A stretch of DNA of 64,000 bases from Phytoactinopolyspora limicola (GTDB taxonomy: Bacteria; Actinomycetota; Actinomycetes; Jiangellales; Jiangellaceae), in assembly GCF_011320225.1 (NCBI RefSeq), contig NZ_JAAOEN010000008.1:1-64000 (forward strand), in the 5' to 3' direction. The notes under the pieces were generated by a model. It was not told where the DNA came from and made no database searches. It was given only the letters and a program-made list of their open reading frames with translations. Made by a program: the position numbers and the translations under genes. Of the stretch, positions 1 to 64,000 are shown in pieces. Numbering within the stretch: the stretch's first letter is position 1; each line of letters begins with the position of its first letter.

Positions 1-75
1 TATGACGAGAACGCGGTCTGGTTGAGCGACCTCAAGCCCGCCCTTGGTGCTACCCGGTTCCCCTTCGACACCTGA
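1..75 (+). CDS. C-terminal fragment of an unknown protein (truncated by window edge)
   Basis: The first reading frame is open from the window edge to a TGA at 73-75 and encodes 24 residues ending in LGATRFPFDT. Its start lies outside the window, so no function can be assigned. The perfect palindrome at 98-153 follows 22 bp after the stop and could serve as its terminator. The fragment is too short to test codon bias firmly, so this could be chance. Confidence 0.45.
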   Translation, partial: YDENAVWLSDLKPALGATRFPFDT

Positions 76-97
76 CCTCGGCTGCCTCCATCTCCCG

Positions 98-153
98 GGT
101 GATCGTTGCCTGGTTTTGGTCGCTATAGCGACCAAAACCAGGCAACGATCACC
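98..153. repeat. 56-bp perfect palindrome, intergenic repeat family A
   Basis: Every base from 98 to 153 pairs with its mirror around the centre at 125/126. The ends are GGTGATCG and CGATCACC, and the core is GGTCGCTATAGCGACC. The same end octamers and core, at the same spacing and total length, recur at 13213-13268 inside the pyrD-pyrF inverted repeat. It lies just downstream of the truncated leading gene, so an RNA hairpin could terminate transcription, although no U-tract follows. Its conserved design suggests a dispersed REP-like element. Confidence 0.85.
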
Positions 154-260
154 GAGGCGGAGGTAGGTGATGTCCAGGGACATCACGGTCACGGGCAGGT
201 CTTGTAACTCGTGAGCTGGCACTCCGGCTGGGGTCGTGCAGGGTGACCGATCGGAGTCGC

Positions 261-380
261 GGGCAGCCATAAGGAGGCTTGTTGTTGCCTGGGCAGCCAT
301 AAGGAGGCTTGTTGTTGCCTGGGCGGCAGTAAGGAGGCTTATTGTTGCCTGGGCGGCAGTAAGGAGGCTTATTGCCGCCC
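261..380. repeat. Tandem repeat, four 30-bp units
   Basis: Four head-to-tail 30-bp units run without spacers: 261-290, 291-320, 321-350 and 351-380. The first two are identical. The last two change CAGCCAT to CGGCAGT, and the final unit diverges at its end. Each contains TAAGGAGGCTT and, except the last, GTTGCCT. The array sits 19 bp past the stop of the minus-strand XRE gene. The unit is a multiple of three, so several frames stay open, but none has a credible start or a protein-like composition. Confidence 0.9.
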
Positions 381-399
381 AGCGCCGGCGGGCGACGTT

Positions 400-1293
400 T
401 CAGTCTTCCAGGGCCTCGAAGTCGTGGAGGATGTCGCCGAGGATCTCGACCGTGCGGTCCGGCGGCTCGGCCTGGACGCACAGCCGCTCCATGGTGGCGG
501 CGTAGTGGTCCACGTCTTCCTGCTTGTCGAGGTAGAGGGCGCTGGTCAACTGCTCGACGTAGACGACGTCGGGTAGATCTTGGTGCGGGAACCGCAGGAT
601 GCTGAATGGGCCACCGGCGGCGGCGTGGCCACCGAAGCGGAAGGGGATCATCTGGATCCGGATGTTGGGGAGCTTCGTGGCGTCGATGAGGTTCTGCAAC
701 TGCCCGCGCATCACCGAGGGCCCGCCGATCGGCCGGCGTAGGGCGGCCTCGTCGATGACACACCAGAGCTGTGGGGCGTCGTCGCGGTTGAGCAACTGCT
801 GACGGGTCATCCGTAGGTTGACGCGGCGCCGGATCTCTTCGGCCGGGACATGGCTGTGTCCGAGCAGGATCACCGCGCGGGCGTAGTCCGGAGTCTGGAG
901 GAGGCCGGGGATGAACTGGACCTCATAGGTCCGGATCAGGGAGGCGGCTGCCTCTAGGCCGAGGTAGGACTGGAACCAGCTGGGCAGGATGTCGCCGTCG
1001 CGGTGCCACCATCCGGGTGTGTTGGCCTCTCGGGCCAAGCCGAGGAGGGCAGCTCGCTCGTCGATGTCGTCGAGCCCGTACAGAGTGAGCAGATCTTCGA
1101 CGTCGCGCTCTTTGAAGCCGACTCGGCCGAGTTCCATCCGGCTGATCTTGGACTCCGAGGCGCGGATCTCCCACCCAGCGGTTTCTCGGCTGATGCCTTC
1201 GGCCTCACGCAGCCGGCGGAGGTGTGCGCCCAGCATCATGCGCAATACAGTTGGCCCGCCCGAGGGGCCACGTTCTGGCGACGCCGTGATCAC
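400..1293 (-). CDS. XRE-family transcriptional regulator with DUF5753-like sensor region
   Basis: This 297-residue protein has an N-terminal helix-turn-helix of about residues 20-75 (LGAHLRRLREAEGISRETAG, then SKISRMELGR). A long C-terminal region follows with the motifs IRTYEVQFIPGLLQT and ALYLDKQEDVDHY, typical of the DUF5753 part of actinobacterial XRE proteins. Such regulators usually sit beside a DUF397 gene, and one lies 155 bp upstream on the same strand. The GTG start at 1293 is preferred because GGGGG lies 6-7 nt upstream. Family members (WhiJ/AbaA-like) influence development and antibiotic production in Streptomyces. The target here is unknown, though autoregulation is likely. Confidence 0.9.
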   Translation of the reverse strand: MITASPERGPSGGPTVLRMMLGAHLRRLREAEGISRETAGWEIRASESKISRMELGRVGFKERDVEDLLTLYGLDDIDERAALLGLAREANTPGWWHRDGDILPSWFQSYLGLEAAASLIRTYEVQFIPGLLQTPDYARAVILLGHSHVPAEEIRRRVNLRMTRQQLLNRDDAPQLWCVIDEAALRRPIGGPSVMRGQLQNLIDATKLPNIRIQMIPFRFGGHAAAGGPFSILRFPHQDLPDVVYVEQLTSALYLDKQEDVDHYAATMERLCVQAEPPDRTVEILGDILHDFEALED

Positions 1294-1323
1294 GGTGTGC
1301 CCCCAATGTACTCATTTGCCCTA

Positions 1324-1343
1324 CAGTGGCCGTTTCGCCACTG
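1324..1343. promoter_or_regulatory. Candidate operator upstream of the XRE gene
   Basis: A 7-bp inverted repeat, CAGTGGC and GCCACTG, is separated by 6 bp. It lies 31-50 bp upstream of the XRE start codon, where a promoter or autoregulatory operator would be expected. No binding evidence exists. A short dyad of this size can arise by chance in GC-rich DNA. Confidence 0.3.
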
Positions 1344-1448
1344 ACCCGGTCGCATTCTACGGTTCCACGAGCAGCAATGGAAAGAGCGACGGGTTCCGGC
1401 CTGTCGTGCCGTCCCGCGCTACCGGTGGGAGGTGAGCGGTGATCGTCG

Positions 1449-1688
1449 CTATTGGTGCACCAGGTTGTCGAAGTCTCCGCCCTTGGCGCCTTGGATGAAA
1501 GCCACGACCTCATCGAACGTATAGATCAAAGCTGGCCCGTGTGGGTCGCGTGAGTTTCTGAGTGCGATGCCGCCGCCCGGCAGCTCGGCCATCTCCACGC
1601 AGTTGCCACTCGGATTGCTGAAGCGGCTTTTCTGCCATATGGCCGTGGTCAGTTCGGCTGCGGGCATGCCGTTGTACGGCTGGGTCAT
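1449..1688 (-). CDS. DUF397 domain protein
   Basis: This small 79-residue protein has the DUF397 signature: WQKSRFSNPSGNCVEMAELP, then ALRNSRDPHGPALIYTFDEV and a C-terminal WF-type helix replaced here by VVAFIQGAKGGDF. DUF397 proteins are the usual partners of XRE/DUF5753 regulators. Proposed roles are co-regulators or antagonists, but the biochemical function is not established. The ATG at 1688 is chosen because an AGGGAG-like ribosome site lies about 8 nt upstream. A GTG at 1697 is the alternative. The gene precedes the XRE gene on the same strand, so DUF397 would be transcribed first. Confidence 0.85.
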   Translation of the reverse strand: MTQPYNGMPAAELTTAIWQKSRFSNPSGNCVEMAELPGGGIALRNSRDPHGPALIYTFDEVVAFIQGAKGGDFDNLVHQ

Positions 1689-2495
1689 CGAACCCACTCC
1701 CTGTTGTGGCGGTCAAGACCGCGACGTCGGGCGAGCCGTCTCGCGGCTCCGTCGCGCGATCACTGAGTCGTCTTCGATGCAAATGCACGTGCAGAAGAGG
1801 TTGCATCTGCACGCCATAGCGAGCATGATAGCGCACATGAACCTGCAAGGGGCGGGAACGCTCCGATCGGCTCCTCGATGGCATGTCGAATCCCCTCCAT
1901 GCCAGCGAGTGAAGAGGCGGACGTGCCGTGGCGCGGCTGCCGGGATGCGAGTCCCGGCTGCGACGCGGTACGTACGCTTGATCGTTTCGGTCGGCTCTGC
2001 CAGTAACAACGGGGCATAACTATGGATATGGCTTCGTACGTCGCCATCGGCATGATCGTCGCGTTGTGGCTCGGCGCCGCCGCGTTCGCTCGGTCGCGCG
2101 CGACTCGTGACAGAAGGAGATTGAAGGACGCAGGTGCACGGCAGGGCACGGGCGTCGCAGCACTCACCGGATCCGACGAGATCCCCGAGGAGCTGCCGGC
2201 GTCCCGATGACACCGGCCCGGTACCGGCCAGGAGGCACTACTAAAGATCCCCGAGTTCGCCACCATCCCCCGGGTTGACGGGCTCGGCCGCGAGTTCCCG
2301 GCACGTCGTCGAGATCGATCAAGGAATCTCCGGCGAACCGGAGCCTCACGGCTCGGAGATCCATACTAGGGCTGGCCGCCGGCACCGGGCCGGCTGATGC
2401 TCTCCACCCCTACACTCATGGCAACCGCCGCCTCGTCCGCTATCAACCTGCGATCGACCGGGCGGGGCGGGACGTCATCGTCGCTTGGGGGTTCG
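1689..2495. other. Sparse interval between DUF397 and the solute-binding lipoprotein
   Basis: About 0.8 kb without a confident gene. It should hold the promoter of the minus-strand DUF397/XRE unit. A perfect 10-bp palindrome TGCACGTGCA at 1784-1793 sits about 100 bp upstream of the DUF397 start and could be an operator. The only protein-like frame is the small ORF at 2022-2210. The rest shows no repeat or RNA structure that I recognise. Confidence 0.5.
2022..2210 (+). CDS. Possible small single-pass membrane protein
   Basis: A 62-residue frame starts with an ATG and has one hydrophobic stretch (YVAIGMIVALWLGAAAFA, residues 6-23). A basic segment and a polar tail follow, which is the topology of a small single-pass membrane protein. 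There is no clear ribosome binding site before the ATG, and I do not recognise the family. It may be a chance frame in an otherwise empty interval. Confidence 0.3.
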   Translation: MDMASYVAIGMIVALWLGAAAFARSRATRDRRRLKDAGARQGTGVAALTGSDEIPEELPASR

Positions 2496-4082
2496 GTGGT
2501 CACGTGGCAGGCGGCCAGGCTGCTCGGGCTCGCGCTACTCCTCGGCTCCTGCGCCACCAGCGCCGGCGGTAGCGACGCCGACGCCGAGTTCTCGGTGGCG
2601 ATCTACGAACCCGACCACCTCACCCCGCACCGGATGGGCAGCGCTTACAACCCGATCGCGGCCCTGTACGCGCCGCTAGCCCGATTCGGTCCGGGCACCG
2701 AGCTGATCTATGTCCACGCCGACTCGATCACCAGCGACGACAACATCACCTGGACCATCCTCCTGCGTGACGGATGGACCTGGCACGACGGCACGCCGGT
2801 GGTCGCCCAGGACTACGCGAACGCCTGGAACGCCACCGCCTACGGCCCGAACGGCTGGCGGAACAATGGCCAGCTTGCCGTCATCGAGGGCTACGACGCT
2901 CTCAATCCGGCCAGCGGCGCACCGGCCACGACCACCATGACCGGTGTCCGCGTCGTCGACGACACCACCCTTGAGGTCCAGCTCACCCGCCCGGACAGTC
3001 AGTTCCCGTACCGGCTCACCCAGCCGGCTTTCTACCCGCTGCACCCCATGGCGTTCGACGACCCCGATGGATATGACGTGCGGCCGGTGGGCAACGGCCC
3101 GTTCCGAATGGACGGCGAGTGGAGCCCCAGCGAGGACATCTCGATGGTCCGCTTCGACGAATATCGCGGCGACGCGGCCCGCGCCGGCCGGCTCACCTTC
3201 CGGATCTATCCGGACGCCACCACCGCCTACACCGAGGCGATGGGTGATCAAGTCGACATCGTGCTGGTACCGCAGGAGAAACTGCGGCATGTGGAACGTG
3301 ACTTCGGTGACCGGGTCGTCTCGTTCCAGGCGGTCCGCGTCGAATGGCTCGGCTTCCCGCTGTGGGACGACCGATTCCAGGACGTGCGAGTACGGCACGC
3401 GATCTCCATGGCGATCGACCGAGACGAGATCAACACCGCGCTCTTCGGCGGCGCCTACGAGCCGGCCAGTTCGCTGCACGGACCCAACACCATCGGGGGC
3501 GGAACCGAAGGACTATGTGGACGGCACTGCGAGTTCCATCCACGCGCGGCCAACCAGCTCCTGGCCCAGGCCGGCGGCTGGGACGGCCCGCTGGAGTTGT
3601 GGTATCCGGGCGACGTCGGTTACGACGACACCTACGAGGCCATAGCCAACCAGATCAGGCAGACCCTCGACGACGTCGACGACGTCCGGCTCCGTGCCTT
3701 GCCCGGGTTCGCGCCCTTCATCGAGAGCCTGGAGGAGCACACCGCGGACGGACCGTTCAGGGGCGCCTGGGGTTCGCTGTACCCCAGCATGCAGAACCAG
3801 TTGAGTGCGGTGTGGGCCTCCACGGGCGACGCCCGGGCGGCGACCGGCGGGTACACGAACCCTGGGGTGGACCGGCTGATCGCGGCCGGTGACGCGGCCG
3901 CCACAACCGAGGAGGCGGCCGAGCTGTACCGGCAGGCCGAAAGCCATATCATGACCGACTTTCCGGCCGCGCCGCTGTTCTACGCGACGTACACCTTCGC
4001 ACACAGCGAGAACGTCACGAACGTCGTCATCGGGTTCGGCGAGATCGAACTCGCCGACGTCGAGGTGGTTGGAGCGCCGTAG
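2496..4082 (+). CDS. Extracellular solute-binding lipoprotein, peptide/oligopeptide ABC transporter family
   Basis: This resembles the family 5 (OppA/DppA-like) binding proteins that capture peptides or other solutes outside the membrane and deliver them to an ABC permease. From GTG 2496 the protein has a short signal peptide ending in a lipobox (LLLGSC), so Cys19 would be lipidated. The mature part has the typical motifs WTILLRDGWTWHDGTPV and VRHAISMAIDRDEI. A frame start at 2397 would put about 40 extra residues before the hydrophobic core and is unlikely. No permease or ATPase genes adjoin it, so its transporter is encoded elsewhere or it is an orphan receptor. Confidence 0.85.
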   Translation: MVTWQAARLLGLALLLGSCATSAGGSDADAEFSVAIYEPDHLTPHRMGSAYNPIAALYAPLARFGPGTELIYVHADSITSDDNITWTILLRDGWTWHDGTPVVAQDYANAWNATAYGPNGWRNNGQLAVIEGYDALNPASGAPATTTMTGVRVVDDTTLEVQLTRPDSQFPYRLTQPAFYPLHPMAFDDPDGYDVRPVGNGPFRMDGEWSPSEDISMVRFDEYRGDAARAGRLTFRIYPDATTAYTEAMGDQVDIVLVPQEKLRHVERDFGDRVVSFQAVRVEWLGFPLWDDRFQDVRVRHAISMAIDRDEINTALFGGAYEPASSLHGPNTIGGGTEGLCGRHCEFHPRAANQLLAQAGGWDGPLELWYPGDVGYDDTYEAIANQIRQTLDDVDDVRLRALPGFAPFIESLEEHTADGPFRGAWGSLYPSMQNQLSAVWASTGDARAATGGYTNPGVDRLIAAGDAAATTEEAAELYRQAESHIMTDFPAAPLFYATYTFAHSENVTNVVIGFGEIELADVEVVGAP

Positions 4083-4118
4083 CACGTGGGCGGTGCCGAT
4101 TCTCGGGTATGTGGCTGG

Positions 4119-4124
4119 TATTCT
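4119..4124 (+). promoter_or_regulatory. pyrR: Candidate -10 box of the pyr operon
   Basis: TATTCT lies 24 bp upstream of the PyrR-binding hairpin, so a transcript starting near 4130 would carry the complete hairpin in a short leader. The -35 match (TGCCGA at 4094-4099, 19 bp away) is poor. Only the position is persuasive. Confidence 0.3.
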
Positions 4125-4142
4125 CGCGGAGACCGACGTCCT

Positions 4143-4174
4143 TTAAATCCCGTCCCGTGAGGCGGGGAAGGGGG
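4143..4174 (+). promoter_or_regulatory. pyrR: PyrR-binding RNA hairpin in the pyr operon leader
   Basis: The leader reads CCCGTCCCGTGAGGCGGGG followed by AAGGGGG. This is a GC-rich stem capped by the GTGAGGC loop typical of PyrR recognition hairpins. The 3' strand contains the only good ribosome binding site of pyrR (AAGGGGG, 4168-4174, 11 nt before the ATG). In mycobacteria, PyrR bound to UMP is known to repress translation at such a site. The same mechanism is inferred here because there is no separate terminator or antiterminator. Confidence 0.85.
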
Positions 4175-4185
4175 TCTAGACATTT

Positions 4186-4761
4186 ATGTCTCGTGACCTG
4201 TCCGATTTCCGGACTGTCCTCAGCGAGGACGAGATCTCGCGGGCGTTGTCCCGCATGGCCCACGAGGTGGTCGAGCGCAACAAAGGCGCGGCCGACCTCG
4301 TCATTCTCGGCATTCCGTCCCGTGGTGTCCCGCTGGCTCAGCGGTTGGCCACCCGTATCGCGAGTGTCGAGAACGTCCCGATCCCGGTCGGTGCGCTCGA
4401 TGTCACCATGTACCGCGACGATCTCCGGCTGCGACCAGCCCGGGCGCTGGAACGTACCGACATCCCGGCCGGTGGGGTCGATGGCCGGACCGTGGTCCTC
4501 GTCGACGACGTCCTGTACTCCGGGCGCACCATCCGCGCGGCGTTGACGGCGCTGGACGACATCGGCCGGCCCCACGCGGTCCGGCTCGCCGTACTGGTCG
4601 ACCGCGGACACCGGGAGTTGCCCATCCGGGCCGATCATGTCGGGAAGAACCTCCCTACCTCGATGCGAGAGAACGTCAAGGTGCTTCTGGAGGAGGTGGA
4701 CGGACGTGACTCCGTCCTGCTCGGCGACGTCTCGGCTACTCGAGCGGAGGGGACCCCATGA
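4186..4761 (+). CDS. pyrR: Bifunctional pyr operon regulator / uracil phosphoribosyltransferase PyrR
   Basis: PyrR senses UMP and binds the leader RNA to turn down pyrimidine synthesis. It also has weak uracil phosphoribosyltransferase activity. The 191-residue protein has the phosphoribosyltransferase fold, with the PRPP-binding loop [18 protein letters not shown] at about residues 105-122 and the basic [15 protein letters not shown] region near residue 41. It is the first gene of the pyrimidine operon and overlaps pyrB by 4 bp (ATGA). Its own RNA target lies immediately upstream, which implies autoregulation. The family length is normal and no key residue is missing. Confidence 0.97.
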
Positions 4762-5714
4762 TCCGTCACCTGCTGTCCACAGCCGACCTCTCGCGGGCTG
4801 ACGCCCTGTTGATCCTCGATACCGCTGAGGAGATGGCACGTCTCACCGCGGGCCGGTCGGTGAAGAAACTGCCGACTCTCCGCGGCCGGACGGTGGTCAA
4901 CCTCTTCTTCGAGGACTCCACCCGGACCCGCACGTCGTTCGAGGTCGCGGCCAAACGGTTGTCGGCGGACGTGGTGAACTTCTCGGCCAAAGGATCGAGC
5001 GTGTCCAAAGGGGAGAGTTTGAAGGACACCGCGTTGACCCTGGCCGCCATGGGCGCCGACGGTGTGGTGGTGCGCCACGCCGCCAGCGGCGCCGCGTACC
5101 GGCTGGCGACATCGGGCTGGATCGACGCCCGGGTCCTCAACGCCGGTGACGGCACCCACGAACACCCCACCCAGGCTTTGCTGGATGCCTTCACCATCCG
5201 CCGCCACCTCGGACCACTCGACGGCCGGCGGATCGTCATCGTCGGCGACGTCATCCACAGCCGGGTGGCGCGCAGCAACGTCGCTCTGCTGTCCACCCTC
5301 GGCGCCGACGTCGTCCTCGTGGCGCCGCCGACCCTGCTGCCGCTGGGGGTGGAGCAGTGGCCGGTCGAGGTGGCCTACGACCTCGACGGGGTACTCGCCG
5401 ACGCCGACGCGGTGATGATGTTACGGGTGCAGCGGGAACGGATGAACGCGGCGTTCTTCCCGTCGGCCCGGGAGTACAGTCGCCGTTACGGCCTCGACGT
5501 CCGGCGATTCGCGCGGCTACCGGAGTCGGCCATCGTGCTGCATCCGGGGCCGATGAACCGGGGTATGGAGATCACCGCCGACGTCGCCGACAGTCCACGT
5601 TCGGTGATCGTCGAGCAGGTGTCCAACGGTGTATACGTCCGGATGGCGGCGCTGTACCTGATGCTGGCCGGGGCCGATGACGACGTCATGAGCGCGCAGG
5701 AGGGGGCCGCATGA
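4758..5714 (+). CDS. pyrB: Aspartate carbamoyltransferase catalytic subunit
   Basis: It catalyses carbamoyl phosphate + aspartate to N-carbamoylaspartate, the committed step of pyrimidine synthesis, in the cytoplasm. The 318-residue protein has the carbamoyl-phosphate motif [13 protein letters not shown] near residues 51-63, the HPTQALLD motif near residue 136 and the C-terminal HPGPMNRG motif. It overlaps pyrR upstream and pyrC downstream by 4 bp each, so translation is probably coupled. No pyrI regulatory subunit is nearby, as is usual in actinobacteria, where ATCase activity is controlled mainly through PyrR. Confidence 0.98.
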
Positions 5715-7018
5715 GCGAGCACCAGACCACATTGATCACCGGCGCGCGGATACTCGGTGGTGAACCAGCCGACCTGTTGTTACGCGACGGCGTGATCGCC
5801 GGCGTGGGCCAGGGCCTGGACGATACCGGCGCGACGATCCTCGACGCCGCCGGGCTGGTGGTCCTGCCCGGACTGGTCGACCTGCACACCCACCTGCGCG
5901 AGCCGGGCCGGGAGGACGCCGAGACGGTCCTGACCGGCACCCAGGCGGCCGCGATGGGCGGTTTCACGGCGGTCCACGCCATGGCCAATACCGAACCGGT
6001 GGCCGACACGGCTGGAGTGGTCGAGCAGGTGTGGCGGCTCGGCCGCGAGGCCGGGTACGCGGACGTCCGTCCGGTGGGCGCGGTCACGGTGGGGTTGGCC
6101 GGGCAGCGGCTGGCCGAACTCGGCGCGATGGCCGACTCCGCGGCCGGGGTGCGGGTGTTCTCCGACGACGGTCACTGTGTGTCCGACGCCGTGCTGATGC
6201 GGCGGGCGCTGGAATACGTCAAGGCGTTCGACGGCGTCGTCGCCCAGCATGCTCAAGAACCCCGGTTGACCGAGGGCGCACAGATGAACGAGAGCGTACT
6301 GTCCGGGCAGCTCGGGCTACGCGGCTGGCCGTGTGTCGCCGAGGAGGCGATCATCGCCCGCGACATCCTGCTGGCCGCACACGTCGGCTCGCGGCTGCAC
6401 ATCTGCCACCTGTCCACTCAGGGATCGGTGGAGATCGTGCGGCTGGCCAAGCAGCGTGGGCTCCCGGTGACGGCCGAGGTCACCCCGCACCATCTGCTGC
6501 TCACCGAAGACCTCGTCGCGTCCTACGACGCCCGCTACAAGGTGAATCCACCGTTGCGCAGCGCCGACGACGTCGCCGCGGTGCGAGCGGGGCTGGCCGA
6601 CGGCACCATCGACATCGTCGCCACCGACCACGCCCCACACCCGGTGGAAGACAAGGAGTGCGAGTGGGACGCCGCGGCGTTCGGCATGCTGGGTTTGGAG
6701 ACGGCTATCTCCGTGGTTCAGCACACCATGGTCGATACCGGCCTGCTGAACTGGGCCGGGGTGGCGGAGCGGATGTCGTCCGCGCCGGCCCGGATCGGCC
6801 GGTGTGATACCGGCGACGACGCTCAGGGCCGCCCGCTGGCGGTGGGGGAGCCGGCCAACGTGGTGCTGGTCGACCCGTCGGCGTCGCGCACCGTCGATTC
6901 CACCGCGTCCGCCTCGCTGTCGCGGAATAATCCGTACGAAGGTATGAAGCTGCCGGGTGGGGTGGTGGCCACGTTCCTGCGTGGCCGGCCCACCGTCAGT
7001 GACGGGGCACTGGTGTGA
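5711..7018 (+). CDS. pyrC: Dihydroorotase
   Basis: A metal-dependent amidohydrolase that interconverts carbamoylaspartate and dihydroorotate. The 435-residue length and the metal motif [10 protein letters not shown] near residues 57-66 match the bacterial type I dihydroorotases. Further active-site segments are [10 protein letters not shown] (about residue 227), [11 protein letters not shown] and [12 protein letters not shown] (about residue 303). It starts inside the pyrB stop (ATGA overlap) and ends where a possible GTG start of the next gene overlaps it. All expected ligand residues appear present. Confidence 0.97.
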
Positions 7019-7056
7019 CCAACCGGTCCACCGCCGCGGGGAGGCGTGAGGCAGAC

Positions 7057-7566
7057 ATGAGCACCGGAGTGGCCGTAGCCATCCTCGGGGTTGTGCTGGT
7101 CGGGTCGTATCTGCTGATGTGGCGCGGCTGGCGGTCGCGGGCCCGGCGGCACGCGTCGCTACCGGACCTGCCCGGACCGCTGGCGGTGGCCGAACCCGTG
7201 TTCGGCCCGGTCGACGGCAGCTACCTGGGCACCACGACGGCCGGTGATTGGCTCGACCGGGTGGTGGCCCGCGGCCTTGGCCGACGCGGCGACGTGGCCG
7301 TCACGGTCACCGAGGCGGGGGTCACCCTCCGGCGGAGCACCGAACCCGACCTGGTGATCCCGGCGCCGGCGTTGCGGGCGGTCCGGATCGACCGGGCCGC
7401 GGCTGGTCGAGCGGTGCGCCGCCCCGAATACCTGATCATTACCTGGGCGCACGGTGACCACGAGCTCGACACCGCGTTGCGCCCCCACCATCAAGGCGAC
7501 CTGACGAGGTTGCAGCCGGCTATCGCCGCGCTCGGTGCCCACCGAGCGCCGGAGCCGGACCTCTGA
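7057..7566 (+). CDS. Conserved membrane-anchored protein of the pyr operon (function unknown)
   Basis: From ATG 7057 this 169-residue protein has one N-terminal transmembrane helix (VAVAILGVVLVGSYLLMWRG). A soluble domain follows that is rich in beta-strand patterns, reminiscent of PH-like membrane proteins annotated in the same position between pyrC and carA in mycobacteria and streptomycetes. Its role in pyrimidine metabolism is unknown. An upstream GTG at 7015 overlaps the pyrC stop, but it would add a polar 14-residue leader. The GGGGAGG and GTGAGG stretches before 7057 favour the ATG. The gene is clearly co-transcribed, with only 25 bp to carA. Confidence 0.8.
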   Translation: MSTGVAVAILGVVLVGSYLLMWRGWRSRARRHASLPDLPGPLAVAEPVFGPVDGSYLGTTTAGDWLDRVVARGLGRRGDVAVTVTEAGVTLRRSTEPDLVIPAPALRAVRIDRAAAGRAVRRPEYLIITWAHGDHELDTALRPHHQGDLTRLQPAIAALGAHRAPEPDL

Positions 7567-7591
7567 GAGTGACAAGAAAGTAGGACGTTGA

Positions 7592-8760
7592 ATGACGACG
7601 CGTAACCCTGCGCTCCTCGTACTCGAGGACGGCCGGACATTTCGCGGCGAGTCGTACGGCGCACCCGGGGAGACCTTCGGTGAGGCGGTGTTCGCCACCG
7701 GCATGACTGGCTACCAGGAGACTCTGACCGACCCGTCGTACTACCAGCAGGTCGTGGTGCAAACGGCGCCCCACATCGGCAATACGGGGGTCAACGACGA
7801 CGATCCGGAGTCCAGCCGCGTCTGGGTGGCCGGCTATGTCGTGCGCGACCCCGCCCGGCGGGCTTCGTCCTGGCGTGCTCGGCGGGGCCTGGAGGAAGAG
7901 CTGGCCGCCCAGGGCATCGTCGGGATCAGCGGGGTCGACACCAGGGCCCTGACCCGTCATCTCCGGGAACGCGGAGCCATGCGGGTGGGTATCTCCAGCT
8001 CCGAAACCGATCCGGAGGCGCTGCGCGAACGGGTGCTGGCCAGTCCGCCGATGGTCGGCGCCGACCTCGCCGGCGCGGTGTCCACCACCGAGCCGTACGT
8101 GGTGCCGGCCGACGGCGAGCGGCGGTTCACCGTCGCCGCCCTCGACCTCGGCATCAAGACGATGACGCCGCGCCGGATGGCCGAACGCGGCATCGAGGTC
8201 CATGTGCTGCCAGCGTCGTCGTCCATCGACGACGTGCTGGCCGTGCGGCCGGACGGGTTGTTCTTCTCCAACGGGCCGGGCGACCCGCAGACCGCCGACG
8301 GCCCGGTTCAGCTGCTCCGCGAGGCGCTGGGGCGGGACATCCCGTACTTCGGCATCTGTTTCGGCAACCAGGTGTTCGGCCGGGCGCTGGGCTTCGGCAC
8401 GTACAAACTGGGCTACGGCCACCGCGGTATCAACCAGCCGGTGCAGGACCGCTCGACGGGCAAGGTGGAGGTCACCGCGCACAACCACGGTTTCGCGGTC
8501 GACGCACCGCTGGACCGGCCCACCGACACACCGTACGGACCGGCCGAGGTCAGCCACGTGTGCCTCAACGACGACGTGGTGGAGGGCTTGGCGTTGCGCG
8601 ACGGCACCGGTGCGCTGAAGGCGTTCTCCGTGCAGTACCACCCGGAGGCGGCGGCCGGTCCGCATGACGCGGCGTACCTGTTCGACCGCTTCGTGACGTT
8701 GATGGAGCAGAGCGCAGCCACTGTGACGAGCCAGACCAACACCACGGACGGGGACCACTG

Positions 8761-8761
<1 letters not shown>
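7592..8761 (+). CDS. carA: Carbamoyl-phosphate synthase small (glutamine amidotransferase) subunit
   Basis: CarA hydrolyses glutamine and channels ammonia to CarB for carbamoyl phosphate, used for both pyrimidines and arginine. The 389-residue protein has an N-terminal CPSase small-chain domain ([14 protein letters not shown] near residue 46). A class I glutaminase domain follows with the nucleophile segment [15 protein letters not shown] (about residue 252) and the His-Glu pair in [13 protein letters not shown] (about residue 348). The usual GICLGHQ is FGICFGNQ here: Leu to Phe and His to Asn next to the catalytic Cys. The stop overlaps the carB ATG (TGATG), giving tight translational coupling. 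Confidence 0.97.
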
Positions 8762-12071
<3,310 letters not shown>

Positions 12072-12075
<4 letters not shown>

Positions 12076-13184
12076 CGCTGTACGAACGGATCTTCTCGTC
12101 GGCGCTGAGCCGAGTGGACGCCGAGCGGATCCACCACGCCGCGATGACGGGGATCCGCACCGCCACCACGGTACCGGGGGTTCGGCGACTGGTCTGGCGG
12201 CGCACCACCCCACGTCACCCAGCACTCGCCGTCGAGGCGCTCGGGCTGCGGTTCCCGGGCCGTCTCGGACTGGCCGCCGGTTTCGACAAGAACGCCGTGG
12301 GTATCGACGCGCTGGGTGCTTTGGGGTTCGCATTCGTCGAGGTGGGCACCGTCACCGGGCAGGCACAGCCGGGCAACCCGAGGCCGCGGCTGTTCCGGCT
12401 GGCCCGCGACCGCGCCATCGTCAACCGGATGGGATTCAACAACGACGGAGCGGCGGCCGTGGCGGCGCGGCTGGCCCGGCGCCGCCGTCGCCGGCGGTCG
12501 TTGCCGATCGTCGTCGGAGTGAACATCGGTAAGACCAAGGTGGTGCCGGACGCGGATGCGATCGCCGACTACGAGGCCAGCACCCGGCTGCTCGCTCCTT
12601 ACGCCGATTACCTGGTGGTCAACGTCAGCTCACCGAACACTCCCGGACTGCGCGACCTGCAGGCGGTGGACCGGCTGCGCCCACTGCTGAGCGCGGTGCG
12701 CGTGCAGGCCGACGCGGCCACGGCCCGTCGGGTGCCGTTGCTGGTGAAGATCGCCCCCGATCTCGGTGACGACGACGTGCTGGCGGTGGCCGACCTGGTA
12801 TTGGAGCTGGGCCTGGACGGTGTGGTGGCCACGAACACCACGATCTCGCGGGACGGTCTGTCGTCCGACCCAGCCGAGGTTGCGGCGGTGGGCGCGGGCG
12901 GACTGTCCGGTGCACCCGTCGCCAAACGGGCCCTGGAGGTGTTGTTGCTGCTGCGTAGCCGCTTCGACGAGGCGCGTGGGCGCGGCCGCCCGGAGGGTGA
13001 ACCGGTGTTGATCTCGGTGGGCGGGATCGAGACGGCGAGAGACGCCTACGAGCGGCTACAGGCCGGAGCGACCCTGGTGCAGGCGTACACCGGGCTCATC
13101 TACGGTGGCCCGGCCTGGCCGGCGCGGTTGCAGCACGAACTCGCCCATCTGGTGGCCCACCATGAACCCACGCAACCCCGGTGA
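12072..13184 (+). CDS. pyrD: Quinone-dependent dihydroorotate dehydrogenase (class 2)
   Basis: This FMN enzyme oxidises dihydroorotate to orotate at the membrane and passes electrons to the quinone pool. The 370-residue length and the N-terminal extension before the barrel ([19 protein letters not shown]) are class 2 features. The active-site stretch [15 protein letters not shown] (about residue 185) carries the class 2 Ser. [18 protein letters not shown] and the phosphate site YTGLIYGGP are near the C terminus. It overlaps carB by 4 bp. Its last five codons and stop lie inside the left arm of a 146-bp inverted repeat, so the repeat has shaped the protein's C-terminal tail. Confidence 0.97.
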
Positions 13185-13313
13185 TCGTTAGCGGATTTCG
13201 GCCCCCACCCCCGGTGATCGAAGTCAGGATCCGGTCGCGATAGCGACCGGATGTTGCTAACGATCACCGGGGGTGGGGGCCGAAATCCGCTAACGATCAC
13301 CGGGGTTGCGTGG
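13168..13313. repeat. 146-bp nested inverted repeat between pyrD and pyrF
   Basis: Arms of 53 bp at 13168-13220 and 13261-13313 are perfect reverse complements, separated by 40 bp. Within it, 13213-13268 is a 56-bp module with the same ends (GGTGATCG/CGATCACC) and core (GGTCGCGATAGCGACC) as the palindrome at 98-153. The segment GGTGATCGTTAGCGGATTTC and its mirror form an outer shell. The left arm overlaps the last five codons and stop of pyrD; the right arm ends 7 bp before the pyrF ribosome-site region. It would form a very stable RNA hairpin that could attenuate pyrF or stabilise the upstream mRNA. Confidence 0.9.
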
Positions 13314-13337
13314 AGAACGAGAGGAGCGACGGAGACG

Positions 13338-14180
13338 ATGGTGACGACATTCGGTACCCGGTTGCACGCCGCGATGGGGGAGCGGGGGCCGCTGTGCGTC
13401 GGCATCGACCCGCACGCCGCGCTGATGCGGGCCTGGGGGTTGACCGACGACGCCGACGGCCTGGAACGGTTCTGCCGGACGGTGGTCGAGGCGCTGGCTG
13501 GTGAGGTAGCGGTCCTCAAACCACAGTCGGCGTTCTTCGAGCGACACGGCTCAGCCGGCATGGGCGTGCTGGAGCGGGTGATCGCCGAGGCGCGGGCAGC
13601 TGGCGCGCTTGTGCTGCTGGACGTCAAACGCGGCGACATCGGCTCCACAGTTCAGGCGTATGCGGACGCGTACCTGAATCCTGCCTCGCCGTTGTGTGCC
13701 GACGCCGTCACGGCCACGCCGTTTCTGGGGTTCGAGTCGTTGCGGCCGCTGATCGACACCGCCCTCACCTATGGCAACGGTGTGTTCGTCCTCGCGCGGA
13801 CATCGAACCCCGAAGGGCGCGAAGTGCAAGAGGCACGGGCGGCCGACGGGCGCAGCATCACCCGCGTCGTGCTGGACCACGTGCGGGCCGCCAATGCCGG
13901 GGCCGACCCGATGGGCAGCATCGGGTGCGTGTATGGAGCCACCACCACTCCGGACGGCACCGACCTCCGGGTCAATGGCCCCGTGCTCGCCCCCGGCATC
14001 GGTGCTCAGGGTGCCTCCGCGGCCGACCTGGCCGATCTGTTCGGACCTGCGATGTCGATGGTTGTGCCGTCGGTGTCGCGAGAAATCCTGCGCACCGGCC
14101 CCGACGCGGCCGCACTGCAAGACGCTGCACGTTTGATGAACCGCCAGGTCAGAAAGATGTCGATCAGGGATCGTAGCTGA
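13338..14180 (+). CDS. pyrF: Orotidine 5'-phosphate decarboxylase (type 2)
   Basis: It decarboxylates OMP to UMP, completing de novo pyrimidine synthesis. The 280-residue protein belongs to the larger type 2 family found in actinobacteria. It shows LCVGIDPHAALM near the N terminus, KPQSAFFERHGSAGM, and the catalytic lysine stretch LLDVKRGDIGST around residue 96. The ATG at 13338 is chosen because GAGGAG and GGAG precede it and because the upstream in-frame sequence is the inverted repeat. Unlike the other pyr genes it does not overlap its neighbour: the 146-bp repeat separates it from pyrD. Confidence 0.96.
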   Translation: MVTTFGTRLHAAMGERGPLCVGIDPHAALMRAWGLTDDADGLERFCRTVVEALAGEVAVLKPQSAFFERHGSAGMGVLERVIAEARAAGALVLLDVKRGDIGSTVQAYADAYLNPASPLCADAVTATPFLGFESLRPLIDTALTYGNGVFVLARTSNPEGREVQEARAADGRSITRVVLDHVRAANAGADPMGSIGCVYGATTTPDGTDLRVNGPVLAPGIGAQGASAADLADLFGPAMSMVVPSVSREILRTGPDAAALQDAARLMNRQVRKMSIRDRS

Positions 14181-14265
14181 ACTGCCAGGGTGCGGCGCGA
14201 CACGTCGCAGGAAAATAGGGTGTCGGTGCGTGCAGAAAGGGTGCGGACGGGTACGGTGGATCACG

Positions 14266-14295
14266 TTGCTGACCTGGTGGTTCAGCCGCTAGTGT
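14266..14295 (+). promoter_or_regulatory. mihF: Candidate sigma-A-type promoter for mihF-gmk
   Basis: TTGCTG (14266-14271) and TAGTGT (14290-14295) are separated by 18 bp in the 193-bp gap after pyrF. This is a good match to actinobacterial housekeeping promoters. A short dyad, CACGGA and TCCGTG (14296-14314), falls at the expected transcription start. The location suggests that mihF is expressed independently of the pyr operon. Confidence 0.5.
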
Positions 14296-14373
14296 CACGG
14301 ATCGGAAGTCCGTGAGGCTAAGTTTCAATTGTTCGTCCGTTATCCGTTTCGACACAACAGAGGTGACCCGCTC

Positions 14374-14688
14374 GTGGCGCTCCCTAACTTGACTCCAGAA
14401 CAGCGCGCGGCCGCTCTCGAGAAGGCTGCTGAGGCCCGCCGGGAGAGGGCCGAGGTCAAGAACCGACTGAAGAACGCTGGCGCCAAGCTCAGCGATATCC
14501 TGAAAGAAGGCGAGTCCAACGAGGTCATCGGCAAGATGAAGGTCTCCGCCCTGCTCGAGTCGCTGCCGGGTGTCGGCAAGGTTCGCGCTCGTCAGATCAT
14601 GGAGGAGATCGGCATCGCCGAGACCCGCCGGGTTCGTGGCCTCGGTGCGAACCAGGTCGCTGCGCTCAACGAGCGCTTCAGCGGTTGA
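14374..14688 (+). CDS. mihF: Integration host factor MihF (actinobacterial nucleoid protein)
   Basis: MihF is an essential actinobacterial DNA-binding protein, unrelated in fold to HU/IHF, that shapes the nucleoid and supports phage integration. The protein has 104 residues from GTG 14374, which is preceded by GAGGTGA. The N-terminal helix ALPNLTPEQRAAALEKAAEA is typical. The H2TH/HhH-like core LLESLPGVGKVRARQIMEEI and the C-terminal RVRGLGANQVAALNERF match the family closely. It lies between pyrF and gmk, its standard position in mycobacteria and streptomycetes. Confidence 0.95.
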   Translation: MALPNLTPEQRAAALEKAAEARRERAEVKNRLKNAGAKLSDILKEGESNEVIGKMKVSALLESLPGVGKVRARQIMEEIGIAETRRVRGLGANQVAALNERFSG

Positions 14689-14803
14689 GCGGGGCCTCGC
14701 CCCACACGCCTGAGAGCCCGTGCCTGAACCCTGCCTGGATCAGGGCATCATCTCCGCCGCGGATCCGGCCGGGTACAGGAAGGAATCGCACTGGAGTTGT
14801 GCG

Positions 14804-15463
14804 GTGACCAACGACAACACGGCCGGCCGAGACACGCGGGCCAACGAGCCCAGCAAGGGTTCAGGCATGGGCTCCGATGTTCCGGACCCGGCCCGTAGAG
14901 TGGTAGTGCTCTCCGGGCCGTCGGCTGTCGGCAAAACCACCGTGATGCGGCGGCTGCGGGCCGAGTATCCGGAGCTGGCGATTGCGCCCACCGTCACCAC
15001 CCGGCCGATCCGGCGGGGTGAGGTGGACGGCTCGCCGTACTATTTCGTCGACGACGAGACGTTCGATCGCAAGATCGACGCCGGTGAGTTCCTCGAGTGG
15101 GCCGTTGTTCACCGGCGTGCCCGGTATGGCACGCCGCGTGCGGCGGTGGAGGAGGCGCTCGCTGCCGGCCGGCCGGTGCTCATCGAGGTCGACCTTCAAG
15201 GTGCTCGGCAAGTACGGCATACCATGCCAGAGGCGTACTTCGTCTTCCTGGCTCCGCCGAGTTGGGACGAATTGGTCCGGCGGCTGGTGGGTCGCGGCAC
15301 CGAGAGCGCGGAAGAGCGCGAGCGGCGCCTGGCCACGGCACGTGAGGAGCTGGCCGCGGAGGCCGAGTTCGATGCGACTGTCGTGAACACCGACGTCGGC
15401 AACGTGTGCCGCGAGCTGGTAGCATTGTTAGGTTCTTCCCCTAGTCATGCCCGGAGGCATTAG
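14804..15463 (+). CDS. gmk: Guanylate kinase
   Basis: It phosphorylates GMP to GDP, essential for GTP and (p)ppGpp supply. The P-loop GPSAVGKTT is followed by [20 protein letters not shown], the [14 protein letters not shown] stretch and [13 protein letters not shown], all characteristic of guanylate kinases. The start is ambiguous. GTG 14804 has GGAG 7 nt upstream and gives 219 residues. ATG 14867 has AAGGG and gives a shorter N terminus. An upstream ATG at 14720 is less likely. The stop is 1 bp before the rpoZ start, and the rpoZ ribosome site lies inside the end of gmk. Confidence 0.95.
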
Positions 15464-15464
15464 C

Positions 15465-15821
15465 GTGTCTGGATCCAAAGGTGTCGCAGAGGGCATCACC
15501 CATCCGCCCATCGACGAACTCCTGTCCAAGACCGATTCCAAGTACGGCCTCGTTATCTACGCTGCCAAGCGGGCTCGTCAGATCAATGCTTACTACTCGC
15601 AGCTCGGTGAAGGGTTGTTGGAGTATGTCGGCCCGCTCGTCGAGACCCGAGTGCAGGAGAAGCCGCTGTCGATCGCACTCCGTGAGATCGAGGCCGGCCT
15701 GTTGACCTCAGAAGAGATCGACCCGGCCGAGCTCGCCGCGGAGACGGCTACCCCCGAGTCGGCGGTAGCCGGGGTCACCGCGGCAGACTTCGCGGCCAGT
15801 GCCGAGCCAGAGCAGGAATGA
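15465..15821 (+). CDS. rpoZ: DNA-directed RNA polymerase omega subunit
   Basis: Omega helps assemble and stabilise beta-prime in RNA polymerase. The core [20 protein letters not shown] followed by [20 protein letters not shown] is the classic omega signature. GTG 15465 is preferred over the in-frame ATG at 15447 because a full GGAGG (15453-15457) is ideally spaced before the GTG. The protein has 118 residues with an acidic, alanine-rich tail beyond the conserved core. It overlaps coaBC by 4 bp, and gmk-rpoZ-coaBC is a conserved actinobacterial unit. Confidence 0.95.
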
Positions 15822-17077
15822 CCGCTGCGGCCGGAGGGCGGACCAACACCGCCCCCGGCACGGCTCGGCGGGTGGTCCTCGGCGTCAGCGGTGGTATCGC
15901 GGCTTACAAGGCCTGCGAGGTGCTGCGCCGGCTCAAAGAGAGCGGCTATCAGGTCCGGGTCGTGCCCACCGAGTCGGCGCTGCGTTTCGTTGGTGCACCT
16001 ACCTGGGCGGCGCTGTCGGGCCAGCCGGTCAGTGCGAGTGTCTTCGATGACGTACACGAGGTAGCGCACGTCGCGCTGGGCCAGTCCGCCGATCTCGTGC
16101 TGGTGGTGCCGGCCACCGCCGATCTCCTGTCTCGTGCTGCCACCGGGCGGGCCGACGACCTGTTGACGTCCACGTTGCTTACGGCGCGCTGCCCCGTCGT
16201 GTACGCACCGGCGATGCACACCGAGATGTGGGAGCACCCCGCCACGCGGGCGAACGTGCACACGTTGCGCTCGCGTGGAGCCGTGGTCATCGAGCCCTCC
16301 TCCGGCCGGCTGACCGGCGCGGATACCGGCCCTGGCCGGCTTCCCGAACCGGCGGCCATCGTCGCCGCCGCGGTAGACGTGCTGGACCGGGGGGTCGCCG
16401 AGCCAGATCTTGCCGACCGGCACGTCGTCATTTCCGCTGGTGGAACCCGTGAACACCTGGACCCGGTGCGGTTCCTCGGCAACCGGTCCTCCGGTCGGCA
16501 GGGGTACGCACTCGCCCAGGCGGCGGTGAGCCGCGGCGCGCGGGTCACGTTGCTGGCCGCCAATGTCGCCCTCGACGACGTCGCCGGGGCCGAGATCGTC
16601 CGGGTGGGTTCGGCGGCTGAGCTGCATGATGCCGCATTGAAGGCGGCCGCCGATGCCGATGTCGTCGTGATGGCCGCCGCGGTGGCCGACTTCCGCCCCC
16701 GGACGGTTAACCAGACGAAGATCAAGAAGGTGGCGGGCTCCGACGATGCCCCCGTCGTCGAGCTGGAACGCACCACCGACATCCTGGCCGAACTCGTGCG
16801 TTCTCGCACCCGACCCGATCAGGTGATCGTTGGGTTCGCCGCGGAGACCGGCGATACCTCGGGCGGCGTCCTCGATCACGGCCGCGCCAAGCTGGCCGCC
16901 AAGGGCTGTGACCTCCTTGTGGTCAACGAGGTCGGCGTCGACCGCGGCTTCGAGTCCGAAGAGAACCAAGCCCACATTCTCGGCCGGGACGGATCGACCA
17001 CGGACGTACCCCAGGGGCCTAAACTCGCCCTGGCCCACGTCGTATGGGACCTCGTCGCGGCCCGGCTTTCGCCGTAG
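15818..17077 (+). CDS. coaBC: Bifunctional phosphopantothenoylcysteine decarboxylase/synthase
   Basis: It makes 4'-phosphopantetheine for coenzyme A: CoaB ligates cysteine to phosphopantothenate and CoaC decarboxylates the product. The 419-residue protein has the flavodoxin-like CoaC half ([38 protein letters not shown], and the substrate motif PAMHTEMW near residue 130). The CoaB half is from about residue 200 ([31 protein letters not shown]). The canonical Asn of the PxMNxxMW motif reads His here, which I believe is common in actinobacteria. The ATG overlaps the rpoZ stop. Confidence 0.97.
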
Positions 17078-17160
17078 CGGACGGCCCGGCTGTCACCGTA
17101 GTGGGCGGCACGGCGGACCGCTGAGCCGTAGGATCGGCGGCACGGGTAAGGAGGCTGGAC

Positions 17161-18351
17161 ATGGTGGCCCGACTGTTCACATCCGAATCGGTGACCGAAG
17201 GTCACCCGGACAAGATCTGTGACCAGATCAGCGACGCCGTCCTCGACGCGCTGATCGCCGAAGACCCGCTCAGCCGGGTGGCGGTGGAAACCATGGTCAC
17301 CACCGGGCAGGTGCACGTGGCCGGAGAGGTCACCACCAACACCTACGTCGACATCCCGGGGATCGTCCGCCAGGCGGTTCTCGACATCGGCTACGACTCG
17401 TCGGCCAAAGGTTTCGATGGAGCGTCGTGTGGGGTGAACGTCGCCCTCGGGGCGCAGTCGCCGGACATCGCGCGAGGGGTCGACATCGCGTACGAGCGTC
17501 GGGTCGACGGCGACGACGACCCGCTCGACCAGCAAGGCGCCGGCGACCAAGGGCTGATGTTCGGTTACGCCTGCGACGACACCCCGGAGTTGATGCCGTT
17601 GCCGATCAGCTTGGCGCACCGGTTGGCGCAGCAGCTCGCGGCAGTCCGGAAGTCCGGCCAGCTCCCGTATCTACGCCCGGACGGCAAAACCCAGGTGACC
17701 ATCGAATACGACGGTGAGCGTCCGGTGCGGGTCGAGACGGTTGTTGTCTCCACTCAGCACGCGCCGCTGGTGGATCTCGATGGCCTGCTCACCCCCGATC
17801 TCGTCACGCACGTGGTGGAACCGGTGCTCCAGGGATCGTCGGTGCCGTTCGACGGCTACCGGCTGCTGGTCAACCCCACCGGCCGCTTCGAGGTGGGGGG
17901 CCCGATGGGTGATGCCGGGCTCACTGGGCGCAAGATCATCATTGATACCTATGGTGGTATGGCCCGGCACGGCGGGGGAGCGTTCAGCGGCAAAGACCCG
18001 TCCAAAGTCGACCGGTCGGCGGCGTACGCGGTGCGCTGGGTCGCCAAGAACGTTGTTGCCGCGGGGTTGGCCCGGCGGTGTGAGATCCAGGTCGCCTACG
18101 CCATCGGCAAGGCTCACCCGGTGGGGCTCTTCGTCGAGTGCTTCGGGACCGAACGGGTGCCGGTGCCGGCCATCGAACGGGCGGTGCGGGAGGTGTTCGA
18201 TCTCCGACCGGCCGCGATCATCCGCGACCTCGACCTTCTCCGCCCCATCTACCGGCAGACCGCGGCCTACGGGCACTTCGGCCGCGAGTTGGCCGACTTC
18301 ACCTGGGAGCGCACCGACCGCGCCGACGCCCTGAAGGCCGCTACGGCCTGA
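17161..18351 (+). CDS. metK: S-adenosylmethionine synthetase
   Basis: It converts methionine and ATP to SAM. The 396-residue protein starts [20 protein letters not shown], where the His-Pro-Asp-Lys ATP site is diagnostic. It carries GACDQG-like [13 protein letters not shown] and the flexible glycine loop [20 protein letters not shown] strong AAGGAGG (17148-17154) lies 6 nt before the ATG. It is separated by 83 bp from coaBC. I found no SAM riboswitch in that gap. metF at 44.8 kb serves the same methyl cycle. Confidence 0.98.
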
Positions 18352-18427
18352 CAACCCGGAAAGCTGGGGTGGGGTAGGGATGGGGAGTGGCGCGTCAGGT
18401 GTACCGGGCGTGCGGTAGAAACGACGG

Positions 18428-20704
18428 GTGAGCGACGACGGGGACACCGGCCGGCGCGCCGACGGCGGGAGACCGAAGGGGGCCGACCGCGACGGCGCAC
18501 ACTCCGGTCAGCTGGCGCTGGCCGGTACGCCACGGCCCAAGCGCCGGCCGGTGCGGCCGGCGCAGCCGGTCGCGTCGCACCGTCCGGTGGCGCGGGTGCT
18601 CGTGGACATCGGCCTGGCCCATCTCGACCGCCCCTTCGACTACGCCGTACCCGAGTCGATGGCCGACGACGCCGTCCCGGGCTCCCGAGTCAGGGTGAGA
18701 TTCGCCGGCACCGACCACGACGGCTTCATCCTCGACCGATCGGACAGCAGCGATCACAGCGGCCGGTTGTCGCCGCTGCGCCGGGTGGTGTCCCCGGAAC
18801 CCGTCCTCACCGCACACGTGGCGAGCCTGGCGAGGATGGTCGCCGACCGCTGGGCGGGCACGGTGGCCGACGTGTTGCGGCTGGCTATCCCGCCCCGGCA
18901 TGCCACCACGGAGAAACGCCCCAGCCCGCCCGCTGAGCCGGCTCCGACGCGGCCGGAGCCGGGCGCCTGGGTGGAACACAACGCCGGTCCGGCGTTCCTG
19001 GACGCGCTCGCCCGGCCGGCGTCGGCCCCACCGCGGGCGGTGTTGACGCCGGCGCCCGGTGCCGACTGGGCCGACTTGCTGGCCCGTGCGGTGGGCACAA
19101 CACTGTCCGCCGGCCGCGGCGCGCTCGTTGTTGTGCCGGACGCACGTGACGTGGCCCGTCTGGACGCCGCTCTGACCGAACAACTCGGTGCGGGACACCA
19201 TGCGGTGCTGGGTGCCGAGCCCGGGCCGGCCGAGCGGTATCGGCGCTGGCTCGGTGTGCTGCGCGGCTCGACGCCGGCGGCGATCGGAACCAGGTCGGCG
19301 ATGTTCGCGCCAGTGGCGAACCTCGGATTGGTCGCGATCTGGGACGACGGCGACGACCTTCACGCCGAACCACGCGCCCCCTATCCGCACGCGCGCGAGG
19401 TCCTCGTGCTGCGGGCGCATCTGGGCGGCGCGGCGGTGCTGCTGGGTGGGCACATGCGCACCGCGGAAGCGCAACTACTCGTCGACTCCGGCTGGGCCCA
19501 GCCGGTCACCGCGGAGCGCACCACCGTCCGTCGTCGGGCCCCTCAGGTGCAGACCGTCGGTGACGAATTCGAGCAGCAACGTGACGAGGCCGCGCGGAGC
19601 GCCCGGCTGCCGTCGCTGGCCTGGCGGGTGGCGCGCACCGCCCTTCAGCACGGTCCGGTCCTGGTGCAGGTGGCGCGGGCCGGCTACGTTCCCGCGCTCG
19701 CGTGCGCCCGCTGCCGGGCTGCGGCCGGCTGCCCGGCGTGTGGGGGTGGTCTCCGACTGGACGGCTCCGGAGGTGTCCCGCGGTGCGAGAAGTGCGGCCA
19801 GACTGCGTCCGGCTGGCGCTGCGCCCAGTGTGGCCACGACCGGCCCCGGGCGGCTGCGGTTGGTGTGCGACGTACCGCGGAGGAGCTAGGACGGGCCTTC
19901 CCCGGGGTTCCGGTTATCCTCTCCCGGGGAGAACGGCGGCTGAGTTCGGTCAGCTCCGGCCCGTCGGCTGACGAGCCCGGCACGGCGCCGCCAGGCGGCG
20001 CCAACAGCGCTCCGGCCGCTCCGGCCGGTGTGCCGGGGCCAGCGAGGCCGGCTGGTGCGCCTGGGGCCGACGAGGGGCCTGTGGGGGCCGGTGTACGCGA
20101 CGCCGTCGGTGCCGAGCCGGCCCTCGTGATCGCCACCCACGGCGCCGAGCCGGTTGCGGCCGGAGGGTATGCGGCGGCTTTGCTGCTCGACGGCGACTCG
20201 ATGTTGACCCGGCCGGGCCTGCGCTCCGGTGAAGAGGCGCTACGCCGTTGGGTAAATGCCGCCGCGTTGGTGCGTGGCCGCGACGGCAGCGGCACCGGCG
20301 GCGGAGAGGTGGTGGTGGTTGCCGACCCGTCGGCCCGGCCGGTGCAGGCGCTGGTGCGTTGGGACCCCGCTGGTTTCGCCGTCAGAGAGCTGGCCGAGCG
20401 GGGTGAGCTGCATTTCCCGCCGGCCGCGCGGGTCGCCGAACTCCGTGGTGAACGCGGCGACGTCGCCGAGCTGATGTCCATAGCCGAGTTGCCGGAGCCG
20501 GTGGAGGTGCTCGGACCGGATCCGGTGCTGCCCCTCAGAGGGCACGACCCCGGCGTCGAAGAGACCGTGCAGGTGCTGATCCGGGTGCCACGGACGGCGG
20601 GTGCGGCCCTCGCGGCTGCGGTCCGGGCGGCCGCTGGAGTCCGGTCGGCGCGCCGGTCGGGCGGCCCGGTGCGGGTCCGGATCGATCCGGTCGATCTCGG
20701 TTAA
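18428..20704 (+). CDS. priA: Primosomal protein N' (PriA) lacking helicase motifs
   Basis: PriA recognises stalled forks and helps replication restart. The N-terminal DNA-binding domain (ARVLVDIGLAHLDRPFDYAV, about residue 55) is present. All eight zinc-site cysteines are kept in the pattern CARC, CPAC, CEKC, CAQC (about residues 423-477). The Walker A GSGKT is absent, and the DEEH box is replaced by WDDGDD (about residue 306). Actinobacterial PriA proteins are known to lack ATPase motifs, so this is probably a loader or scaffold. A Pro/Ala/Gly-rich insert lies near residues 515-555. In many actinobacteria fmt follows, but here the order changes. Confidence 0.92.
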   Translation: MSDDGDTGRRADGGRPKGADRDGAHSGQLALAGTPRPKRRPVRPAQPVASHRPVARVLVDIGLAHLDRPFDYAVPESMADDAVPGSRVRVRFAGTDHDGFILDRSDSSDHSGRLSPLRRVVSPEPVLTAHVASLARMVADRWAGTVADVLRLAIPPRHATTEKRPSPPAEPAPTRPEPGAWVEHNAGPAFLDALARPASAPPRAVLTPAPGADWADLLARAVGTTLSAGRGALVVVPDARDVARLDAALTEQLGAGHHAVLGAEPGPAERYRRWLGVLRGSTPAAIGTRSAMFAPVANLGLVAIWDDGDDLHAEPRAPYPHAREVLVLRAHLGGAAVLLGGHMRTAEAQLLVDSGWAQPVTAERTTVRRRAPQVQTVGDEFEQQRDEAARSARLPSLAWRVARTALQHGPVLVQVARAGYVPALACARCRAAAGCPACGGGLRLDGSGGVPRCEKCGQTASGWRCAQCGHDRPRAAAVGVRRTAEELGRAFPGVPVILSRGERRLSSVSSGPSADEPGTAPPGGANSAPAAPAGVPGPARPAGAPGADEGPVGAGVRDAVGAEPALVIATHGAEPVAAGGYAAALLLDGDSMLTRPGLRSGEEALRRWVNAAALVRGRDGSGTGGGEVVVVADPSARPVQALVRWDPAGFAVRELAERGELHFPPAARVAELRGERGDVAELMSIAELPEPVEVLGPDPVLPLRGHDPGVEETVQVLIRVPRTAGAALAAAVRAAAGVRSARRSGGPVRVRIDPVDLG

Positions 20705-20732
20705 GGGCGGCGGCGCCCACATCATCGGCGTC

Positions 20733-20858
20733 GCGCAGGTCGTCGGAGTGGCGCAGGTCGTCGGAGTGGCCCAGGTCGTCGGAGTGGCGCAGGTCGTCGG
20801 AGTGGCGCAGGTCGTCGGAGTGGCCCAGGTCGTCGGAGTGGCGCAGGTTGTCCGCGCC
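20733..20858. repeat. Tandem repeat, six full 18-bp units plus one degenerate unit
   Basis: The unit GCGCAGGTCGTCGGAGTG is repeated from 20733 to 20840, with GCCCAGG variants in units 3 and 6, and ends in a diverged unit at 20841-20858. It fills the gap between the priA stop and the convergent ECF ATPase stop. The 18-bp length keeps every frame open, but no start signal belongs to it. The near-perfect units suggest recent slippage expansion. Confidence 0.9.
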
Positions 20859-20867
20859 GGGTCGCGG

Positions 20868-21548
20868 TCAGGTGCCGGTGATCATCATCCGGTACTGTTT
20901 CACCGCGTCGGCGGGTGGTCCGTCGTACACGATGGTGCCGTCGGCGAACACCAGGACCCGCTCGTAGCTGAGTACCGCGTCGAGGTCGTGTGTCACCAGC
21001 ACGATCTGTTGCGACAGTCCCGCCAGGAGTTCGGTGATCCGGCGGCTGTTGGCCAGATCCAGCAGTGTGGTGGGTTCGTCGCAGACGAGCACCTGGGGTT
21101 GGGTGACGAGGATGGAGCACAGGGCCAGCAGTTGTTTCTGGCCGCCCGAGAGCAGATGCGCCGGGTGATCGGCATGGCCGCCCAGGCCGAACGTGTCGAG
21201 ATGCTCAGCCACCAGGCGGGCGGTGTCGTCTCGGCTCAGCTTACGCCGTCGCAGGCTGAACGCGACGTCTTCGGCCACGGTTGGCATCACGATCTGGGCG
21301 TCGGGGTCGGTGAAGACGAAACCGACCTGCCGACGCACCGCGGCGCCGTCGGTCCGGGTGCTCAGACCGTTCACCCGGACCTCGCCGTCGTCGGGAACCA
21401 CGAGGCCGTTGAGCAGCCGGGCGAAGGTGGACTTTCCGGACCCGTTGGCGCCGATCACGGCCACCCGCCGTTCGGTCAGCGTCACCTGAACATCGCGCAG
21501 GACCCGCCGCTCGTCGTAGGCGTGGTTGACCTTGTCCACCTCGATCAC
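20868..21548 (-). CDS. Orphan energy-coupling factor (ECF) transporter ATP-binding protein
   Basis: This 226-residue ABC ATPase resembles the A component of ECF vitamin/metal importers (BioM/CbiO/EcfA type). It has Walker A GANGSGKST (about residue 33), the Q-loop VGFVFTDPDAQIVMPTVAED typical of ECF ATPases, the signature LSGGQKQLLALCSIL, and Walker B VLVCDEPTTLLD. The expected T component and substrate-specific S component are missing on both sides. It may pair with distant partners, for example a biotin or cobalt S/T pair. A divergent AraC gene lies 36 bp upstream on the same strand. Confidence 0.85.
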   Translation of the reverse strand: MIEVDKVNHAYDERRVLRDVQVTLTERRVAVIGANGSGKSTFARLLNGLVVPDDGEVRVNGLSTRTDGAAVRRQVGFVFTDPDAQIVMPTVAEDVAFSLRRRKLSRDDTARLVAEHLDTFGLGGHADHPAHLLSGGQKQLLALCSILVTQPQVLVCDEPTTLLDLANSRRITELLAGLSQQIVLVTHDLDAVLSYERVLVFADGTIVYDGPPADAVKQYRMMITGT

Positions 21549-21584
21549 GCCTCTACTGTAGGAGCCTGGTCATGAACTCCGGCT

Positions 21585-22646
21585 TCAGGCGGCCGCGAAC
21601 CGGGCTTCGGTGAGGCGGTCAGCTGCCGCCTGGGTGCGACGGAACTCGTCGGGTGTCTGGCCGGTCCAGCGCTGGAAGGCGCGGCGGAACGCCCGAGCGT
21701 CGGCATATTCGAGACGCGCGGCGATGGATTGAACACTGAGCCGGGAGTCCCGGAGCAGGCGGACCGCGCCCGCATGTCGGGCCTGGTCGAGCTCCTGCCG
21801 CCAGGTGGTACCGCGCTGCTGGAGTTGGCGCTGGAGGGTCCGTGGGCTGACCGCCAACGAGTGTGCGACCGTCTCGAGGCTGGGTGTGCCTCGGCTGAGG
21901 GCACTTTCGATGGCAAGTTGGAGGCGGCCTTCCCATGCCGGTAGGTGTTTGGCCGCTTCCAGGCGCATCGTGGTGTGCCGCCGCAAGATCTGAAATAGGC
22001 GGGTATCCGCCCTGGGCAGTGGTGCCATGACATCGTCGGCTAGCAACGTCATCGTGTTCTCTCCACCGCCTACCTCGATCCGGCCTGTGCCGTATACGCC
22101 AGCCAGCTCGGCCCGGGTTGCGTTGGAGGGGTGCGCCAAGGTGAGACGGGCGGGGGTCAGTGGTGTCGGCCGTCCGTCGTTGAGCAGCCTCATCAGGGTG
22201 CGCAGCACGAACTGATCGATGAGCGACGCGACGTCGTCGGTCAGCTGGCCTTGGTACGGCCCGCGATACCGGATGACGAACTGGCTGCCGTCTTCCTCGG
22301 CGGACAGGACATCGCCGGGGTCGGTGACAACCGGGAACAGCTCGTGGGCCGCCTGCAACGATTCGTGCAGGTTCTCGCCGGTGGACAACAGGTAACCCCA
22401 GGAGTCGAAGTACCCGGCGGGGAAGGAATCGGCGACGAGGGCACCCGCGACCCGGGAATCTCCGGCGTAAGCCAGGAGGTCCCACAGCCGCATAGCCGAT
22501 TCGGTCGGAATCCGGATCAGATCGTCTTTGAGAACGTCTGGTTCGAGTCCGGGCAGCCGGGCGAACTCGGTGGAGGGTACTCCCAAACGACGAAGAGTGT
22601 CGATGAGTAGGCGCACCACATACGGCGGCAAAGTACCGTCAAGCAC
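21585..22646 (-). CDS. AraC-family transcriptional regulator
   Basis: The 353-residue protein has a large N-terminal effector/dimerisation region of the arabinose-binding-like type (about residues 20-210) and a C-terminal double helix-turn-helix. HTH1 is HSLAVSPRTLQRQLQQRG; HTH2 is RLEYADARAFRRAFQRWTG followed by QTPDEFRR. This is the architecture of OruR/ArgR-type activators. It is transcribed away from two AhpD-like genes across a 255-bp gap, so they are its most likely targets. The effector is unknown. The ATG start at 22646 gives MLDGTLPPYVVRLL. Confidence 0.9.
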   Translation of the reverse strand: MLDGTLPPYVVRLLIDTLRRLGVPSTEFARLPGLEPDVLKDDLIRIPTESAMRLWDLLAYAGDSRVAGALVADSFPAGYFDSWGYLLSTGENLHESLQAAHELFPVVTDPGDVLSAEEDGSQFVIRYRGPYQGQLTDDVASLIDQFVLRTLMRLLNDGRPTPLTPARLTLAHPSNATRAELAGVYGTGRIEVGGGENTMTLLADDVMAPLPRADTRLFQILRRHTTMRLEAAKHLPAWEGRLQLAIESALSRGTPSLETVAHSLAVSPRTLQRQLQQRGTTWRQELDQARHAGAVRLLRDSRLSVQSIAARLEYADARAFRRAFQRWTGQTPDEFRRTQAAADRLTEARFAAA

Positions 22647-22901
22647 CTACACACCTTACTCACTTGGCGCGAAATGTCCCCGTGATGTCGCTCACGGTCC
22701 CTCGGAGGGGTGTGCGGTCTCCCCGGTGGCGCCTGCTGTCCTCTCCGGCCGATTCAGTCCCAGAGCTGGCGCGTTGTGTCCCGCTGCCACCGGCGCGCGG
22801 CCACAGACCATGGATGACGTGAGGCCACGGATCACACCTGACTATGGGCCGGCCACCGAGGCCTCACCGATACCGATCCCTCTCAACGAAAGGTGCGAGC
22901 C

Positions 22902-23444
22902 GTGTCTCGTTTGCCCTTGATCCAGCAGGAGAACGCCACCGGCAAGGCCGCCGAATTGTTGGCTGGTGTGCAGAAAGCGCTCGGCGTCACGCCGAACATG
23001 ACCAAGGCCATGGCCAACAGCCCGGCCGTGCTCAAGGCCTATCTCGAGTTCTCCGGCGCGCTGAGTGGCGGCAAACTGCCGGCGCCGGTCCGCGAGCGTA
23101 TCGCCATCCTCGTCGCCCAGGAGAACGGCTGCGACTACTGCCTGTCGGCGCACAGCTACATCGGGACCAACCTGGCCGGTCTCGACCAGGCCGAAGTTGA
23201 CCTGGCCCGCAAGGGAGGCGCTTCCGACGCCACCGCCCGGGCAGCGCTCACACTGGCCGCGGAGGTGGTGCGATCCCGCGGCGGGATCGACGACGCCGAC
23301 CTGAAGACCGCCCGCGAATCCGGCCTGTCCGACGGCGACATTGCCGAAGTCATCGCTCACGTAGCGCTGAATGTGTTCACCAACTATTTCAACAAGGCGG
23401 CCGATGTGGAAATCGACTGGCCGGTGGTCCGTCACAACCACTAA
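22902..23444 (+). CDS. Carboxymuconolactone decarboxylase / AhpD-like peroxidase-related protein, copy 1
   Basis: A 180-residue alpha-helical AhpD/CMD-fold protein. The redox motif CDYCLSAHSY (CxxC with a following His) is the signature of AhpD-like alkylhydroperoxidases, which use the cysteine pair for peroxide or disulfide reduction. The C-terminal NVFTNYFNKAADVEIDWP is typical of the PA2846-like subgroup. GTG 22902 is chosen by parity with copy 2 and a GAAAGG site upstream. It is followed 41 bp later by a close paralogue and faces an AraC regulator. The substrate is unknown. Confidence 0.9.
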   Translation: MSRLPLIQQENATGKAAELLAGVQKALGVTPNMTKAMANSPAVLKAYLEFSGALSGGKLPAPVRERIAILVAQENGCDYCLSAHSYIGTNLAGLDQAEVDLARKGGASDATARAALTLAAEVVRSRGGIDDADLKTARESGLSDGDIAEVIAHVALNVFTNYFNKAADVEIDWPVVRHNH

Positions 23445-23485
23445 ACGAACTCCGGTGCGGACCCTCGACTAAAGGAGTAGTGATC

Positions 23486-24028
23486 GTGTCCCGACTTCCG
23501 TTGATCCAGCCGGAGGACGCCACCGGCCCGGCGGCCGAGCTGTTGGCTGGTGTCCAGAGAGTTCTGGGCGTCACGCCGAACATGGCCAAGGCGATGGCCA
23601 ACAGTGCGGCCGTGCTTGATGCCTACCTCGAGTTCAATGCCGCCCTGGCCGGGGGTGTGCTGCCGCTCGACGTCCGGGAACGGATCGCACTGCTGGTGGC
23701 GCAGGAGAACGAGTGTGACTACTGCCTGTCGGCACATAGCTACGCGGCCAGTCGGGACGCCGGCCTCGACCCGGCCGAGCTACGCCGGGTCCGCACCGGG
23801 AGTTCGGCGGATCCGTGGGTGGAGGCGATCCTGGTGTTCGCCGCGGCGGTGGTGCGCTGCCGCGGCGACATCACCGAACAGCAGCTGCGGCAGGCCCGCT
23901 CGTCGGGGCTGACGGAGCAGGAGATCGCCGAGGTGGTCGGGCACGTGGCGTTGAACGTGTTCACCAACTATTTCAACAAGGCGGCCGATGTGGACATCGA
24001 CTGGCCGGTGATCCGGCACAACCACTGA
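23486..24028 (+). CDS. Carboxymuconolactone decarboxylase / AhpD-like peroxidase-related protein, copy 2
   Basis: This 180-residue paralogue of the preceding gene keeps the ECDYCLSAHSY redox motif and an almost identical C terminus (NYFNKAADVDIDWPVIRHNH). The middle third, about residues 95-140, has diverged strongly, suggesting a changed substrate or partner surface. GTG 23486 follows AAAGGAG by 8 nt. The gene is in tandem with copy 1, so both are probably one transcript controlled by the divergent AraC protein. The pair arose by local duplication. Confidence 0.9.
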   Translation: MSRLPLIQPEDATGPAAELLAGVQRVLGVTPNMAKAMANSAAVLDAYLEFNAALAGGVLPLDVRERIALLVAQENECDYCLSAHSYAASRDAGLDPAELRRVRTGSSADPWVEAILVFAAAVVRCRGDITEQQLRQARSSGLTEQEIAEVVGHVALNVFTNYFNKAADVDIDWPVIRHNH

Positions 24029-24168
24029 ACGATAAATGCTGAAGGTGTTCCGCGGAGAGCAGGTAGAATCGTGGAGTTTGCGGGTGCGCCGATACTGTCG
24101 ACGGTGATAGCCGTGCACTGGATCGGCCGCCCTGCCCATGCTGATGTATTCGGAGTGACGTTCCCACC

Positions 24169-25767
24169 ATGATCACTGCCCATGAGGTCGAGGTGCGCGC
24201 CGGCTCACAGATCCTGCTGGCCGGAGCGACGTTCCGGATCGCGCCCGGCGACAAAGTTGGACTGGTGGGCCGCAACGGCGCCGGCAAGACCACGCTCACG
24301 CGCATTCTGGCGGGTGAGGGACAGGCGTTCGCCGGTTCGGTGACCCAGTCGGGCAGCGTGGGGTATCTGCCGCAGGATCCACGCACCGGCGACCCCGATG
24401 TGCTGGCCCGCGATCGTATCCTCGGCGCCCGCGGTCTCGACGTGGTCGTGGGCCAGATGCGCCGTGCGGAGCAGCAGATCGCCTCCGACAAGGAAGCCGA
24501 GCACGAGCGCGGGATGCGGCGCTACGCGCGTCTAGAGGCGGAGTTCCTGTCGCTGGGTGGTTACGCGAGCGAAAGTGAAGCAGCGTCCATCGCGGCCAGC
24601 CTGGGGCTCGAGGAGCGGGTGCTCGGCCAACCGCTGCGCACTCTCTCCGGTGGTCAGCGGCGGCGGGTCGAGTTGGCCCGGATCCTGTTCTCCGACGCCG
24701 GCACCATGTTGCTGGACGAGCCCACCAACCACCTGGACGCCGATTCCATCATGTGGCTGCGCGAATTCTTGCGCGCCTACAAGGGCGGCTTGGTGGTCAT
24801 CAGCCACGACGTCGCACTGCTCGACACCACGGTCAACCGGGTCTTTCATCTGGACGCCACCCGAGCCGTGCTGGACGTCTACAACGTGGGCTGGGCGACG
24901 TACATCGAACAGCGCGAGACCGACGAGCGCCGCCGCCGCCGGGAGCGAGCCAACGCGGAGAAGAAGGCAACGGCGTTGAAGGCGCAGGCCGACCGGATGC
25001 GTTACAAGGCCACCAAGGCGGTGGCGGCGAAGAACATGGATCGCCGGGCCGAGCGGATGCTGGCCGGGCTGGAAGGCCAGCGCCGCTCCGACAAGGTCGC
25101 CAAGCTGCGGTTCCCCGCGCCGGCTCCGTGTGGCAAGACGCCACTGACGGCGAGCCGGCTGTCCAAGTCCTACGGCTCGCTCGAGGTGTTCACCGACGTC
25201 GATCTCGCCATCGACCGGGGGAGCCGAGTGGTGGTCCTCGGTCTCAACGGCGCCGGCAAGACCACGCTGCTGCGGCTGCTCTCCGGTGTGGAGAAGGCCG
25301 ACACTGGTGAGGTGGAGCCAGGGCACGGTTTGCGACTGGGTTACTACGCGCAGGAGCATGAGACGTTGGACACATCGCAGACGGTCCTCGAGAACATGCG
25401 CACGGCCGCCCCGGACCTGCCAGATGTGGAAACCCGCAGGGTATTGGGCTCTTTCCTGTTCTCCGGTGAGTCCGTCGACAAACCCGCGTCCGTCCTTTCC
25501 GGCGGTGAGAAGACCCGGCTGGCGTTAGCCACGTTGGTGGTGTCGAGCGCCAACGTCCTCCTGTTGGACGAGCCGACCAACAACCTCGATCCCGCCTCGC
25601 GGGAAGAGGTGCTGGGTGCGTTGCGCACCTATGAAGGCGCGATCGTGCTGGTCACGCACGATGAGGGGGCGGTCCAGGCGCTGAACCCCGAACGTGTTCT
25701 GCTCCTTCCGGACGGCGTCGAAGACCTCTGGAACCCGGACTACGCGGATCTCGTCGCGCTGGCCTGA
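24169..25767 (+). CDS. ABC-F family ATP-binding protein
   Basis: A soluble twin-ATPase of 532 residues without membrane segments, the layout of ABC-F proteins that act on the ribosome to rescue stalled translation or protect it from antibiotics. Each half has Walker A (GRNGAGKTT about residue 35; GLNGAGKTT about residue 361), a signature (LSGGQRRRVELARIL; LSGGEKTRLALATLV) and Walker B (LLDEPTNHLD; LLDEPTNNLD). The linker between the halves is a basic helical stretch with ERRRRRERANAEKKATALKA. Both catalytic sites look intact. It is probably housekeeping rather than acquired resistance. Confidence 0.93.
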   Translation: MITAHEVEVRAGSQILLAGATFRIAPGDKVGLVGRNGAGKTTLTRILAGEGQAFAGSVTQSGSVGYLPQDPRTGDPDVLARDRILGARGLDVVVGQMRRAEQQIASDKEAEHERGMRRYARLEAEFLSLGGYASESEAASIAASLGLEERVLGQPLRTLSGGQRRRVELARILFSDAGTMLLDEPTNHLDADSIMWLREFLRAYKGGLVVISHDVALLDTTVNRVFHLDATRAVLDVYNVGWATYIEQRETDERRRRRERANAEKKATALKAQADRMRYKATKAVAAKNMDRRAERMLAGLEGQRRSDKVAKLRFPAPAPCGKTPLTASRLSKSYGSLEVFTDVDLAIDRGSRVVVLGLNGAGKTTLLRLLSGVEKADTGEVEPGHGLRLGYYAQEHETLDTSQTVLENMRTAAPDLPDVETRRVLGSFLFSGESVDKPASVLSGGEKTRLALATLVVSSANVLLLDEPTNNLDPASREEVLGALRTYEGAIVLVTHDEGAVQALNPERVLLLPDGVEDLWNPDYADLVALA

Positions 25768-25777
25768 ACCCCCACCC

Positions 25778-25806
25778 CGGCCCTCGCAGGCTCTCTCCGA
25801 GGGCCG
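25778..25806 (+). terminator. Hairpin terminator after the ABC-F gene
   Basis: A perfect 9-bp stem CGGCCCTCG/CGAGGGCCG with an 11-nt loop starts 11 bp after the stop codon. It has no U-tract, as is common for high-GC actinobacterial terminators. Confidence 0.6.
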
Positions 25807-25936
25807 TCGTCGCACCCCCGCTGACCTGCGACGCTATTCACGATGTGGGATTGATCTTGCGTTCGGGTGGCGAAAAACTGTAATGGGACGGATCATGGTC
25901 CTCTGTCATGAAGGACAACGAAAACGGGGAGGACGC

Positions 25937-26158
25937 GTGGCCGAGAAGTTGGTGAAAGGCGCGCGGATCAGCGGGGGGCAGCGTGACAAGCTCGCCACTG
26001 ACCTGAAAAAGCAGTACGAAGGCGGTAGGAGTATCCGCGAGCTTGCCTCGCAGACAGGGCGCTCCTATGGCTTCGTCCACCGGCTACTTTCCGAATCGGG
26101 AGTAGAGCTACGTGGACGCGGTGGCGCAACTCGCGGCAAGGCTCGCAAGAAGTCTTGA
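25937..26158 (+). CDS. Small helix-turn-helix DNA-binding protein (actinobacterial conserved)
   Basis: A basic 73-residue protein beginning VAEKLVKGARISGGQRDKLA. It contains a compact HTH (SIRELASQTGRSYGFVHRLL, about residues 33-52) and ends in a basic tail, GGATRGKARKKS. Near-identical small proteins are widespread in actinobacteria, and their regulon is not known to me. GTG 25937 is chosen because GGGGAGGA sits a few bases before it and the conserved family start is the AEKLVKGARI segment. It stands alone between the ABC-F gene and a long hairpin region. Confidence 0.85.
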   Translation: MAEKLVKGARISGGQRDKLATDLKKQYEGGRSIRELASQTGRSYGFVHRLLSESGVELRGRGGATRGKARKKS

Positions 26159-26502
26159 CGCACACGCCGTAGAAGGTCCGCGCGATTGAATCGCGATCTC
26201 GGACTTTTCGGGACCGTCCCGGAAAGCCAAGGGATGGTTGCGACCGAAGAGGTCCAAGATCGACCGGTTGGCACCGATTCCTGAATCTCTAGGCGCCGTC
26301 CGGACAGGTGATCATCTCGAGGAGCTGGCCGCAGCCTGCCTGCTGACCGGTCCAGCGCCGTGCTCCATGTGTGATGACGGCGCTGGACGGTCAGGGGCAG
26401 GCTGCGCCAGCTCCTCGAGGACAACGTGTCCGGAAGCGGAAGAAAGCTGCTCGCCAGCGTGTTGTTCAGCTGGCACGTTGGGCGCTGAGGAGGTTATGAC
26501 CG
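26159..26502. other. 344-bp intergenic region carrying a long RNA-type hairpin
   Basis: There is no credible gene between the HTH gene and the ABC exporter. The first 140 bp hold small dyads such as GCGATTGAATCGC. Positions 26299-26434 form one long imperfect hairpin, listed separately. GAGGAGG at 26487-26493 is the ribosome site of the exporter. An ATG at 26496 in another frame is too close to that site and leads only to a short shadow frame. Confidence 0.6.
26299..26434 (+). other. 136-nt imperfect hairpin upstream of an ABC exporter
   Basis: The arms 26299-26361 and 26377-26434 pair through blocks of 8 bp (TCCGGACA), 12 bp (TCGAGGAGCTGG), 11 bp (CGCAGCCTGCC), 6-7 bp (CTGACCG) and 11 bp (TCCAGCGCCGT), with small bulges and a 15-nt loop. 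It ends 52 bp before the exporter's ribosome site. The conserved blocks with interrupted pairing look more like a structured leader RNA or MITE remnant than a simple terminator. No known riboswitch motif is recognised. Confidence 0.7.
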
Positions 26503-28440
26503 GTGGTAATGGGTGGTGGCCCCATGGGCGGGGCATGGACGGCCTCACGGTCGTTCTCCCGAGATCGAAGTGTCGTCGAGCGTAAGCTGGCGCGCGGCAC
26601 GACGAAACGGATCCTCGCCTACGCTCGGCCCTACCGACGACAGATCACCATTTTCTTGGTGACCACCGTCGCCTCGGCGGCCAGCGCGGCCGCGGTGCCA
26701 CTACTGCTGAAGGTGCTCATCGACAACGGCGTGGTACCGGGCCGGCGCGACGTCGTCGTGTGGAGTGCGTTGATCGTCGCCGGGTTGGCGGTGCTCGACG
26801 CCGGACTCAACCTGATCGGCCGGTGGATGTCCGCCCGGGTCGGCGAAGGGCTGATCTACGACCTACGCCGCCAGGTGTTCGACCACGTCCAGCGGCAGCC
26901 CATCGCCTTCTTCACCCGGACTCAGACCGGCTCATTGGTGTCGCGGCTCAACTCCGACGTCGTCGGCGCTCAGCAAGCATTCACCGGCACGTTGTCGCAG
27001 GTGGTGAGCAACATCGTCACGCTGGTGCTGGCGCTCGGCGCGATGCTCGTGCTCTCCTGGCAGATCACCCTCGTCGTGCTGGTGTTGGTTCCGGTGTTTC
27101 TGCTGCCGGCGCGGTACATCGGCCGCCGGCTCGCCGACATCTCGCGAGAGTCGATGCAGCTGAACGCTGGTATGAGCCAGACGATGACCGAACGGTTCAA
27201 CGTCTCCGGGGCGCTGCTGGTCAAGATCTTCGGCCGCTACCAGACGGAGAACGACACCTTCGAGCAAGCCGCCGCGCGGGTCCGTGACATCGGCGTGTTG
27301 CAGGCGCTCTACGCGCGGTATTTCTTCATCGGCCTGACCTTCCTCGCGTCGTTCGCCACCGCCGTGGTGTACGGGATCGGTGGCTGGCTCGCCATCGACG
27401 GCGCCCTCCAGGTCGGCACGCTGGTGGCGCTGGCGGCCCTGCTCACCCGCCTCTATGGCCCGCTCACCGCCTTATCCAACGTGCAGGTGGACATCATGAC
27501 CGCCCTGGTGAGCTTCGAGCGGGTCTTCGAGGTGTTGGACCTCAAGCCTTTGGTGCGCGACGCACCCGACGCCCGGCCGCTGGTCGCCGGCGGTGCTCGG
27601 GAGCGGAGCTCCGGTGAGCCCGCGTCGGCGGAGCCGATGTCGGTTGAGTTCGACCACGTGTCGTTCCGGTACCCGGCGCCCGACGACGTCTCGCTGGCGT
27701 CGCTGGAGTCCGTGGCCCGGCTCAGCGGCGGCAACGGCAGCAACGACGACGTCCTGCACGACGTCTCGTTCCGCGTCGAAGCCGGCCAGATGGTCGCCCT
27801 CGTAGGAGCTTCGGGGGCCGGCAAAACCACGATCACCCACCTCGTGTCGCGGCTGTACGATCCCACCTCCGGCCGGGTCAGCGTCGGCGAGCACGACGTC
27901 CGTACGGTGACGCTGGAGTCTCTGCACGACGTCGTTGGTGTAGTCACCCAAGACGCCCACATGTTCCACGACACGATCCGGGCCAACCTGCTGTATGCCC
28001 GGCCGGAGGCCGACGAACCGGACGTCCGGGCGGCACTCGACGCGGCCCAGATCAGCGAGCTGGTCGACAGCCTGCCCGATGGCCTGGACACCGTGGTCGG
28101 CGACCGTGGCTACCGCCTCTCCGGCGGCGAGAAGCAGCGTCTGGCGATCGCTCGGCTGCTGCTGAAGTCACCGAGCGTCGTGGTCCTCGACGAAGCCACC
28201 GCCCACCTCGACTCCGAGTCGGAAGTGGCGGTACAGGACGCCTTGCGCACCGCCTTGACCGGGCGGACGTCGTTGGTGATCGCCCACCGGCTATCCACTA
28301 TCCGCGACGCCGACGTCATCCTCGTGGTAGAGGGGGGCCGGATCGTCGAGCGCGGCACCCATGAGGAGCTGGTCCACGCCGGTGGCACGTACTCCGACCT
28401 GTACCAGACCCAGTTCGCCCCGGCACAGCCGACTGTGTGA
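26503..28440 (+). CDS. ABC transporter, fused permease and ATP-binding (multidrug/lipid exporter type)
   Basis: This 645-residue half-transporter has six predicted transmembrane helices in about residues 45-345 (TIFLVTTVASAASAAAVPLL first, FFIGLTFLASFATAVVYGI late). A C-terminal ATPase carries Walker A GASGAGKTT (about residue 435), the signature LSGGEKQRLAIARLLLK and Walker B VVVLDEATAHLD. Such proteins dimerise and export drugs or lipids. The ATPase has an insert rich in SGGNGSNDD before Walker A. GTG 26503 lies 9 nt after GAGGAGG; ATG 26509 is the alternative. The long hairpin upstream may control it. Confidence 0.93.
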   Translation: MVMGGGPMGGAWTASRSFSRDRSVVERKLARGTTKRILAYARPYRRQITIFLVTTVASAASAAAVPLLLKVLIDNGVVPGRRDVVVWSALIVAGLAVLDAGLNLIGRWMSARVGEGLIYDLRRQVFDHVQRQPIAFFTRTQTGSLVSRLNSDVVGAQQAFTGTLSQVVSNIVTLVLALGAMLVLSWQITLVVLVLVPVFLLPARYIGRRLADISRESMQLNAGMSQTMTERFNVSGALLVKIFGRYQTENDTFEQAAARVRDIGVLQALYARYFFIGLTFLASFATAVVYGIGGWLAIDGALQVGTLVALAALLTRLYGPLTALSNVQVDIMTALVSFERVFEVLDLKPLVRDAPDARPLVAGGARERSSGEPASAEPMSVEFDHVSFRYPAPDDVSLASLESVARLSGGNGSNDDVLHDVSFRVEAGQMVALVGASGAGKTTITHLVSRLYDPTSGRVSVGEHDVRTVTLESLHDVVGVVTQDAHMFHDTIRANLLYARPEADEPDVRAALDAAQISELVDSLPDGLDTVVGDRGYRLSGGEKQRLAIARLLLKSPSVVVLDEATAHLDSESEVAVQDALRTALTGRTSLVIAHRLSTIRDADVILVVEGGRIVERGTHEELVHAGGTYSDLYQTQFAPAQPTV

Positions 28441-28464
28441 ACAGGTGGCTCATAAGGTGGTCAC

Positions 28465-29208
28465 ATGTACCAATCGCGTCGACGTATCGGGTGGCTGGCC
28501 GTCGTGCCGCTCACCCTGGTCATAGGAGCCTGCGGCAGCGACGACGACGCCAGCCGGGCCGCCGATCCGGAATCGGCAGCGACGACGGAGAATCACCCCG
28601 AACCCGACGGCGACTCCGATGAGCGCGGCTCGCCCGGCGACGCTAGTCCGACCGACGGTCACACCGATGGCGGCCCTCCCGACGGCGACCAGGACGGAGA
28701 TGACCAGGGCGGAGATGGCCAGGACGGAGATGACCAGGGCGGAGACGACGGCGACGACGTCGGCGGCCGCAATGGCGCCGACGACGAAACCGTTCCTGGC
28801 GAGAACGAAGCACCCCCGCCCCGGGTACCCGAAACTTGCCCGGACGAGGTGGTGGCCGCGGGCGGTGACATCGCTGGCGGGTTCGAGCACGTCGAGGTTG
28901 GGCCGGTCGAGGGGCTGGACGTCTTGACCTGTGAGTGGCGGGCCTCGAACAACAGCATCGCCACCATCGAGGTGAGTTTCTCCGGTGAGTTGTTCGGCAC
29001 CGACCTCGGTGAGCTCGACGACGCACGCGAGGTGACCGTGGCCGGCGTCGACGGCTACGTCATGCACTTCGACGAAGGCACGGTGAACATGTTCCAGTTC
29101 CATGCGGAGAACCTCTACGTCACCGGTGGCTCGATCGAGGTGGAAGGTATCGACGCGGACGACGTCCTCGAGCTGGCCGAGGCCGCCATCGAGGCGTTGG
29201 AGTCCTGA
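28465..29208 (+). CDS. Lipoprotein with acidic Gly/Asp repeat linker, function unknown
   Basis: The 247-residue protein has a signal peptide (RRRIGWLAVVPLTLVIGAC) with a clean lipobox and Cys23. A low-complexity acidic stretch of about 90 residues follows, containing short DGDDQGG repeats, then a globular domain from about residue 115 (PETCPDEVVAAGGDIAGGFE). The domain contains CP and CEW cysteines that could form a disulfide. I do not recognise the fold. The repeat linker probably spans the cell wall. It begins 24 bp after the ABC exporter and may be co-transcribed with it. Confidence 0.8.
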   Translation: MYQSRRRIGWLAVVPLTLVIGACGSDDDASRAADPESAATTENHPEPDGDSDERGSPGDASPTDGHTDGGPPDGDQDGDDQGGDGQDGDDQGGDDGDDVGGRNGADDETVPGENEAPPPRVPETCPDEVVAAGGDIAGGFEHVEVGPVEGLDVLTCEWRASNNSIATIEVSFSGELFGTDLGELDDAREVTVAGVDGYVMHFDEGTVNMFQFHAENLYVTGGSIEVEGIDADDVLELAEAAIEALES

Positions 29209-29230
29209 CACCCCGGGGGATTGCCTGTTG

Positions 29231-30061
29231 TCAGGTCTGGTGCGTGGAGGTGAACTCGGCGAAGCCGACTGGTGGCCGGCCCAGCACGTCGGCCACGTCG
29301 GCGGTGCACGGTGCGGCATGGCCGGCGGCGATGGCCGCGAACAGCCCGCACAGCGTGTCGACGTACTCGTGGTCCCAGCCGAGCGCGAGTGTCCGGGCCC
29401 GGAACTCGGGTTCGGCCACCGGCTGGTAATCGAGGATCGGCAACCCCGCCTTCGCGGCCAGCCGTGCCAGCTCGGTGAACGACAGGCTCTCCGGCCCGGT
29501 GAGGGTGTATTCACGCCCGTGGTGGTCGGCCACGAGTGCGGCGGTGATGACGGCGGCGATGTCGCGGGCATCGATGAAGCTCACCGTCGCCGCGCCGGTC
29601 GGCAGCGACAACCGGCCGCCGTGGGCATCGGCCAGATCACGCAGCGGCCCCTCCGTGAGGTTCTGATAGAACCAGTTGGGCCGGACGACGGTCCAGCGCA
29701 TCGAGCTGTTCTGGAGACGCAGTTCGACGGCTCGCTGGTCGACGTCAGCGGGTGCGTACTGCATGCCGAGGGCCGTCATCAGGACGACGCGGCTCACACC
29801 GCGCTGCTCGGCGAGGTCGAGGAAACCGATGACCTGCTGGCCTAGGCCGGACACCGACCGGTGCCCGTCGTCGCCGCCGGGCAGGACGAGAAACACCTGG
29901 TCGACATCGTCCAGGGCGGCGTCCCAGCCGGCCGGATCGGCCCAGTCGAGGGGGACGTCCGTTCGCCTGGTGGCTGGGCGCACCGCGACACCCCGCTGGG
30001 TCAGTCCGTCGAGCACATGGCGGCCGACCTTGCCGCTGGCGCCGGTGACGAGTGTGGTCAT
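29231..30061 (-). CDS. NAD(P)H-binding NmrA/SDR-type oxidoreductase
   Basis: A 276-residue atypical short-chain dehydrogenase. It opens with the Rossmann motif VTGASGKVGRHVLDGLTQRG and has FIDARDIAAVITAALVADHH and a C-terminal substrate region, as in NmrA/QOR2-type NAD(P)H:quinone oxidoreductases. It lacks a clear YxxxK catalytic pair, which fits NmrA-like redox sensors or quinone reductases. Its ATG overlaps the tetR stop by 4 bp on the same strand. It is therefore the second gene of a TetR-controlled operon and probably the enzyme whose substrate or quinone is sensed. It converges on the lipoprotein gene. Confidence 0.9.
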   Translation of the reverse strand: MTTLVTGASGKVGRHVLDGLTQRGVAVRPATRRTDVPLDWADPAGWDAALDDVDQVFLVLPGGDDGHRSVSGLGQQVIGFLDLAEQRGVSRVVLMTALGMQYAPADVDQRAVELRLQNSSMRWTVVRPNWFYQNLTEGPLRDLADAHGGRLSLPTGAATVSFIDARDIAAVITAALVADHHGREYTLTGPESLSFTELARLAAKAGLPILDYQPVAEPEFRARTLALGWDHEYVDTLCGLFAAIAAGHAAPCTADVADVLGRPPVGFAEFTSTHQT

Positions 30062-30660
30062 GACCGGACCTCCAGGGTCGTGGCGAGTTGATCGAGCAGG
30101 ACGTCGCGGAACGGGTCGGTGTCCGGCCGGGGTTGGCCAAGCACTCGCGGGAAGAGCAGCCCGTCCAACGCCGCGACGAGGACGTCGACGACGGCGGCGG
30201 GATCATGGTGTGGGGTGAACATGCCCGTGTCCCGGCCGTGGGTGATCGCATCCACGAACGGCTGGCGATACCGGGCCTGCAAGGCCACGCTGTGCTGCCG
30301 TAGTTCTTCGTCGTGTGCCGCGGTGGTCCAGAACTCCATCAGCATCCGCCACACGGGGACCGGGGTAGCGATCCCGCGTTCGACGAGTGTCACCAGACGC
30401 TGCCATGGATCAGCGACCTCCTGGCTCATCCGTTCCATGGTGGCCACTTCGTGGTCGGTGGAACGCTGGATCGCCTCGATGAGCATGTCGTCCCGGGAAC
30501 CGAAGTAACCCTGGAGCGTGCTCACCGCGACGCCGCTGGCCTCCGACACGTCGGTGAACCGGGTCTGTTGGTAGCCGCGTTGGGCGAGCACAGTGGTCAC
30601 CACATCGAGCACGGCCGCGCGCCGCTCACCGCCAGCACGTCGTCGTCGAACATCTGTCAT
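30058..30660 (-). CDS. TetR-family transcriptional regulator
   Basis: The 200-residue repressor has the N-terminal TetR HTH (VTTVLAQRGYQQTRFTDVSE then ASGVAVSTLQGYFGSRDDML, about residues 21-61) and a C-terminal ligand domain of the TetR_C_6/BetI-like type. Its ATG at 30660 lies 6 bp from an array of inverted and direct repeats (30667-30770) that is the obvious operator. It overlaps the downstream reductase gene by 4 bp. It is likely self-repressing, with the ligand being a substrate of the reductase. Confidence 0.92.
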   Translation of the reverse strand: MTDVRRRRAGGERRAAVLDVVTTVLAQRGYQQTRFTDVSEASGVAVSTLQGYFGSRDDMLIEAIQRSTDHEVATMERMSQEVADPWQRLVTLVERGIATPVPVWRMLMEFWTTAAHDEELRQHSVALQARYRQPFVDAITHGRDTGMFTPHHDPAAVVDVLVAALDGLLFPRVLGQPRPDTDPFRDVLLDQLATTLEVRS

Positions 30661-30666
30661 ACCGGC

Positions 30667-30770
30667 ACCGTATCACTGGACCGTATGACGATACGGTCCA
30701 GTGATACGGTCCGTCGGTACGGTCCAGTGATACGGTCCGTCGGTACGGCCAAATGATACGGTGCCCGCTG
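30667..30770. promoter_or_regulatory. Operator array upstream of tetR: 20-bp inverted repeat plus 26-bp direct repeats
   Basis: A perfect 20-bp inverted repeat, ACCGTATCACTGGACCGTAT and its mirror (30667-30686, 30691-30710), has a 4-bp spacer. The right half is also the start of a 26-bp direct repeat at 30693-30718 and 30719-30744, with a degenerate third copy at 30745-30770. The shared module is ACGGTCCAGTGATACGGT. It sits directly before tetR, so it is best read as a multi-site TetR operator. Confidence 0.8.
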
Positions 30771-30776
30771 GTGAAC

Positions 30777-33700
30777 TCAGTCCGCTTGATGACCTTTCGG
30801 ACGGCGAGCCCGGGCCCCGCGGTTAGATGGGTCGAACGCCTTCTCCGTGACGTGGCTGATCGCGTTCTCGATCCCCCCGACCCGGTCGGCGAGCAGGCCG
30901 ATGGCACCGACGGCGCGGCTCATCGGATCGTCCTCGTCGCCGCCGAGCGCCTGCGCCCGGAGGAATCCCGCCTTGACCTCGGCCCACCGTTCGGACTGCT
31001 CGGGTGTGAGCCGCCCCCGCAGTTCGGCCAGCTTCAGCAGGTTGGCCTCCGCGCCGGAGGTGAGGGTCTGCGCCTCACCAACATAGTGGTCGTCGATCAT
31101 CGATTCGAGTTCGTCCTCGTTCATGACCGGCACCACCCGGGCCGCCATCGCGTTCATGTTCCGGTAGGAGCCCTGTAGCTGGAACGGTGGCTCGGTCCGG
31201 GATGCGTCGGCCTGCGCGGCCGAGGCGATGTAGGCCTGGTTGTTGGTCAGCACAACCTCCTGCACCCGTTGCATCTTCCGCAGCACCGCCAAGATTTGAT
31301 CCAGCTCCACCGGTGAATACGGGTGGGTCAACTGGTCCGGCTGGGCGGTCTCGTCACCACGGGCGAGCCGGACGAGAACGTCGACGTCGGCCTGTTCCCG
31401 GCCGGCCAGCGGCGCCAGCACCGGATTGGCGGTCAGGGAGTTCTCGACGTAGCTCAAGGCGAACAGGTCGTCGCGGCCGGACAAAACGTCACCGAGGTTC
31501 CACACGTCGGCCCGGTTGGCCAGCATGTCGGGCACCCGGAACCGCTTGCCCTCCTCCGTATAGGGGTTACCGGCCATACATACGGCGAAACGTTTGCCCC
31601 GGAGGTCGTAGGTGCGGGTCCGGCCGTTCCAGACACCTTCCATCCGCCGCTGCGCGTCACACATCGAGATGAACTTCTGCAGCAGCTCCGGATTGGTGTG
31701 CTGAATATCGTCGAGGTACAGCAACACGTTGTTGCCCATCTCGAGCGCAAGGTTGATCTTGTCGACCTCTTGCCGGGCAGTGGCGTTGGGTGCCTCGGCG
31801 GGATCCACCGACGTCACGGCATGTCCCAACGACGGGCCGTTGACCTTCACGAACACCAGCCCGAGCCGGCTGGCGACGTACTCCATCAGGGTCGTCTTGC
31901 CGTACCCGGGAGGGGAGATGAGCATCAGCAGGCCGCTCTGGTCGGTACGGCGCGACTCACCCGTGGTCCCCATCTGTTTGGCGAGGTTGTCGCCGATCAG
32001 CGGGAGATAGACCTCGTCCAGCAGCCGGTTGCGCACGAAACCGCTCATCACCTGCGGTTTGTACTCTTCCAAGCGCAGCACGTGCCGCTGCTGCTCGATC
32101 AGGGCGGTGCGCTGGCGCTGGAAGGAGCGGTAGGCCGGGATCCGCTCGGTACGGAACCGCCGAGCGCGAGCCAGCAGTTCGTCCAGCCGGAACGTCAACG
32201 TCCGGTTGTTGATCCGCGGATGGGTACCGAGCAAGCCACTGACGCTGGCCGACAGCGACGCCGCGGATTCGTGCCGGGTCGCCGCGCTGCCCGTCAGCTC
32301 CACCGCGACCGCCTCCGGCAGATCCACCGCGGAGACGTCGCCGTCGCTGGCGGCCAGGTAAGAACTCAGCCAGGCGTACACGAGCTGATGCCGGGCGGCG
32401 AGGTCCGAGCCGAGCGCGCGCAGGTCGTCCTCGAACGCCTGGCGTGAACCGGCGCCGGAACGTCGGCTCAGCGCCCGCCGGAACCCGTCGAGCAGCTTCT
32501 TCGCACCGGCGCTGGTCACGAAGCCCGACGACGGGTCGGCCAACTCCTCGAACAGATACTCACCGGCCAGGCCCCGGTCGGCGTCGTCAACCTCGCCCAG
32601 GCCGGCGGCGGTGAAGAACTCCGTCACCGCGCCGTCCAGCTCCGCGGACAGCGACTCCACGGCCTCGGACCGGTGGAACCGGAACGTCGCCCGGGCTTTG
32701 TGCAGCGAAACGGCCCGAGTGGTCCAGCTGGCCCTGGCCTCGTCGGTGGTGCCGAAGGTCCAGAACAGCTGGGCGGCGGCTCGGGCGGCCGGCGGATAAC
32801 GCAACAGGCCCGCGGCCGCGTGTAGGCGAAGCAACGCCTCCAGGATGGCGGCCGCGTCGTGGTCGTGTACGCCGCGTTCGTAGCCTTCGTCGTACCGGCT
32901 CTCCGCAGCCTGCCGGACCGTGGCCAGCAGGCCATCCTCCCCAACGGCAGCCTCGTGCAGCTTGTCCAGCGTCAGCCCGGAACCGTCGGACTCGTCCTCC
33001 GCCGCGGCCAGGATAGCCGCGGCCAGATGCTCGGCCCGGTACACCTCGGGTGACTCGGACACCAGCAGCTGATCCCAGAACGGCTTGGTCTTGTCGAACT
33101 CCGGGTCGTCCACCGGCGCGTGGAAGTCGGTCCCGGTGACGGAGAACGTCATCCCGCCGTCATGCGGCACCAGCGTCAGATCGATCGGCTGGGTGTTGAC
33201 CGCGAACCGGTGTGGGCCGAAGCGGATGGTCTCGCCGCCGTCGTCGTACAGATCGAGCCGGTCCCGCAGCGACCGGGCGGCCTCTTGCTGGGCCGCCTTG
33301 ATCCGGCCGGCCAGCTCCTCGGCGCGCACCTGATCGCCCAGCTCACGCAGCTCGGCGCCCACCTTACGCAGCCGCGCCACCATGGCGTCGGAGGCGAAGT
33401 ACGTGTTGACCTCGTCCACCGAACCCAGCGACGCCACCCGGCGGCGCACGTTGGTGAGGATCCGTTCGGCGGAGTCGGTCAGCCGGTCCGCCCGCCGGGT
33501 GCGCTCGTCTACCAGCGCCTGCTTACGCGACGAGAACGCCTCGTAGATGTCGTCGCGTTTGGTCTCCAGCTCGGCGAGGAAGTCGTCGAACTCGGTGAAC
33601 CGTGCCTCCAGGTTCTCCACCTGGAGCAGCAGCCGGCCCAGTTGGTCGTCACAGGCCTCCGGCGTGTTCGCCACCGCCAGTGCACCCGTGATGGCCTGGC

Positions 33701-35885
33701 CGAGCAGCGCGAACTCGGCGGCGAACTCCGCCCGGCCCTCGGTGGCCAGCAGGTCGCGCCGCCGGCCCTGAAGGGTGGCCCGGGCCCGGTTCAACGCGCC
33801 GAGCACCTCACCGATCCGTTCCAGGATCGCGGTGCGTACGGTGGCGTCGGCGATGTCCAACGAGCCGATCACCTCGGTCACCGTCTCCAACGCCTGTGAC
33901 TGCTCGTCGAGCTTCGTGGCCACTTCGGTCGCGTCGGCGACCGACGGGATCGACTCGGCCTGCTCGACAAGCTGGTCGACCTCGGAGTGGTAGCCGGCGA
34001 AGGCATCCTCACCCTGCAGGAACTCAACTGCGCGTTGAGCGGCCGAGCCCAGCTCCTCGTCGAGATCGGCATCGAGCCGGTCGATGCGGCCGGTGTCGAC
34101 GTAGCGCATGTCGCGCAACGTGACCAGGTGGCCCCTGGCCTGGCGTAGTTGGGCCAGTTGAGCCACCCACGCCGCCGCCGCTCGCGGCGCCTCACCCCGC
34201 ACCCGGCGCACCAGCGACGCGATGTCGGCGGCAGCCTCGTCGACGGCGGTGCGAGCTTGGGTGGTCAGCGCCTGGACGTTCTCGAACTCGTCGAGTACCT
34301 GCTCGGCGGTGGCCCGGATGTCGGCCACCGGGGTGCGTAGGTCGGATAGCTCCTGTTCACCCAACCAGTGGTAGCTGTCGAAAGCCCGCGTACAAGCCGA
34401 GATGATGGCCTCGAACACGGCCGCCGACGGTGCCATCTCGCCGATCATCCGGGTGATCGACAGGCAGTCCGAGATGCCGCGGACCAGTTCGGCGTTGCCG
34501 ACCCGCTCCAGCGGGCCGGTACCCACCGGCTGTGCCGCCGCGTACGTGTCCGATTGGAACGGGGTCTGCCACACCTGGAGGGGGTGGACCCGGGTCGGCT
34601 CCTCCGACGTCGCCCGCAAGATCACCAGGGTGCCGTCGTCGAACAACGAGTACCCGTGGCAAGGGATCGGGTTGGCGACCTCCTTGCGGATCACGTTGTA
34701 CGGCAGCAGCAGCGACCGGCCCTCTTCGCGGGCGTGGAAGACGTAGAGCACATCTTCGCCGTTGGGGGAGCGGATGGTCCGTTTGAACTCGAGGTCGGTG
34801 ACGTCGGTGTCGAACGTGCGGCTCTCACCCGTACTCAGGTAATAGCCGTCCGGGAAGATGATGCCGTGATCCTCGGGAAGCTGCTGGCAGGCCTGCCCGA
34901 TGCCGTCGAGCCGAGTGACACTTCTGGTCCTGGTGTTGAAGACGAGGTGCCGCCAGACGGTCTCGTTGTACGGCCTGATGCGCAGCAGCACCAACGGACC
35001 CAGCCGGGCGTAGAACACGTCGGCGTCGGCCAGACTCTGCAGCGGGTCCTCGACCTGCTCGGAGTAGATACCCTCGCCGCTCTCGGTGTTGTCCTCCACC
35101 TTGATGGTGAGATGGCCGCCGGTGGTCTCCACGAAGACGACGTCCTCGATGGAGATGTGTGGATAACGGCCGGTGACGTGGTTGTCGCGGGTGGTTTCGA
35201 TCCACTCGAAGTCGTGTGAACGGGGATAGACGTGGTCCCGCTCGCCGCGGTTGTCGAGGTAACGGATGTCGCCACCACGATCGACCTGCCAGCGCAGCAC
35301 CCGCAGGTCGTCGATGCTCGGACCGGTCTGGAAAACCGCGAGCAGTTTGTCGTCGGTGCGTCGCAGCTGGAGCAGCCGGGTCTCGCGGAAATACCGGTAC
35401 ATGTCGGCGAAGTCCCGGTGGAACTTCTGCCCGTCGAGCAGACCGGGCAGATCACCCGGCTCCGCGTCGTCGAACCGGAACGATCCCGGCTCTGCGTCGT
35501 CGTCGGCCGACCGGGCGAACCGATGCAGCGAGAAGACGTCGTCGACACTCGTCTCCGGCTTCATCCCGATGAAGACGTTGTAGCCGAACAGCATCAACCC
35601 GCCGTCGCCCTCGGCTCCCGAGCCGAGGGCGCCCAACGAGATGATGTCGCGCGGCACACAGTTGTTCTCCGTACGGATCCGTTCGGTACCGATCAACGCC
35701 AGCTGCGTGCCGCCGAACACCTCGATCCGGCGGGTGTTGAGTGCCTCGGCGCGCGACGCGAGCTGGGTGGCCTGGTCGCGCAGCCGAGTCCGGAGCACCT
35801 CGTAGGTGCCGACGTCCAGCCCGGCCTGTTCCTGATCCGCGGGGGCCGGGGTGCCCTCAGCGGTGTCGGTCGCGGTCTCGGACAC
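30777..35885 (-). CDS. Giant AAA+ ATPase of the DNA-repair-ATPase / DUF3686 type, flotillin-associated
   Basis: At 1702 residues this is the largest protein in the window. It resembles proteins annotated as DNA repair ATPase, with a DUF3686-like N-terminal region (about 1-470, beta-rich), a long helical and coiled-coil middle (about 490-900), further helical sequence and a C-terminal AAA+ module. Walker A is ISPPGYGKTTLMEYVASRLG (about 1321-1340), Walker B NVLLYLDDIQH (about 1388) and a sensor segment CMAGNPYTEE (about 1440). The pattern suggests a MoxR/dynein-like helix-2-insert clade. Its start is 6 bp after the flotillin stop, implying tight coupling with the membrane scaffold. The role in DNA repair is only a family label. 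Confidence 0.85.
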   Translation of the reverse strand: MSETATDTAEGTPAPADQEQAGLDVGTYEVLRTRLRDQATQLASRAEALNTRRIEVFGGTQLALIGTERIRTENNCVPRDIISLGALGSGAEGDGGLMLFGYNVFIGMKPETSVDDVFSLHRFARSADDDAEPGSFRFDDAEPGDLPGLLDGQKFHRDFADMYRYFRETRLLQLRRTDDKLLAVFQTGPSIDDLRVLRWQVDRGGDIRYLDNRGERDHVYPRSHDFEWIETTRDNHVTGRYPHISIEDVVFVETTGGHLTIKVEDNTESGEGIYSEQVEDPLQSLADADVFYARLGPLVLLRIRPYNETVWRHLVFNTRTRSVTRLDGIGQACQQLPEDHGIIFPDGYYLSTGESRTFDTDVTDLEFKRTIRSPNGEDVLYVFHAREEGRSLLLPYNVIRKEVANPIPCHGYSLFDDGTLVILRATSEEPTRVHPLQVWQTPFQSDTYAAAQPVGTGPLERVGNAELVRGISDCLSITRMIGEMAPSAAVFEAIISACTRAFDSYHWLGEQELSDLRTPVADIRATAEQVLDEFENVQALTTQARTAVDEAAADIASLVRRVRGEAPRAAAAWVAQLAQLRQARGHLVTLRDMRYVDTGRIDRLDADLDEELGSAAQRAVEFLQGEDAFAGYHSEVDQLVEQAESIPSVADATEVATKLDEQSQALETVTEVIGSLDIADATVRTAILERIGEVLGALNRARATLQGRRRDLLATEGRAEFAAEFALLGQAITGALAVANTPEACDDQLGRLLLQVENLEARFTEFDDFLAELETKRDDIYEAFSSRKQALVDERTRRADRLTDSAERILTNVRRRVASLGSVDEVNTYFASDAMVARLRKVGAELRELGDQVRAEELAGRIKAAQQEAARSLRDRLDLYDDGGETIRFGPHRFAVNTQPIDLTLVPHDGGMTFSVTGTDFHAPVDDPEFDKTKPFWDQLLVSESPEVYRAEHLAAAILAAAEDESDGSGLTLDKLHEAAVGEDGLLATVRQAAESRYDEGYERGVHDHDAAAILEALLRLHAAAGLLRYPPAARAAAQLFWTFGTTDEARASWTTRAVSLHKARATFRFHRSEAVESLSAELDGAVTEFFTAAGLGEVDDADRGLAGEYLFEELADPSSGFVTSAGAKKLLDGFRRALSRRSGAGSRQAFEDDLRALGSDLAARHQLVYAWLSSYLAASDGDVSAVDLPEAVAVELTGSAATRHESAASLSASVSGLLGTHPRINNRTLTFRLDELLARARRFRTERIPAYRSFQRQRTALIEQQRHVLRLEEYKPQVMSGFVRNRLLDEVYLPLIGDNLAKQMGTTGESRRTDQSGLLMLISPPGYGKTTLMEYVASRLGLVFVKVNGPSLGHAVTSVDPAEAPNATARQEVDKINLALEMGNNVLLYLDDIQHTNPELLQKFISMCDAQRRMEGVWNGRTRTYDLRGKRFAVCMAGNPYTEEGKRFRVPDMLANRADVWNLGDVLSGRDDLFALSYVENSLTANPVLAPLAGREQADVDVLVRLARGDETAQPDQLTHPYSPVELDQILAVLRKMQRVQEVVLTNNQAYIASAAQADASRTEPPFQLQGSYRNMNAMAARVVPVMNEDELESMIDDHYVGEAQTLTSGAEANLLKLAELRGRLTPEQSERWAEVKAGFLRAQALGGDEDDPMSRAVGAIGLLADRVGGIENAISHVTEKAFDPSNRGARARRPKGHQAD

Positions 35886-35891
35886 GTCGGA

Positions 35892-37901
35892 TTACTGCTT
35901 CGAACCGGTCAGGGCGGCCACCGGCTGATCGGCGAAGCCCAAGGTGCGGGCGGTCTCGAGCAGTTGCTCTAGCTTGGAGCGGTTCGGCCCGCCCTTGTTG
36001 ATCAACTGCATCAGCAACGCCGACACCGTGAGGTTCTTCAGATCCTCGGTGTCGACGCTACCCAGCAGCGACATGATGTCCTCGACGACGTTGGAGGACC
36101 CATTCAGCCAGGGCTCGGCGATGGTGCTCGCGACATCCGAGTGGTTAACGAAGCTGTCGACCCCCTTGCCCAGCGAGATCGAGTTGACGATGCGGTCGAA
36201 GAAGACGCTCTCGCCGCCGACGATGTTGATGTCGGCCTGCTCCAGCCCGGTGGCCAACACCTTGGCCTGGGCCTCGGCGACGTCGCGCTGGACGTTGAGC
36301 CCGGCCAGGCGGACGTCCTTCTCCATCTCCAGGCGCAGCCGGAACTCTTCGTGCCCGCGGCTGGCCTCGTCGAGTGCGGCCATCGCCGCGGCCTTCTCCT
36401 TCAGACCCTCAGACTCGCCCTTCAGCTTCTCGCGGATCGCTTCGGCTTCGACGAGCGCCTTCTCCCGGGCCGCGGACGCTTCGGCCCGGCCGACCTTCTC
36501 GATGACCTCGGCGTCGCGGTCGCGCACCTGGACCTCGGCGAGGCCGGCTGCGGCAGCTTCGGCCTGAGCCCCTTCGGCCAGCCGGATCTTGGCCTGGGCG
36601 TCGAGCTCCGCGGCCTGCTGACGGGCCTCGGCGAGCGTGAGCTCCTCTTGGGCCTTGTGCTTGGCAGCCTGCTCCGCAGCCTCTGCCGACTTGATGTCTT
36701 TGACCAGGTTCTTCTGGGCCTCGGCCTCGGCAGCGATCACCGTGGCCTGACGCTCCCGCTCGGCCTCCTCGACCGTACGGACCCGCTTGATGTTCTCTTC
36801 CTGCTCGGCGACCGTCTTGTCGACGGCGACCCGCTCGCGGACCACTTCGGCCACCGCGCGCTTCTCGGTCTCGACCTCTTTGGTCTTGGCGATCGTGGCG
36901 AGCTCGGTCTCCCGGTCACGGGCGACGACCTCGAGCATCCGGTCCTTCTCGATCTTCTCCGTCTCGACGGCGACGACACGTTGCCGGTTGAGCTCGGCGA
37001 CGGCGATCTCGCGGGCCTTGTTCTCGCTCTGGACGCCGACCTGCTCGTCGGTGCGGATGTTGGCGCTTTCGGCCTTGAGCCGCTCCTCGGCCTGGACCCG
37101 GGCGGTCTCGGCTTCCTCGCGGGCGCGGAGGGTGTCGACCTCGCGCTGCTGAGTGGCCTCGGCGTCGGCCTGCCGGCGCTCGAGCTCCAGGATGGTCTCG
37201 CGGGCTTCGACGTTCTGCCGGGTGATCTCCTTCTCCCGGCCCCGCTCGAAGTCGTTGGTGCGGACGTGTTCCTGCGCGGTGAGCTCGGTGATCTTGCGGA
37301 TACCCTGCGCATCCAGGATGTTCTGGGTGTCGAGCTGCGACATCGGTGTCTGCTCGAGGAAGTCGATGGCCGCGTCCTCGAGGCTGTAGCCGTTGAGGTC
37401 GGTGCCGATCACCCGGATGATCTGGTCGCGGAACTCGTCGCGTTGGGTGTAGAGATCGACGAAGTCCATGTGCTTGCCGACAGTCTTCAACGCCTCGGAG
37501 AACTTGGCGTTGAACAGTTCCTGCAGCGTCGTCTGATCACTGGCCCGTTCGGTACCGATCGCCTGAGCCACCCGGATGACGTCTTCCACGGTCTTGTTCA
37601 CCCGCACGAAGAACGTGATCTTGATGTCCGCCCGGATGTTGTCCTGACAGATGAGGCCCTCGTGGCCGGTGCGCTCGATGTCGATGGTCTTGACCGAGAT
37701 ATCCATGAACTCGGCCTTGTGGACGATGGGCAGGACAACCGCACCGGTGAAGGTGACGTCGACCCGCTTGACCTTGGAGATGATAAGTGCGCGACCCTGT
37801 TCCACTTTGCGGAACAGCCGCGTCACGACGAAGATCGCCGCGAGCGCGACGATCAGGATGACGGCTAACAACACACCAAGACTGGTGCTCACGGTATCCA
37901 T
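35892..37901 (-). CDS. Flotillin/SPFH-domain membrane scaffold (YqiK-like)
   Basis: The 669-residue protein has an N-terminal membrane anchor (LGVLLAVILIVALAAIFVVT) and an SPFH/band-7 domain at about residues 35-220 (IKITFFVRVNKTVEDVIRVA). A very long E/A/R-rich coiled coil follows at about 225-560, then a C-terminal tail with NIVGGESVFFDRIVNSISLG. This is the YqiK/FloT layout: proteins that organise membrane microdomains in cooperation with NfeD/YqiJ partners. It lies between an OB-fold membrane protein (119 bp upstream) and the giant ATPase (6 bp downstream), all on the minus strand. Confidence 0.93.
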   Translation of the reverse strand: MDTVSTSLGVLLAVILIVALAAIFVVTRLFRKVEQGRALIISKVKRVDVTFTGAVVLPIVHKAEFMDISVKTIDIERTGHEGLICQDNIRADIKITFFVRVNKTVEDVIRVAQAIGTERASDQTTLQELFNAKFSEALKTVGKHMDFVDLYTQRDEFRDQIIRVIGTDLNGYSLEDAAIDFLEQTPMSQLDTQNILDAQGIRKITELTAQEHVRTNDFERGREKEITRQNVEARETILELERRQADAEATQQREVDTLRAREEAETARVQAEERLKAESANIRTDEQVGVQSENKAREIAVAELNRQRVVAVETEKIEKDRMLEVVARDRETELATIAKTKEVETEKRAVAEVVRERVAVDKTVAEQEENIKRVRTVEEAERERQATVIAAEAEAQKNLVKDIKSAEAAEQAAKHKAQEELTLAEARQQAAELDAQAKIRLAEGAQAEAAAAGLAEVQVRDRDAEVIEKVGRAEASAAREKALVEAEAIREKLKGESEGLKEKAAAMAALDEASRGHEEFRLRLEMEKDVRLAGLNVQRDVAEAQAKVLATGLEQADINIVGGESVFFDRIVNSISLGKGVDSFVNHSDVASTIAEPWLNGSSNVVEDIMSLLGSVDTEDLKNLTVSALLMQLINKGGPNRSKLEQLLETARTLGFADQPVAALTGSKQ

Positions 37902-38020
37902 CTATACATCCTTTGTTCCTGCGGCATCGGCCGTCCAGCAGGTGTGGCCGGCGGGCTGATCGATCTTCAGGTGATATTCGCTTGTGGTCGAACGTTTCTG
38001 TTCTGGGTGGGCCTGGCGGC

Positions 38021-38653
38021 TCAGAACGGCCTTCCGCCAGGGTCGAGTTCAGCGGCGAACGGCGAGACCCAGAAGAACTCGCCGTCCGTGTCGTAGTCGA
38101 AGATCAGAGCGGTGCTGCCGGCCGAGAACTCGTCCTGGCCAGTCTGGCGGACCTGAATGATGGCGGTGGAGCCATCGTCGGCGGTAACCTCCGCCTGGCC
38201 GGTGCCGGCGCCGAGGGGGGCGGTCCGGATGACGCAGATCTTGCCGACGAAGTCGCCCCGAGACGATTCTCTGACCCTGGGCAGGGTGCGTCGCACGAAC
38301 ATGATCACGAACGATGTGATGATCCATGCCAGGGTGATGGCCAGCGCCACGGCCACGATGCCGAGCCCGACCATGGCCGGTGTGGGGAGGTCCAACTCGC
38401 CGATCGCCACGGTGCCTACCATTCCGAAGAACCACGCGAACGCGATCAACAAAGACGCCGCGATAGTGACCGGCACGCCATCCAGCTTCGCGGCCGCCAA
38501 CAGATCGCCGGCGGCGCCGCCGTCATCCCCGTCGAACATGTCGACGCCGAGGCCACCCACCAGGACGACCAGCCAATAGACCACGACCACCACCAACATG
38601 AAGCTGAACACGACGGCGGGGAGGGACAGCGCGGTCTCGATGAAGTCAGTCAC
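38021..38653 (-). CDS. YqiJ/NfeD-like membrane protein with C-terminal OB-fold (DUF1449 type)
   Basis: The 210-residue protein has three hydrophobic segments (VVFSFMLVVVVVYWLVVLVG, TIAASLLIAFAWFFGMVG, VALAITLAWIITSFVIMFV). A soluble beta domain from about residue 133 (GDFVGKICVIRTAPLGAGTG) fits the OB-fold of NfeD/YqiJ proteins, and VRQTGQDEFSAGSTALIFDY is typical of that end. NfeD-like proteins are obligate partners of flotillins. It is the first gene of the flotillin-ATPase operon, starting at 38653 and preceded by a 166-bp gap. Confidence 0.88.
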   Translation of the reverse strand: MTDFIETALSLPAVVFSFMLVVVVVYWLVVLVGGLGVDMFDGDDGGAAGDLLAAAKLDGVPVTIAASLLIAFAWFFGMVGTVAIGELDLPTPAMVGLGIVAVALAITLAWIITSFVIMFVRRTLPRVRESSRGDFVGKICVIRTAPLGAGTGQAEVTADDGSTAIIQVRQTGQDEFSAGSTALIFDYDTDGEFFWVSPFAAELDPGGRPF

Positions 38654-38819
38654 CGCGTGAGATCCCCCCTTCCCGTCGACGCACGGGTCACGGGCTGGGA
38701 GTATAGCTGTCCCGGCCGAGGTGGTCTCCCACTGCCCGCGTCCCGGTTCACTATGAACTCACCTGCCGCTATATCGGCGCTATACGCGCTCGGCGTTCCT
38801 TCAGCGGGCACCGTCGCGG

Positions 38820-39689
<870 letters not shown>

Positions 39690-39701
39690 AGCCTGGGAGA
39701 C

Positions 39702-40691
39702 ATGCTTGCCGACCGGTATGGGCGTATCGCGACAGATCTCCGAGTCTCATTAACTGACCGGTGCAACCTCCGATGCACCTACTGCATGCCCGAGGAGGGG
39801 CTGGCTTGGTTACCCAAGCCGGAGCTCCTTACCGACGACGAGGTCATCCGGCTGGTCCGGATCGGCGCCGAACGGCTCGGCATCCGCGAGGTCCGGTTCA
39901 CCGGAGGTGAACCGCTGCTGCGCCGCGGGCTGGTCGACATCGTGGCTGCGTGTGCACAACTCGATCCTCGCCCGGAACTATCGCTGACCACCAACGCCGT
40001 AGGACTGACCCGGGTGGCCGCCACCCTGGCCGAGGCCGGGCTGGATCGCGTCAACGGCTCGCTGGACACCCTCCGCGCCGACCGTTTCGAGCGCCTCACT
40101 CACCGGCGCCGGCTCGACGACGTCCTCGCTGGTCTGGCGGCGGCCGACGCCGCCGGGCTGTCGCCGGTGAAGGTCAACGCCGTACTCATGCGCGACGTCA
40201 ACGACGACGAAGCCCCCGACCTGCTCGCCTGGGCACTGGACAACGGCTACGAACTACGGTTCATCGAACAGATGCCGCTGGACGCCCAGCACGCCTGGAA
40301 CCGCGCCGACATGGTCACCGCGGGCGACATCCTGGCCGCACTTCAGGAACACTTCGAGTTGACCCCCGACACCCCCGAGGAGCGGGGGAGCGCCCCGGCG
40401 GAGCGGTGGCTGGTCAACGGCGGGCCGGCCCGCGTCGGCATCATCGCGTCGGTGACCCGGCCGTTCTGCGGCACCTGCGACCGCACCCGGCTCACCGCCG
40501 ACGGCCAGGTGCGCACCTGCCTGTTCGCCCGCGAAGAATCCGACCTCCGGGGAGCTATGCGGGCCGGCGCCAGCGACGAAGAGCTAGCCGAGCGCTGGCG
40601 GATCGCGATGGCCGGCAAAGCGGCCGGGCACGGTATCGACAACCCCGAGTTCCTCCAGCCCGACCGGCCAATGTCCGCCATCGGCGGCTAG
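39702..40691 (+). CDS. moaA: GTP 3',8-cyclase MoaA (molybdenum cofactor biosynthesis)
   Basis: A radical SAM enzyme that starts molybdopterin synthesis from GTP with MoaC. The N-terminal cluster motif is [10 protein letters not shown] (about residues 24-33) and the C-terminal second cluster uses CGTCDR and a following Cys (RTCLFAR). The protein ends MSAIGG, the Gly-Gly tail typical of MoaA that inserts into the active site. ATG 39702 has GGGAGA upstream and gives 329 residues. No other mo genes are nearby. The segment NGSLDTL replaces the more usual NVSLDTL. Confidence 0.96.
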
Positions 40692-41432
40692 CTCCCCCGT
40701 TGTGCACCTGATCTCCGTTTTGTCACCTGATCTTTTTCCCTGGGGCGATCAGGTGTGCCAACCGCGGACGACGGCGCGGTGTGCTGCACCTGATCGCCTC
40801 CACCATGCGGACGCGCGGCGATCAGATGCGTCACCGCGGCCTGTCGGTCAGTTGATGCATCTGATCGTCTCGCCCGGTGTCGACCGCGCGGGATGCGAAC
40901 AACGACGAACCACCCAACACCAACACCAACACCAACACCAACACCACGAGCACAACATCCCCGGCCGGACCCCGATGACCGACCCACTCGCTGGACCCCA
41001 CTCGCCGGACCCCACTCGCCGGACCCGCCACCGATCGCTGACCGGACACCTGCTGCCGATCAGATGCACAACTCGCCCTCAAAGCGCCGATCGTGCATCT
41101 GATCGCCGCGCGTCCACATCACGGGACGCGATCAGATGCACCACACCGCGCCGACACCCGCCGTTGGTACACCTGATCGCCCAGGCAAAAAGATCAGGTG
41201 ACAAAACGGAGATCAGGTGCACACGGCGGGGGCACGGCGTGGCGCGGGGCGGGCCGGATACACAACGTGGCCGCTCAGGCTGCTCCGGCGGCGGGCGATC
41301 CGGCCGATAAACGGCGACGCCGGGCAGCCACGGGGGAAGCCGCCCGACGCCGTCGCTACGCAGCGCACCGACGGGGGAATGCGGAACGTGCGCGTGGGGA
41401 GTATTACACGGGAAAGAGGCCTATCGGAAGGG
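40692..41432. other. 741-bp intergenic region dominated by repeats
   Basis: There is no credible gene between moaA and DUF3099. Positions 40702-41222 are an inverted-repeat element, listed separately. It includes a short tandem tract of the 6-mer AACACC at about 40916-40945 and a duplicated CCCACTCGC/CGGACCCC stretch at about 40983-41026. The remaining 41223-41432 is plain GC-rich sequence, and the DUF3099 gene ends at 41433. Confidence 0.7.
40702..41222. repeat. 521-bp element with ~60-bp inverted ends and 12 CAYCTGATC motifs (repeat family B)
   Basis: The left arm 40702-40762 and right arm 41163-41222 are inverted copies differing by two substitutions and one indel. The motif CAYCTGATC or its reverse complement occurs twelve times in the element: three in each arm and six in between, often as closely spaced inverted pairs. 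The outer unit GTTTTGTCACCTGATCTTT resembles the 19-bp unit repeated at 45804-45860. No transposase frame is present, so it could be a MITE-like element or a protein-binding array. Confidence 0.88.
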
Positions 41433-41777
41433 TTAAACGTCGGGTTTTTGATCATTTACCAGTGGATTCTGCGTCCCTGCTGGTAGTTCGGCTGGCGCCG
41501 GAGGGGCGACCGACTGGATGGTTCCAGGTGCCGGACGGCTGGCGGCGTTGGCTACGACCACCGCGATGTAGGGCAGCACCACCGCGCCGGCGATGAAGAA
41601 CCACCGCAGCCAGCCGGAGGTGACGACGGCCAGCGGCAGGCAGGCCAGCCGGATGCCCATCATCCAGAGGTAGCGGGTTTGGCGTGACCGCAGATCATGG
41701 CTCCGCCCGGCGGCAGCGGTGGTGACGGATTGCACCGGCTCTTCGCGTCGCCCGTGAGAACGGTGAATCCGGTTCAT
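41433..41777 (-). CDS. DUF3099 family membrane protein
   Basis: A small actinobacterial membrane protein of 114 residues. The conserved part QSVTTAAAGRSHDLRSRQTR leads into two hydrophobic helices (YLWMMGIRLACLPLAVVTSG, WFFIAGAVVLPYIAVVVANA), the standard DUF3099 layout. The function is unknown. ATG 41777 is favoured; an upstream frame extension to 41858 adds a Cys/Ser-rich stretch without family support. It is divergent from the dodecin gene across a 70-bp shared promoter gap. Confidence 0.85.
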   Translation of the reverse strand: MNRIHRSHGRREEPVQSVTTAAAGRSHDLRSRQTRYLWMMGIRLACLPLAVVTSGWLRWFFIAGAVVLPYIAVVVANAASRPAPGTIQSVAPPAPAELPAGTQNPLVNDQKPDV

Positions 41778-41847
41778 ACGTGCAACGGTAGGAGGAGAAT
41801 TGGCATCGGGCCACCGTGGTCCGCCGTGTGAGCACGAGGAGGACGAG

Positions 41848-42835
<988 letters not shown>

Positions 42836-42838
42836 CAT

Positions 42839-43603
42839 ATGGGAATCCTCGACGGCAAACGGGTACTGGTCACGGGTGTGCTGACCGAATCGTCGTTCGG
42901 CTTCCACGTGGCCAAGCTGGCCCAGCAGGAGGGTGCGACGGTGGTGTTGACCGGCTTCGGCCGGCTCAGCCTGGTGGAGCGGATCGCCAAGCGGCTGCCC
43001 GAGCCGGCTCCGGTGTTGGAGCTGGACGTTCAGGACGACGAGCAGCTGGCGTCGCTGGCCGACCGGCTCCGGGAGCACGTCGACGGGCTCGACGGGGTGG
43101 TGCACTCGATCGCGTTCGCCCCGCAGACCGCGTTGGGCGGTTCGTTCCTGGAGGCCGGGTTCGACGACGTCTCCACCGCGGTGCACGTCTCGGCCTATTC
43201 GCTGAAGTCGCTGACCATGGCGACACTGCCCCTCATGCCCGACGGTGGGTCGGTGGTCGGCATGGACTTCGACGCTCAGGTGGCCTGGCCGGGTTATGAC
43301 TGGATGGGTGTGGCCAAGGCGGGCCTGGAGGCGACGTCCCGTTATCTAGCCAAGTACCTGGGTGAACGGGGTGTGCGGGTCAATCTGATCTCCGCTGGCC
43401 CGGTCAAGACGATGGCCGCCCGGTCGATCCCCGGGTTCGACCAGTTCGAGGGGGTGTGGGACGCCCGGGCGCCGCTGGGATGGGATCTCAGCGACCCCGA
43501 GCCGGCCGCCCGGGGGGTTGTGGCGTTGTTGTCCGACTGGTTCCCGAAGACGACGGGTGAGGTTATTCACGTCGACGGTGGAGTGCACGCCATCGGCGCG
43601 TAA
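42839..43603 (+). CDS. fabI: Enoyl-[acyl-carrier-protein] reductase (NADH), InhA-like
   Basis: It catalyses the last reduction in the fatty acid elongation cycle. The 254-residue protein starts MGILDGKRVLVTGVLTESSF, the InhA-type cofactor loop. It carries the FabI catalytic Tyr-x6-Lys in YDWMGVAKAGLEA (about residues 156-168) and the substrate-loop region GPVKTMAARSIPGF. It sits immediately after fabG, the same order as mabA-inhA, so the two steps are co-expressed. It converges on the prenyl synthase gene with a 6-bp gap. Confidence 0.95.
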   Translation: MGILDGKRVLVTGVLTESSFGFHVAKLAQQEGATVVLTGFGRLSLVERIAKRLPEPAPVLELDVQDDEQLASLADRLREHVDGLDGVVHSIAFAPQTALGGSFLEAGFDDVSTAVHVSAYSLKSLTMATLPLMPDGGSVVGMDFDAQVAWPGYDWMGVAKAGLEATSRYLAKYLGERGVRVNLISAGPVKTMAARSIPGFDQFEGVWDARAPLGWDLSDPEPAARGVVALLSDWFPKTTGEVIHVDGGVHAIGA

Positions 43604-43609
43604 CACCGG

Positions 43610-44779
43610 CTAGCGGGAGCGAGTGGTCGCGAGGCGGATCAAGGTGGCGAGCGCGGCCCGGCCGTCGTCGTCGACCTCGGTGTGGTCGAGCGCCCGTTCG
43701 GCTTCCGAGATCAACCGCGTGATGCGGTCCTCGACTCGGCGGACGGCGCCGGTGTCGACCAGCACCTGGCGTAGGTCGGCCACGCCGTCGTCGTCGAGGT
43801 CCGGTGTACCCAGGAGGGTGGCGATCGTCTTGGTCTGCCCGGTGTCAGCCTGTTCGCCAGCGTAGGCGACTAGCAACGTGCGCTTGCCCTCGCGGAGGTC
43901 GTCACCGGCCGGCTTGCCCGTCTCGGCCGGGTCGCCGAAGACGCCGAGGATGTCGTCGCGCAGCTGGAAGGCTTCGCCGAGTGCGCTGCCATATCGTGCG
44001 TACGCGGCGATCAATGCCTCCGATGCGGCGGCGATCCGGCCGCCGAGAACCAACGGGTGCTGCACCGAGTACCGCGCGGACTTGTGCATGATCACTCGAC
44101 GGGACCGTTCGGCCTGTTCGACCGGCGGCGTCGACGTGTCCGTCTGCGCCAGGATGTCCAGGTACTGGCCAGCGCCGACCTCGGTCCGCATCCGCTCGAA
44201 CACCCGCCGGGCCTGGGTCCGCGCCTGGTGACCAAGAGGTGCCTGGGCGAATAGTTCGTCGCTCCAGCCGAGCAGGAGGTCGCCCAGGAGGATGGCGGTG
44301 GCGGTGCCGTACCCGGTGGCGTCGCCGTCCCACCCGTGCCTGCTGTGGTGGGCTGCGAATCGGCGGTGCGCCGACGGCTGGCCGCGGCGGGTGTCCGAGC
44401 CGTCGATCACGTCGTCGTGTACCAGGGCGGCGGCCTGGAACAATTCCAGCGCCGAGCCGGTGACGAGCACGGCGGTGTCGTCGCCGGACCCGCCGGCCGC
44501 GCGCCAGCCCCAGTAGCAGAACGCCGGGCGGAGCCGTTTGCCGCCCTTGAGCAGGTGGTCGGCGGCGTCGACGAGCGGCAGTAGCTCGTCGCCGATGGAG
44601 CTGAGCAGCGTGCGCTGCTGCTCGAGGAAGCCGTCGAGGGTGTGCTGGATCCGTGGTCGCAACGGTGCGACGGGGTCGGCCGGGGTGATCTGGCCGAGCC
44701 GGTCGGGTGGCTCCACGGGGCCGATCGGGGAGGACGTCACGGATGCCAGGGTATGCTGCGGGCCGACCAGACTGACCAT
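43610..44779 (-). CDS. Polyprenyl diphosphate synthase (geranylgeranyl/farnesyl-type)
   Basis: A 389-residue trans-prenyltransferase that elongates isoprenoid diphosphates for menaquinone, carotenoid or other terpenoids. The first Asp-rich motif is LVHDDVIDGSDTRRG (about residue 110). The second is QLRDDILGVFGDPAETGKPA, the DDxxG variant seen in many actinobacterial GGPP synthases. It lies divergently from metF, and the phytoene-desaturase-like gene is 1 kb beyond, so a carotenoid role is possible. Alternative starts include a GTG about 14 codons in (VTSSPIGPVEPP). Confidence 0.92.
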   Translation of the reverse strand: MVSLVGPQHTLASVTSSPIGPVEPPDRLGQITPADPVAPLRPRIQHTLDGFLEQQRTLLSSIGDELLPLVDAADHLLKGGKRLRPAFCYWGWRAAGGSGDDTAVLVTGSALELFQAAALVHDDVIDGSDTRRGQPSAHRRFAAHHSRHGWDGDATGYGTATAILLGDLLLGWSDELFAQAPLGHQARTQARRVFERMRTEVGAGQYLDILAQTDTSTPPVEQAERSRRVIMHKSARYSVQHPLVLGGRIAAASEALIAAYARYGSALGEAFQLRDDILGVFGDPAETGKPAGDDLREGKRTLLVAYAGEQADTGQTKTIATLLGTPDLDDDGVADLRQVLVDTGAVRRVEDRITRLISEAERALDHTEVDDDGRAALATLIRLATTRSR

Positions 44780-44847
44780 GCGGTTTCAATCCCAGAGCGT
44801 GAGATCCGGTGTCCGGAACATGAGCGGCCTCGATTATCGTGGGCGAT

Positions 44848-45774
44848 ATGTCTCAAGGATTGCCGACGACCACAACAGGGAAGACGACGACTATCCGAGA
44901 GCTGCTGGCCGCAGGAGGGCGGTCGTACTCGTTCGAGTTCTCAGCCCCGAAGACTCCGGAGGCTGAGCAACTGTTCTGGCGGACCATGCGGGAGTTGGAG
45001 CGGCTACAGCCGACGTTCATCTCCGTCACCTACGGCGCCGGAGGAACCACCCGCGAGTCCACAGTGCGGGTCACCGGTCAAGTCGCCATGGACACCACGC
45101 TGACCGCTATGGGTCATCTCACCGCCGTCGATCATTCGGTGGCCGAATTACGCCACGTCATCGGCCAGTACGCCGATGTGGGCATCCGCAACATCCTGGC
45201 GCTGCGGGGCGACCCGCCCGGCGACCCCCAGGCCGACTGGTCTCCACATCCCGAAGGGCTGCGGTACTCCGAGGAGCTCGTGCAGCTGATCAAATCGGTC
45301 GGAGACTTCTGTGTCGGCGTGGCCGCGTTCCCGGAGAAACACCCCCGGTCACCAGACTTCGAAACCGACGTACGGTACCTGGTCGGTAAGTTCCGCGCCG
45401 GAGCCGATTTCGCGGTTACCCAGATGTTCTTCAACGTCGATGACTACCTGCGCCTGCGTGACCGCGCGGCGGCCGCTGGCGGCGACAAGCCGATCGTGCC
45501 CGGAATCATGCCGGTGACCAACGTCAAGCAGATCGAGAAGTTCGCCGCGTTGTGCGGGGCCGCATTCCCAGCCGACCTGGCCGAACGGCTCTACGCCCTC
45601 GGTGACGACCGGACCGCGGTGCGTGCCCTCGGCGTCGACTATGCCACGCAGATGTGCGAGCGGCTCATCGCCGAAGACGCCCCAGGATTCCACTTCTACA
45701 CGCTGAATCGGTCGCCGGCCACCCGTGAGATCTACGAACGGCTCGGCCTGGCCACGGCCCTCACCCCGGCCTGA
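44848..45774 (+). CDS. metF: 5,10-methylenetetrahydrofolate reductase
   Basis: A flavoprotein that makes 5-methyl-THF for methionine synthesis, feeding the same cycle as metK. The family motifs are [61 protein letters not shown] and [14 protein letters not shown]. From ATG 44848 the protein has 308 residues. A GTG at 44839 would add three. The final residues [20 protein letters not shown] are typical. It ends 30 bp before the 19-bp repeat array. Confidence 0.95.
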
Positions 45775-45803
45775 TCGAAAGTTGCCGGGCCACGCAGGCC
45801 CCT

Positions 45804-45884
45804 GCTTGGGCATCTGATCTCCGTTTGGGCACCTGATCTCCGCTTGGGCATCTGATCGTCGCCGTGAGACGTCAGATGCCCAGC
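45804..45884. repeat. Three 19-bp direct repeats plus inverted partner (repeat family B)
   Basis: Units GCTTGGGCATCTGATCTCC (45804-45822), GTTTGGGCACCTGATCTCC (45823-45841) and GCTTGGGCATCTGATCGTC (45842-45860) are followed by an imperfect reverse complement, GACGTCAGATGCCCAGC (45868-45884). This makes a hairpin between the convergent metF and oxidoreductase genes that could terminate both. The CAYCTGATC core links it to the 40.7-kb element. Confidence 0.85.
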
Positions 45885-45898
45885 GGGGCTGGGATGAG

Positions 45899-47305
45899 TC
45901 AGGGCCGGCCGACGAGGTCGGCCACGAGGGCTGCGGAGATGGCGACCATCGGCAGGCTGGCGCCTGGATGTGCTCCCGCGCCGGCGAAGAACAGGCCGTG
46001 AACGGGGGAGCGGTTGGCTAGTCGCCGTCTGGTCACGCCGGATCCGTGCCACGGCGGCCCGTAGACCCGGCCACCCGGGGCCCCAAGGGTGCACTCAAGG
46101 TCGTACGGCGAGCGCACCCGCCACGTCAGGGCCTGGCTTTTGAGGTCGACGCCACGGGCCGCGGCGAGGCCGAGCAGCTGGTGTGCGTGGGTCTCCGCAG
46201 TGCCTGGCGTGCTCCAGTCGGTGAGCTGCGGCTCCGGGCCGTGAGCCGAGCAGTCGGCGTGCAGGGCCACGCCACAGGGCCGGTCGGACTGATGGTCGGC
46301 GCGGTAGTTGAGGGTGACGTTCGGGCCGTCGTCGGTGAGCAGGACCGTCCGTTCCGGAAAGTCGGGCCGGGAGCGCAGCGACATCATGATGCTGAACACG
46401 GACCGCCCCTCCGCGGGTGGCGCGGTCCAGCGCCGCCCCCGGAGCCCGTCGAGGTCGAGTTGTCCGGCCGGCACGGTGGAGACGACGACGTCGGCCGGGA
46501 TCGTCTCTCCGCCGGCTAGTTCGACCGACGAGACGGATCCGGCGCGGGTGGCGACCCGTTCGGCCGGTGCCTCGAACCGGATCTCGCCGCCTCGCTCGCC
46601 AACGCGGCGCTGGAGTGCGTCGATGAACACCCGCAGCCCGCCACGGACCGTCCATGTGCCGAACGTCTGCTCCACGTAGACCAGAGCGGCCAGAGCTGCC
46701 GGCGCCTGAGCCGGAACGCTGCCGAGGGTGGTGGCGTACGAGTCGAGCACCAGCTGAAGGTGAGGGTCGCGAAGATGTTGTGCTCCGAACTCGCGCAGAC
46801 TGCGGCCACGGTGCAGGGCGCGGCGGGCGCGAGGGTGCAGGCGTAACCAGAGGAGATCCCGCAACGACGGGCAACGGTCGATCAGCCGCGGGCGTAGGAC
46901 CTCCCACATGGTGCGGGCTTCCTGCACCATCTGGTCCCATTGGGCACCGACACCCTTGCCGAGTGTGTGGTCGATGGAAGCGATCGTCTCGGCACGGCTG
47001 GCGTTGGGCAGGTCGAGGATCTCGCCATCGGGAAAGACATACCGGACGGACGGGTCCAGTGGGACGAGGTCGACCTCACGTTCCAACGGCCGTCCGGTCT
47101 TCCCGAACAGGTCGCGGAAGACGGCGGGCAGAGTGAAACAGGTAGGACCGGTGTCGACGGGGACGCCGTCGAGGGTGTCCGCGCCGATCTGGCCTCCAGC
47201 GGCGCCGTTGCGTTCCAGGATCGTGACCTGGTGTCCGAAATCGGCCAGTCTGATCGCGACGGCGAGGCCTGCCACTCCCGCGCCGACGACAACAATTCGT
47301 GCCAC
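45899..47305 (-). CDS. Phytoene desaturase-like FAD-dependent oxidoreductase
   Basis: The 468-residue flavoprotein starts ARIVVVGAGVAGLAVAIRLA, an FAD-binding Rossmann motif, with the CrtI-type DTGPTCFTLPAVFRDLFGKT stretch. It ends LFFAGAGAHPGASLPMVAIS, the classic second FAD motif of phytoene desaturases. It could act on carotenoids, but no phytoene synthase is adjacent. The nearby polyprenyl diphosphate synthase at 43.6 kb supports, without proving, an isoprenoid role. It converges on metF. Confidence 0.88.
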   Translation of the reverse strand: MARIVVVGAGVAGLAVAIRLADFGHQVTILERNGAAGGQIGADTLDGVPVDTGPTCFTLPAVFRDLFGKTGRPLEREVDLVPLDPSVRYVFPDGEILDLPNASRAETIASIDHTLGKGVGAQWDQMVQEARTMWEVLRPRLIDRCPSLRDLLWLRLHPRARRALHRGRSLREFGAQHLRDPHLQLVLDSYATTLGSVPAQAPAALAALVYVEQTFGTWTVRGGLRVFIDALQRRVGERGGEIRFEAPAERVATRAGSVSSVELAGGETIPADVVVSTVPAGQLDLDGLRGRRWTAPPAEGRSVFSIMMSLRSRPDFPERTVLLTDDGPNVTLNYRADHQSDRPCGVALHADCSAHGPEPQLTDWSTPGTAETHAHQLLGLAAARGVDLKSQALTWRVRSPYDLECTLGAPGGRVYGPPWHGSGVTRRRLANRSPVHGLFFAGAGAHPGASLPMVAISAALVADLVGRP

Positions 47306-47407
47306 GGGGGGTGAGCCTATGCCCGAGGCTTGACGGGCTGTCGGAGGGGGGTGCTAGGGTCTTCATTAGTCGAACATTCGTTCGATCACTGGTAGGGGAG
47401 GGAACTG

Positions 47408-47929
47408 ATGACGACGAAATACGACCAGGTCAGAGGTGTGGCTATGGGAGCCCGGCCGTCGGGCCGGCTCCGGCCGCCGATGGGCCATGCCACCCTTGAT
47501 CTGGTCGATCAGGCGCGTTCGTGCCTGGCGGATGCGGGTATGGCTGGCAGCGCCAATGAGCGGTTCGCGGCGGCTCATCTGGCGGCGCTGCGCACGGCGG
47601 CCGCCGTGTTGGCTGCGCGGGCTCAGCCGGTGTCGCGACGCTCGCGTGCCGGGGGAGGCCGGCGGCGCGGGCACGGGCCCCGCAACGTGTGGGAGCTGCT
47701 GCCATCCGTCGCGCCCGAGCTCACCGAGTGGGCGTCGTTCTTCGCCTCGAAGGCGGGACAGCGAGCGGCAGCCATGGCCGGATTGTCCGGCGCGGTCACG
47801 ATGCGGGAAGCGGATGACTTGATCCGCGAAGCGGAGGCTTTCCTCGGGGTTTCCTGCTTGCTGCTCGGCCTGCCCTATCGGGAGCCGGTCGACACGGGCA
47901 CCTCCGGCCAGGCTCCGCCTCCGGCATGA
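47408..47929 (+). CDS. SAV_6107-family HEPN domain protein
   Basis: A 173-residue helical protein of a conserved actinobacterial family. A long helical core includes DQARSCLADAGMAGSANERF, AAAHLAALRTAAAVLAAR and EWASFFASKAGQRAAAMAG. HEPN folds are often RNA-binding or RNase components, but the RxxxxH catalytic motif is not evident here. GGGAGGG precedes the ATG at 47408. The stop lies inside the first unit of a 17-bp tandem array. The function is unknown. Confidence 0.85.
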   Translation: MTTKYDQVRGVAMGARPSGRLRPPMGHATLDLVDQARSCLADAGMAGSANERFAAAHLAALRTAAAVLAARAQPVSRRSRAGGGRRRGHGPRNVWELLPSVAPELTEWASFFASKAGQRAAAMAGLSGAVTMREADDLIREAEAFLGVSCLLLGLPYREPVDTGTSGQAPPPA

Positions 47930-48043
47930 TCTGGGCGGCGCCGTGGTCTGGGTGGCGTCGTGGTCTGGGTGGCGTCGTGGTCTGGGTGGCGTCGTGGTCT
48001 GGGTGGCGGCATGGTCTGGGTGGCGGCATGGTCTGGATAGTGG
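47927..48043. repeat. Tandem repeat, about seven 17-bp units
   Basis: The unit TGGTCTGGGTGGCGTCG repeats from 47944, with perfect copies at 47944-47960, 47961-47977 and 47978-47994, variants ending GGCA at 47995-48011 and 48012-48028, and diverged units at 47927-47943 and 48029-48043. A 17-bp period is not codon-compatible, so the array is non-coding. It begins at the stop codon of the HEPN gene. Confidence 0.9.
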
Positions 48044-48170
48044 TGCCGAGTGCCCGGGGACGGTTCTAGATCGGTTACCCGGGCCGGTGTGGGGAAGTTT
48101 TCGAGCCGGTGGTGACGTTGTGTCTCAGAGGGCCTAACCATCCGTCGCTGTGATCGAGGAAGTGGCTGAC

Positions 48171-49223
48171 ATGCCGGATGCTCTATACGAGTTGGTCGAT
48201 GATGCACCGGAACTCGAATCGCCGGTGCTTCTGTACCACCTCAACGGGTTCGTCGACGCCGGGCACGCTGGCGGAGGTGTGGTCGACCAGTTGCTGGACA
48301 CGCTCGAGCAGCGCGAGCTGGCCCGCTTCGACACCGACCGCTTGGTCGACTACCGCGCCCGGCGGCCAGAGATGCACTTCGCCCAGGGGGCGTTCCAACA
48401 CTATGAGGCGCCGGAGCTGACCCTTCGGGTGCTGTATGACGATGTCGGCGCACCGTTCCTGCTGCTGTCCGGCCCGGAGCCGGACGTGATGTGGGAAGGT
48501 TTCACAGCGGCCGTCGCGGAGCTGATCGAGCGGTTCGGGGTGCGCCTGACGGTGGGTTTCTACGGCATTCCCACAGCGACGCCGCACACCCGGCCGATTG
48601 GTATCAGCGCGCACGCCACCAAGCGACACCTGGTGCCGGACGAGCAGCTGCTGGACATGGAACTGCGGGTGCCGGGTAGTGCCGCGGCGCTGCTGCAATA
48701 CCGGCTTGGCCAGGTTGACCGAGATGCGGTGGGCCTGGTCGCGCAGGTCCCGCACTACCTGGCCGAGTCGGAGTTCCCGCAGGCGTCGTTGAGTGTCCTG
48801 CGTGCGGTGAGCGCAGTAACAGGTCTCCTGCTGCCTACCGCGGCACTGGGCGAGGCTGCTGAACTCGCCGCGCGGGCGGTTCAAGAGGAGATCGACGGCA
48901 ACGAGCAGGTCGCCCGAGTGGTGCGAGCACTGGAGTCCCAGTACGACGCGTACGAGGGTGCCGGCTCGCGGGGCAGCCTGTTGGCCGAGCCCAAAGCAGT
49001 GCCGACGGCGGACGAGATCGGTGCCGAGTTCGAGCAGTTCCTGGCCGACCTGGATCAACCAGACAACCAATCAGACGATCAATCAGACGATCAATCAGAC
49101 GACGAGCCAGACGACGAGCCAGACGACGAGCCAGACGACGAGCCAGACGACGAGCCAGACGACGAGCCAGACGACGAGCCAGACGACCAGCCAGACGACG
49201 AGCCAGACGATCCACCCAGCTGA
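48171..49223 (+). CDS. PAC2-family protein with acidic repeat tail
   Basis: PAC2 proteins resemble proteasome assembly chaperones. In actinobacteria they may act with the proteasome/Pup system, but the role is unproven. The core shows ESPVLLYHLNGFVDAGHAGG, LLLSGPEPDVMWEGF and VGFYGIPTATPHTRPIGISA. ATG 48171 follows GAGGAAG by 10 nt and gives 350 residues; GTG 48150 is possible. The last 50 residues are an expanded DDEP repeat from a 12-bp minisatellite (about 49093-49215). The strongly acidic tail is unusual. Confidence 0.88.
   Translation: MPDALYELVDDAPELESPVLLYHLNGFVDAGHAGGGVVDQLLDTLEQRELARFDTDRLVDYRARRPEMHFAQGAFQHYEAPELTLRVLYDDVGAPFLLLSGPEPDVMWEGFTAAVAELIERFGVRLTVGFYGIPTATPHTRPIGISAHATKRHLVPDEQLLDMELRVPGSAAALLQYRLGQVDRDAVGLVAQVPHYLAESEFPQASLSVLRAVSAVTGLLLPTAALGEAAELAARAVQEEIDGNEQVARVVRALESQYDAYEGAGSRGSLLAEPKAVPTADEIGAEFEQFLADLDQPDNQSDDQSDDQSDDEPDDEPDDEPDDEPDDEPDDEPDDEPDDQPDDEPDDPPS
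49093..49212. repeat. 12-bp coding minisatellite in the PAC2 gene
   Basis: Units close to GACGACGAGCCA are repeated about ten times and encode Asp-Asp-Glu-Pro. Preceding GATCAATCAGAC-type units (49060-49092) encode DQSD repeats. The array is in frame and ends a few codons before the stop. Confidence 0.85.
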
Positions 49224-49294
49224 GGGTATTCGAGCCGAGGGTATTCCCATCCCGGTGCGCGAGGCTGCAAGGTGCCGGGGTTACGCTCGATGTC

Positions 49295-49606
49295 GTGCAG
49301 CGTGACGCTCTTCCGTTCTATCGGGTCATGGCCTACGTCTCGGGCGTGTTTTTGCTCGTCTTGTGTGTGGCCATGTTCATTCGGTATGGACCACCGGACG
49401 ACCCGTCGATGAGCGCGGTGGTGTCGCCGATTCATGGATGGTTGTACGTGGTCTACCTGATCGCGGTTGGACTGCTGGCGTACCAGCGGCGCTGGACGGG
49501 CTGGGCGGTGGGGCTGATCGCGCTGGCCGGAACGGTTCCGTTGGCGTCGTTCTTCGCCGAACGTTATGTGGTCAAGAGAGCACGCGTGGAGGCTCGGGTG
49601 CGCTGA
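49295..49606 (+). CDS. DUF3817 family membrane protein
   Basis: A 103-residue membrane protein of a widespread actinobacterial family. It has three hydrophobic segments (VMAYVSGVFLLVLCVAMFI, IHGWLYVVYLIAVGLLAYQ, WAVGLIALAGTVPLASFFAE) and a basic tail. The function is unknown. The GTG start at 49295 gives the conserved YRVMAYVSGVFL core soon after the N terminus. Its last 35 bp overlap the convergent SURF1-like gene, so the two transcripts are antisense at their 3' ends. Confidence 0.88.
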   Translation: MQRDALPFYRVMAYVSGVFLLVLCVAMFIRYGPPDDPSMSAVVSPIHGWLYVVYLIAVGLLAYQRRWTGWAVGLIALAGTVPLASFFAERYVVKRARVEARVR

Positions 49607-50435
49607 CCCGCTCGTGCGGCGACGGCGACGTCATCGCCGAGTCGGGTGCGCGGTCCGGCCCGGGCTGATCTGGATCGGGCTCGGTGTCCTGCCCGTCGCC
49701 GTTGCGGCGGGCGCGGATGCCCGACCTGATCGCCGAACCCCAGAACACCAGTGCGGCTAGGCCGAATACCCACCACTGAGCCCAGTAGGAGAGGTTCTGC
49801 CAGGGGTTGACGTGCCGGATGGGGGCCACTTCGTTGATGTCGAGTCTGGCGATCCCCGCAGCGGCCGGTTCCTCAGAGGTCAGCAGCAGATAGCCGTGCA
49901 CTGACGCGGCCGCCGGCACGCCGATGGTCTCGGCGAGGCTCTCCGGGGAGATGTAGGCGAGTTCGTCATCGTCGAGTATTTGGTCATGACGCATCGTGGC
50001 GTGTTCGGGAATCTCGGCGGGCAGCAGGTGGCCGGTCACGGTGACCGGCGGGTCCGGGGGTGGTCCGGCGTCGGCGCGCTCGGCCACCCATCCCTGTACC
50101 ACCGGCAGGATGGTTCCATCGGAGGTCTCCAACGGCATCAGGACGAACCAACCGAGCGCGCCGTTGTGGATCCGGCCGGGCACGAACCGGCGTTGTTCGC
50201 TCAGGTAGGTTCCGGTGGCGACGGCGGCGCGGTCGGCGGCGGCGTCGTCGATGGCCTCGCCGGCGCGGACGAGTTCCTCGACGGCTACCGGTGGCCGATC
50301 GCGATCATCGTGCCTGGTCTGGCTGTCTTGGAAGGCGCCCAACTGCCACCATCCGGCGAACACGCAGAACGCCACGGCCAGCACGAAGAAGGTGTGGATG
50401 GCCAGCCAGCGGGGCGTGAGCAGGAACCGGAACAC
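49572..50435 (-). CDS. SURF1 family protein, second copy
   Basis: The 287-residue protein has the SURF1 topology: VFRFLLTPRWLAIHTFFVLA, GWWQLGAFQDSQTR, a periplasmic core with GWFVLMPLETSDGTILPVVQ and GWVAERAD, and a second helix (YWAQWWVFGLAALVFWGSAI). GTG 50435 matches the family N terminus; GTG 50471 would add 12 residues. It differs greatly from the copy at 38.8 kb, so the two are old paralogues. It overlaps DUF3817 by 35 bp at the 3' end. Confidence 0.88.
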   Translation of the reverse strand: MFRFLLTPRWLAIHTFFVLAVAFCVFAGWWQLGAFQDSQTRHDDRDRPPVAVEELVRAGEAIDDAAADRAAVATGTYLSEQRRFVPGRIHNGALGWFVLMPLETSDGTILPVVQGWVAERADAGPPPDPPVTVTGHLLPAEIPEHATMRHDQILDDDELAYISPESLAETIGVPAAASVHGYLLLTSEEPAAAGIARLDINEVAPIRHVNPWQNLSYWAQWWVFGLAALVFWGSAIRSGIRARRNGDGQDTEPDPDQPGPDRAPDSAMTSPSPHERVSAPEPPRVLS

Positions 50436-50749
50436 GCCTTCCACCGTAGCCGGTGGCGTGGACGGGGCCACCGCAGGCCACCGGCGCCGCGTGATCGGAA
50501 CACTCTCTGTCTACTGTTGTTGATCAATACGAATGTTTTCCCAGAGATTGACAAGCCAGTTGATGATGGTAAAGCCGTGAATGCCGCAAAAGCGGATCAA
50601 ATGCCGCAGGGTGCTGGCATTGCCGCCGACACCTGGGCTGTGCGGTAACGTCATGGGCAGGTTGGGCAAAGCAGAATCGAACCGTGCGAGTAGGCTTCGT
50701 GGGGTCAGGGTGGAATCTCACGTCGAGGTGCCTCAAGGGTGGAACTGCC

Positions 50750-51544
50750 GTGATGGAGATGAGATTGCAGATGTCTCGACCGCACCCGTTGACGGCGATG
50801 AAGGAGCGGGAGTGGTCGCAGGCTTGGGACGAACAACAGCGCATCGTCGATGAGCAGCTGAAGTCACAGCGTGGTAGCTGGCTGCCCAATGTCGTCGAAC
50901 GACGCCGCTGGGGTGCGCTGCGGTGGACCTCTGGTCGCCCGGGCCATGCGGCCAACTCCGGCCGTGCCGTCGCCGAGACGTTCGTGGTTATACGTCCGGA
51001 CCTTCATGACGACGAGTCGGCCGAGCGTGTCGTCGAAGCCTTGGAGGATCCCGCGCCGACGTTTCGGATCCTCGGCTTCGGGCTGCACCGTCATCACCTG
51101 ATCGGGGTGGGGGCCGGTGCGGCAGCGGTTGCGGTGCTCGCCGGTGTGGTCGCCGCCGTGGCTGGCCTTGGCGCTATCGGCCTCGTGCTGGGGGTGCTCG
51201 TCGGAGCGTTGGCCGGTGGAGGCGGTGGTGCCTTCGCCGCGCAGGCCTACATGGAGCGACAACGAGCCGCTGTGCTCGGCGACGAAGACCTCGCCAGGCT
51301 GGTGCTGGGCCGGTACGCGTCGAAATCGTGGACCCGTCTCGTGGAAGCCGCCTCCGCACTGGAGGCCGCACTGCCGCGGGACAGGGGTGTCCGCCTCGAC
51401 GACCCCGACACCCAGACGGTGGAGGCCATCCACATCGCCATGTGGGAGGCATCAGGCTTGCTGCTCGGATCATCGGACCACACCGGCGTCGACGTCCTCG
51501 CCGAAGGGGTGGAACGGCTAGAGCGCGCACACCGGGGGCCGTGA
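50750..51544 (+). CDS. Unknown protein with a glycine-rich double membrane hairpin
   Basis: This 264-residue protein has a soluble N-terminal region, then two adjacent hydrophobic segments (LIGVGAGAAAVAVLAGVVAA, AIGLVLGVLVGALAGGGGG) rich in Gly/Ala zippers. A helical C-terminal region follows. I do not recognise the family. The zipper resembles glycine-zipper membrane proteins. AAGGGTGG precedes GTG 50750, with ATG 50753 as an alternative; a GTG at 50684 is less likely. The 212-bp region upstream is distinctly AT-richer than the neighbourhood. Confidence 0.7.
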   Translation: MMEMRLQMSRPHPLTAMKEREWSQAWDEQQRIVDEQLKSQRGSWLPNVVERRRWGALRWTSGRPGHAANSGRAVAETFVVIRPDLHDDESAERVVEALEDPAPTFRILGFGLHRHHLIGVGAGAAAVAVLAGVVAAVAGLGAIGLVLGVLVGALAGGGGGAFAAQAYMERQRAAVLGDEDLARLVLGRYASKSWTRLVEAASALEAALPRDRGVRLDDPDTQTVEAIHIAMWEASGLLLGSSDHTGVDVLAEGVERLERAHRGP

Positions 51545-51568
51545 CGGTAGAGCGGTCAGGTCGCTGCG

Positions 51569-53122
51569 CTACCCGGGGCCGGCAGGCAGATGCAGGCCGA
51601 GCACGGTGTTGATGGTGTCCGCCTCGGCCACCGGCTTGTCCGGGCGGTGGCGCACCACGCGGGCGAAGCGCAGCGCCACGCCGGCGGGGTAACGCGGCGA
51701 GGTCTGCACTCCGTCGAAAGCGATCTCGGCCAGCAGCTCCGGGCGGACGTGGACCACCCATTGGTTGGTGGCGCCGTCGGCCAGCCTCAGCAGCTGCTCG
51801 GTCTGCCACGTCAGCATCTGGTCGGTGAGGCCCTTGAATGTTTTGCCGAGCATGACGAAACCATCGGCCGGGCCGAATCGTCCTTCCGGGTCGCGGGCCC
51901 CGAGATGCAGATTGGACAGCCACCCCTGCCGTCGGCCGCTGCCCCACTCGGCGGCTAGGACAACGAGGTCGAGAGTGTGTCGCGGCTTAACCTTCAGCCA
52001 GCTCGCGCCGCGCCGGCCGGCCTCGTACGGGGCCTCCAGAGATTTCGCGACCACGCCCTCGTGGCCCTGCCGCACCGCCTCGGCGTAGAACGCCTCAGCC
52101 TCGGCCAGCTCCGAGGTGACCAGCCTCGGGACCCGTAACGCGGCGGGAACGACGTTGTCGAGGGCCGCCCAGCGCCGCGAGGCAGGCTCGCCAGGGAGGT
52201 CGGCACCGTCCAGATGTAGACAGTCGAACAAGAACACCGACAGCGGAGTCTGGGCTCGCGCGTGGTCGACGTCGGTGCGATGCCCGATCCGTGCCGCCGT
52301 CCGCTGGAACGGCAGCGGACGGCCGCCGTCATCGACGGCGATCGCCTCGCCGTCGAACACCGCGGCCGCGACCGGTAGCTCCAGCGTGGCTTCCACCAGC
52401 TCGGGCACCCGGGCGGTGATGTCGTCGAGAGTGCGGGTGAACACGGCGACATCACCGCCGTCGCGGTGGATCTGAACGCGCACACCGTCGAGCTTCCACT
52501 CGACCCCGGCCGTGCCGAGCCTGGTCATTGCCTCCGGGAGGTCGCTGGACGGCGAGGCGAGCATAGGTTTGATCGGTGACCCGACAGCCAGCCTGAAGCG
52601 GTCCAGGCCAGCCTGGCCGTCGGCGAGGGCGGCGGCCGCCACTGGCACGAGTGCACCGGCAACCATCACCGCGCGCCGAACATCCGTCGCGGATAACCCG
52701 GCGGCGGCGGCCACAGCGTCGGTGAGCACGCCGTCCAGTGCACCTTGCCGCACTTCACCGGTGACCAGGCCGGCGAGGAGCCGCTGTTCGGCCGGGGTGG
52801 AACGGGTGAGCATCGCGTGCAGCGCCGACCGTTTAGCCGTGGTGGATCCCGGACCGGACAACTCGGAGATCCGGCTGAACTCGGCGTCCACCTCGTGCAA
52901 TGTGAGTTCGGGATGGTCGGCTGGTGCAGGCATCGAGCGGACCGCGGCGTAGCCGAGGCCGGTCCGGCGCTGGCGCAGCTCGCCGGCGAGATAGCTGGCG
53001 GCGATCTCCGCCTCGCTGGGTGTCGCCTGGCGCAGACAGTCAGCCAACAGCTGGATCTTGGCGAGCCTGCCGCTGGTGGCTGCGACGGCACGGGACGTCT
53101 CGGCCACGTCGAACAACCGCAT
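51569..53122 (-). CDS. ATP-dependent DNA ligase
   Basis: The adenylation motif EWKLDGVRVQIHR (catalytic Lys about residue 210) identifies a DNA ligase. VFDGEAIAVDD, FLFDCLHLDG and SWLKVKPRHTLDLVVL are further nucleotidyltransferase motifs, and the C-terminal OB region carries FKGLTDQMLTWQTEQLL. The N-terminal helical domain is long, so this is the LigB type of mycobacteria rather than a Ku-linked LigD. From ATG 53122 the protein has 517 residues; an upstream frame start at 53152 is less likely. It is not next to NHEJ genes. Confidence 0.93.
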   Translation of the reverse strand: MRLFDVAETSRAVAATSGRLAKIQLLADCLRQATPSEAEIAASYLAGELRQRRTGLGYAAVRSMPAPADHPELTLHEVDAEFSRISELSGPGSTTAKRSALHAMLTRSTPAEQRLLAGLVTGEVRQGALDGVLTDAVAAAAGLSATDVRRAVMVAGALVPVAAAALADGQAGLDRFRLAVGSPIKPMLASPSSDLPEAMTRLGTAGVEWKLDGVRVQIHRDGGDVAVFTRTLDDITARVPELVEATLELPVAAAVFDGEAIAVDDGGRPLPFQRTAARIGHRTDVDHARAQTPLSVFLFDCLHLDGADLPGEPASRRWAALDNVVPAALRVPRLVTSELAEAEAFYAEAVRQGHEGVVAKSLEAPYEAGRRGASWLKVKPRHTLDLVVLAAEWGSGRRQGWLSNLHLGARDPEGRFGPADGFVMLGKTFKGLTDQMLTWQTEQLLRLADGATNQWVVHVRPELLAEIAFDGVQTSPRYPAGVALRFARVVRHRPDKPVAEADTINTVLGLHLPAGPG

Positions 53123-53154
53123 GTGTCCAAGTGTGCCTGCCCCCACCGACAACG

Positions 53155-54612
53155 TCAGGTGGACTGAGCGTCGCTGCCGAGCGTCAGCTCGACGGTGCCC
53201 TCGTCACCGTCGCGTTCGTAGGTGAGGGTGACCTCGTCGCCGGGCCGGTACGAACGAGCCGCGGCGATCAGCGTGATGTGGTCCTGCACCGGTCGGTCGT
53301 TGATCTTGGTGATGAGATCGCCGTCCTGCAAGCCCGCCTCGGCAGCGCTGCCGCCCGATTCGACCCGCCCGATCAACGCCCCCGGACGACCGTCTTGCGG
53401 CGTGCCTACCTCGACTCCGATCCGCGCGTGGGTGGCGGTCCCGGTCTCGATCAGCTCTTCGGCGATCGGCCGGGCCTGGTCGATGGGGATGGAGAAGCCC
53501 AGGCCGATGGATCCAGCCTCCATGCCGGTGGTAGCGATCGCGCTGTTGATGCCGATGACCTCGCCGGCCATGTTGACCAGTGCACCACCGGAGTTCCCGC
53601 GGTTGATCGGGGCGTCGGTCTGGATCGCGTCGATGACGGTAGCGGCGTCGCGCTGATCGCCCACCGCGACCGGACGCTGCAACGCGGAGATGATCCCGCT
53701 GGTGACGGTGCCGTCGAGGCCGAGCGGAGAACCAATCGCCACCACCTGTTCACCGACGGACAACTCGCCAGAGCTACCCAGCTGGGCCGGAGTCAGCTCG
53801 TCGACGTCGGACACCCGGATGACGGCGAGATCGGTCAGCGGATCGGTCCCCACCACCTCGGCGTCGGCCGTGGTGCCGTCGGAGAACGTCACCCGAAGCT
53901 GGCCGTTCGCTCCGCCCGCGCGGGCGACGTGGTCGTTGGTGAGGATTTCGCCGTCGGAGGAGATCACGACACCGCTGCCGGTGCCGCCCTCACCCCCGAA
54001 CTCGCCGCTGATCGTGATGGAGACGACACTGGGCAACACCTGATCGGCGACGCTCTCCACGCTGCCCAGCGAGACCGCCGGCTGCCGTTCGCCGTTGTCG
54101 GCTGAGCTGTTGCTGCCCACGACATTGCCCTGGGCCGGCTCGTCCGAGGAGTCGGTGAGCCAGGTGGCCACCGCCGCGCCGGAGCCGCCACCCACTAGCG
54201 CCCCGACGACCAGCCCGGTAACGAGCAGCCGTCCCCGGCCTCGGTGAGGTGTGGTCGACGACACCTCGGGTGCCGACAACACGGCCGTAGCGGATCGTCC
54301 TTCGTTGTCAGCGGGGCCGCCGGCCGGACCGTACCCGGCTAGACCCGGACCGGTCGCGGCTGCGCCGGCCGCTGGGCTGCCCTGCCACGGATGGGTTGCA
54401 CTGGCTGGGCCGGCCGCACTGGCTGGGCCGGCTGGGCTTGGGTGGCCAGGCGGCCTGGACCAGCCGGCGGTACCTTGCCGGGGTGGGGGCGGCGGGGTGC
54501 CCGGCCCACTCTGGTCGGTGGGCTCGGCCGGCTCGGCCGGCTCGGCCGGCTCGGTCGGCTGGGACGGCTCGGTGGGAGGTGGGCTGCCGTGGAGGTTCTC
54601 GCTCATACCCAT
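53155..54612 (-). CDS. HtrA/DegP-type serine protease (PepD-like)
   Basis: A membrane-anchored trypsin-like protease with a PDZ domain. The proline-rich cytoplasmic N terminus (about 1-130) is followed by one membrane helix (GRLLVTGLVVGALVGGGSGA). The catalytic triad motifs are LTNDHVARAGG (His), DPLTDLAVIRV (Asp) and INRGNSGGALVNMAG (Ser). The PDZ domain covers about residues 395-485. ATG 54612 has AGGGAA upstream. Directly upstream on the same strand lie a sensor kinase and response regulator in the order mprA-mprB-pepD, as in mycobacteria, so envelope-stress quality control is likely. Confidence 0.94.
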   Translation of the reverse strand: MGMSENLHGSPPPTEPSQPTEPAEPAEPAEPTDQSGPGTPPPPPRQGTAGWSRPPGHPSPAGPASAAGPASATHPWQGSPAAGAAATGPGLAGYGPAGGPADNEGRSATAVLSAPEVSSTTPHRGRGRLLVTGLVVGALVGGGSGAAVATWLTDSSDEPAQGNVVGSNSSADNGERQPAVSLGSVESVADQVLPSVVSITISGEFGGEGGTGSGVVISSDGEILTNDHVARAGGANGQLRVTFSDGTTADAEVVGTDPLTDLAVIRVSDVDELTPAQLGSSGELSVGEQVVAIGSPLGLDGTVTSGIISALQRPVAVGDQRDAATVIDAIQTDAPINRGNSGGALVNMAGEVIGINSAIATTGMEAGSIGLGFSIPIDQARPIAEELIETGTATHARIGVEVGTPQDGRPGALIGRVESGGSAAEAGLQDGDLITKINDRPVQDHITLIAAARSYRPGDEVTLTYERDGDEGTVELTLGSDAQST

Positions 54613-54646
54613 ACGGTTCCCTGTCACTCTGAGAACATCCTGAGAT

Positions 54647-56224
54647 TCACGCTAATGATTCTGAAGAAGCGGCCGGTATCCGCAGCGTGAGCCGGGCGCC
54701 ACCGGAAGGTGCGCGGTCGGCGTCCACTCGACCGCCGTGTCGTTCGGCGGTGGTCCGGACGATGGCCAGCCCCAGACCAGAGCCGGGTCGGCCGCGTGCT
54801 TCCGACGACCGGTAGAAGCGCTCGAATACGTGGGGGAGGTCCTCGTCGGCGATGCCCGGTCCTTCGTCGCTGACCTGGAGCACACCTTGGCGCAACGTGA
54901 CACTCACCGTGCCACCGGGCGGGCTGTACTTGGCGGCGTTGTCCAGCAGGTTGGTCACTGCCCGGCCGAGTAGCTGGGCTTCACCGAGCACCGGCCACGA
55001 CGACAGGTCCGCGTCGAACGTCAGGCCCGGCGCGCGGCGTCGGACCCGGCCCAGGGCATCCCGGACGACGTCGGCGAGGTCGATCTGTTGCTGCGCGGCG
55101 GTTGGTGCGTCGTCGCGGGACAGCTCGACGAGGTCACCCATGAGTTGGGACAGCTCCTCGATCTGGGCGCGCACGTCGGTGATCAGCTGGGCCCGCTCGT
55201 CCGGTGGCAGGCCACCTTGGCGATCACTTTGGGCGAGGAGGTCGAGATTGGTACGCATGCTGGTCAGGGGGGTGCGCAGTTCATGTCCGGCGTCGGCGAC
55301 GAGGCGGGTCTGGCGGGAACGTGCGTCGTCGAGCGCTGCGAGCATCGCGTTGAACGCATGTGCTAGCCGGGCGAGTTCGTCGTCACCTTCGACCTCGATC
55401 GGGTCCAACCGCTGGGTGGCGGCGACGTGTTCGGCCGCCTCGGTGAGCCGCCGGACCGGTCGCAGGCCGGCCTGAGCGACGGACACACCCGCCCACGTCG
55501 CGATGGCGATCCCGAGACCGCCCACGACGAACGACACCAGCCGCATCCGTTCCAGGATCCGTTCGGTCTGCTGGGTGGACTGGGCCAGCACGAGCGCGAG
55601 TTGTGGCCCGGCCGGTACCGCGACCACTCGGTGCGGCTCGCCGTCGACGGCGGCGGTGCGGAGGCTGTACTGCTCCACCCCCTGGGCCACGGCCAGCTCG
55701 GGTTCACCCACGGGTGGTGGGGTCTGCTCACCTTGGGGGACCCACGCGGTGCTCTGCTGGCCGTCGACGTGCACGATGGCGATGCGCATGTCGGCGGCGA
55801 GGAACGCCTCGGCCGGTAGCCGGTCGAGGGTGAAGCGGTCGCCGAGCGGTGAGGTGACGACGTCGTGGGCCCGTTCCAGTAGTGTCTCGTCGACGGTACG
55901 GGTCAGTTGCGACGAGACGGTGAGGTAGGCCGCCAGCGCGGTGAGCGCGACGGCCATACCCACGGTCAGCGCCACGAGTGCTCCGACTCTGGTCCGTAGC
56001 GAGAGCCGGCGCAGCAGCCGGCCGGACTCGGGTGTGGGGGCCGCACGGTCCGCACCGTCCGTGCGAGACCGATCTTTACCTGGGGGGTCGCCGTCCCGCG
56101 GGCTGCCGGGTGATGTCGGCCGGCGGTGGTGAACGGTGCGTCCCGGCGGGGGTGGTGGTGGCCCGGTGGGTGGCACCCTGGCCGCTGCCGAGCGAGCCGG
56201 GGGAGGCGGCGGCGGGTCGGTCAC
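54647..56224 (-). CDS. Membrane sensor histidine kinase (MprB-like)
   Basis: The 525-residue kinase has a proline-rich N terminus, two membrane segments ([21 protein letters not shown] and [19 protein letters not shown]) flanking an extracytoplasmic sensor of about 120 residues, and a HAMP domain. The His phosphorylation motif is [16 protein letters not shown], and the ATPase region has [15 protein letters not shown] and [18 protein letters not shown]. It overlaps the response regulator by 4 bp. The arrangement with the HtrA protease 34 bp downstream matches the MprAB-PepD envelope stress system. Confidence 0.94.
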
Positions 56225-56907
56225 GGTGGATCCTCCCGGGCGACGTACCCGACGCCGCGGACGGTGTGGATGAGCCGAGACTCACCTTCGGCTTCGGTTT
56301 TGCGGCGCAGGTAGCCGACGTACACCTCGAGCGAGTTGGCCGTCGTCGGGAAGTCGTAACCCCATACCTCTTCGAGGATGCGCTCGCGAGTCAGCACCTG
56401 GCGCGGATTGCTGACCAAAAGCTCGAGTAGGGAGAACTCGGTACGCGTCAAGCGCAGCTGGCGGACGCCTCGGCGGACCTCACGGGTGGCGGGGTCGAGT
56501 GTGAGGTCACCCAGCCGCAGTGGACCGGCCTGAGGATCGTCGGCGTGGGTGGAGCGGCGCAGCAGCGCACGCAGGCGGGCCAGGAGCTCCTCCAGGGCAA
56601 ACGGTTTAGGCAGGTAATCGTCGGCGCCGGCATCGAGGCCGGAGACCCGGTCGGAGACGTCGTCGCGGGCGGTCAGCATGAGGATCGGCACGTCGTTGCC
56701 GGATGCGCGTAACGCGCGGCAGGTGGCCAGGCCGTCGAGACGAGGCATCATGACGTCCAGGACGACGGCGTCGGGTTGGTCTGAGCTGATCTGGCGCAGA
56801 GCGTCTTCGCCGTTCTCGGCAAGCCGAACCTGGTAACCGTTGAACGCCAGCGACCTGCGCAGCGACTCTCGCACGGCGGGTTCGTCGTCGACGACGAGTA
56901 TGTCCAT
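56221..56907 (-). CDS. OmpR/PhoB-family response regulator (MprA-like)
   Basis: The 228-residue regulator starts [20 protein letters not shown]. The receiver domain has the acidic pocket VVDDEP, the phosphoacceptor Asp in [13 protein letters not shown] and the conserved Lys in YLPKPFAL. The C-terminal winged helix has [20 protein letters not shown] and [18 protein letters not shown] 56907 is the family start; an upstream extension to 56979 is not conserved. Its 4-bp overlap with the kinase gene means coupled expression. The 81-bp gap before it holds the operon promoter. Confidence 0.95.
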
Positions 56908-56988
56908 GGCACTCAGTGTGCCTCGCCGACGTGAGAAACGGCTGAGAGTCCGCCCGACCCGCCCATCCCTTCCGTTCATGGCGGCGAT

Positions 56989-58347
56989 TCATGGCGGAGA
57001 TGGGGCGAGATCGGCGTCGTCCACGGCGAAAGTGCGGACCGGACCGGGGGGTGTGTCGGCCGTCTCGAACCGCACCGTGACCCGGCCCCGCCCGCTGCCC
57101 CAGACCCAGCCGGCGCCGTGCTGGGTGTGGACGACGTCCATGCCGGGCACCCACCGTTGATCCGTGTGAACCGCGGCGTCGAGCTGGCGGTCGAGTTCGG
57201 GATCCGGTGGGGCGGGCTCCCGGGTATCGGTCGCGGCGGCGAACAGGTCGTCCTGAACCCAGTCGGACAGGCCCGAGACGCCCACGCCGAGCAACCGGAC
57301 GCCATTGGTGGCGTCGATCTCGTCCAGCAACCGCAGCGCCAGCCTGGTCACCGCCCGGGAATCGTCGGTGGGGCCGGGCAAGGTAGCTGACCGCGACAGG
57401 GTGGTGAAGTCGTGCAGGCGCACCTTCAGGGTGATGGTACGGCCGGAGTGACCGGCGCTGACCATCCGGTCCGTCACCTTCTCGGACATCCTGGTGACCA
57501 GGGCGGACAGTAACGCGCGGTCGGTAACGTCATGGTCGAACGTGTCTTCGACGCTGATGGATTTCGAGGCCCGCTCGGAGCTGACCGGGCGTGGGTCATG
57601 TGCTCGGGCGAGTTGGTGGAGCGAACGGCCATGGGCGTCGCCGAGGAGGTCGACGAGGTCGGGTTCGGCGATCAGGGCGAGGTCACCGACGGTTTTCACC
57701 CCGAGGCGGGCCAACCGGGCGGCCGTGGCCGGCCCCACACCGGGCAGTACTCGGATCGGCAGCGGGTGCAGGATATCGAGTTCTGTGCCGGGCTCGACGA
57801 CGACGAGTCCGTCGGGTTTGGCCTCCTCGGAGGCGATCTTGGCGAGGGTTTTGGAGGTGGCCGCGCCGACGCTGGCGGTGATCCCGGTGGCGTCGTGGAT
57901 TGCTTCACGTAGCCGCTCGCCCAGCTGCCGCACACCGTCGACGGATAGGTCGTGGCCGGCGTCGACGTCGAGGTCGACGAAAGCCTCGTCGAGGGAAAGC
58001 GGCTCCACCAGCGGCGACAACGCCCGTAACCGGTCCATGACGATGCCGCTCACGGCTCGGTAAGCCCCGAACCGGCCACCGAGGAAGGCGGCGTTCGGGC
58101 AGCGGGCGCGGGCTTCGGACATCGGCATAGCCGAGCGCACGCCGAACGGGCGCGCCTCATACGACGCGGTCGACACCACCCCGCGCGGCCCGAGTCCGCC
58201 GACGATCACCGGCCGCCCCCGCAACGATGGCTTGTCGCGCTGTTCGACCGCGGCGAAGAACGCGTCCACGTCGAGATGGAGCACGCTCGCGGTGGCCCGG
58301 ATCCGGGCACCATTCTCCCGGCCGGGAGGGCTGTTCACACCGGCCAC
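56989..58347 (-). CDS. dinB: DNA polymerase IV (Y family)
   Basis: An error-prone translesion polymerase. The catalytic motifs LHLDVDAFFAAVEQRDKP (about residue 23) and LSLDEAFVDLDVDAG (acidic pair near residue 118) are intact. The thumb region has GVGPATAARLARLGVKTVGD, and the little-finger domain follows. The 452-residue length is longer than the typical 350-400, owing to a C-terminal extension with QHGAGWVWGSGRGRVTVRFE, a motif also seen in actinobacterial DinB2/3 proteins. It is divergent from the universal stress gene. Damage-inducible expression is inferred from the family; no SOS box was identified. Confidence 0.95.
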   Translation of the reverse strand: MAGVNSPPGRENGARIRATASVLHLDVDAFFAAVEQRDKPSLRGRPVIVGGLGPRGVVSTASYEARPFGVRSAMPMSEARARCPNAAFLGGRFGAYRAVSGIVMDRLRALSPLVEPLSLDEAFVDLDVDAGHDLSVDGVRQLGERLREAIHDATGITASVGAATSKTLAKIASEEAKPDGLVVVEPGTELDILHPLPIRVLPGVGPATAARLARLGVKTVGDLALIAEPDLVDLLGDAHGRSLHQLARAHDPRPVSSERASKSISVEDTFDHDVTDRALLSALVTRMSEKVTDRMVSAGHSGRTITLKVRLHDFTTLSRSATLPGPTDDSRAVTRLALRLLDEIDATNGVRLLGVGVSGLSDWVQDDLFAAATDTREPAPPDPELDRQLDAAVHTDQRWVPGMDVVHTQHGAGWVWGSGRGRVTVRFETADTPPGPVRTFAVDDADLAPSPP

Positions 58348-58502
58348 CGCGTCGCCTCCACGCCCTGAATGGTGCCATGGCCCGGGGACATGGTGCGGCG
58401 CTCCGGCCCGGCGCGCTAGTGTCCCGTTAGCGGAATGGGGCCACGGTGCTTCGTGCGGGTGGTGTTAGAACGTCAGTGTCGACCAGAGGAGGGCGAGAGG
58501 CG

Positions 58503-58934
58503 ATGACGGCGATCGTGGTGGGGTATGTCCCCAAGCCGGAGGGCCGGGCCGCGCTGCGCCGGGCCGCCGAAGAGGCCAAATTGCGCGGTGCGCGGCTGGT
58601 CGTGATCAACTCCGAGCGGGGCGGGCGCAGCTTCGACGCCGACGACGCCCAGGAGCACGAGGCTGAACTCGACGCGGTGCGTGCGCAGCTGGCCGAGGCC
58701 GGTATCGAAGCCGAGGTGCGCCAACTCGTGCGTGGCATGGAGGTCGCCGACGACCTCATCGCCGTCGCCAAGGAGTCAGCCGCGGACTTCATCGTCATCG
58801 GGCTGCGCCGGCGCAGCCCGGTGGGTAAGTTGATCCTGGGCAGCAACGCGCAGCGCATCCTGCTTGACGCGCCGTGTCCGGTCCTCGCCGTCAAAGCCGA
58901 CGACGGTGCCGACGAGGCAGAGGACACACCGTGA
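58503..58934 (+). CDS. Universal stress protein (UspA family)
   Basis: A 143-residue protein of the ATP-binding Usp subgroup. MTAIVVGYVPKPEGRAALRR leads the fold. The nucleotide motif Gly-x2-Gly-x9-Gly-Ser is visible as GLRRRSPVGKLILGSNAQRI, followed by LLDAPCPVLAVK. ATG 58503 follows GGAGGG. It overlaps the HhH-GPD gene by 1-4 bp, suggesting translational coupling of a stress protein with a DNA repair enzyme. Confidence 0.93.
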   Translation: MTAIVVGYVPKPEGRAALRRAAEEAKLRGARLVVINSERGGRSFDADDAQEHEAELDAVRAQLAEAGIEAEVRQLVRGMEVADDLIAVAKESAADFIVIGLRRRSPVGKLILGSNAQRILLDAPCPVLAVKADDGADEAEDTP

Positions 58935-59518
58935 TGGTCGAGCTCCACTTGGCTGGCGATCCGGCCGCCGACGAACTCCTCGGCCGCGACCCGTTCGCTT
59001 TGATGGTCGGCATGTTGTTGGACCAGCAGATCCCTATGGAATGGGCGTTTACCGGCCCGGCCACCATCGCCGCCCGGCTGGGCGTCACCCACCTTGATCC
59101 GGCGGCCATCGCCCACCACGATCCCGAGCAGTTCGCGGCCCTCATGGCCCAGAAGCCGGCCGTGCACCGATACCCGGGCTCGATGGCCAAGCGGGTGCAG
59201 GCGCTGGCCGCGTACGTCGTCGAACACTGGGGTGGCGACGCCGGCGCGATCTGGCAGGACGTCAGCACCGGTCGGGAGTTGTTCACTCGGTTCAAGGCCC
59301 TGCCGGGGTACGGTGAACAGAAGGCACGTATTCTCGTCGCTCTCCTCGGTAAGCAGTGTGGTGTCCAGCCTGACGGTTGGCGGGAGGCGGCCGGGCCATA
59401 CGGCGAGGAGGGTGCCAGGCGGTCCATCGCCGACGTCGTCGACACGGAGTCGCTGGCCGAGGTGCGCGCGTTCAAGAAGGAAGCCAAACGCCGCGCGGCC
59501 GGCGCCACCAGCACGTGA
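58934..59518 (+). CDS. HhH-GPD base-excision DNA repair protein
   Basis: A 194-residue member of the helix-hairpin-helix glycosylase superfamily of the small actinobacterial type. LMVGMLLDQQIPMEWAF is the conserved helical entry, and FKALPGYGEQKARILVALLG is the HhH motif with the GPD-like region. The catalytic Asp expected shortly after the HhH is not clear, so activity is uncertain. ATG 58934 overlaps the usp stop (TGATG); a GTG at 58931 is also possible. Confidence 0.9.
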   Translation: MVELHLAGDPAADELLGRDPFALMVGMLLDQQIPMEWAFTGPATIAARLGVTHLDPAAIAHHDPEQFAALMAQKPAVHRYPGSMAKRVQALAAYVVEHWGGDAGAIWQDVSTGRELFTRFKALPGYGEQKARILVALLGKQCGVQPDGWREAAGPYGEEGARRSIADVVDTESLAEVRAFKKEAKRRAAGATST

Positions 59519-59582
59519 CACCGGCCGTCCGACCCGACCCGACCGCTACCGGTGGGGGCGCTCGACATGAGGGGGGTTAACC

Positions 59583-61169
59583 GTGCGGCCAGCCGATGCC
59601 CAGCGGTTGCTGGGCGCGTTGGCAGGTGCTGACGCGCCCGTCGGCTTCGCCGTCTTCGATACCGATCACCAGTACCTGGCCATCAACGCCTTTCTGGCCG
59701 AGCGCGCCGGCAAGACCATCGCGGAGCATCTCGGCCGCCGCCCATCCGATGTGCTCCCGCCTGAGCTCGCCACCCATACCGAGACGATGATCGACCGAGT
59801 TCTGCGCAGCGGTGAGACGATCAAGGCGGACGAGCCGCCATGGCCGAGTCCGTCGGGCTCCGCGCCCTACCTCCGGTCGACGTGGTACCTGGTCAGTGAC
59901 GATGACCAGCGTCAAGTGGCGATGTTCGTCGTTGACGACACGTCCCAGCGCAGTGCATTGTCGGCGTTGCGGCACAGCCGTGCACGTAATGCGCGGCTCC
60001 TGGAGGTGGCCGAGGAGTTGGCGGAAGCCGTCACGGTGGACGAGGTCGCCGCCGCGGTGGCGGTGATCGGCCGGGCCACGGTCGGCGCTCGGTGGATCGG
60101 TCTGAGCCTGGTGGGGGAGGCGGCCAACAGCGTTCCAGACGGGCTGTACCTCTCGATGTGGCCGGATGACGCCGTCACGCCTGTCTCCGAAGTCCTCCGC
60201 ACGGGCTGGCCGGTCTTCCTGGCGTCGAAGGAGCGGGCTCGCGAGGAGTTCGCCAACGAGCAGTTCCATGCCTTCCTGGACAGCACGGACGAGCAAGCGT
60301 GGGCCATCCTGCCGCTGAGCGCGGACTCGGGACGGATCGGCGTGGTGCGGTTCGCGTTCGACGAAGCACAACCGTTCGAGTCCGATACCTGCCGGTTCCT
60401 GCGGGCGGTGGCTCAGCAATGCTCGGTGGCCTTCGACCGAGCCCGGCTGTTCGAGCAGGAGCGCACGGCCACGGCGTCACTGACCGAAGGGCTCAAACCC
60501 CCTGTGCTGCCGGTCATCGAAGGCATCGAGGTGGGCGCCCGCAGCCTGGGCGGCTCCGCGGAACACGTCGTCGGCGGCGACTGGTATGACGCGTTCGAGC
60601 TGCCCTCCGGTGAGGTCGCGGTGGCCGTCGGCGACGTCATGGGTCATGGACTGACGGCGGCGTCGGGGATGGGCCAGCTACGTGCGGCGCTGCGGGCGCT
60701 GGCGCTGGCCGACCCCGATCCCGCGGCGGTCCTGGCCGGGTTGGACCGGCTGGTGGAGGGCGGCGGCTCGGTCGAGCTGGCCACCGTCGTGTACTTCGTT
60801 ATCGATCCGGCCGACGGCACGGTGCGTCTGGGGGATGCCGGGCACCTGCCGATGGTGCGGATGCCTCCGGACGGTGAGCTGGAGTTGATCGACACCGGGA
60901 CCGACACCACTCCGATCGGCGTGGCCGAACAACGGTACTGCCGGCGGATCCGGCTGGGCGCCGGCGAGATGCTGCTCGCCTTCACCGACGGTCTCGTCGA
61001 GAACCGCCTGCGTAGCCTCGAGGAAGGCGTCGGTGAGCTGCTCGCCTGTTTAGAAGAACATCGTCACGACACACTCGATGGCATACTTGATGCTGTGGTC
61101 TCGCGGTTGCGCACCGCGGGTGCTGCGGACGACCTCACGGTTCTCGCGCTACGGTGGGGTGGTTCATGA
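59583..61169 (+). CDS. PAS-GAF-PP2C (SpoIIE-type) serine phosphatase
   Basis: A 528-residue sensor phosphatase with an N-terminal PAS fold (about 10-120, FAVFDTDHQYLAINAFLAER), a GAF-like sensor (about 130-285) and a C-terminal PPM/SpoIIE domain (about 300-525). The metal-binding aspartates are in VGGDWYDAFELP, VAVGDVMGHGLTAASGM, LLAFTDGLVENR and AADDLTVLAL. Such RsbU-like phosphatases dephosphorylate anti-anti-sigma factors. No RsbV/RsbW genes are nearby. The GTG start follows GAGGGGGG. It is soluble, so it probably senses a cytoplasmic ligand or redox state. Confidence 0.92.
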   Translation: MRPADAQRLLGALAGADAPVGFAVFDTDHQYLAINAFLAERAGKTIAEHLGRRPSDVLPPELATHTETMIDRVLRSGETIKADEPPWPSPSGSAPYLRSTWYLVSDDDQRQVAMFVVDDTSQRSALSALRHSRARNARLLEVAEELAEAVTVDEVAAAVAVIGRATVGARWIGLSLVGEAANSVPDGLYLSMWPDDAVTPVSEVLRTGWPVFLASKERAREEFANEQFHAFLDSTDEQAWAILPLSADSGRIGVVRFAFDEAQPFESDTCRFLRAVAQQCSVAFDRARLFEQERTATASLTEGLKPPVLPVIEGIEVGARSLGGSAEHVVGGDWYDAFELPSGEVAVAVGDVMGHGLTAASGMGQLRAALRALALADPDPAAVLAGLDRLVEGGGSVELATVVYFVIDPADGTVRLGDAGHLPMVRMPPDGELELIDTGTDTTPIGVAEQRYCRRIRLGAGEMLLAFTDGLVENRLRSLEEGVGELLACLEEHRHDTLDGILDAVVSRLRTAGAADDLTVLALRWGGS

Positions 61170-61287
61170 TCCGCACGGTTCGTCGCGTCGGCATGTCCGG
61201 AGAAGACCGGAGAACCTCCTTCGTGTCAGAATGATGTGTTGCCCCGTTCAGTGATTCTTTGCCCCCGTTGATGACGAGAGGTTGTTC

Positions 61288-62838
<1,551 letters not shown>

Positions 62839-62887
62839 GCGGCCGCGGGTCCATGCGTGTGGTCGGCAGCTCGCATAAGGTGAAGGC

Positions 62888-63487
62888 GTGAGTTCTTCCG
62901 GCGAGATCGAACGACGCAGCCTACCCGCCCCGGTCGCTCTGGTGATCCCTGTGCTCGGCATGCTCGCCGTGATGTGGGGCCAAGAGATCGTGGACCAGCT
63001 TCCGGGTGTCAACCTGGACCAGTACGGGATCCGGCCACGCAGCGGCGAGGGTCTGCTGGGTATCGTCACCGCGCCGTTCTTGCACAGTGGGTTCAGCCAT
63101 CTGATCGCCAACAGCGGTGCGTTTCTTGTGCTCGGCAGCCTGATCGCGCTCACCACCCGCCTGTTCTGGCCGGTCACCATCGGAGTGGCGTTCCTGGGTG
63201 GATTCGCTACCTGGCTGGTGGCTGCGTCCAACACCAATCACATTGGCGCTAGCGGCCTTGTCTACGGGTTCGCGGCGTTCCTCGTCGCCTGGGCTGTGCT
63301 CACTCGGCGGTTGTTGAGCCTTGTGGTGGCTGTTGTGGTGGTCATCATGTACGGCAGCATCGTGATCGGCGTGCTGCCCGGTCAGCCGGGCATCTCGTGG
63401 CAAGGCCACCTTTTCGGTGCGCTTGCCGGGGTGCTTATGGCGTTCGTGCTCCGCGGCCGCGCGGCCGAATCTACGGCCCGCGGATAG
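62888..63487 (+). CDS. Rhomboid-family intramembrane serine protease
   Basis: The 199-residue protein has about six membrane helices. The catalytic Ser is in NHIGASGLVYGFAAF (GxSG) and the catalytic His in ISWQGHLFGALAGVLMAF. The HSGFSHLIANSG segment near the second helix carries the conserved His/Asn. It starts 49 bp after the sigma factor. Substrates are unknown. It is separated from the convergent DUF7455 gene by a hairpin terminator. Confidence 0.92.
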   Translation: MSSSGEIERRSLPAPVALVIPVLGMLAVMWGQEIVDQLPGVNLDQYGIRPRSGEGLLGIVTAPFLHSGFSHLIANSGAFLVLGSLIALTTRLFWPVTIGVAFLGGFATWLVAASNTNHIGASGLVYGFAAFLVAWAVLTRRLLSLVVAVVVVIMYGSIVIGVLPGQPGISWQGHLFGALAGVLMAFVLRGRAAESTARG

Positions 63488-63509
63488 CCGACCTCGTCAG
63501 CTGACAACA

Positions 63510-63555
63510 ACGGCGGGTGTACGAGAGGGGAGTACCCAACTCGCACACCCGCCGT
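63510..63555. terminator. Bidirectional hairpin terminator between rhomboid and DUF7455 genes
   Basis: The stem ACGGCGGGTGT/ACACCCGCCGT extends through one mismatch into CGAG/CTCG around a 14-nt loop. It starts 23 bp after the rhomboid stop and ends 27 bp before the end of the convergent gene, so it can serve both transcripts. Confidence 0.7.
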
Positions 63556-63582
63556 GGATAGGCGTGTGTGTAGAGCCGCCGA

Positions 63583-63792
63583 TCAGCCGACGGGCTCGCT
63601 GGTGGTCAGACGGGAGGTCTCGTCGTGCCATCCGAGCGACTTCGGACGTAACGTCGCCTCGAATTTGCGACCGTGATGCCCGCAGAAAAGCAGGTCCCCT
63701 TGGTCGAGAACCGCACGGACGTAGGCTTGGGCACCACAGCTGTCGCAACGGTCAGTGGTGCTGAGTGGTGTGGTCGCGAGAGTAGCTGTCAC
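63583..63792 (-). CDS. DUF7455 small zinc-ribbon-like protein
   Basis: A 69-residue conserved actinobacterial protein: TDRCDSCGAQAYVRAVLDQG then DLLFCGHHGRKFEATLRP. The CxxC pair and the CxHH-type partners suggest a small zinc site. The function is unknown. It is typically found beside the primary sigma factor gene, as here. The region upstream, to the window end (63793-64000), shows no gene that I can support. Confidence 0.9.
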   Translation of the reverse strand: MTATLATTPLSTTDRCDSCGAQAYVRAVLDQGDLLFCGHHGRKFEATLRPKSLGWHDETSRLTTSEPVG

Positions 63793-64000
63793 GGTCGCGC
63801 ACCTTCCTGTCGATGGGCCACCGGGTGTGTTGGTGGTCGTGTCACTGCATCCGTATAAACATCAAACCATCCACGAGCGTTCCCGCCACGCTGTGGCAGG
63901 CCGGTTCGCTCTGCGCGTACAAGATGCTAGGTGACGCTGCTCACATGGGGGTGGCTTGGTCGTCGAGCCAGGGCCGACGCCGTCGTCGACTGTCCACATT

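Follow-up and report, generated by a model that had tools for sequence, protein, structure and literature searches.

What is a protein of 1702 residues doing directly downstream of a flotillin-like gene, and does the name 'DNA repair ATPase', which its relatives carry in annotation, describe it? The question is raised by a locus of the actinobacterium Phytoactinopolyspora limicola (assembly GCF_011320225.1) that lies within positions 1 to 64,000 of contig NZ_JAAOEN010000008.1, and this whole stretch of 64,000 nucleotides is hereafter called the window. A first-pass annotation proposed that three genes there encode a membrane machine in which the ATPase remodels or extracts client proteins at flotillin sites, possibly in stress or phage defence. 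Operons that combine a band-7/flotillin gene, a YqiJ/YuaF gene and a beta-propeller-coiled-coil AAA+ ATPase have been described by Ravi et al. (2024; PMC11237479), and, since that article is in print, neither the linkage nor the operon is a new discovery; as far as its operon section describes them, the three genes and the ATPase architecture are the same as here and nothing essential differs. The long operon form contains PspA, as part of a CesT/Tir-PspA dyad, while abbreviated band-7/YqiJ operons lack the dyad and hold the ATPase 'in some cases' (Ravi et al., 2024). Small profiles detected no CesT/Tir-PspA dyad in the window, and its operon would therefore be of the abbreviated form. A literature search that left aside most subscription papers and bioRxiv preprints found no bench study of the DUF3686/PF12458 ATPase or of the operon.

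The three-gene operon

The open reading frames of the window contain the three minus-strand genes where they had been placed, and the features of the locus are as follows:

38021..38653, minus strand: NfeD/YqiJ-like membrane protein (ORF of 210 aa; weak YqiJ profile match)
35892..37901, minus strand: SPFH/flotillin-family protein, YqiK-like (ORF of 669 aa)
30777..35885, minus strand: giant AAA+ ATPase, DUF3686 + DUF7902 + AAA+ (ORF of 1702 aa, GTG start)
34368..35762, minus strand: PF12458 (DUF3686), ATPase residues 42-506 (Pfam E 1.5e-213)
34560..35705, minus strand: predicted WD40-like beta-propeller, residues 61-442 (model and structure comparison)
33756..34007, minus strand: PF25472 (DUF7902), residues 627-710 (Pfam E 4.2e-30; helical in the model)
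31011..32045, minus strand: AAA+ domain, residues 1281-1625 (Pfam AAA and AAA_5 above cut-off; NorQ/CbbQ fold matches)
31890..31913, minus strand: Walker A PPGYGKTT, residues 1325-1332 (sequence motif)

The ATPase starts exactly 6 nt past the SPFH stop (intervening bases 35886-35891), and 119 nt separate the NfeD-like and SPFH genes. The strength of the PF12458 match shows that the ATPase is not a chance frame. An Rfam scan of 26000-46500 gave nothing at gathering score, a promoter and terminator scan gave nothing above chance, and the 64-kb window holds no tRNA.

Linkage and co-occurrence of the ATPase and SPFH genes

The constancy of the arrangement was surveyed at 130 loci in six sets, between which some species were possibly counted twice: 5 from the own genus, 9 from an actinobacterial sample (7 genomes), 11 from 12 plasmid records (one near-duplicate was left out), the closest 80 of 535 relatives (mostly Streptomyces and allies), 20 from the Myxococcus phylum (hand-picked across the score range of its 93 positive genomes), and 5 of the 7 other positives in the phylum of genome G333. 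A same-strand SPFH gene accompanies the ATPase at 126 of the 130 loci (5, 9, 11, 78, 18 and 5 by set), so that the possibility of an ATPase occurring mostly without flotillin neighbours is not borne out. The NfeD-like gene, recognised by a family profile, is found at 107 (5, 8, 10, 62, 18 and 4 by set); of the constant flotillin/NfeD linkage that had been anticipated, the flotillin part thus stands, whereas the NfeD part is looser. Some of the missing NfeD-like genes lie past contig ends, but no recognisable one is present at several Streptomyces loci whose upstream sequence extends to almost 10 kb; a search for divergent forms in 15 of the 23 profile-negative loci returned one upstream multi-span frame, not NfeD-like by eye.

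Of the four loci without SPFH, two (L043 and L101) are cut off by a contig end at the ATPase, and the other two (L157 and L158, from genomes G379 and G390) have the SPFH gene on a different contig. The SPFH-ATPase gap lies between -95 and 443 nt in 123 of the 126 loci, the median of all 126 being 69 nt, and the three outlying values come from over-long or broken frames at L065, L109 and probably L017, where the ATPase is split into two ORFs. Two apparent SPFH-ATPase fusions were rejected: the 2335-aa ORF of L065 joins an out-of-frame reading of the SPFH gene to the ATPase frame, and an over-long upstream frame accounts for L109. After these two loci had been dropped, ATPase distances correlated with SPFH distances at r 0.93 (124 loci) and with NfeD distances at 0.78 (105 loci), values obtained without an unlinked control gene and given no weight. 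Two actinobacterial genomes, G128 and G182, carry two copies of the operon each (L017/L019 and L020/L021).

Co-occurrence gives the same picture. Among 489 genomes, 99 hold both genes, 2 the ATPase only, 1 the SPFH gene only and 387 neither, which supports the flotillin linkage of the first-pass annotation. The Myxococcus phylum (193 genomes) contributes 93 with the ATPase, 92 with the SPFH protein (at E 1e-80) and 91 with both, while among 296 actinobacterial genomes the same 8 hold the two. The corresponding Fisher p of about 1e-100 overstates the case, because the species do not count as independent samples and the members that went into the SPFH profile were themselves linked to the ATPase; the real result is the absence of proven single-gene genomes. 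The three singles all belong to the Myxococcus phylum and are not proven exceptions, since each breaks at a contig end: G527 (ATPase only) has a truncated SPFH gene directly upstream, the contig of G503 (ATPase only) ends at the ATPase start, and that of G369 (SPFH only) ends right after NfeD and SPFH. In seven of the 91 genomes the two matches lie on separate contigs. The ATPase contigs of G352, G424, G466 and G375 stop at the ATPase or a short way upstream of it, G466 still showing part of an SPFH gene at that point; those of G379, G390 and G392 extend more than 5 kb upstream without SPFH, and the two genes are thus unlinked in at least three genomes. Loci L157, L158 and L194, all of the Myxococcus phylum, have the ATPase without a local SPFH gene and an SPFH gene on another contig.

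The ATPase itself is patchy, being found in all 5 genomes of the own genus, in 0 of 17 other family members, in 8 of the 296 actinobacterial genomes and, among 72,556 plasmid records, in 12, which include several of chromosome size. Where Ravi et al. (2024), in the operon section, mention the ATPase in some cases of their abbreviated form, it is near-obligate here for a narrower SPFH subfamily found by profile, and this pairing is an addition of the present analysis.

Architecture of the giant ATPase

The N-terminal part of the ATPase is predicted to be a beta-propeller. An AlphaFold2 model of a 581-residue piece (residues 20-600), made from 27 sequences, has a mean pLDDT of 87.8, and its residues 61-442 resemble WD40-type propellers (best match a WDR domain, Z 9.8, rmsd 5.4, 198 aligned); Foldseek likewise ranks propellers top, with low TM-scores near 0.2. 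A second model, of residues 503-1660 from 24 sequences, is mostly helical as far as the AAA+ domain, with long helices and a pTM of 0.40, and the nucleotide-binding core (model residues 781-970) has block-mean pLDDT values of 47-84. Searches against solved structures gave a best E of 0.43 for the propeller part and, for the AAA+ part, p97, NVL, Rix7 and RuvB, chiefly around the P-loop, while a viral fold search gave weak, mostly propeller-like matches.

The C-terminal AAA+ domain contains Walker A, Walker B and sensor-1 motifs. Walker A is present at 129 of the 130 loci, in the exact form PPGYGKTT at 128; sensor-1 GNPYT occurs at 125 and the strict Walker B pattern at 116, the second Walker B acid being Asp. 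A further motif, DMLxNR, is found at 129 loci, and its arginine, which the low-confidence model puts just before strand 958-961, may act as an arginine finger. The MoxR clade has been defined by a helix-2 insert and by an arginine N-terminal to core strand 5 (PMC7159879). In the low-confidence model of the ATPase the arginine is N-terminal to core strand 5, a hairpin lies ahead of the sensor-1 strand, and the helix-2 region has a short helix and a loop ahead of helix 2, with the inserted strands absent.

Structure comparison of the same model puts NorQ and CbbQ nearest (Z 8.9 and 8.7, rmsd 4.9 and 4.7, 229 and 232 aligned), their matches scoring Z 7.9-8.9 against 6.1-7.7 for other AAA+ proteins. 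It is important to note that a Z near 8 is middling, that the top entry is a designed helical protein (Z 9.0), that RavA matches over 79 helical residues only, and that the Foldseek match to NorQ reaches E 0.012 only. No entry is named Vps4, p97 or FtsH, which excludes none of them. By profile, AAA_5 (dynein-related), AAA, AAA_22 and RuvB_N each match 18 of the 18 aligned domains at E 0.01. In hhalign comparisons with single E. coli proteins, RuvB comes first (95.4%, over 76 columns around the Walker motifs), followed by FtsH (90.5%), ClpX (89.7%) and RavA, a MoxR protein and the last of the four (13.1%, E 0.0022). The AAA+ domain thus appears RuvB/MoxR-like by predicted fold, a placement that sequence leaves unsettled, and the MoxR reading is not secure because this comparison puts RuvB first and RavA last. 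The fold reading, at this strength, is also an addition of the present analysis.

In classical threading unfoldases the segment that links strand 2 to helix 2 bears the aromatic pore loop 1. No aromatic residue is conserved in this segment among the 18 AAA+ domains aligned, so that the ATPase is doubtful as a standard threading unfoldase and the extraction of clients by threading is doubtful as well. Pfam detected a vWA domain in none of the three proteins, and neither Pfam nor NCBIfam gave a peptidase family.

The SPFH and NfeD-like proteins

The SPFH protein is related to E. coli YqiK, with 28% identity over 443 columns (125 identical; BLASTP E 4e-35) and an hhalign probability of 99.9%. It has one N-terminal hydrophobic segment, the SPFH part and a long coiled-coil-like region. 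Its match to the NCBIfam FloT family is partial (E 1.8e-7; 30.6 bits, far under the cut-off of 700), Pfam Band_7 matches 2 of 8 family members, the window protein not among them, and the solved-structure search returned only QmcA, within the coil region. The residues after the hydrophobic segment are rich in Arg and Lys, which suggests that the SPFH part is cytoplasmic.

For the 210-aa protein, the label 'OB-fold membrane protein' of the first-pass annotation appears weak. The hhalign match to YqiJ is itself weak (probability 67.5%, E 5e-5), Pfam NfeD matches 1 of 9 aligned members, again not the window protein, and the solved-structure search gave nothing up to E 5. A crude hydropathy count finds five hydrophobic segments, compared with three transmembrane segments in the YqiJ/YuaF partner of Ravi et al. 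(2024).

Genomic neighbourhood

The SURF1-MoaA side of the operon is kept in 4 of 4 congeners and the ABC-F/ABC-exporter side in 2 of 4 (one other stretch ends there). SURF1 adjoins the operon in the window, in the 4 congeners and at two other loci. As general partners the two genes were rejected, MoaA occurring at the 5 own-genus loci only and SURF1 at 7 of 130. The TetR gene at 30058-30660 was rejected as operon regulator, having no homologue above 40% identity at the other 129 loci; one locus, L178, does have an annotated gene of the TetR/AcrR family in its vicinity. The interval from the ATPase stop to the start of tetR contains, at 30667-30757, three repeats of 26 nt with a perfect inverted repeat of 20 nt, and these are candidate operators of this TetR gene.

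As raw counts, a PucR-type regulator (GGDEF_2 + HTH_30) was detected in the flanks of 38 of the 130 loci (E 1e-20), lying upstream at 35 of them and being encoded on the opposite strand at 30, and a TrkA-N protein in the flanks of 15. The two proteins are possibly a regulator and an ion-homeostasis partner, respectively, in Streptomyces and allies. The recurrence of the PucR-type gene beside the actinobacterial operon is a further addition, the operon section of Ravi et al. (2024; PMC11237479) making no mention of it; one example is found at 2502-3563 of L031.

Other elements of the window deserve a record. Nested inverted repeats at 40691-41233, whose arms measure 54-68 nt and are 73-91% complementary, have related copies at 45799-45857 and resemble a small mobile or palindromic element without coding sequence. 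A large hairpin at 13168-13313 has 71-nt arms (92% complementary) around a loop of 4 nt, and a perfect 28-nt palindrome at 98-153 is followed by four 30-nt tandem repeats at 261-380. At 22901-24032 two DNA blocks are repeated with 584-nt spacing and 78% identity. An ORF named AhpD-like by eye, 23480-24028, falls within the second copy, and the arrangement is thus probably the outcome of a tandem gene duplication.

A proposed remodelling chaperone and its alternatives

The reading that we prefer, at a probability of roughly 0.5, is that the operon encodes a protease-free, SPFH-docked, ATP-driven remodelling chaperone at the membrane, and membrane proteins that are damaged or misassembled are the probable clients of the trio. 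The basis in the data is gene linkage, co-occurrence, domain make-up and conserved ATPase motifs, to which we add, by inference, docking, ring formation, clients, membrane side and a role in stress. The SPFH protein, with the NfeD-like protein where present, would form an oligomeric scaffold on the cytoplasmic face of the membrane and would collect membrane proteins that are unfolded or wrongly assembled. The propeller and the helical part may attach the giant ATPase to this scaffold, and the AAA+ ring at its C terminus, RuvB/MoxR-like in type, would then use ATP to act on the clients or on the scaffold, which it would remodel, release or reassemble. The setting would be envelope stress, in some bacteria jointly with PspA. 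The original idea that the ATPase remodels clients at SPFH sites is in this sense plausible. The low confidence of the AAA+ model, the insecure MoxR reading, the scarcity of PspA in the flanks, the absence of NfeD from 23 of the 130 loci and the three unlinked genomes weigh against the chaperone reading.

Several known systems offer precedents or partial parallels for the chaperone reading. In Bacillus subtilis PspA reaches the membrane only with the help of an SPFH protein (PMC8581546), and on two plasmids PspA and YjfI/Tir-like genes belong to the gene run of the operon, which likewise speaks for this reading. HflK/C works with the AAA+ protease FtsH (PMC13220708), likewise an SPFH scaffold and an AAA+ machine at the membrane; FtsH has a protease domain, whereas the operon has no protease family by Pfam and NCBIfam and adds a propeller to an ATPase of presumed cytoplasmic placement. 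FloA-NfeD of Staphylococcus aureus also pairs SPFH with NfeD and is reported to stabilise unfolded proteins without ATP (PMC11222466), whereas the operon adds an ATPase gene. E. coli YqiJ-YqiK has a related SPFH protein and gene order, with no ATPase gene after yqiK.

Among the alternatives, an ESCRT-like system is unlikely, although it survives best. The ATPase would be a Vps4 analogue that disassembles ESCRT-III-like PspA polymers at SPFH sites, the reading nearest to the published proposal of Ravi et al. (2024; PMC11237479). YjfI/Tir-like genes and PspA share the gene run with the operon on pQBR103 (L030) and on a Hymenobacter plasmid (L033), and PspA is present in 9 of 9 genomes tested, including the own genome, whose single copy is on a different contig from the operon. 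However, PspA with a YjfI or Tir-like gene flanks just these 2 of the 130 loci, by profiles built from one or two proteins; PspA often occurs where the ATPase is lacking, as in a control set of 14 genomes, of which 9 have PspA and 0 the ATPase; and NorQ and CbbQ lead the AAA+ matches, the missing Vps4 entry excluding nothing.

This same lead of NorQ and CbbQ speaks for a dedicated assembly factor, a reading that we consider improbable and in which the MoxR-like ATPase would serve the maturation of a single membrane complex. NorQ is thought to mature nitric oxide reductase, and SURF1, which acts in oxidase assembly, adjoins the operon throughout the genus. Nonetheless, SURF1 is confined to 7 of the 130 loci, and the 25 largest neighbour clusters, many without an assigned identity, include no other obvious client gene. 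The ATPase further differs from the MoxR-family proteins NorQ and CbbQ, its nearest fold matches in the low-confidence model, in its long N-terminal extension, in the Asp as second Walker B acid and in the lack of a vWA domain in the three proteins.

An anti-phage system, one of the roles raised for the operon at the outset, would fit the patchy presence in actinobacteria (8 of 296) and the plasmid copies, but is very improbable: the best PADLOC match has E 0.0047, over short P-loop or coiled-coil stretches, phage records gave no match, 37 pattern-matching viral-contig stretches held 0 relatives, and the SURF1-side chromosomal neighbours are the same in all four congeners. SMC/RecN-type DNA repair ATPases have ABC-type ATPase heads. 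A DNA repair role, disfavoured most strongly of all, has the Pfam description, the record annotations, the RuvB hit and the RuvB_N match (below the Pfam cut-off in the window protein) on its side, yet the ATPase has an AAA+ domain in place of ABC-type heads and a constant membrane partner, and Pfam finds no SMC, RecF, nuclease or DNA-binding family. The label goes back to the family name and, as first suspected, is weak.

Implications for bacterial flotillins

The chaperone reading can be extended, more tentatively and at less than even odds, to the view that a distinct branch of flotillins would serve as the membrane receptor of its own ATP motor and not as a passive raft scaffold, the motor being an AAA+ ring of RuvB/MoxR type that lacks a protease, is held in place by a beta-propeller and, in some actinobacteria, is tuned by a PucR-type regulator. 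The name 'DNA repair ATPase' is misleading, and there is a case for removing it from genome annotation. A flotillin subfamily with a near-obligate ATPase offers a concrete handle on the debated role of bacterial flotillins; if the extended view is true, an ATP-driven flotillin machine would complement the ATP-independent FloA-NfeD clamp and the degradative HflK/C-FtsH system.
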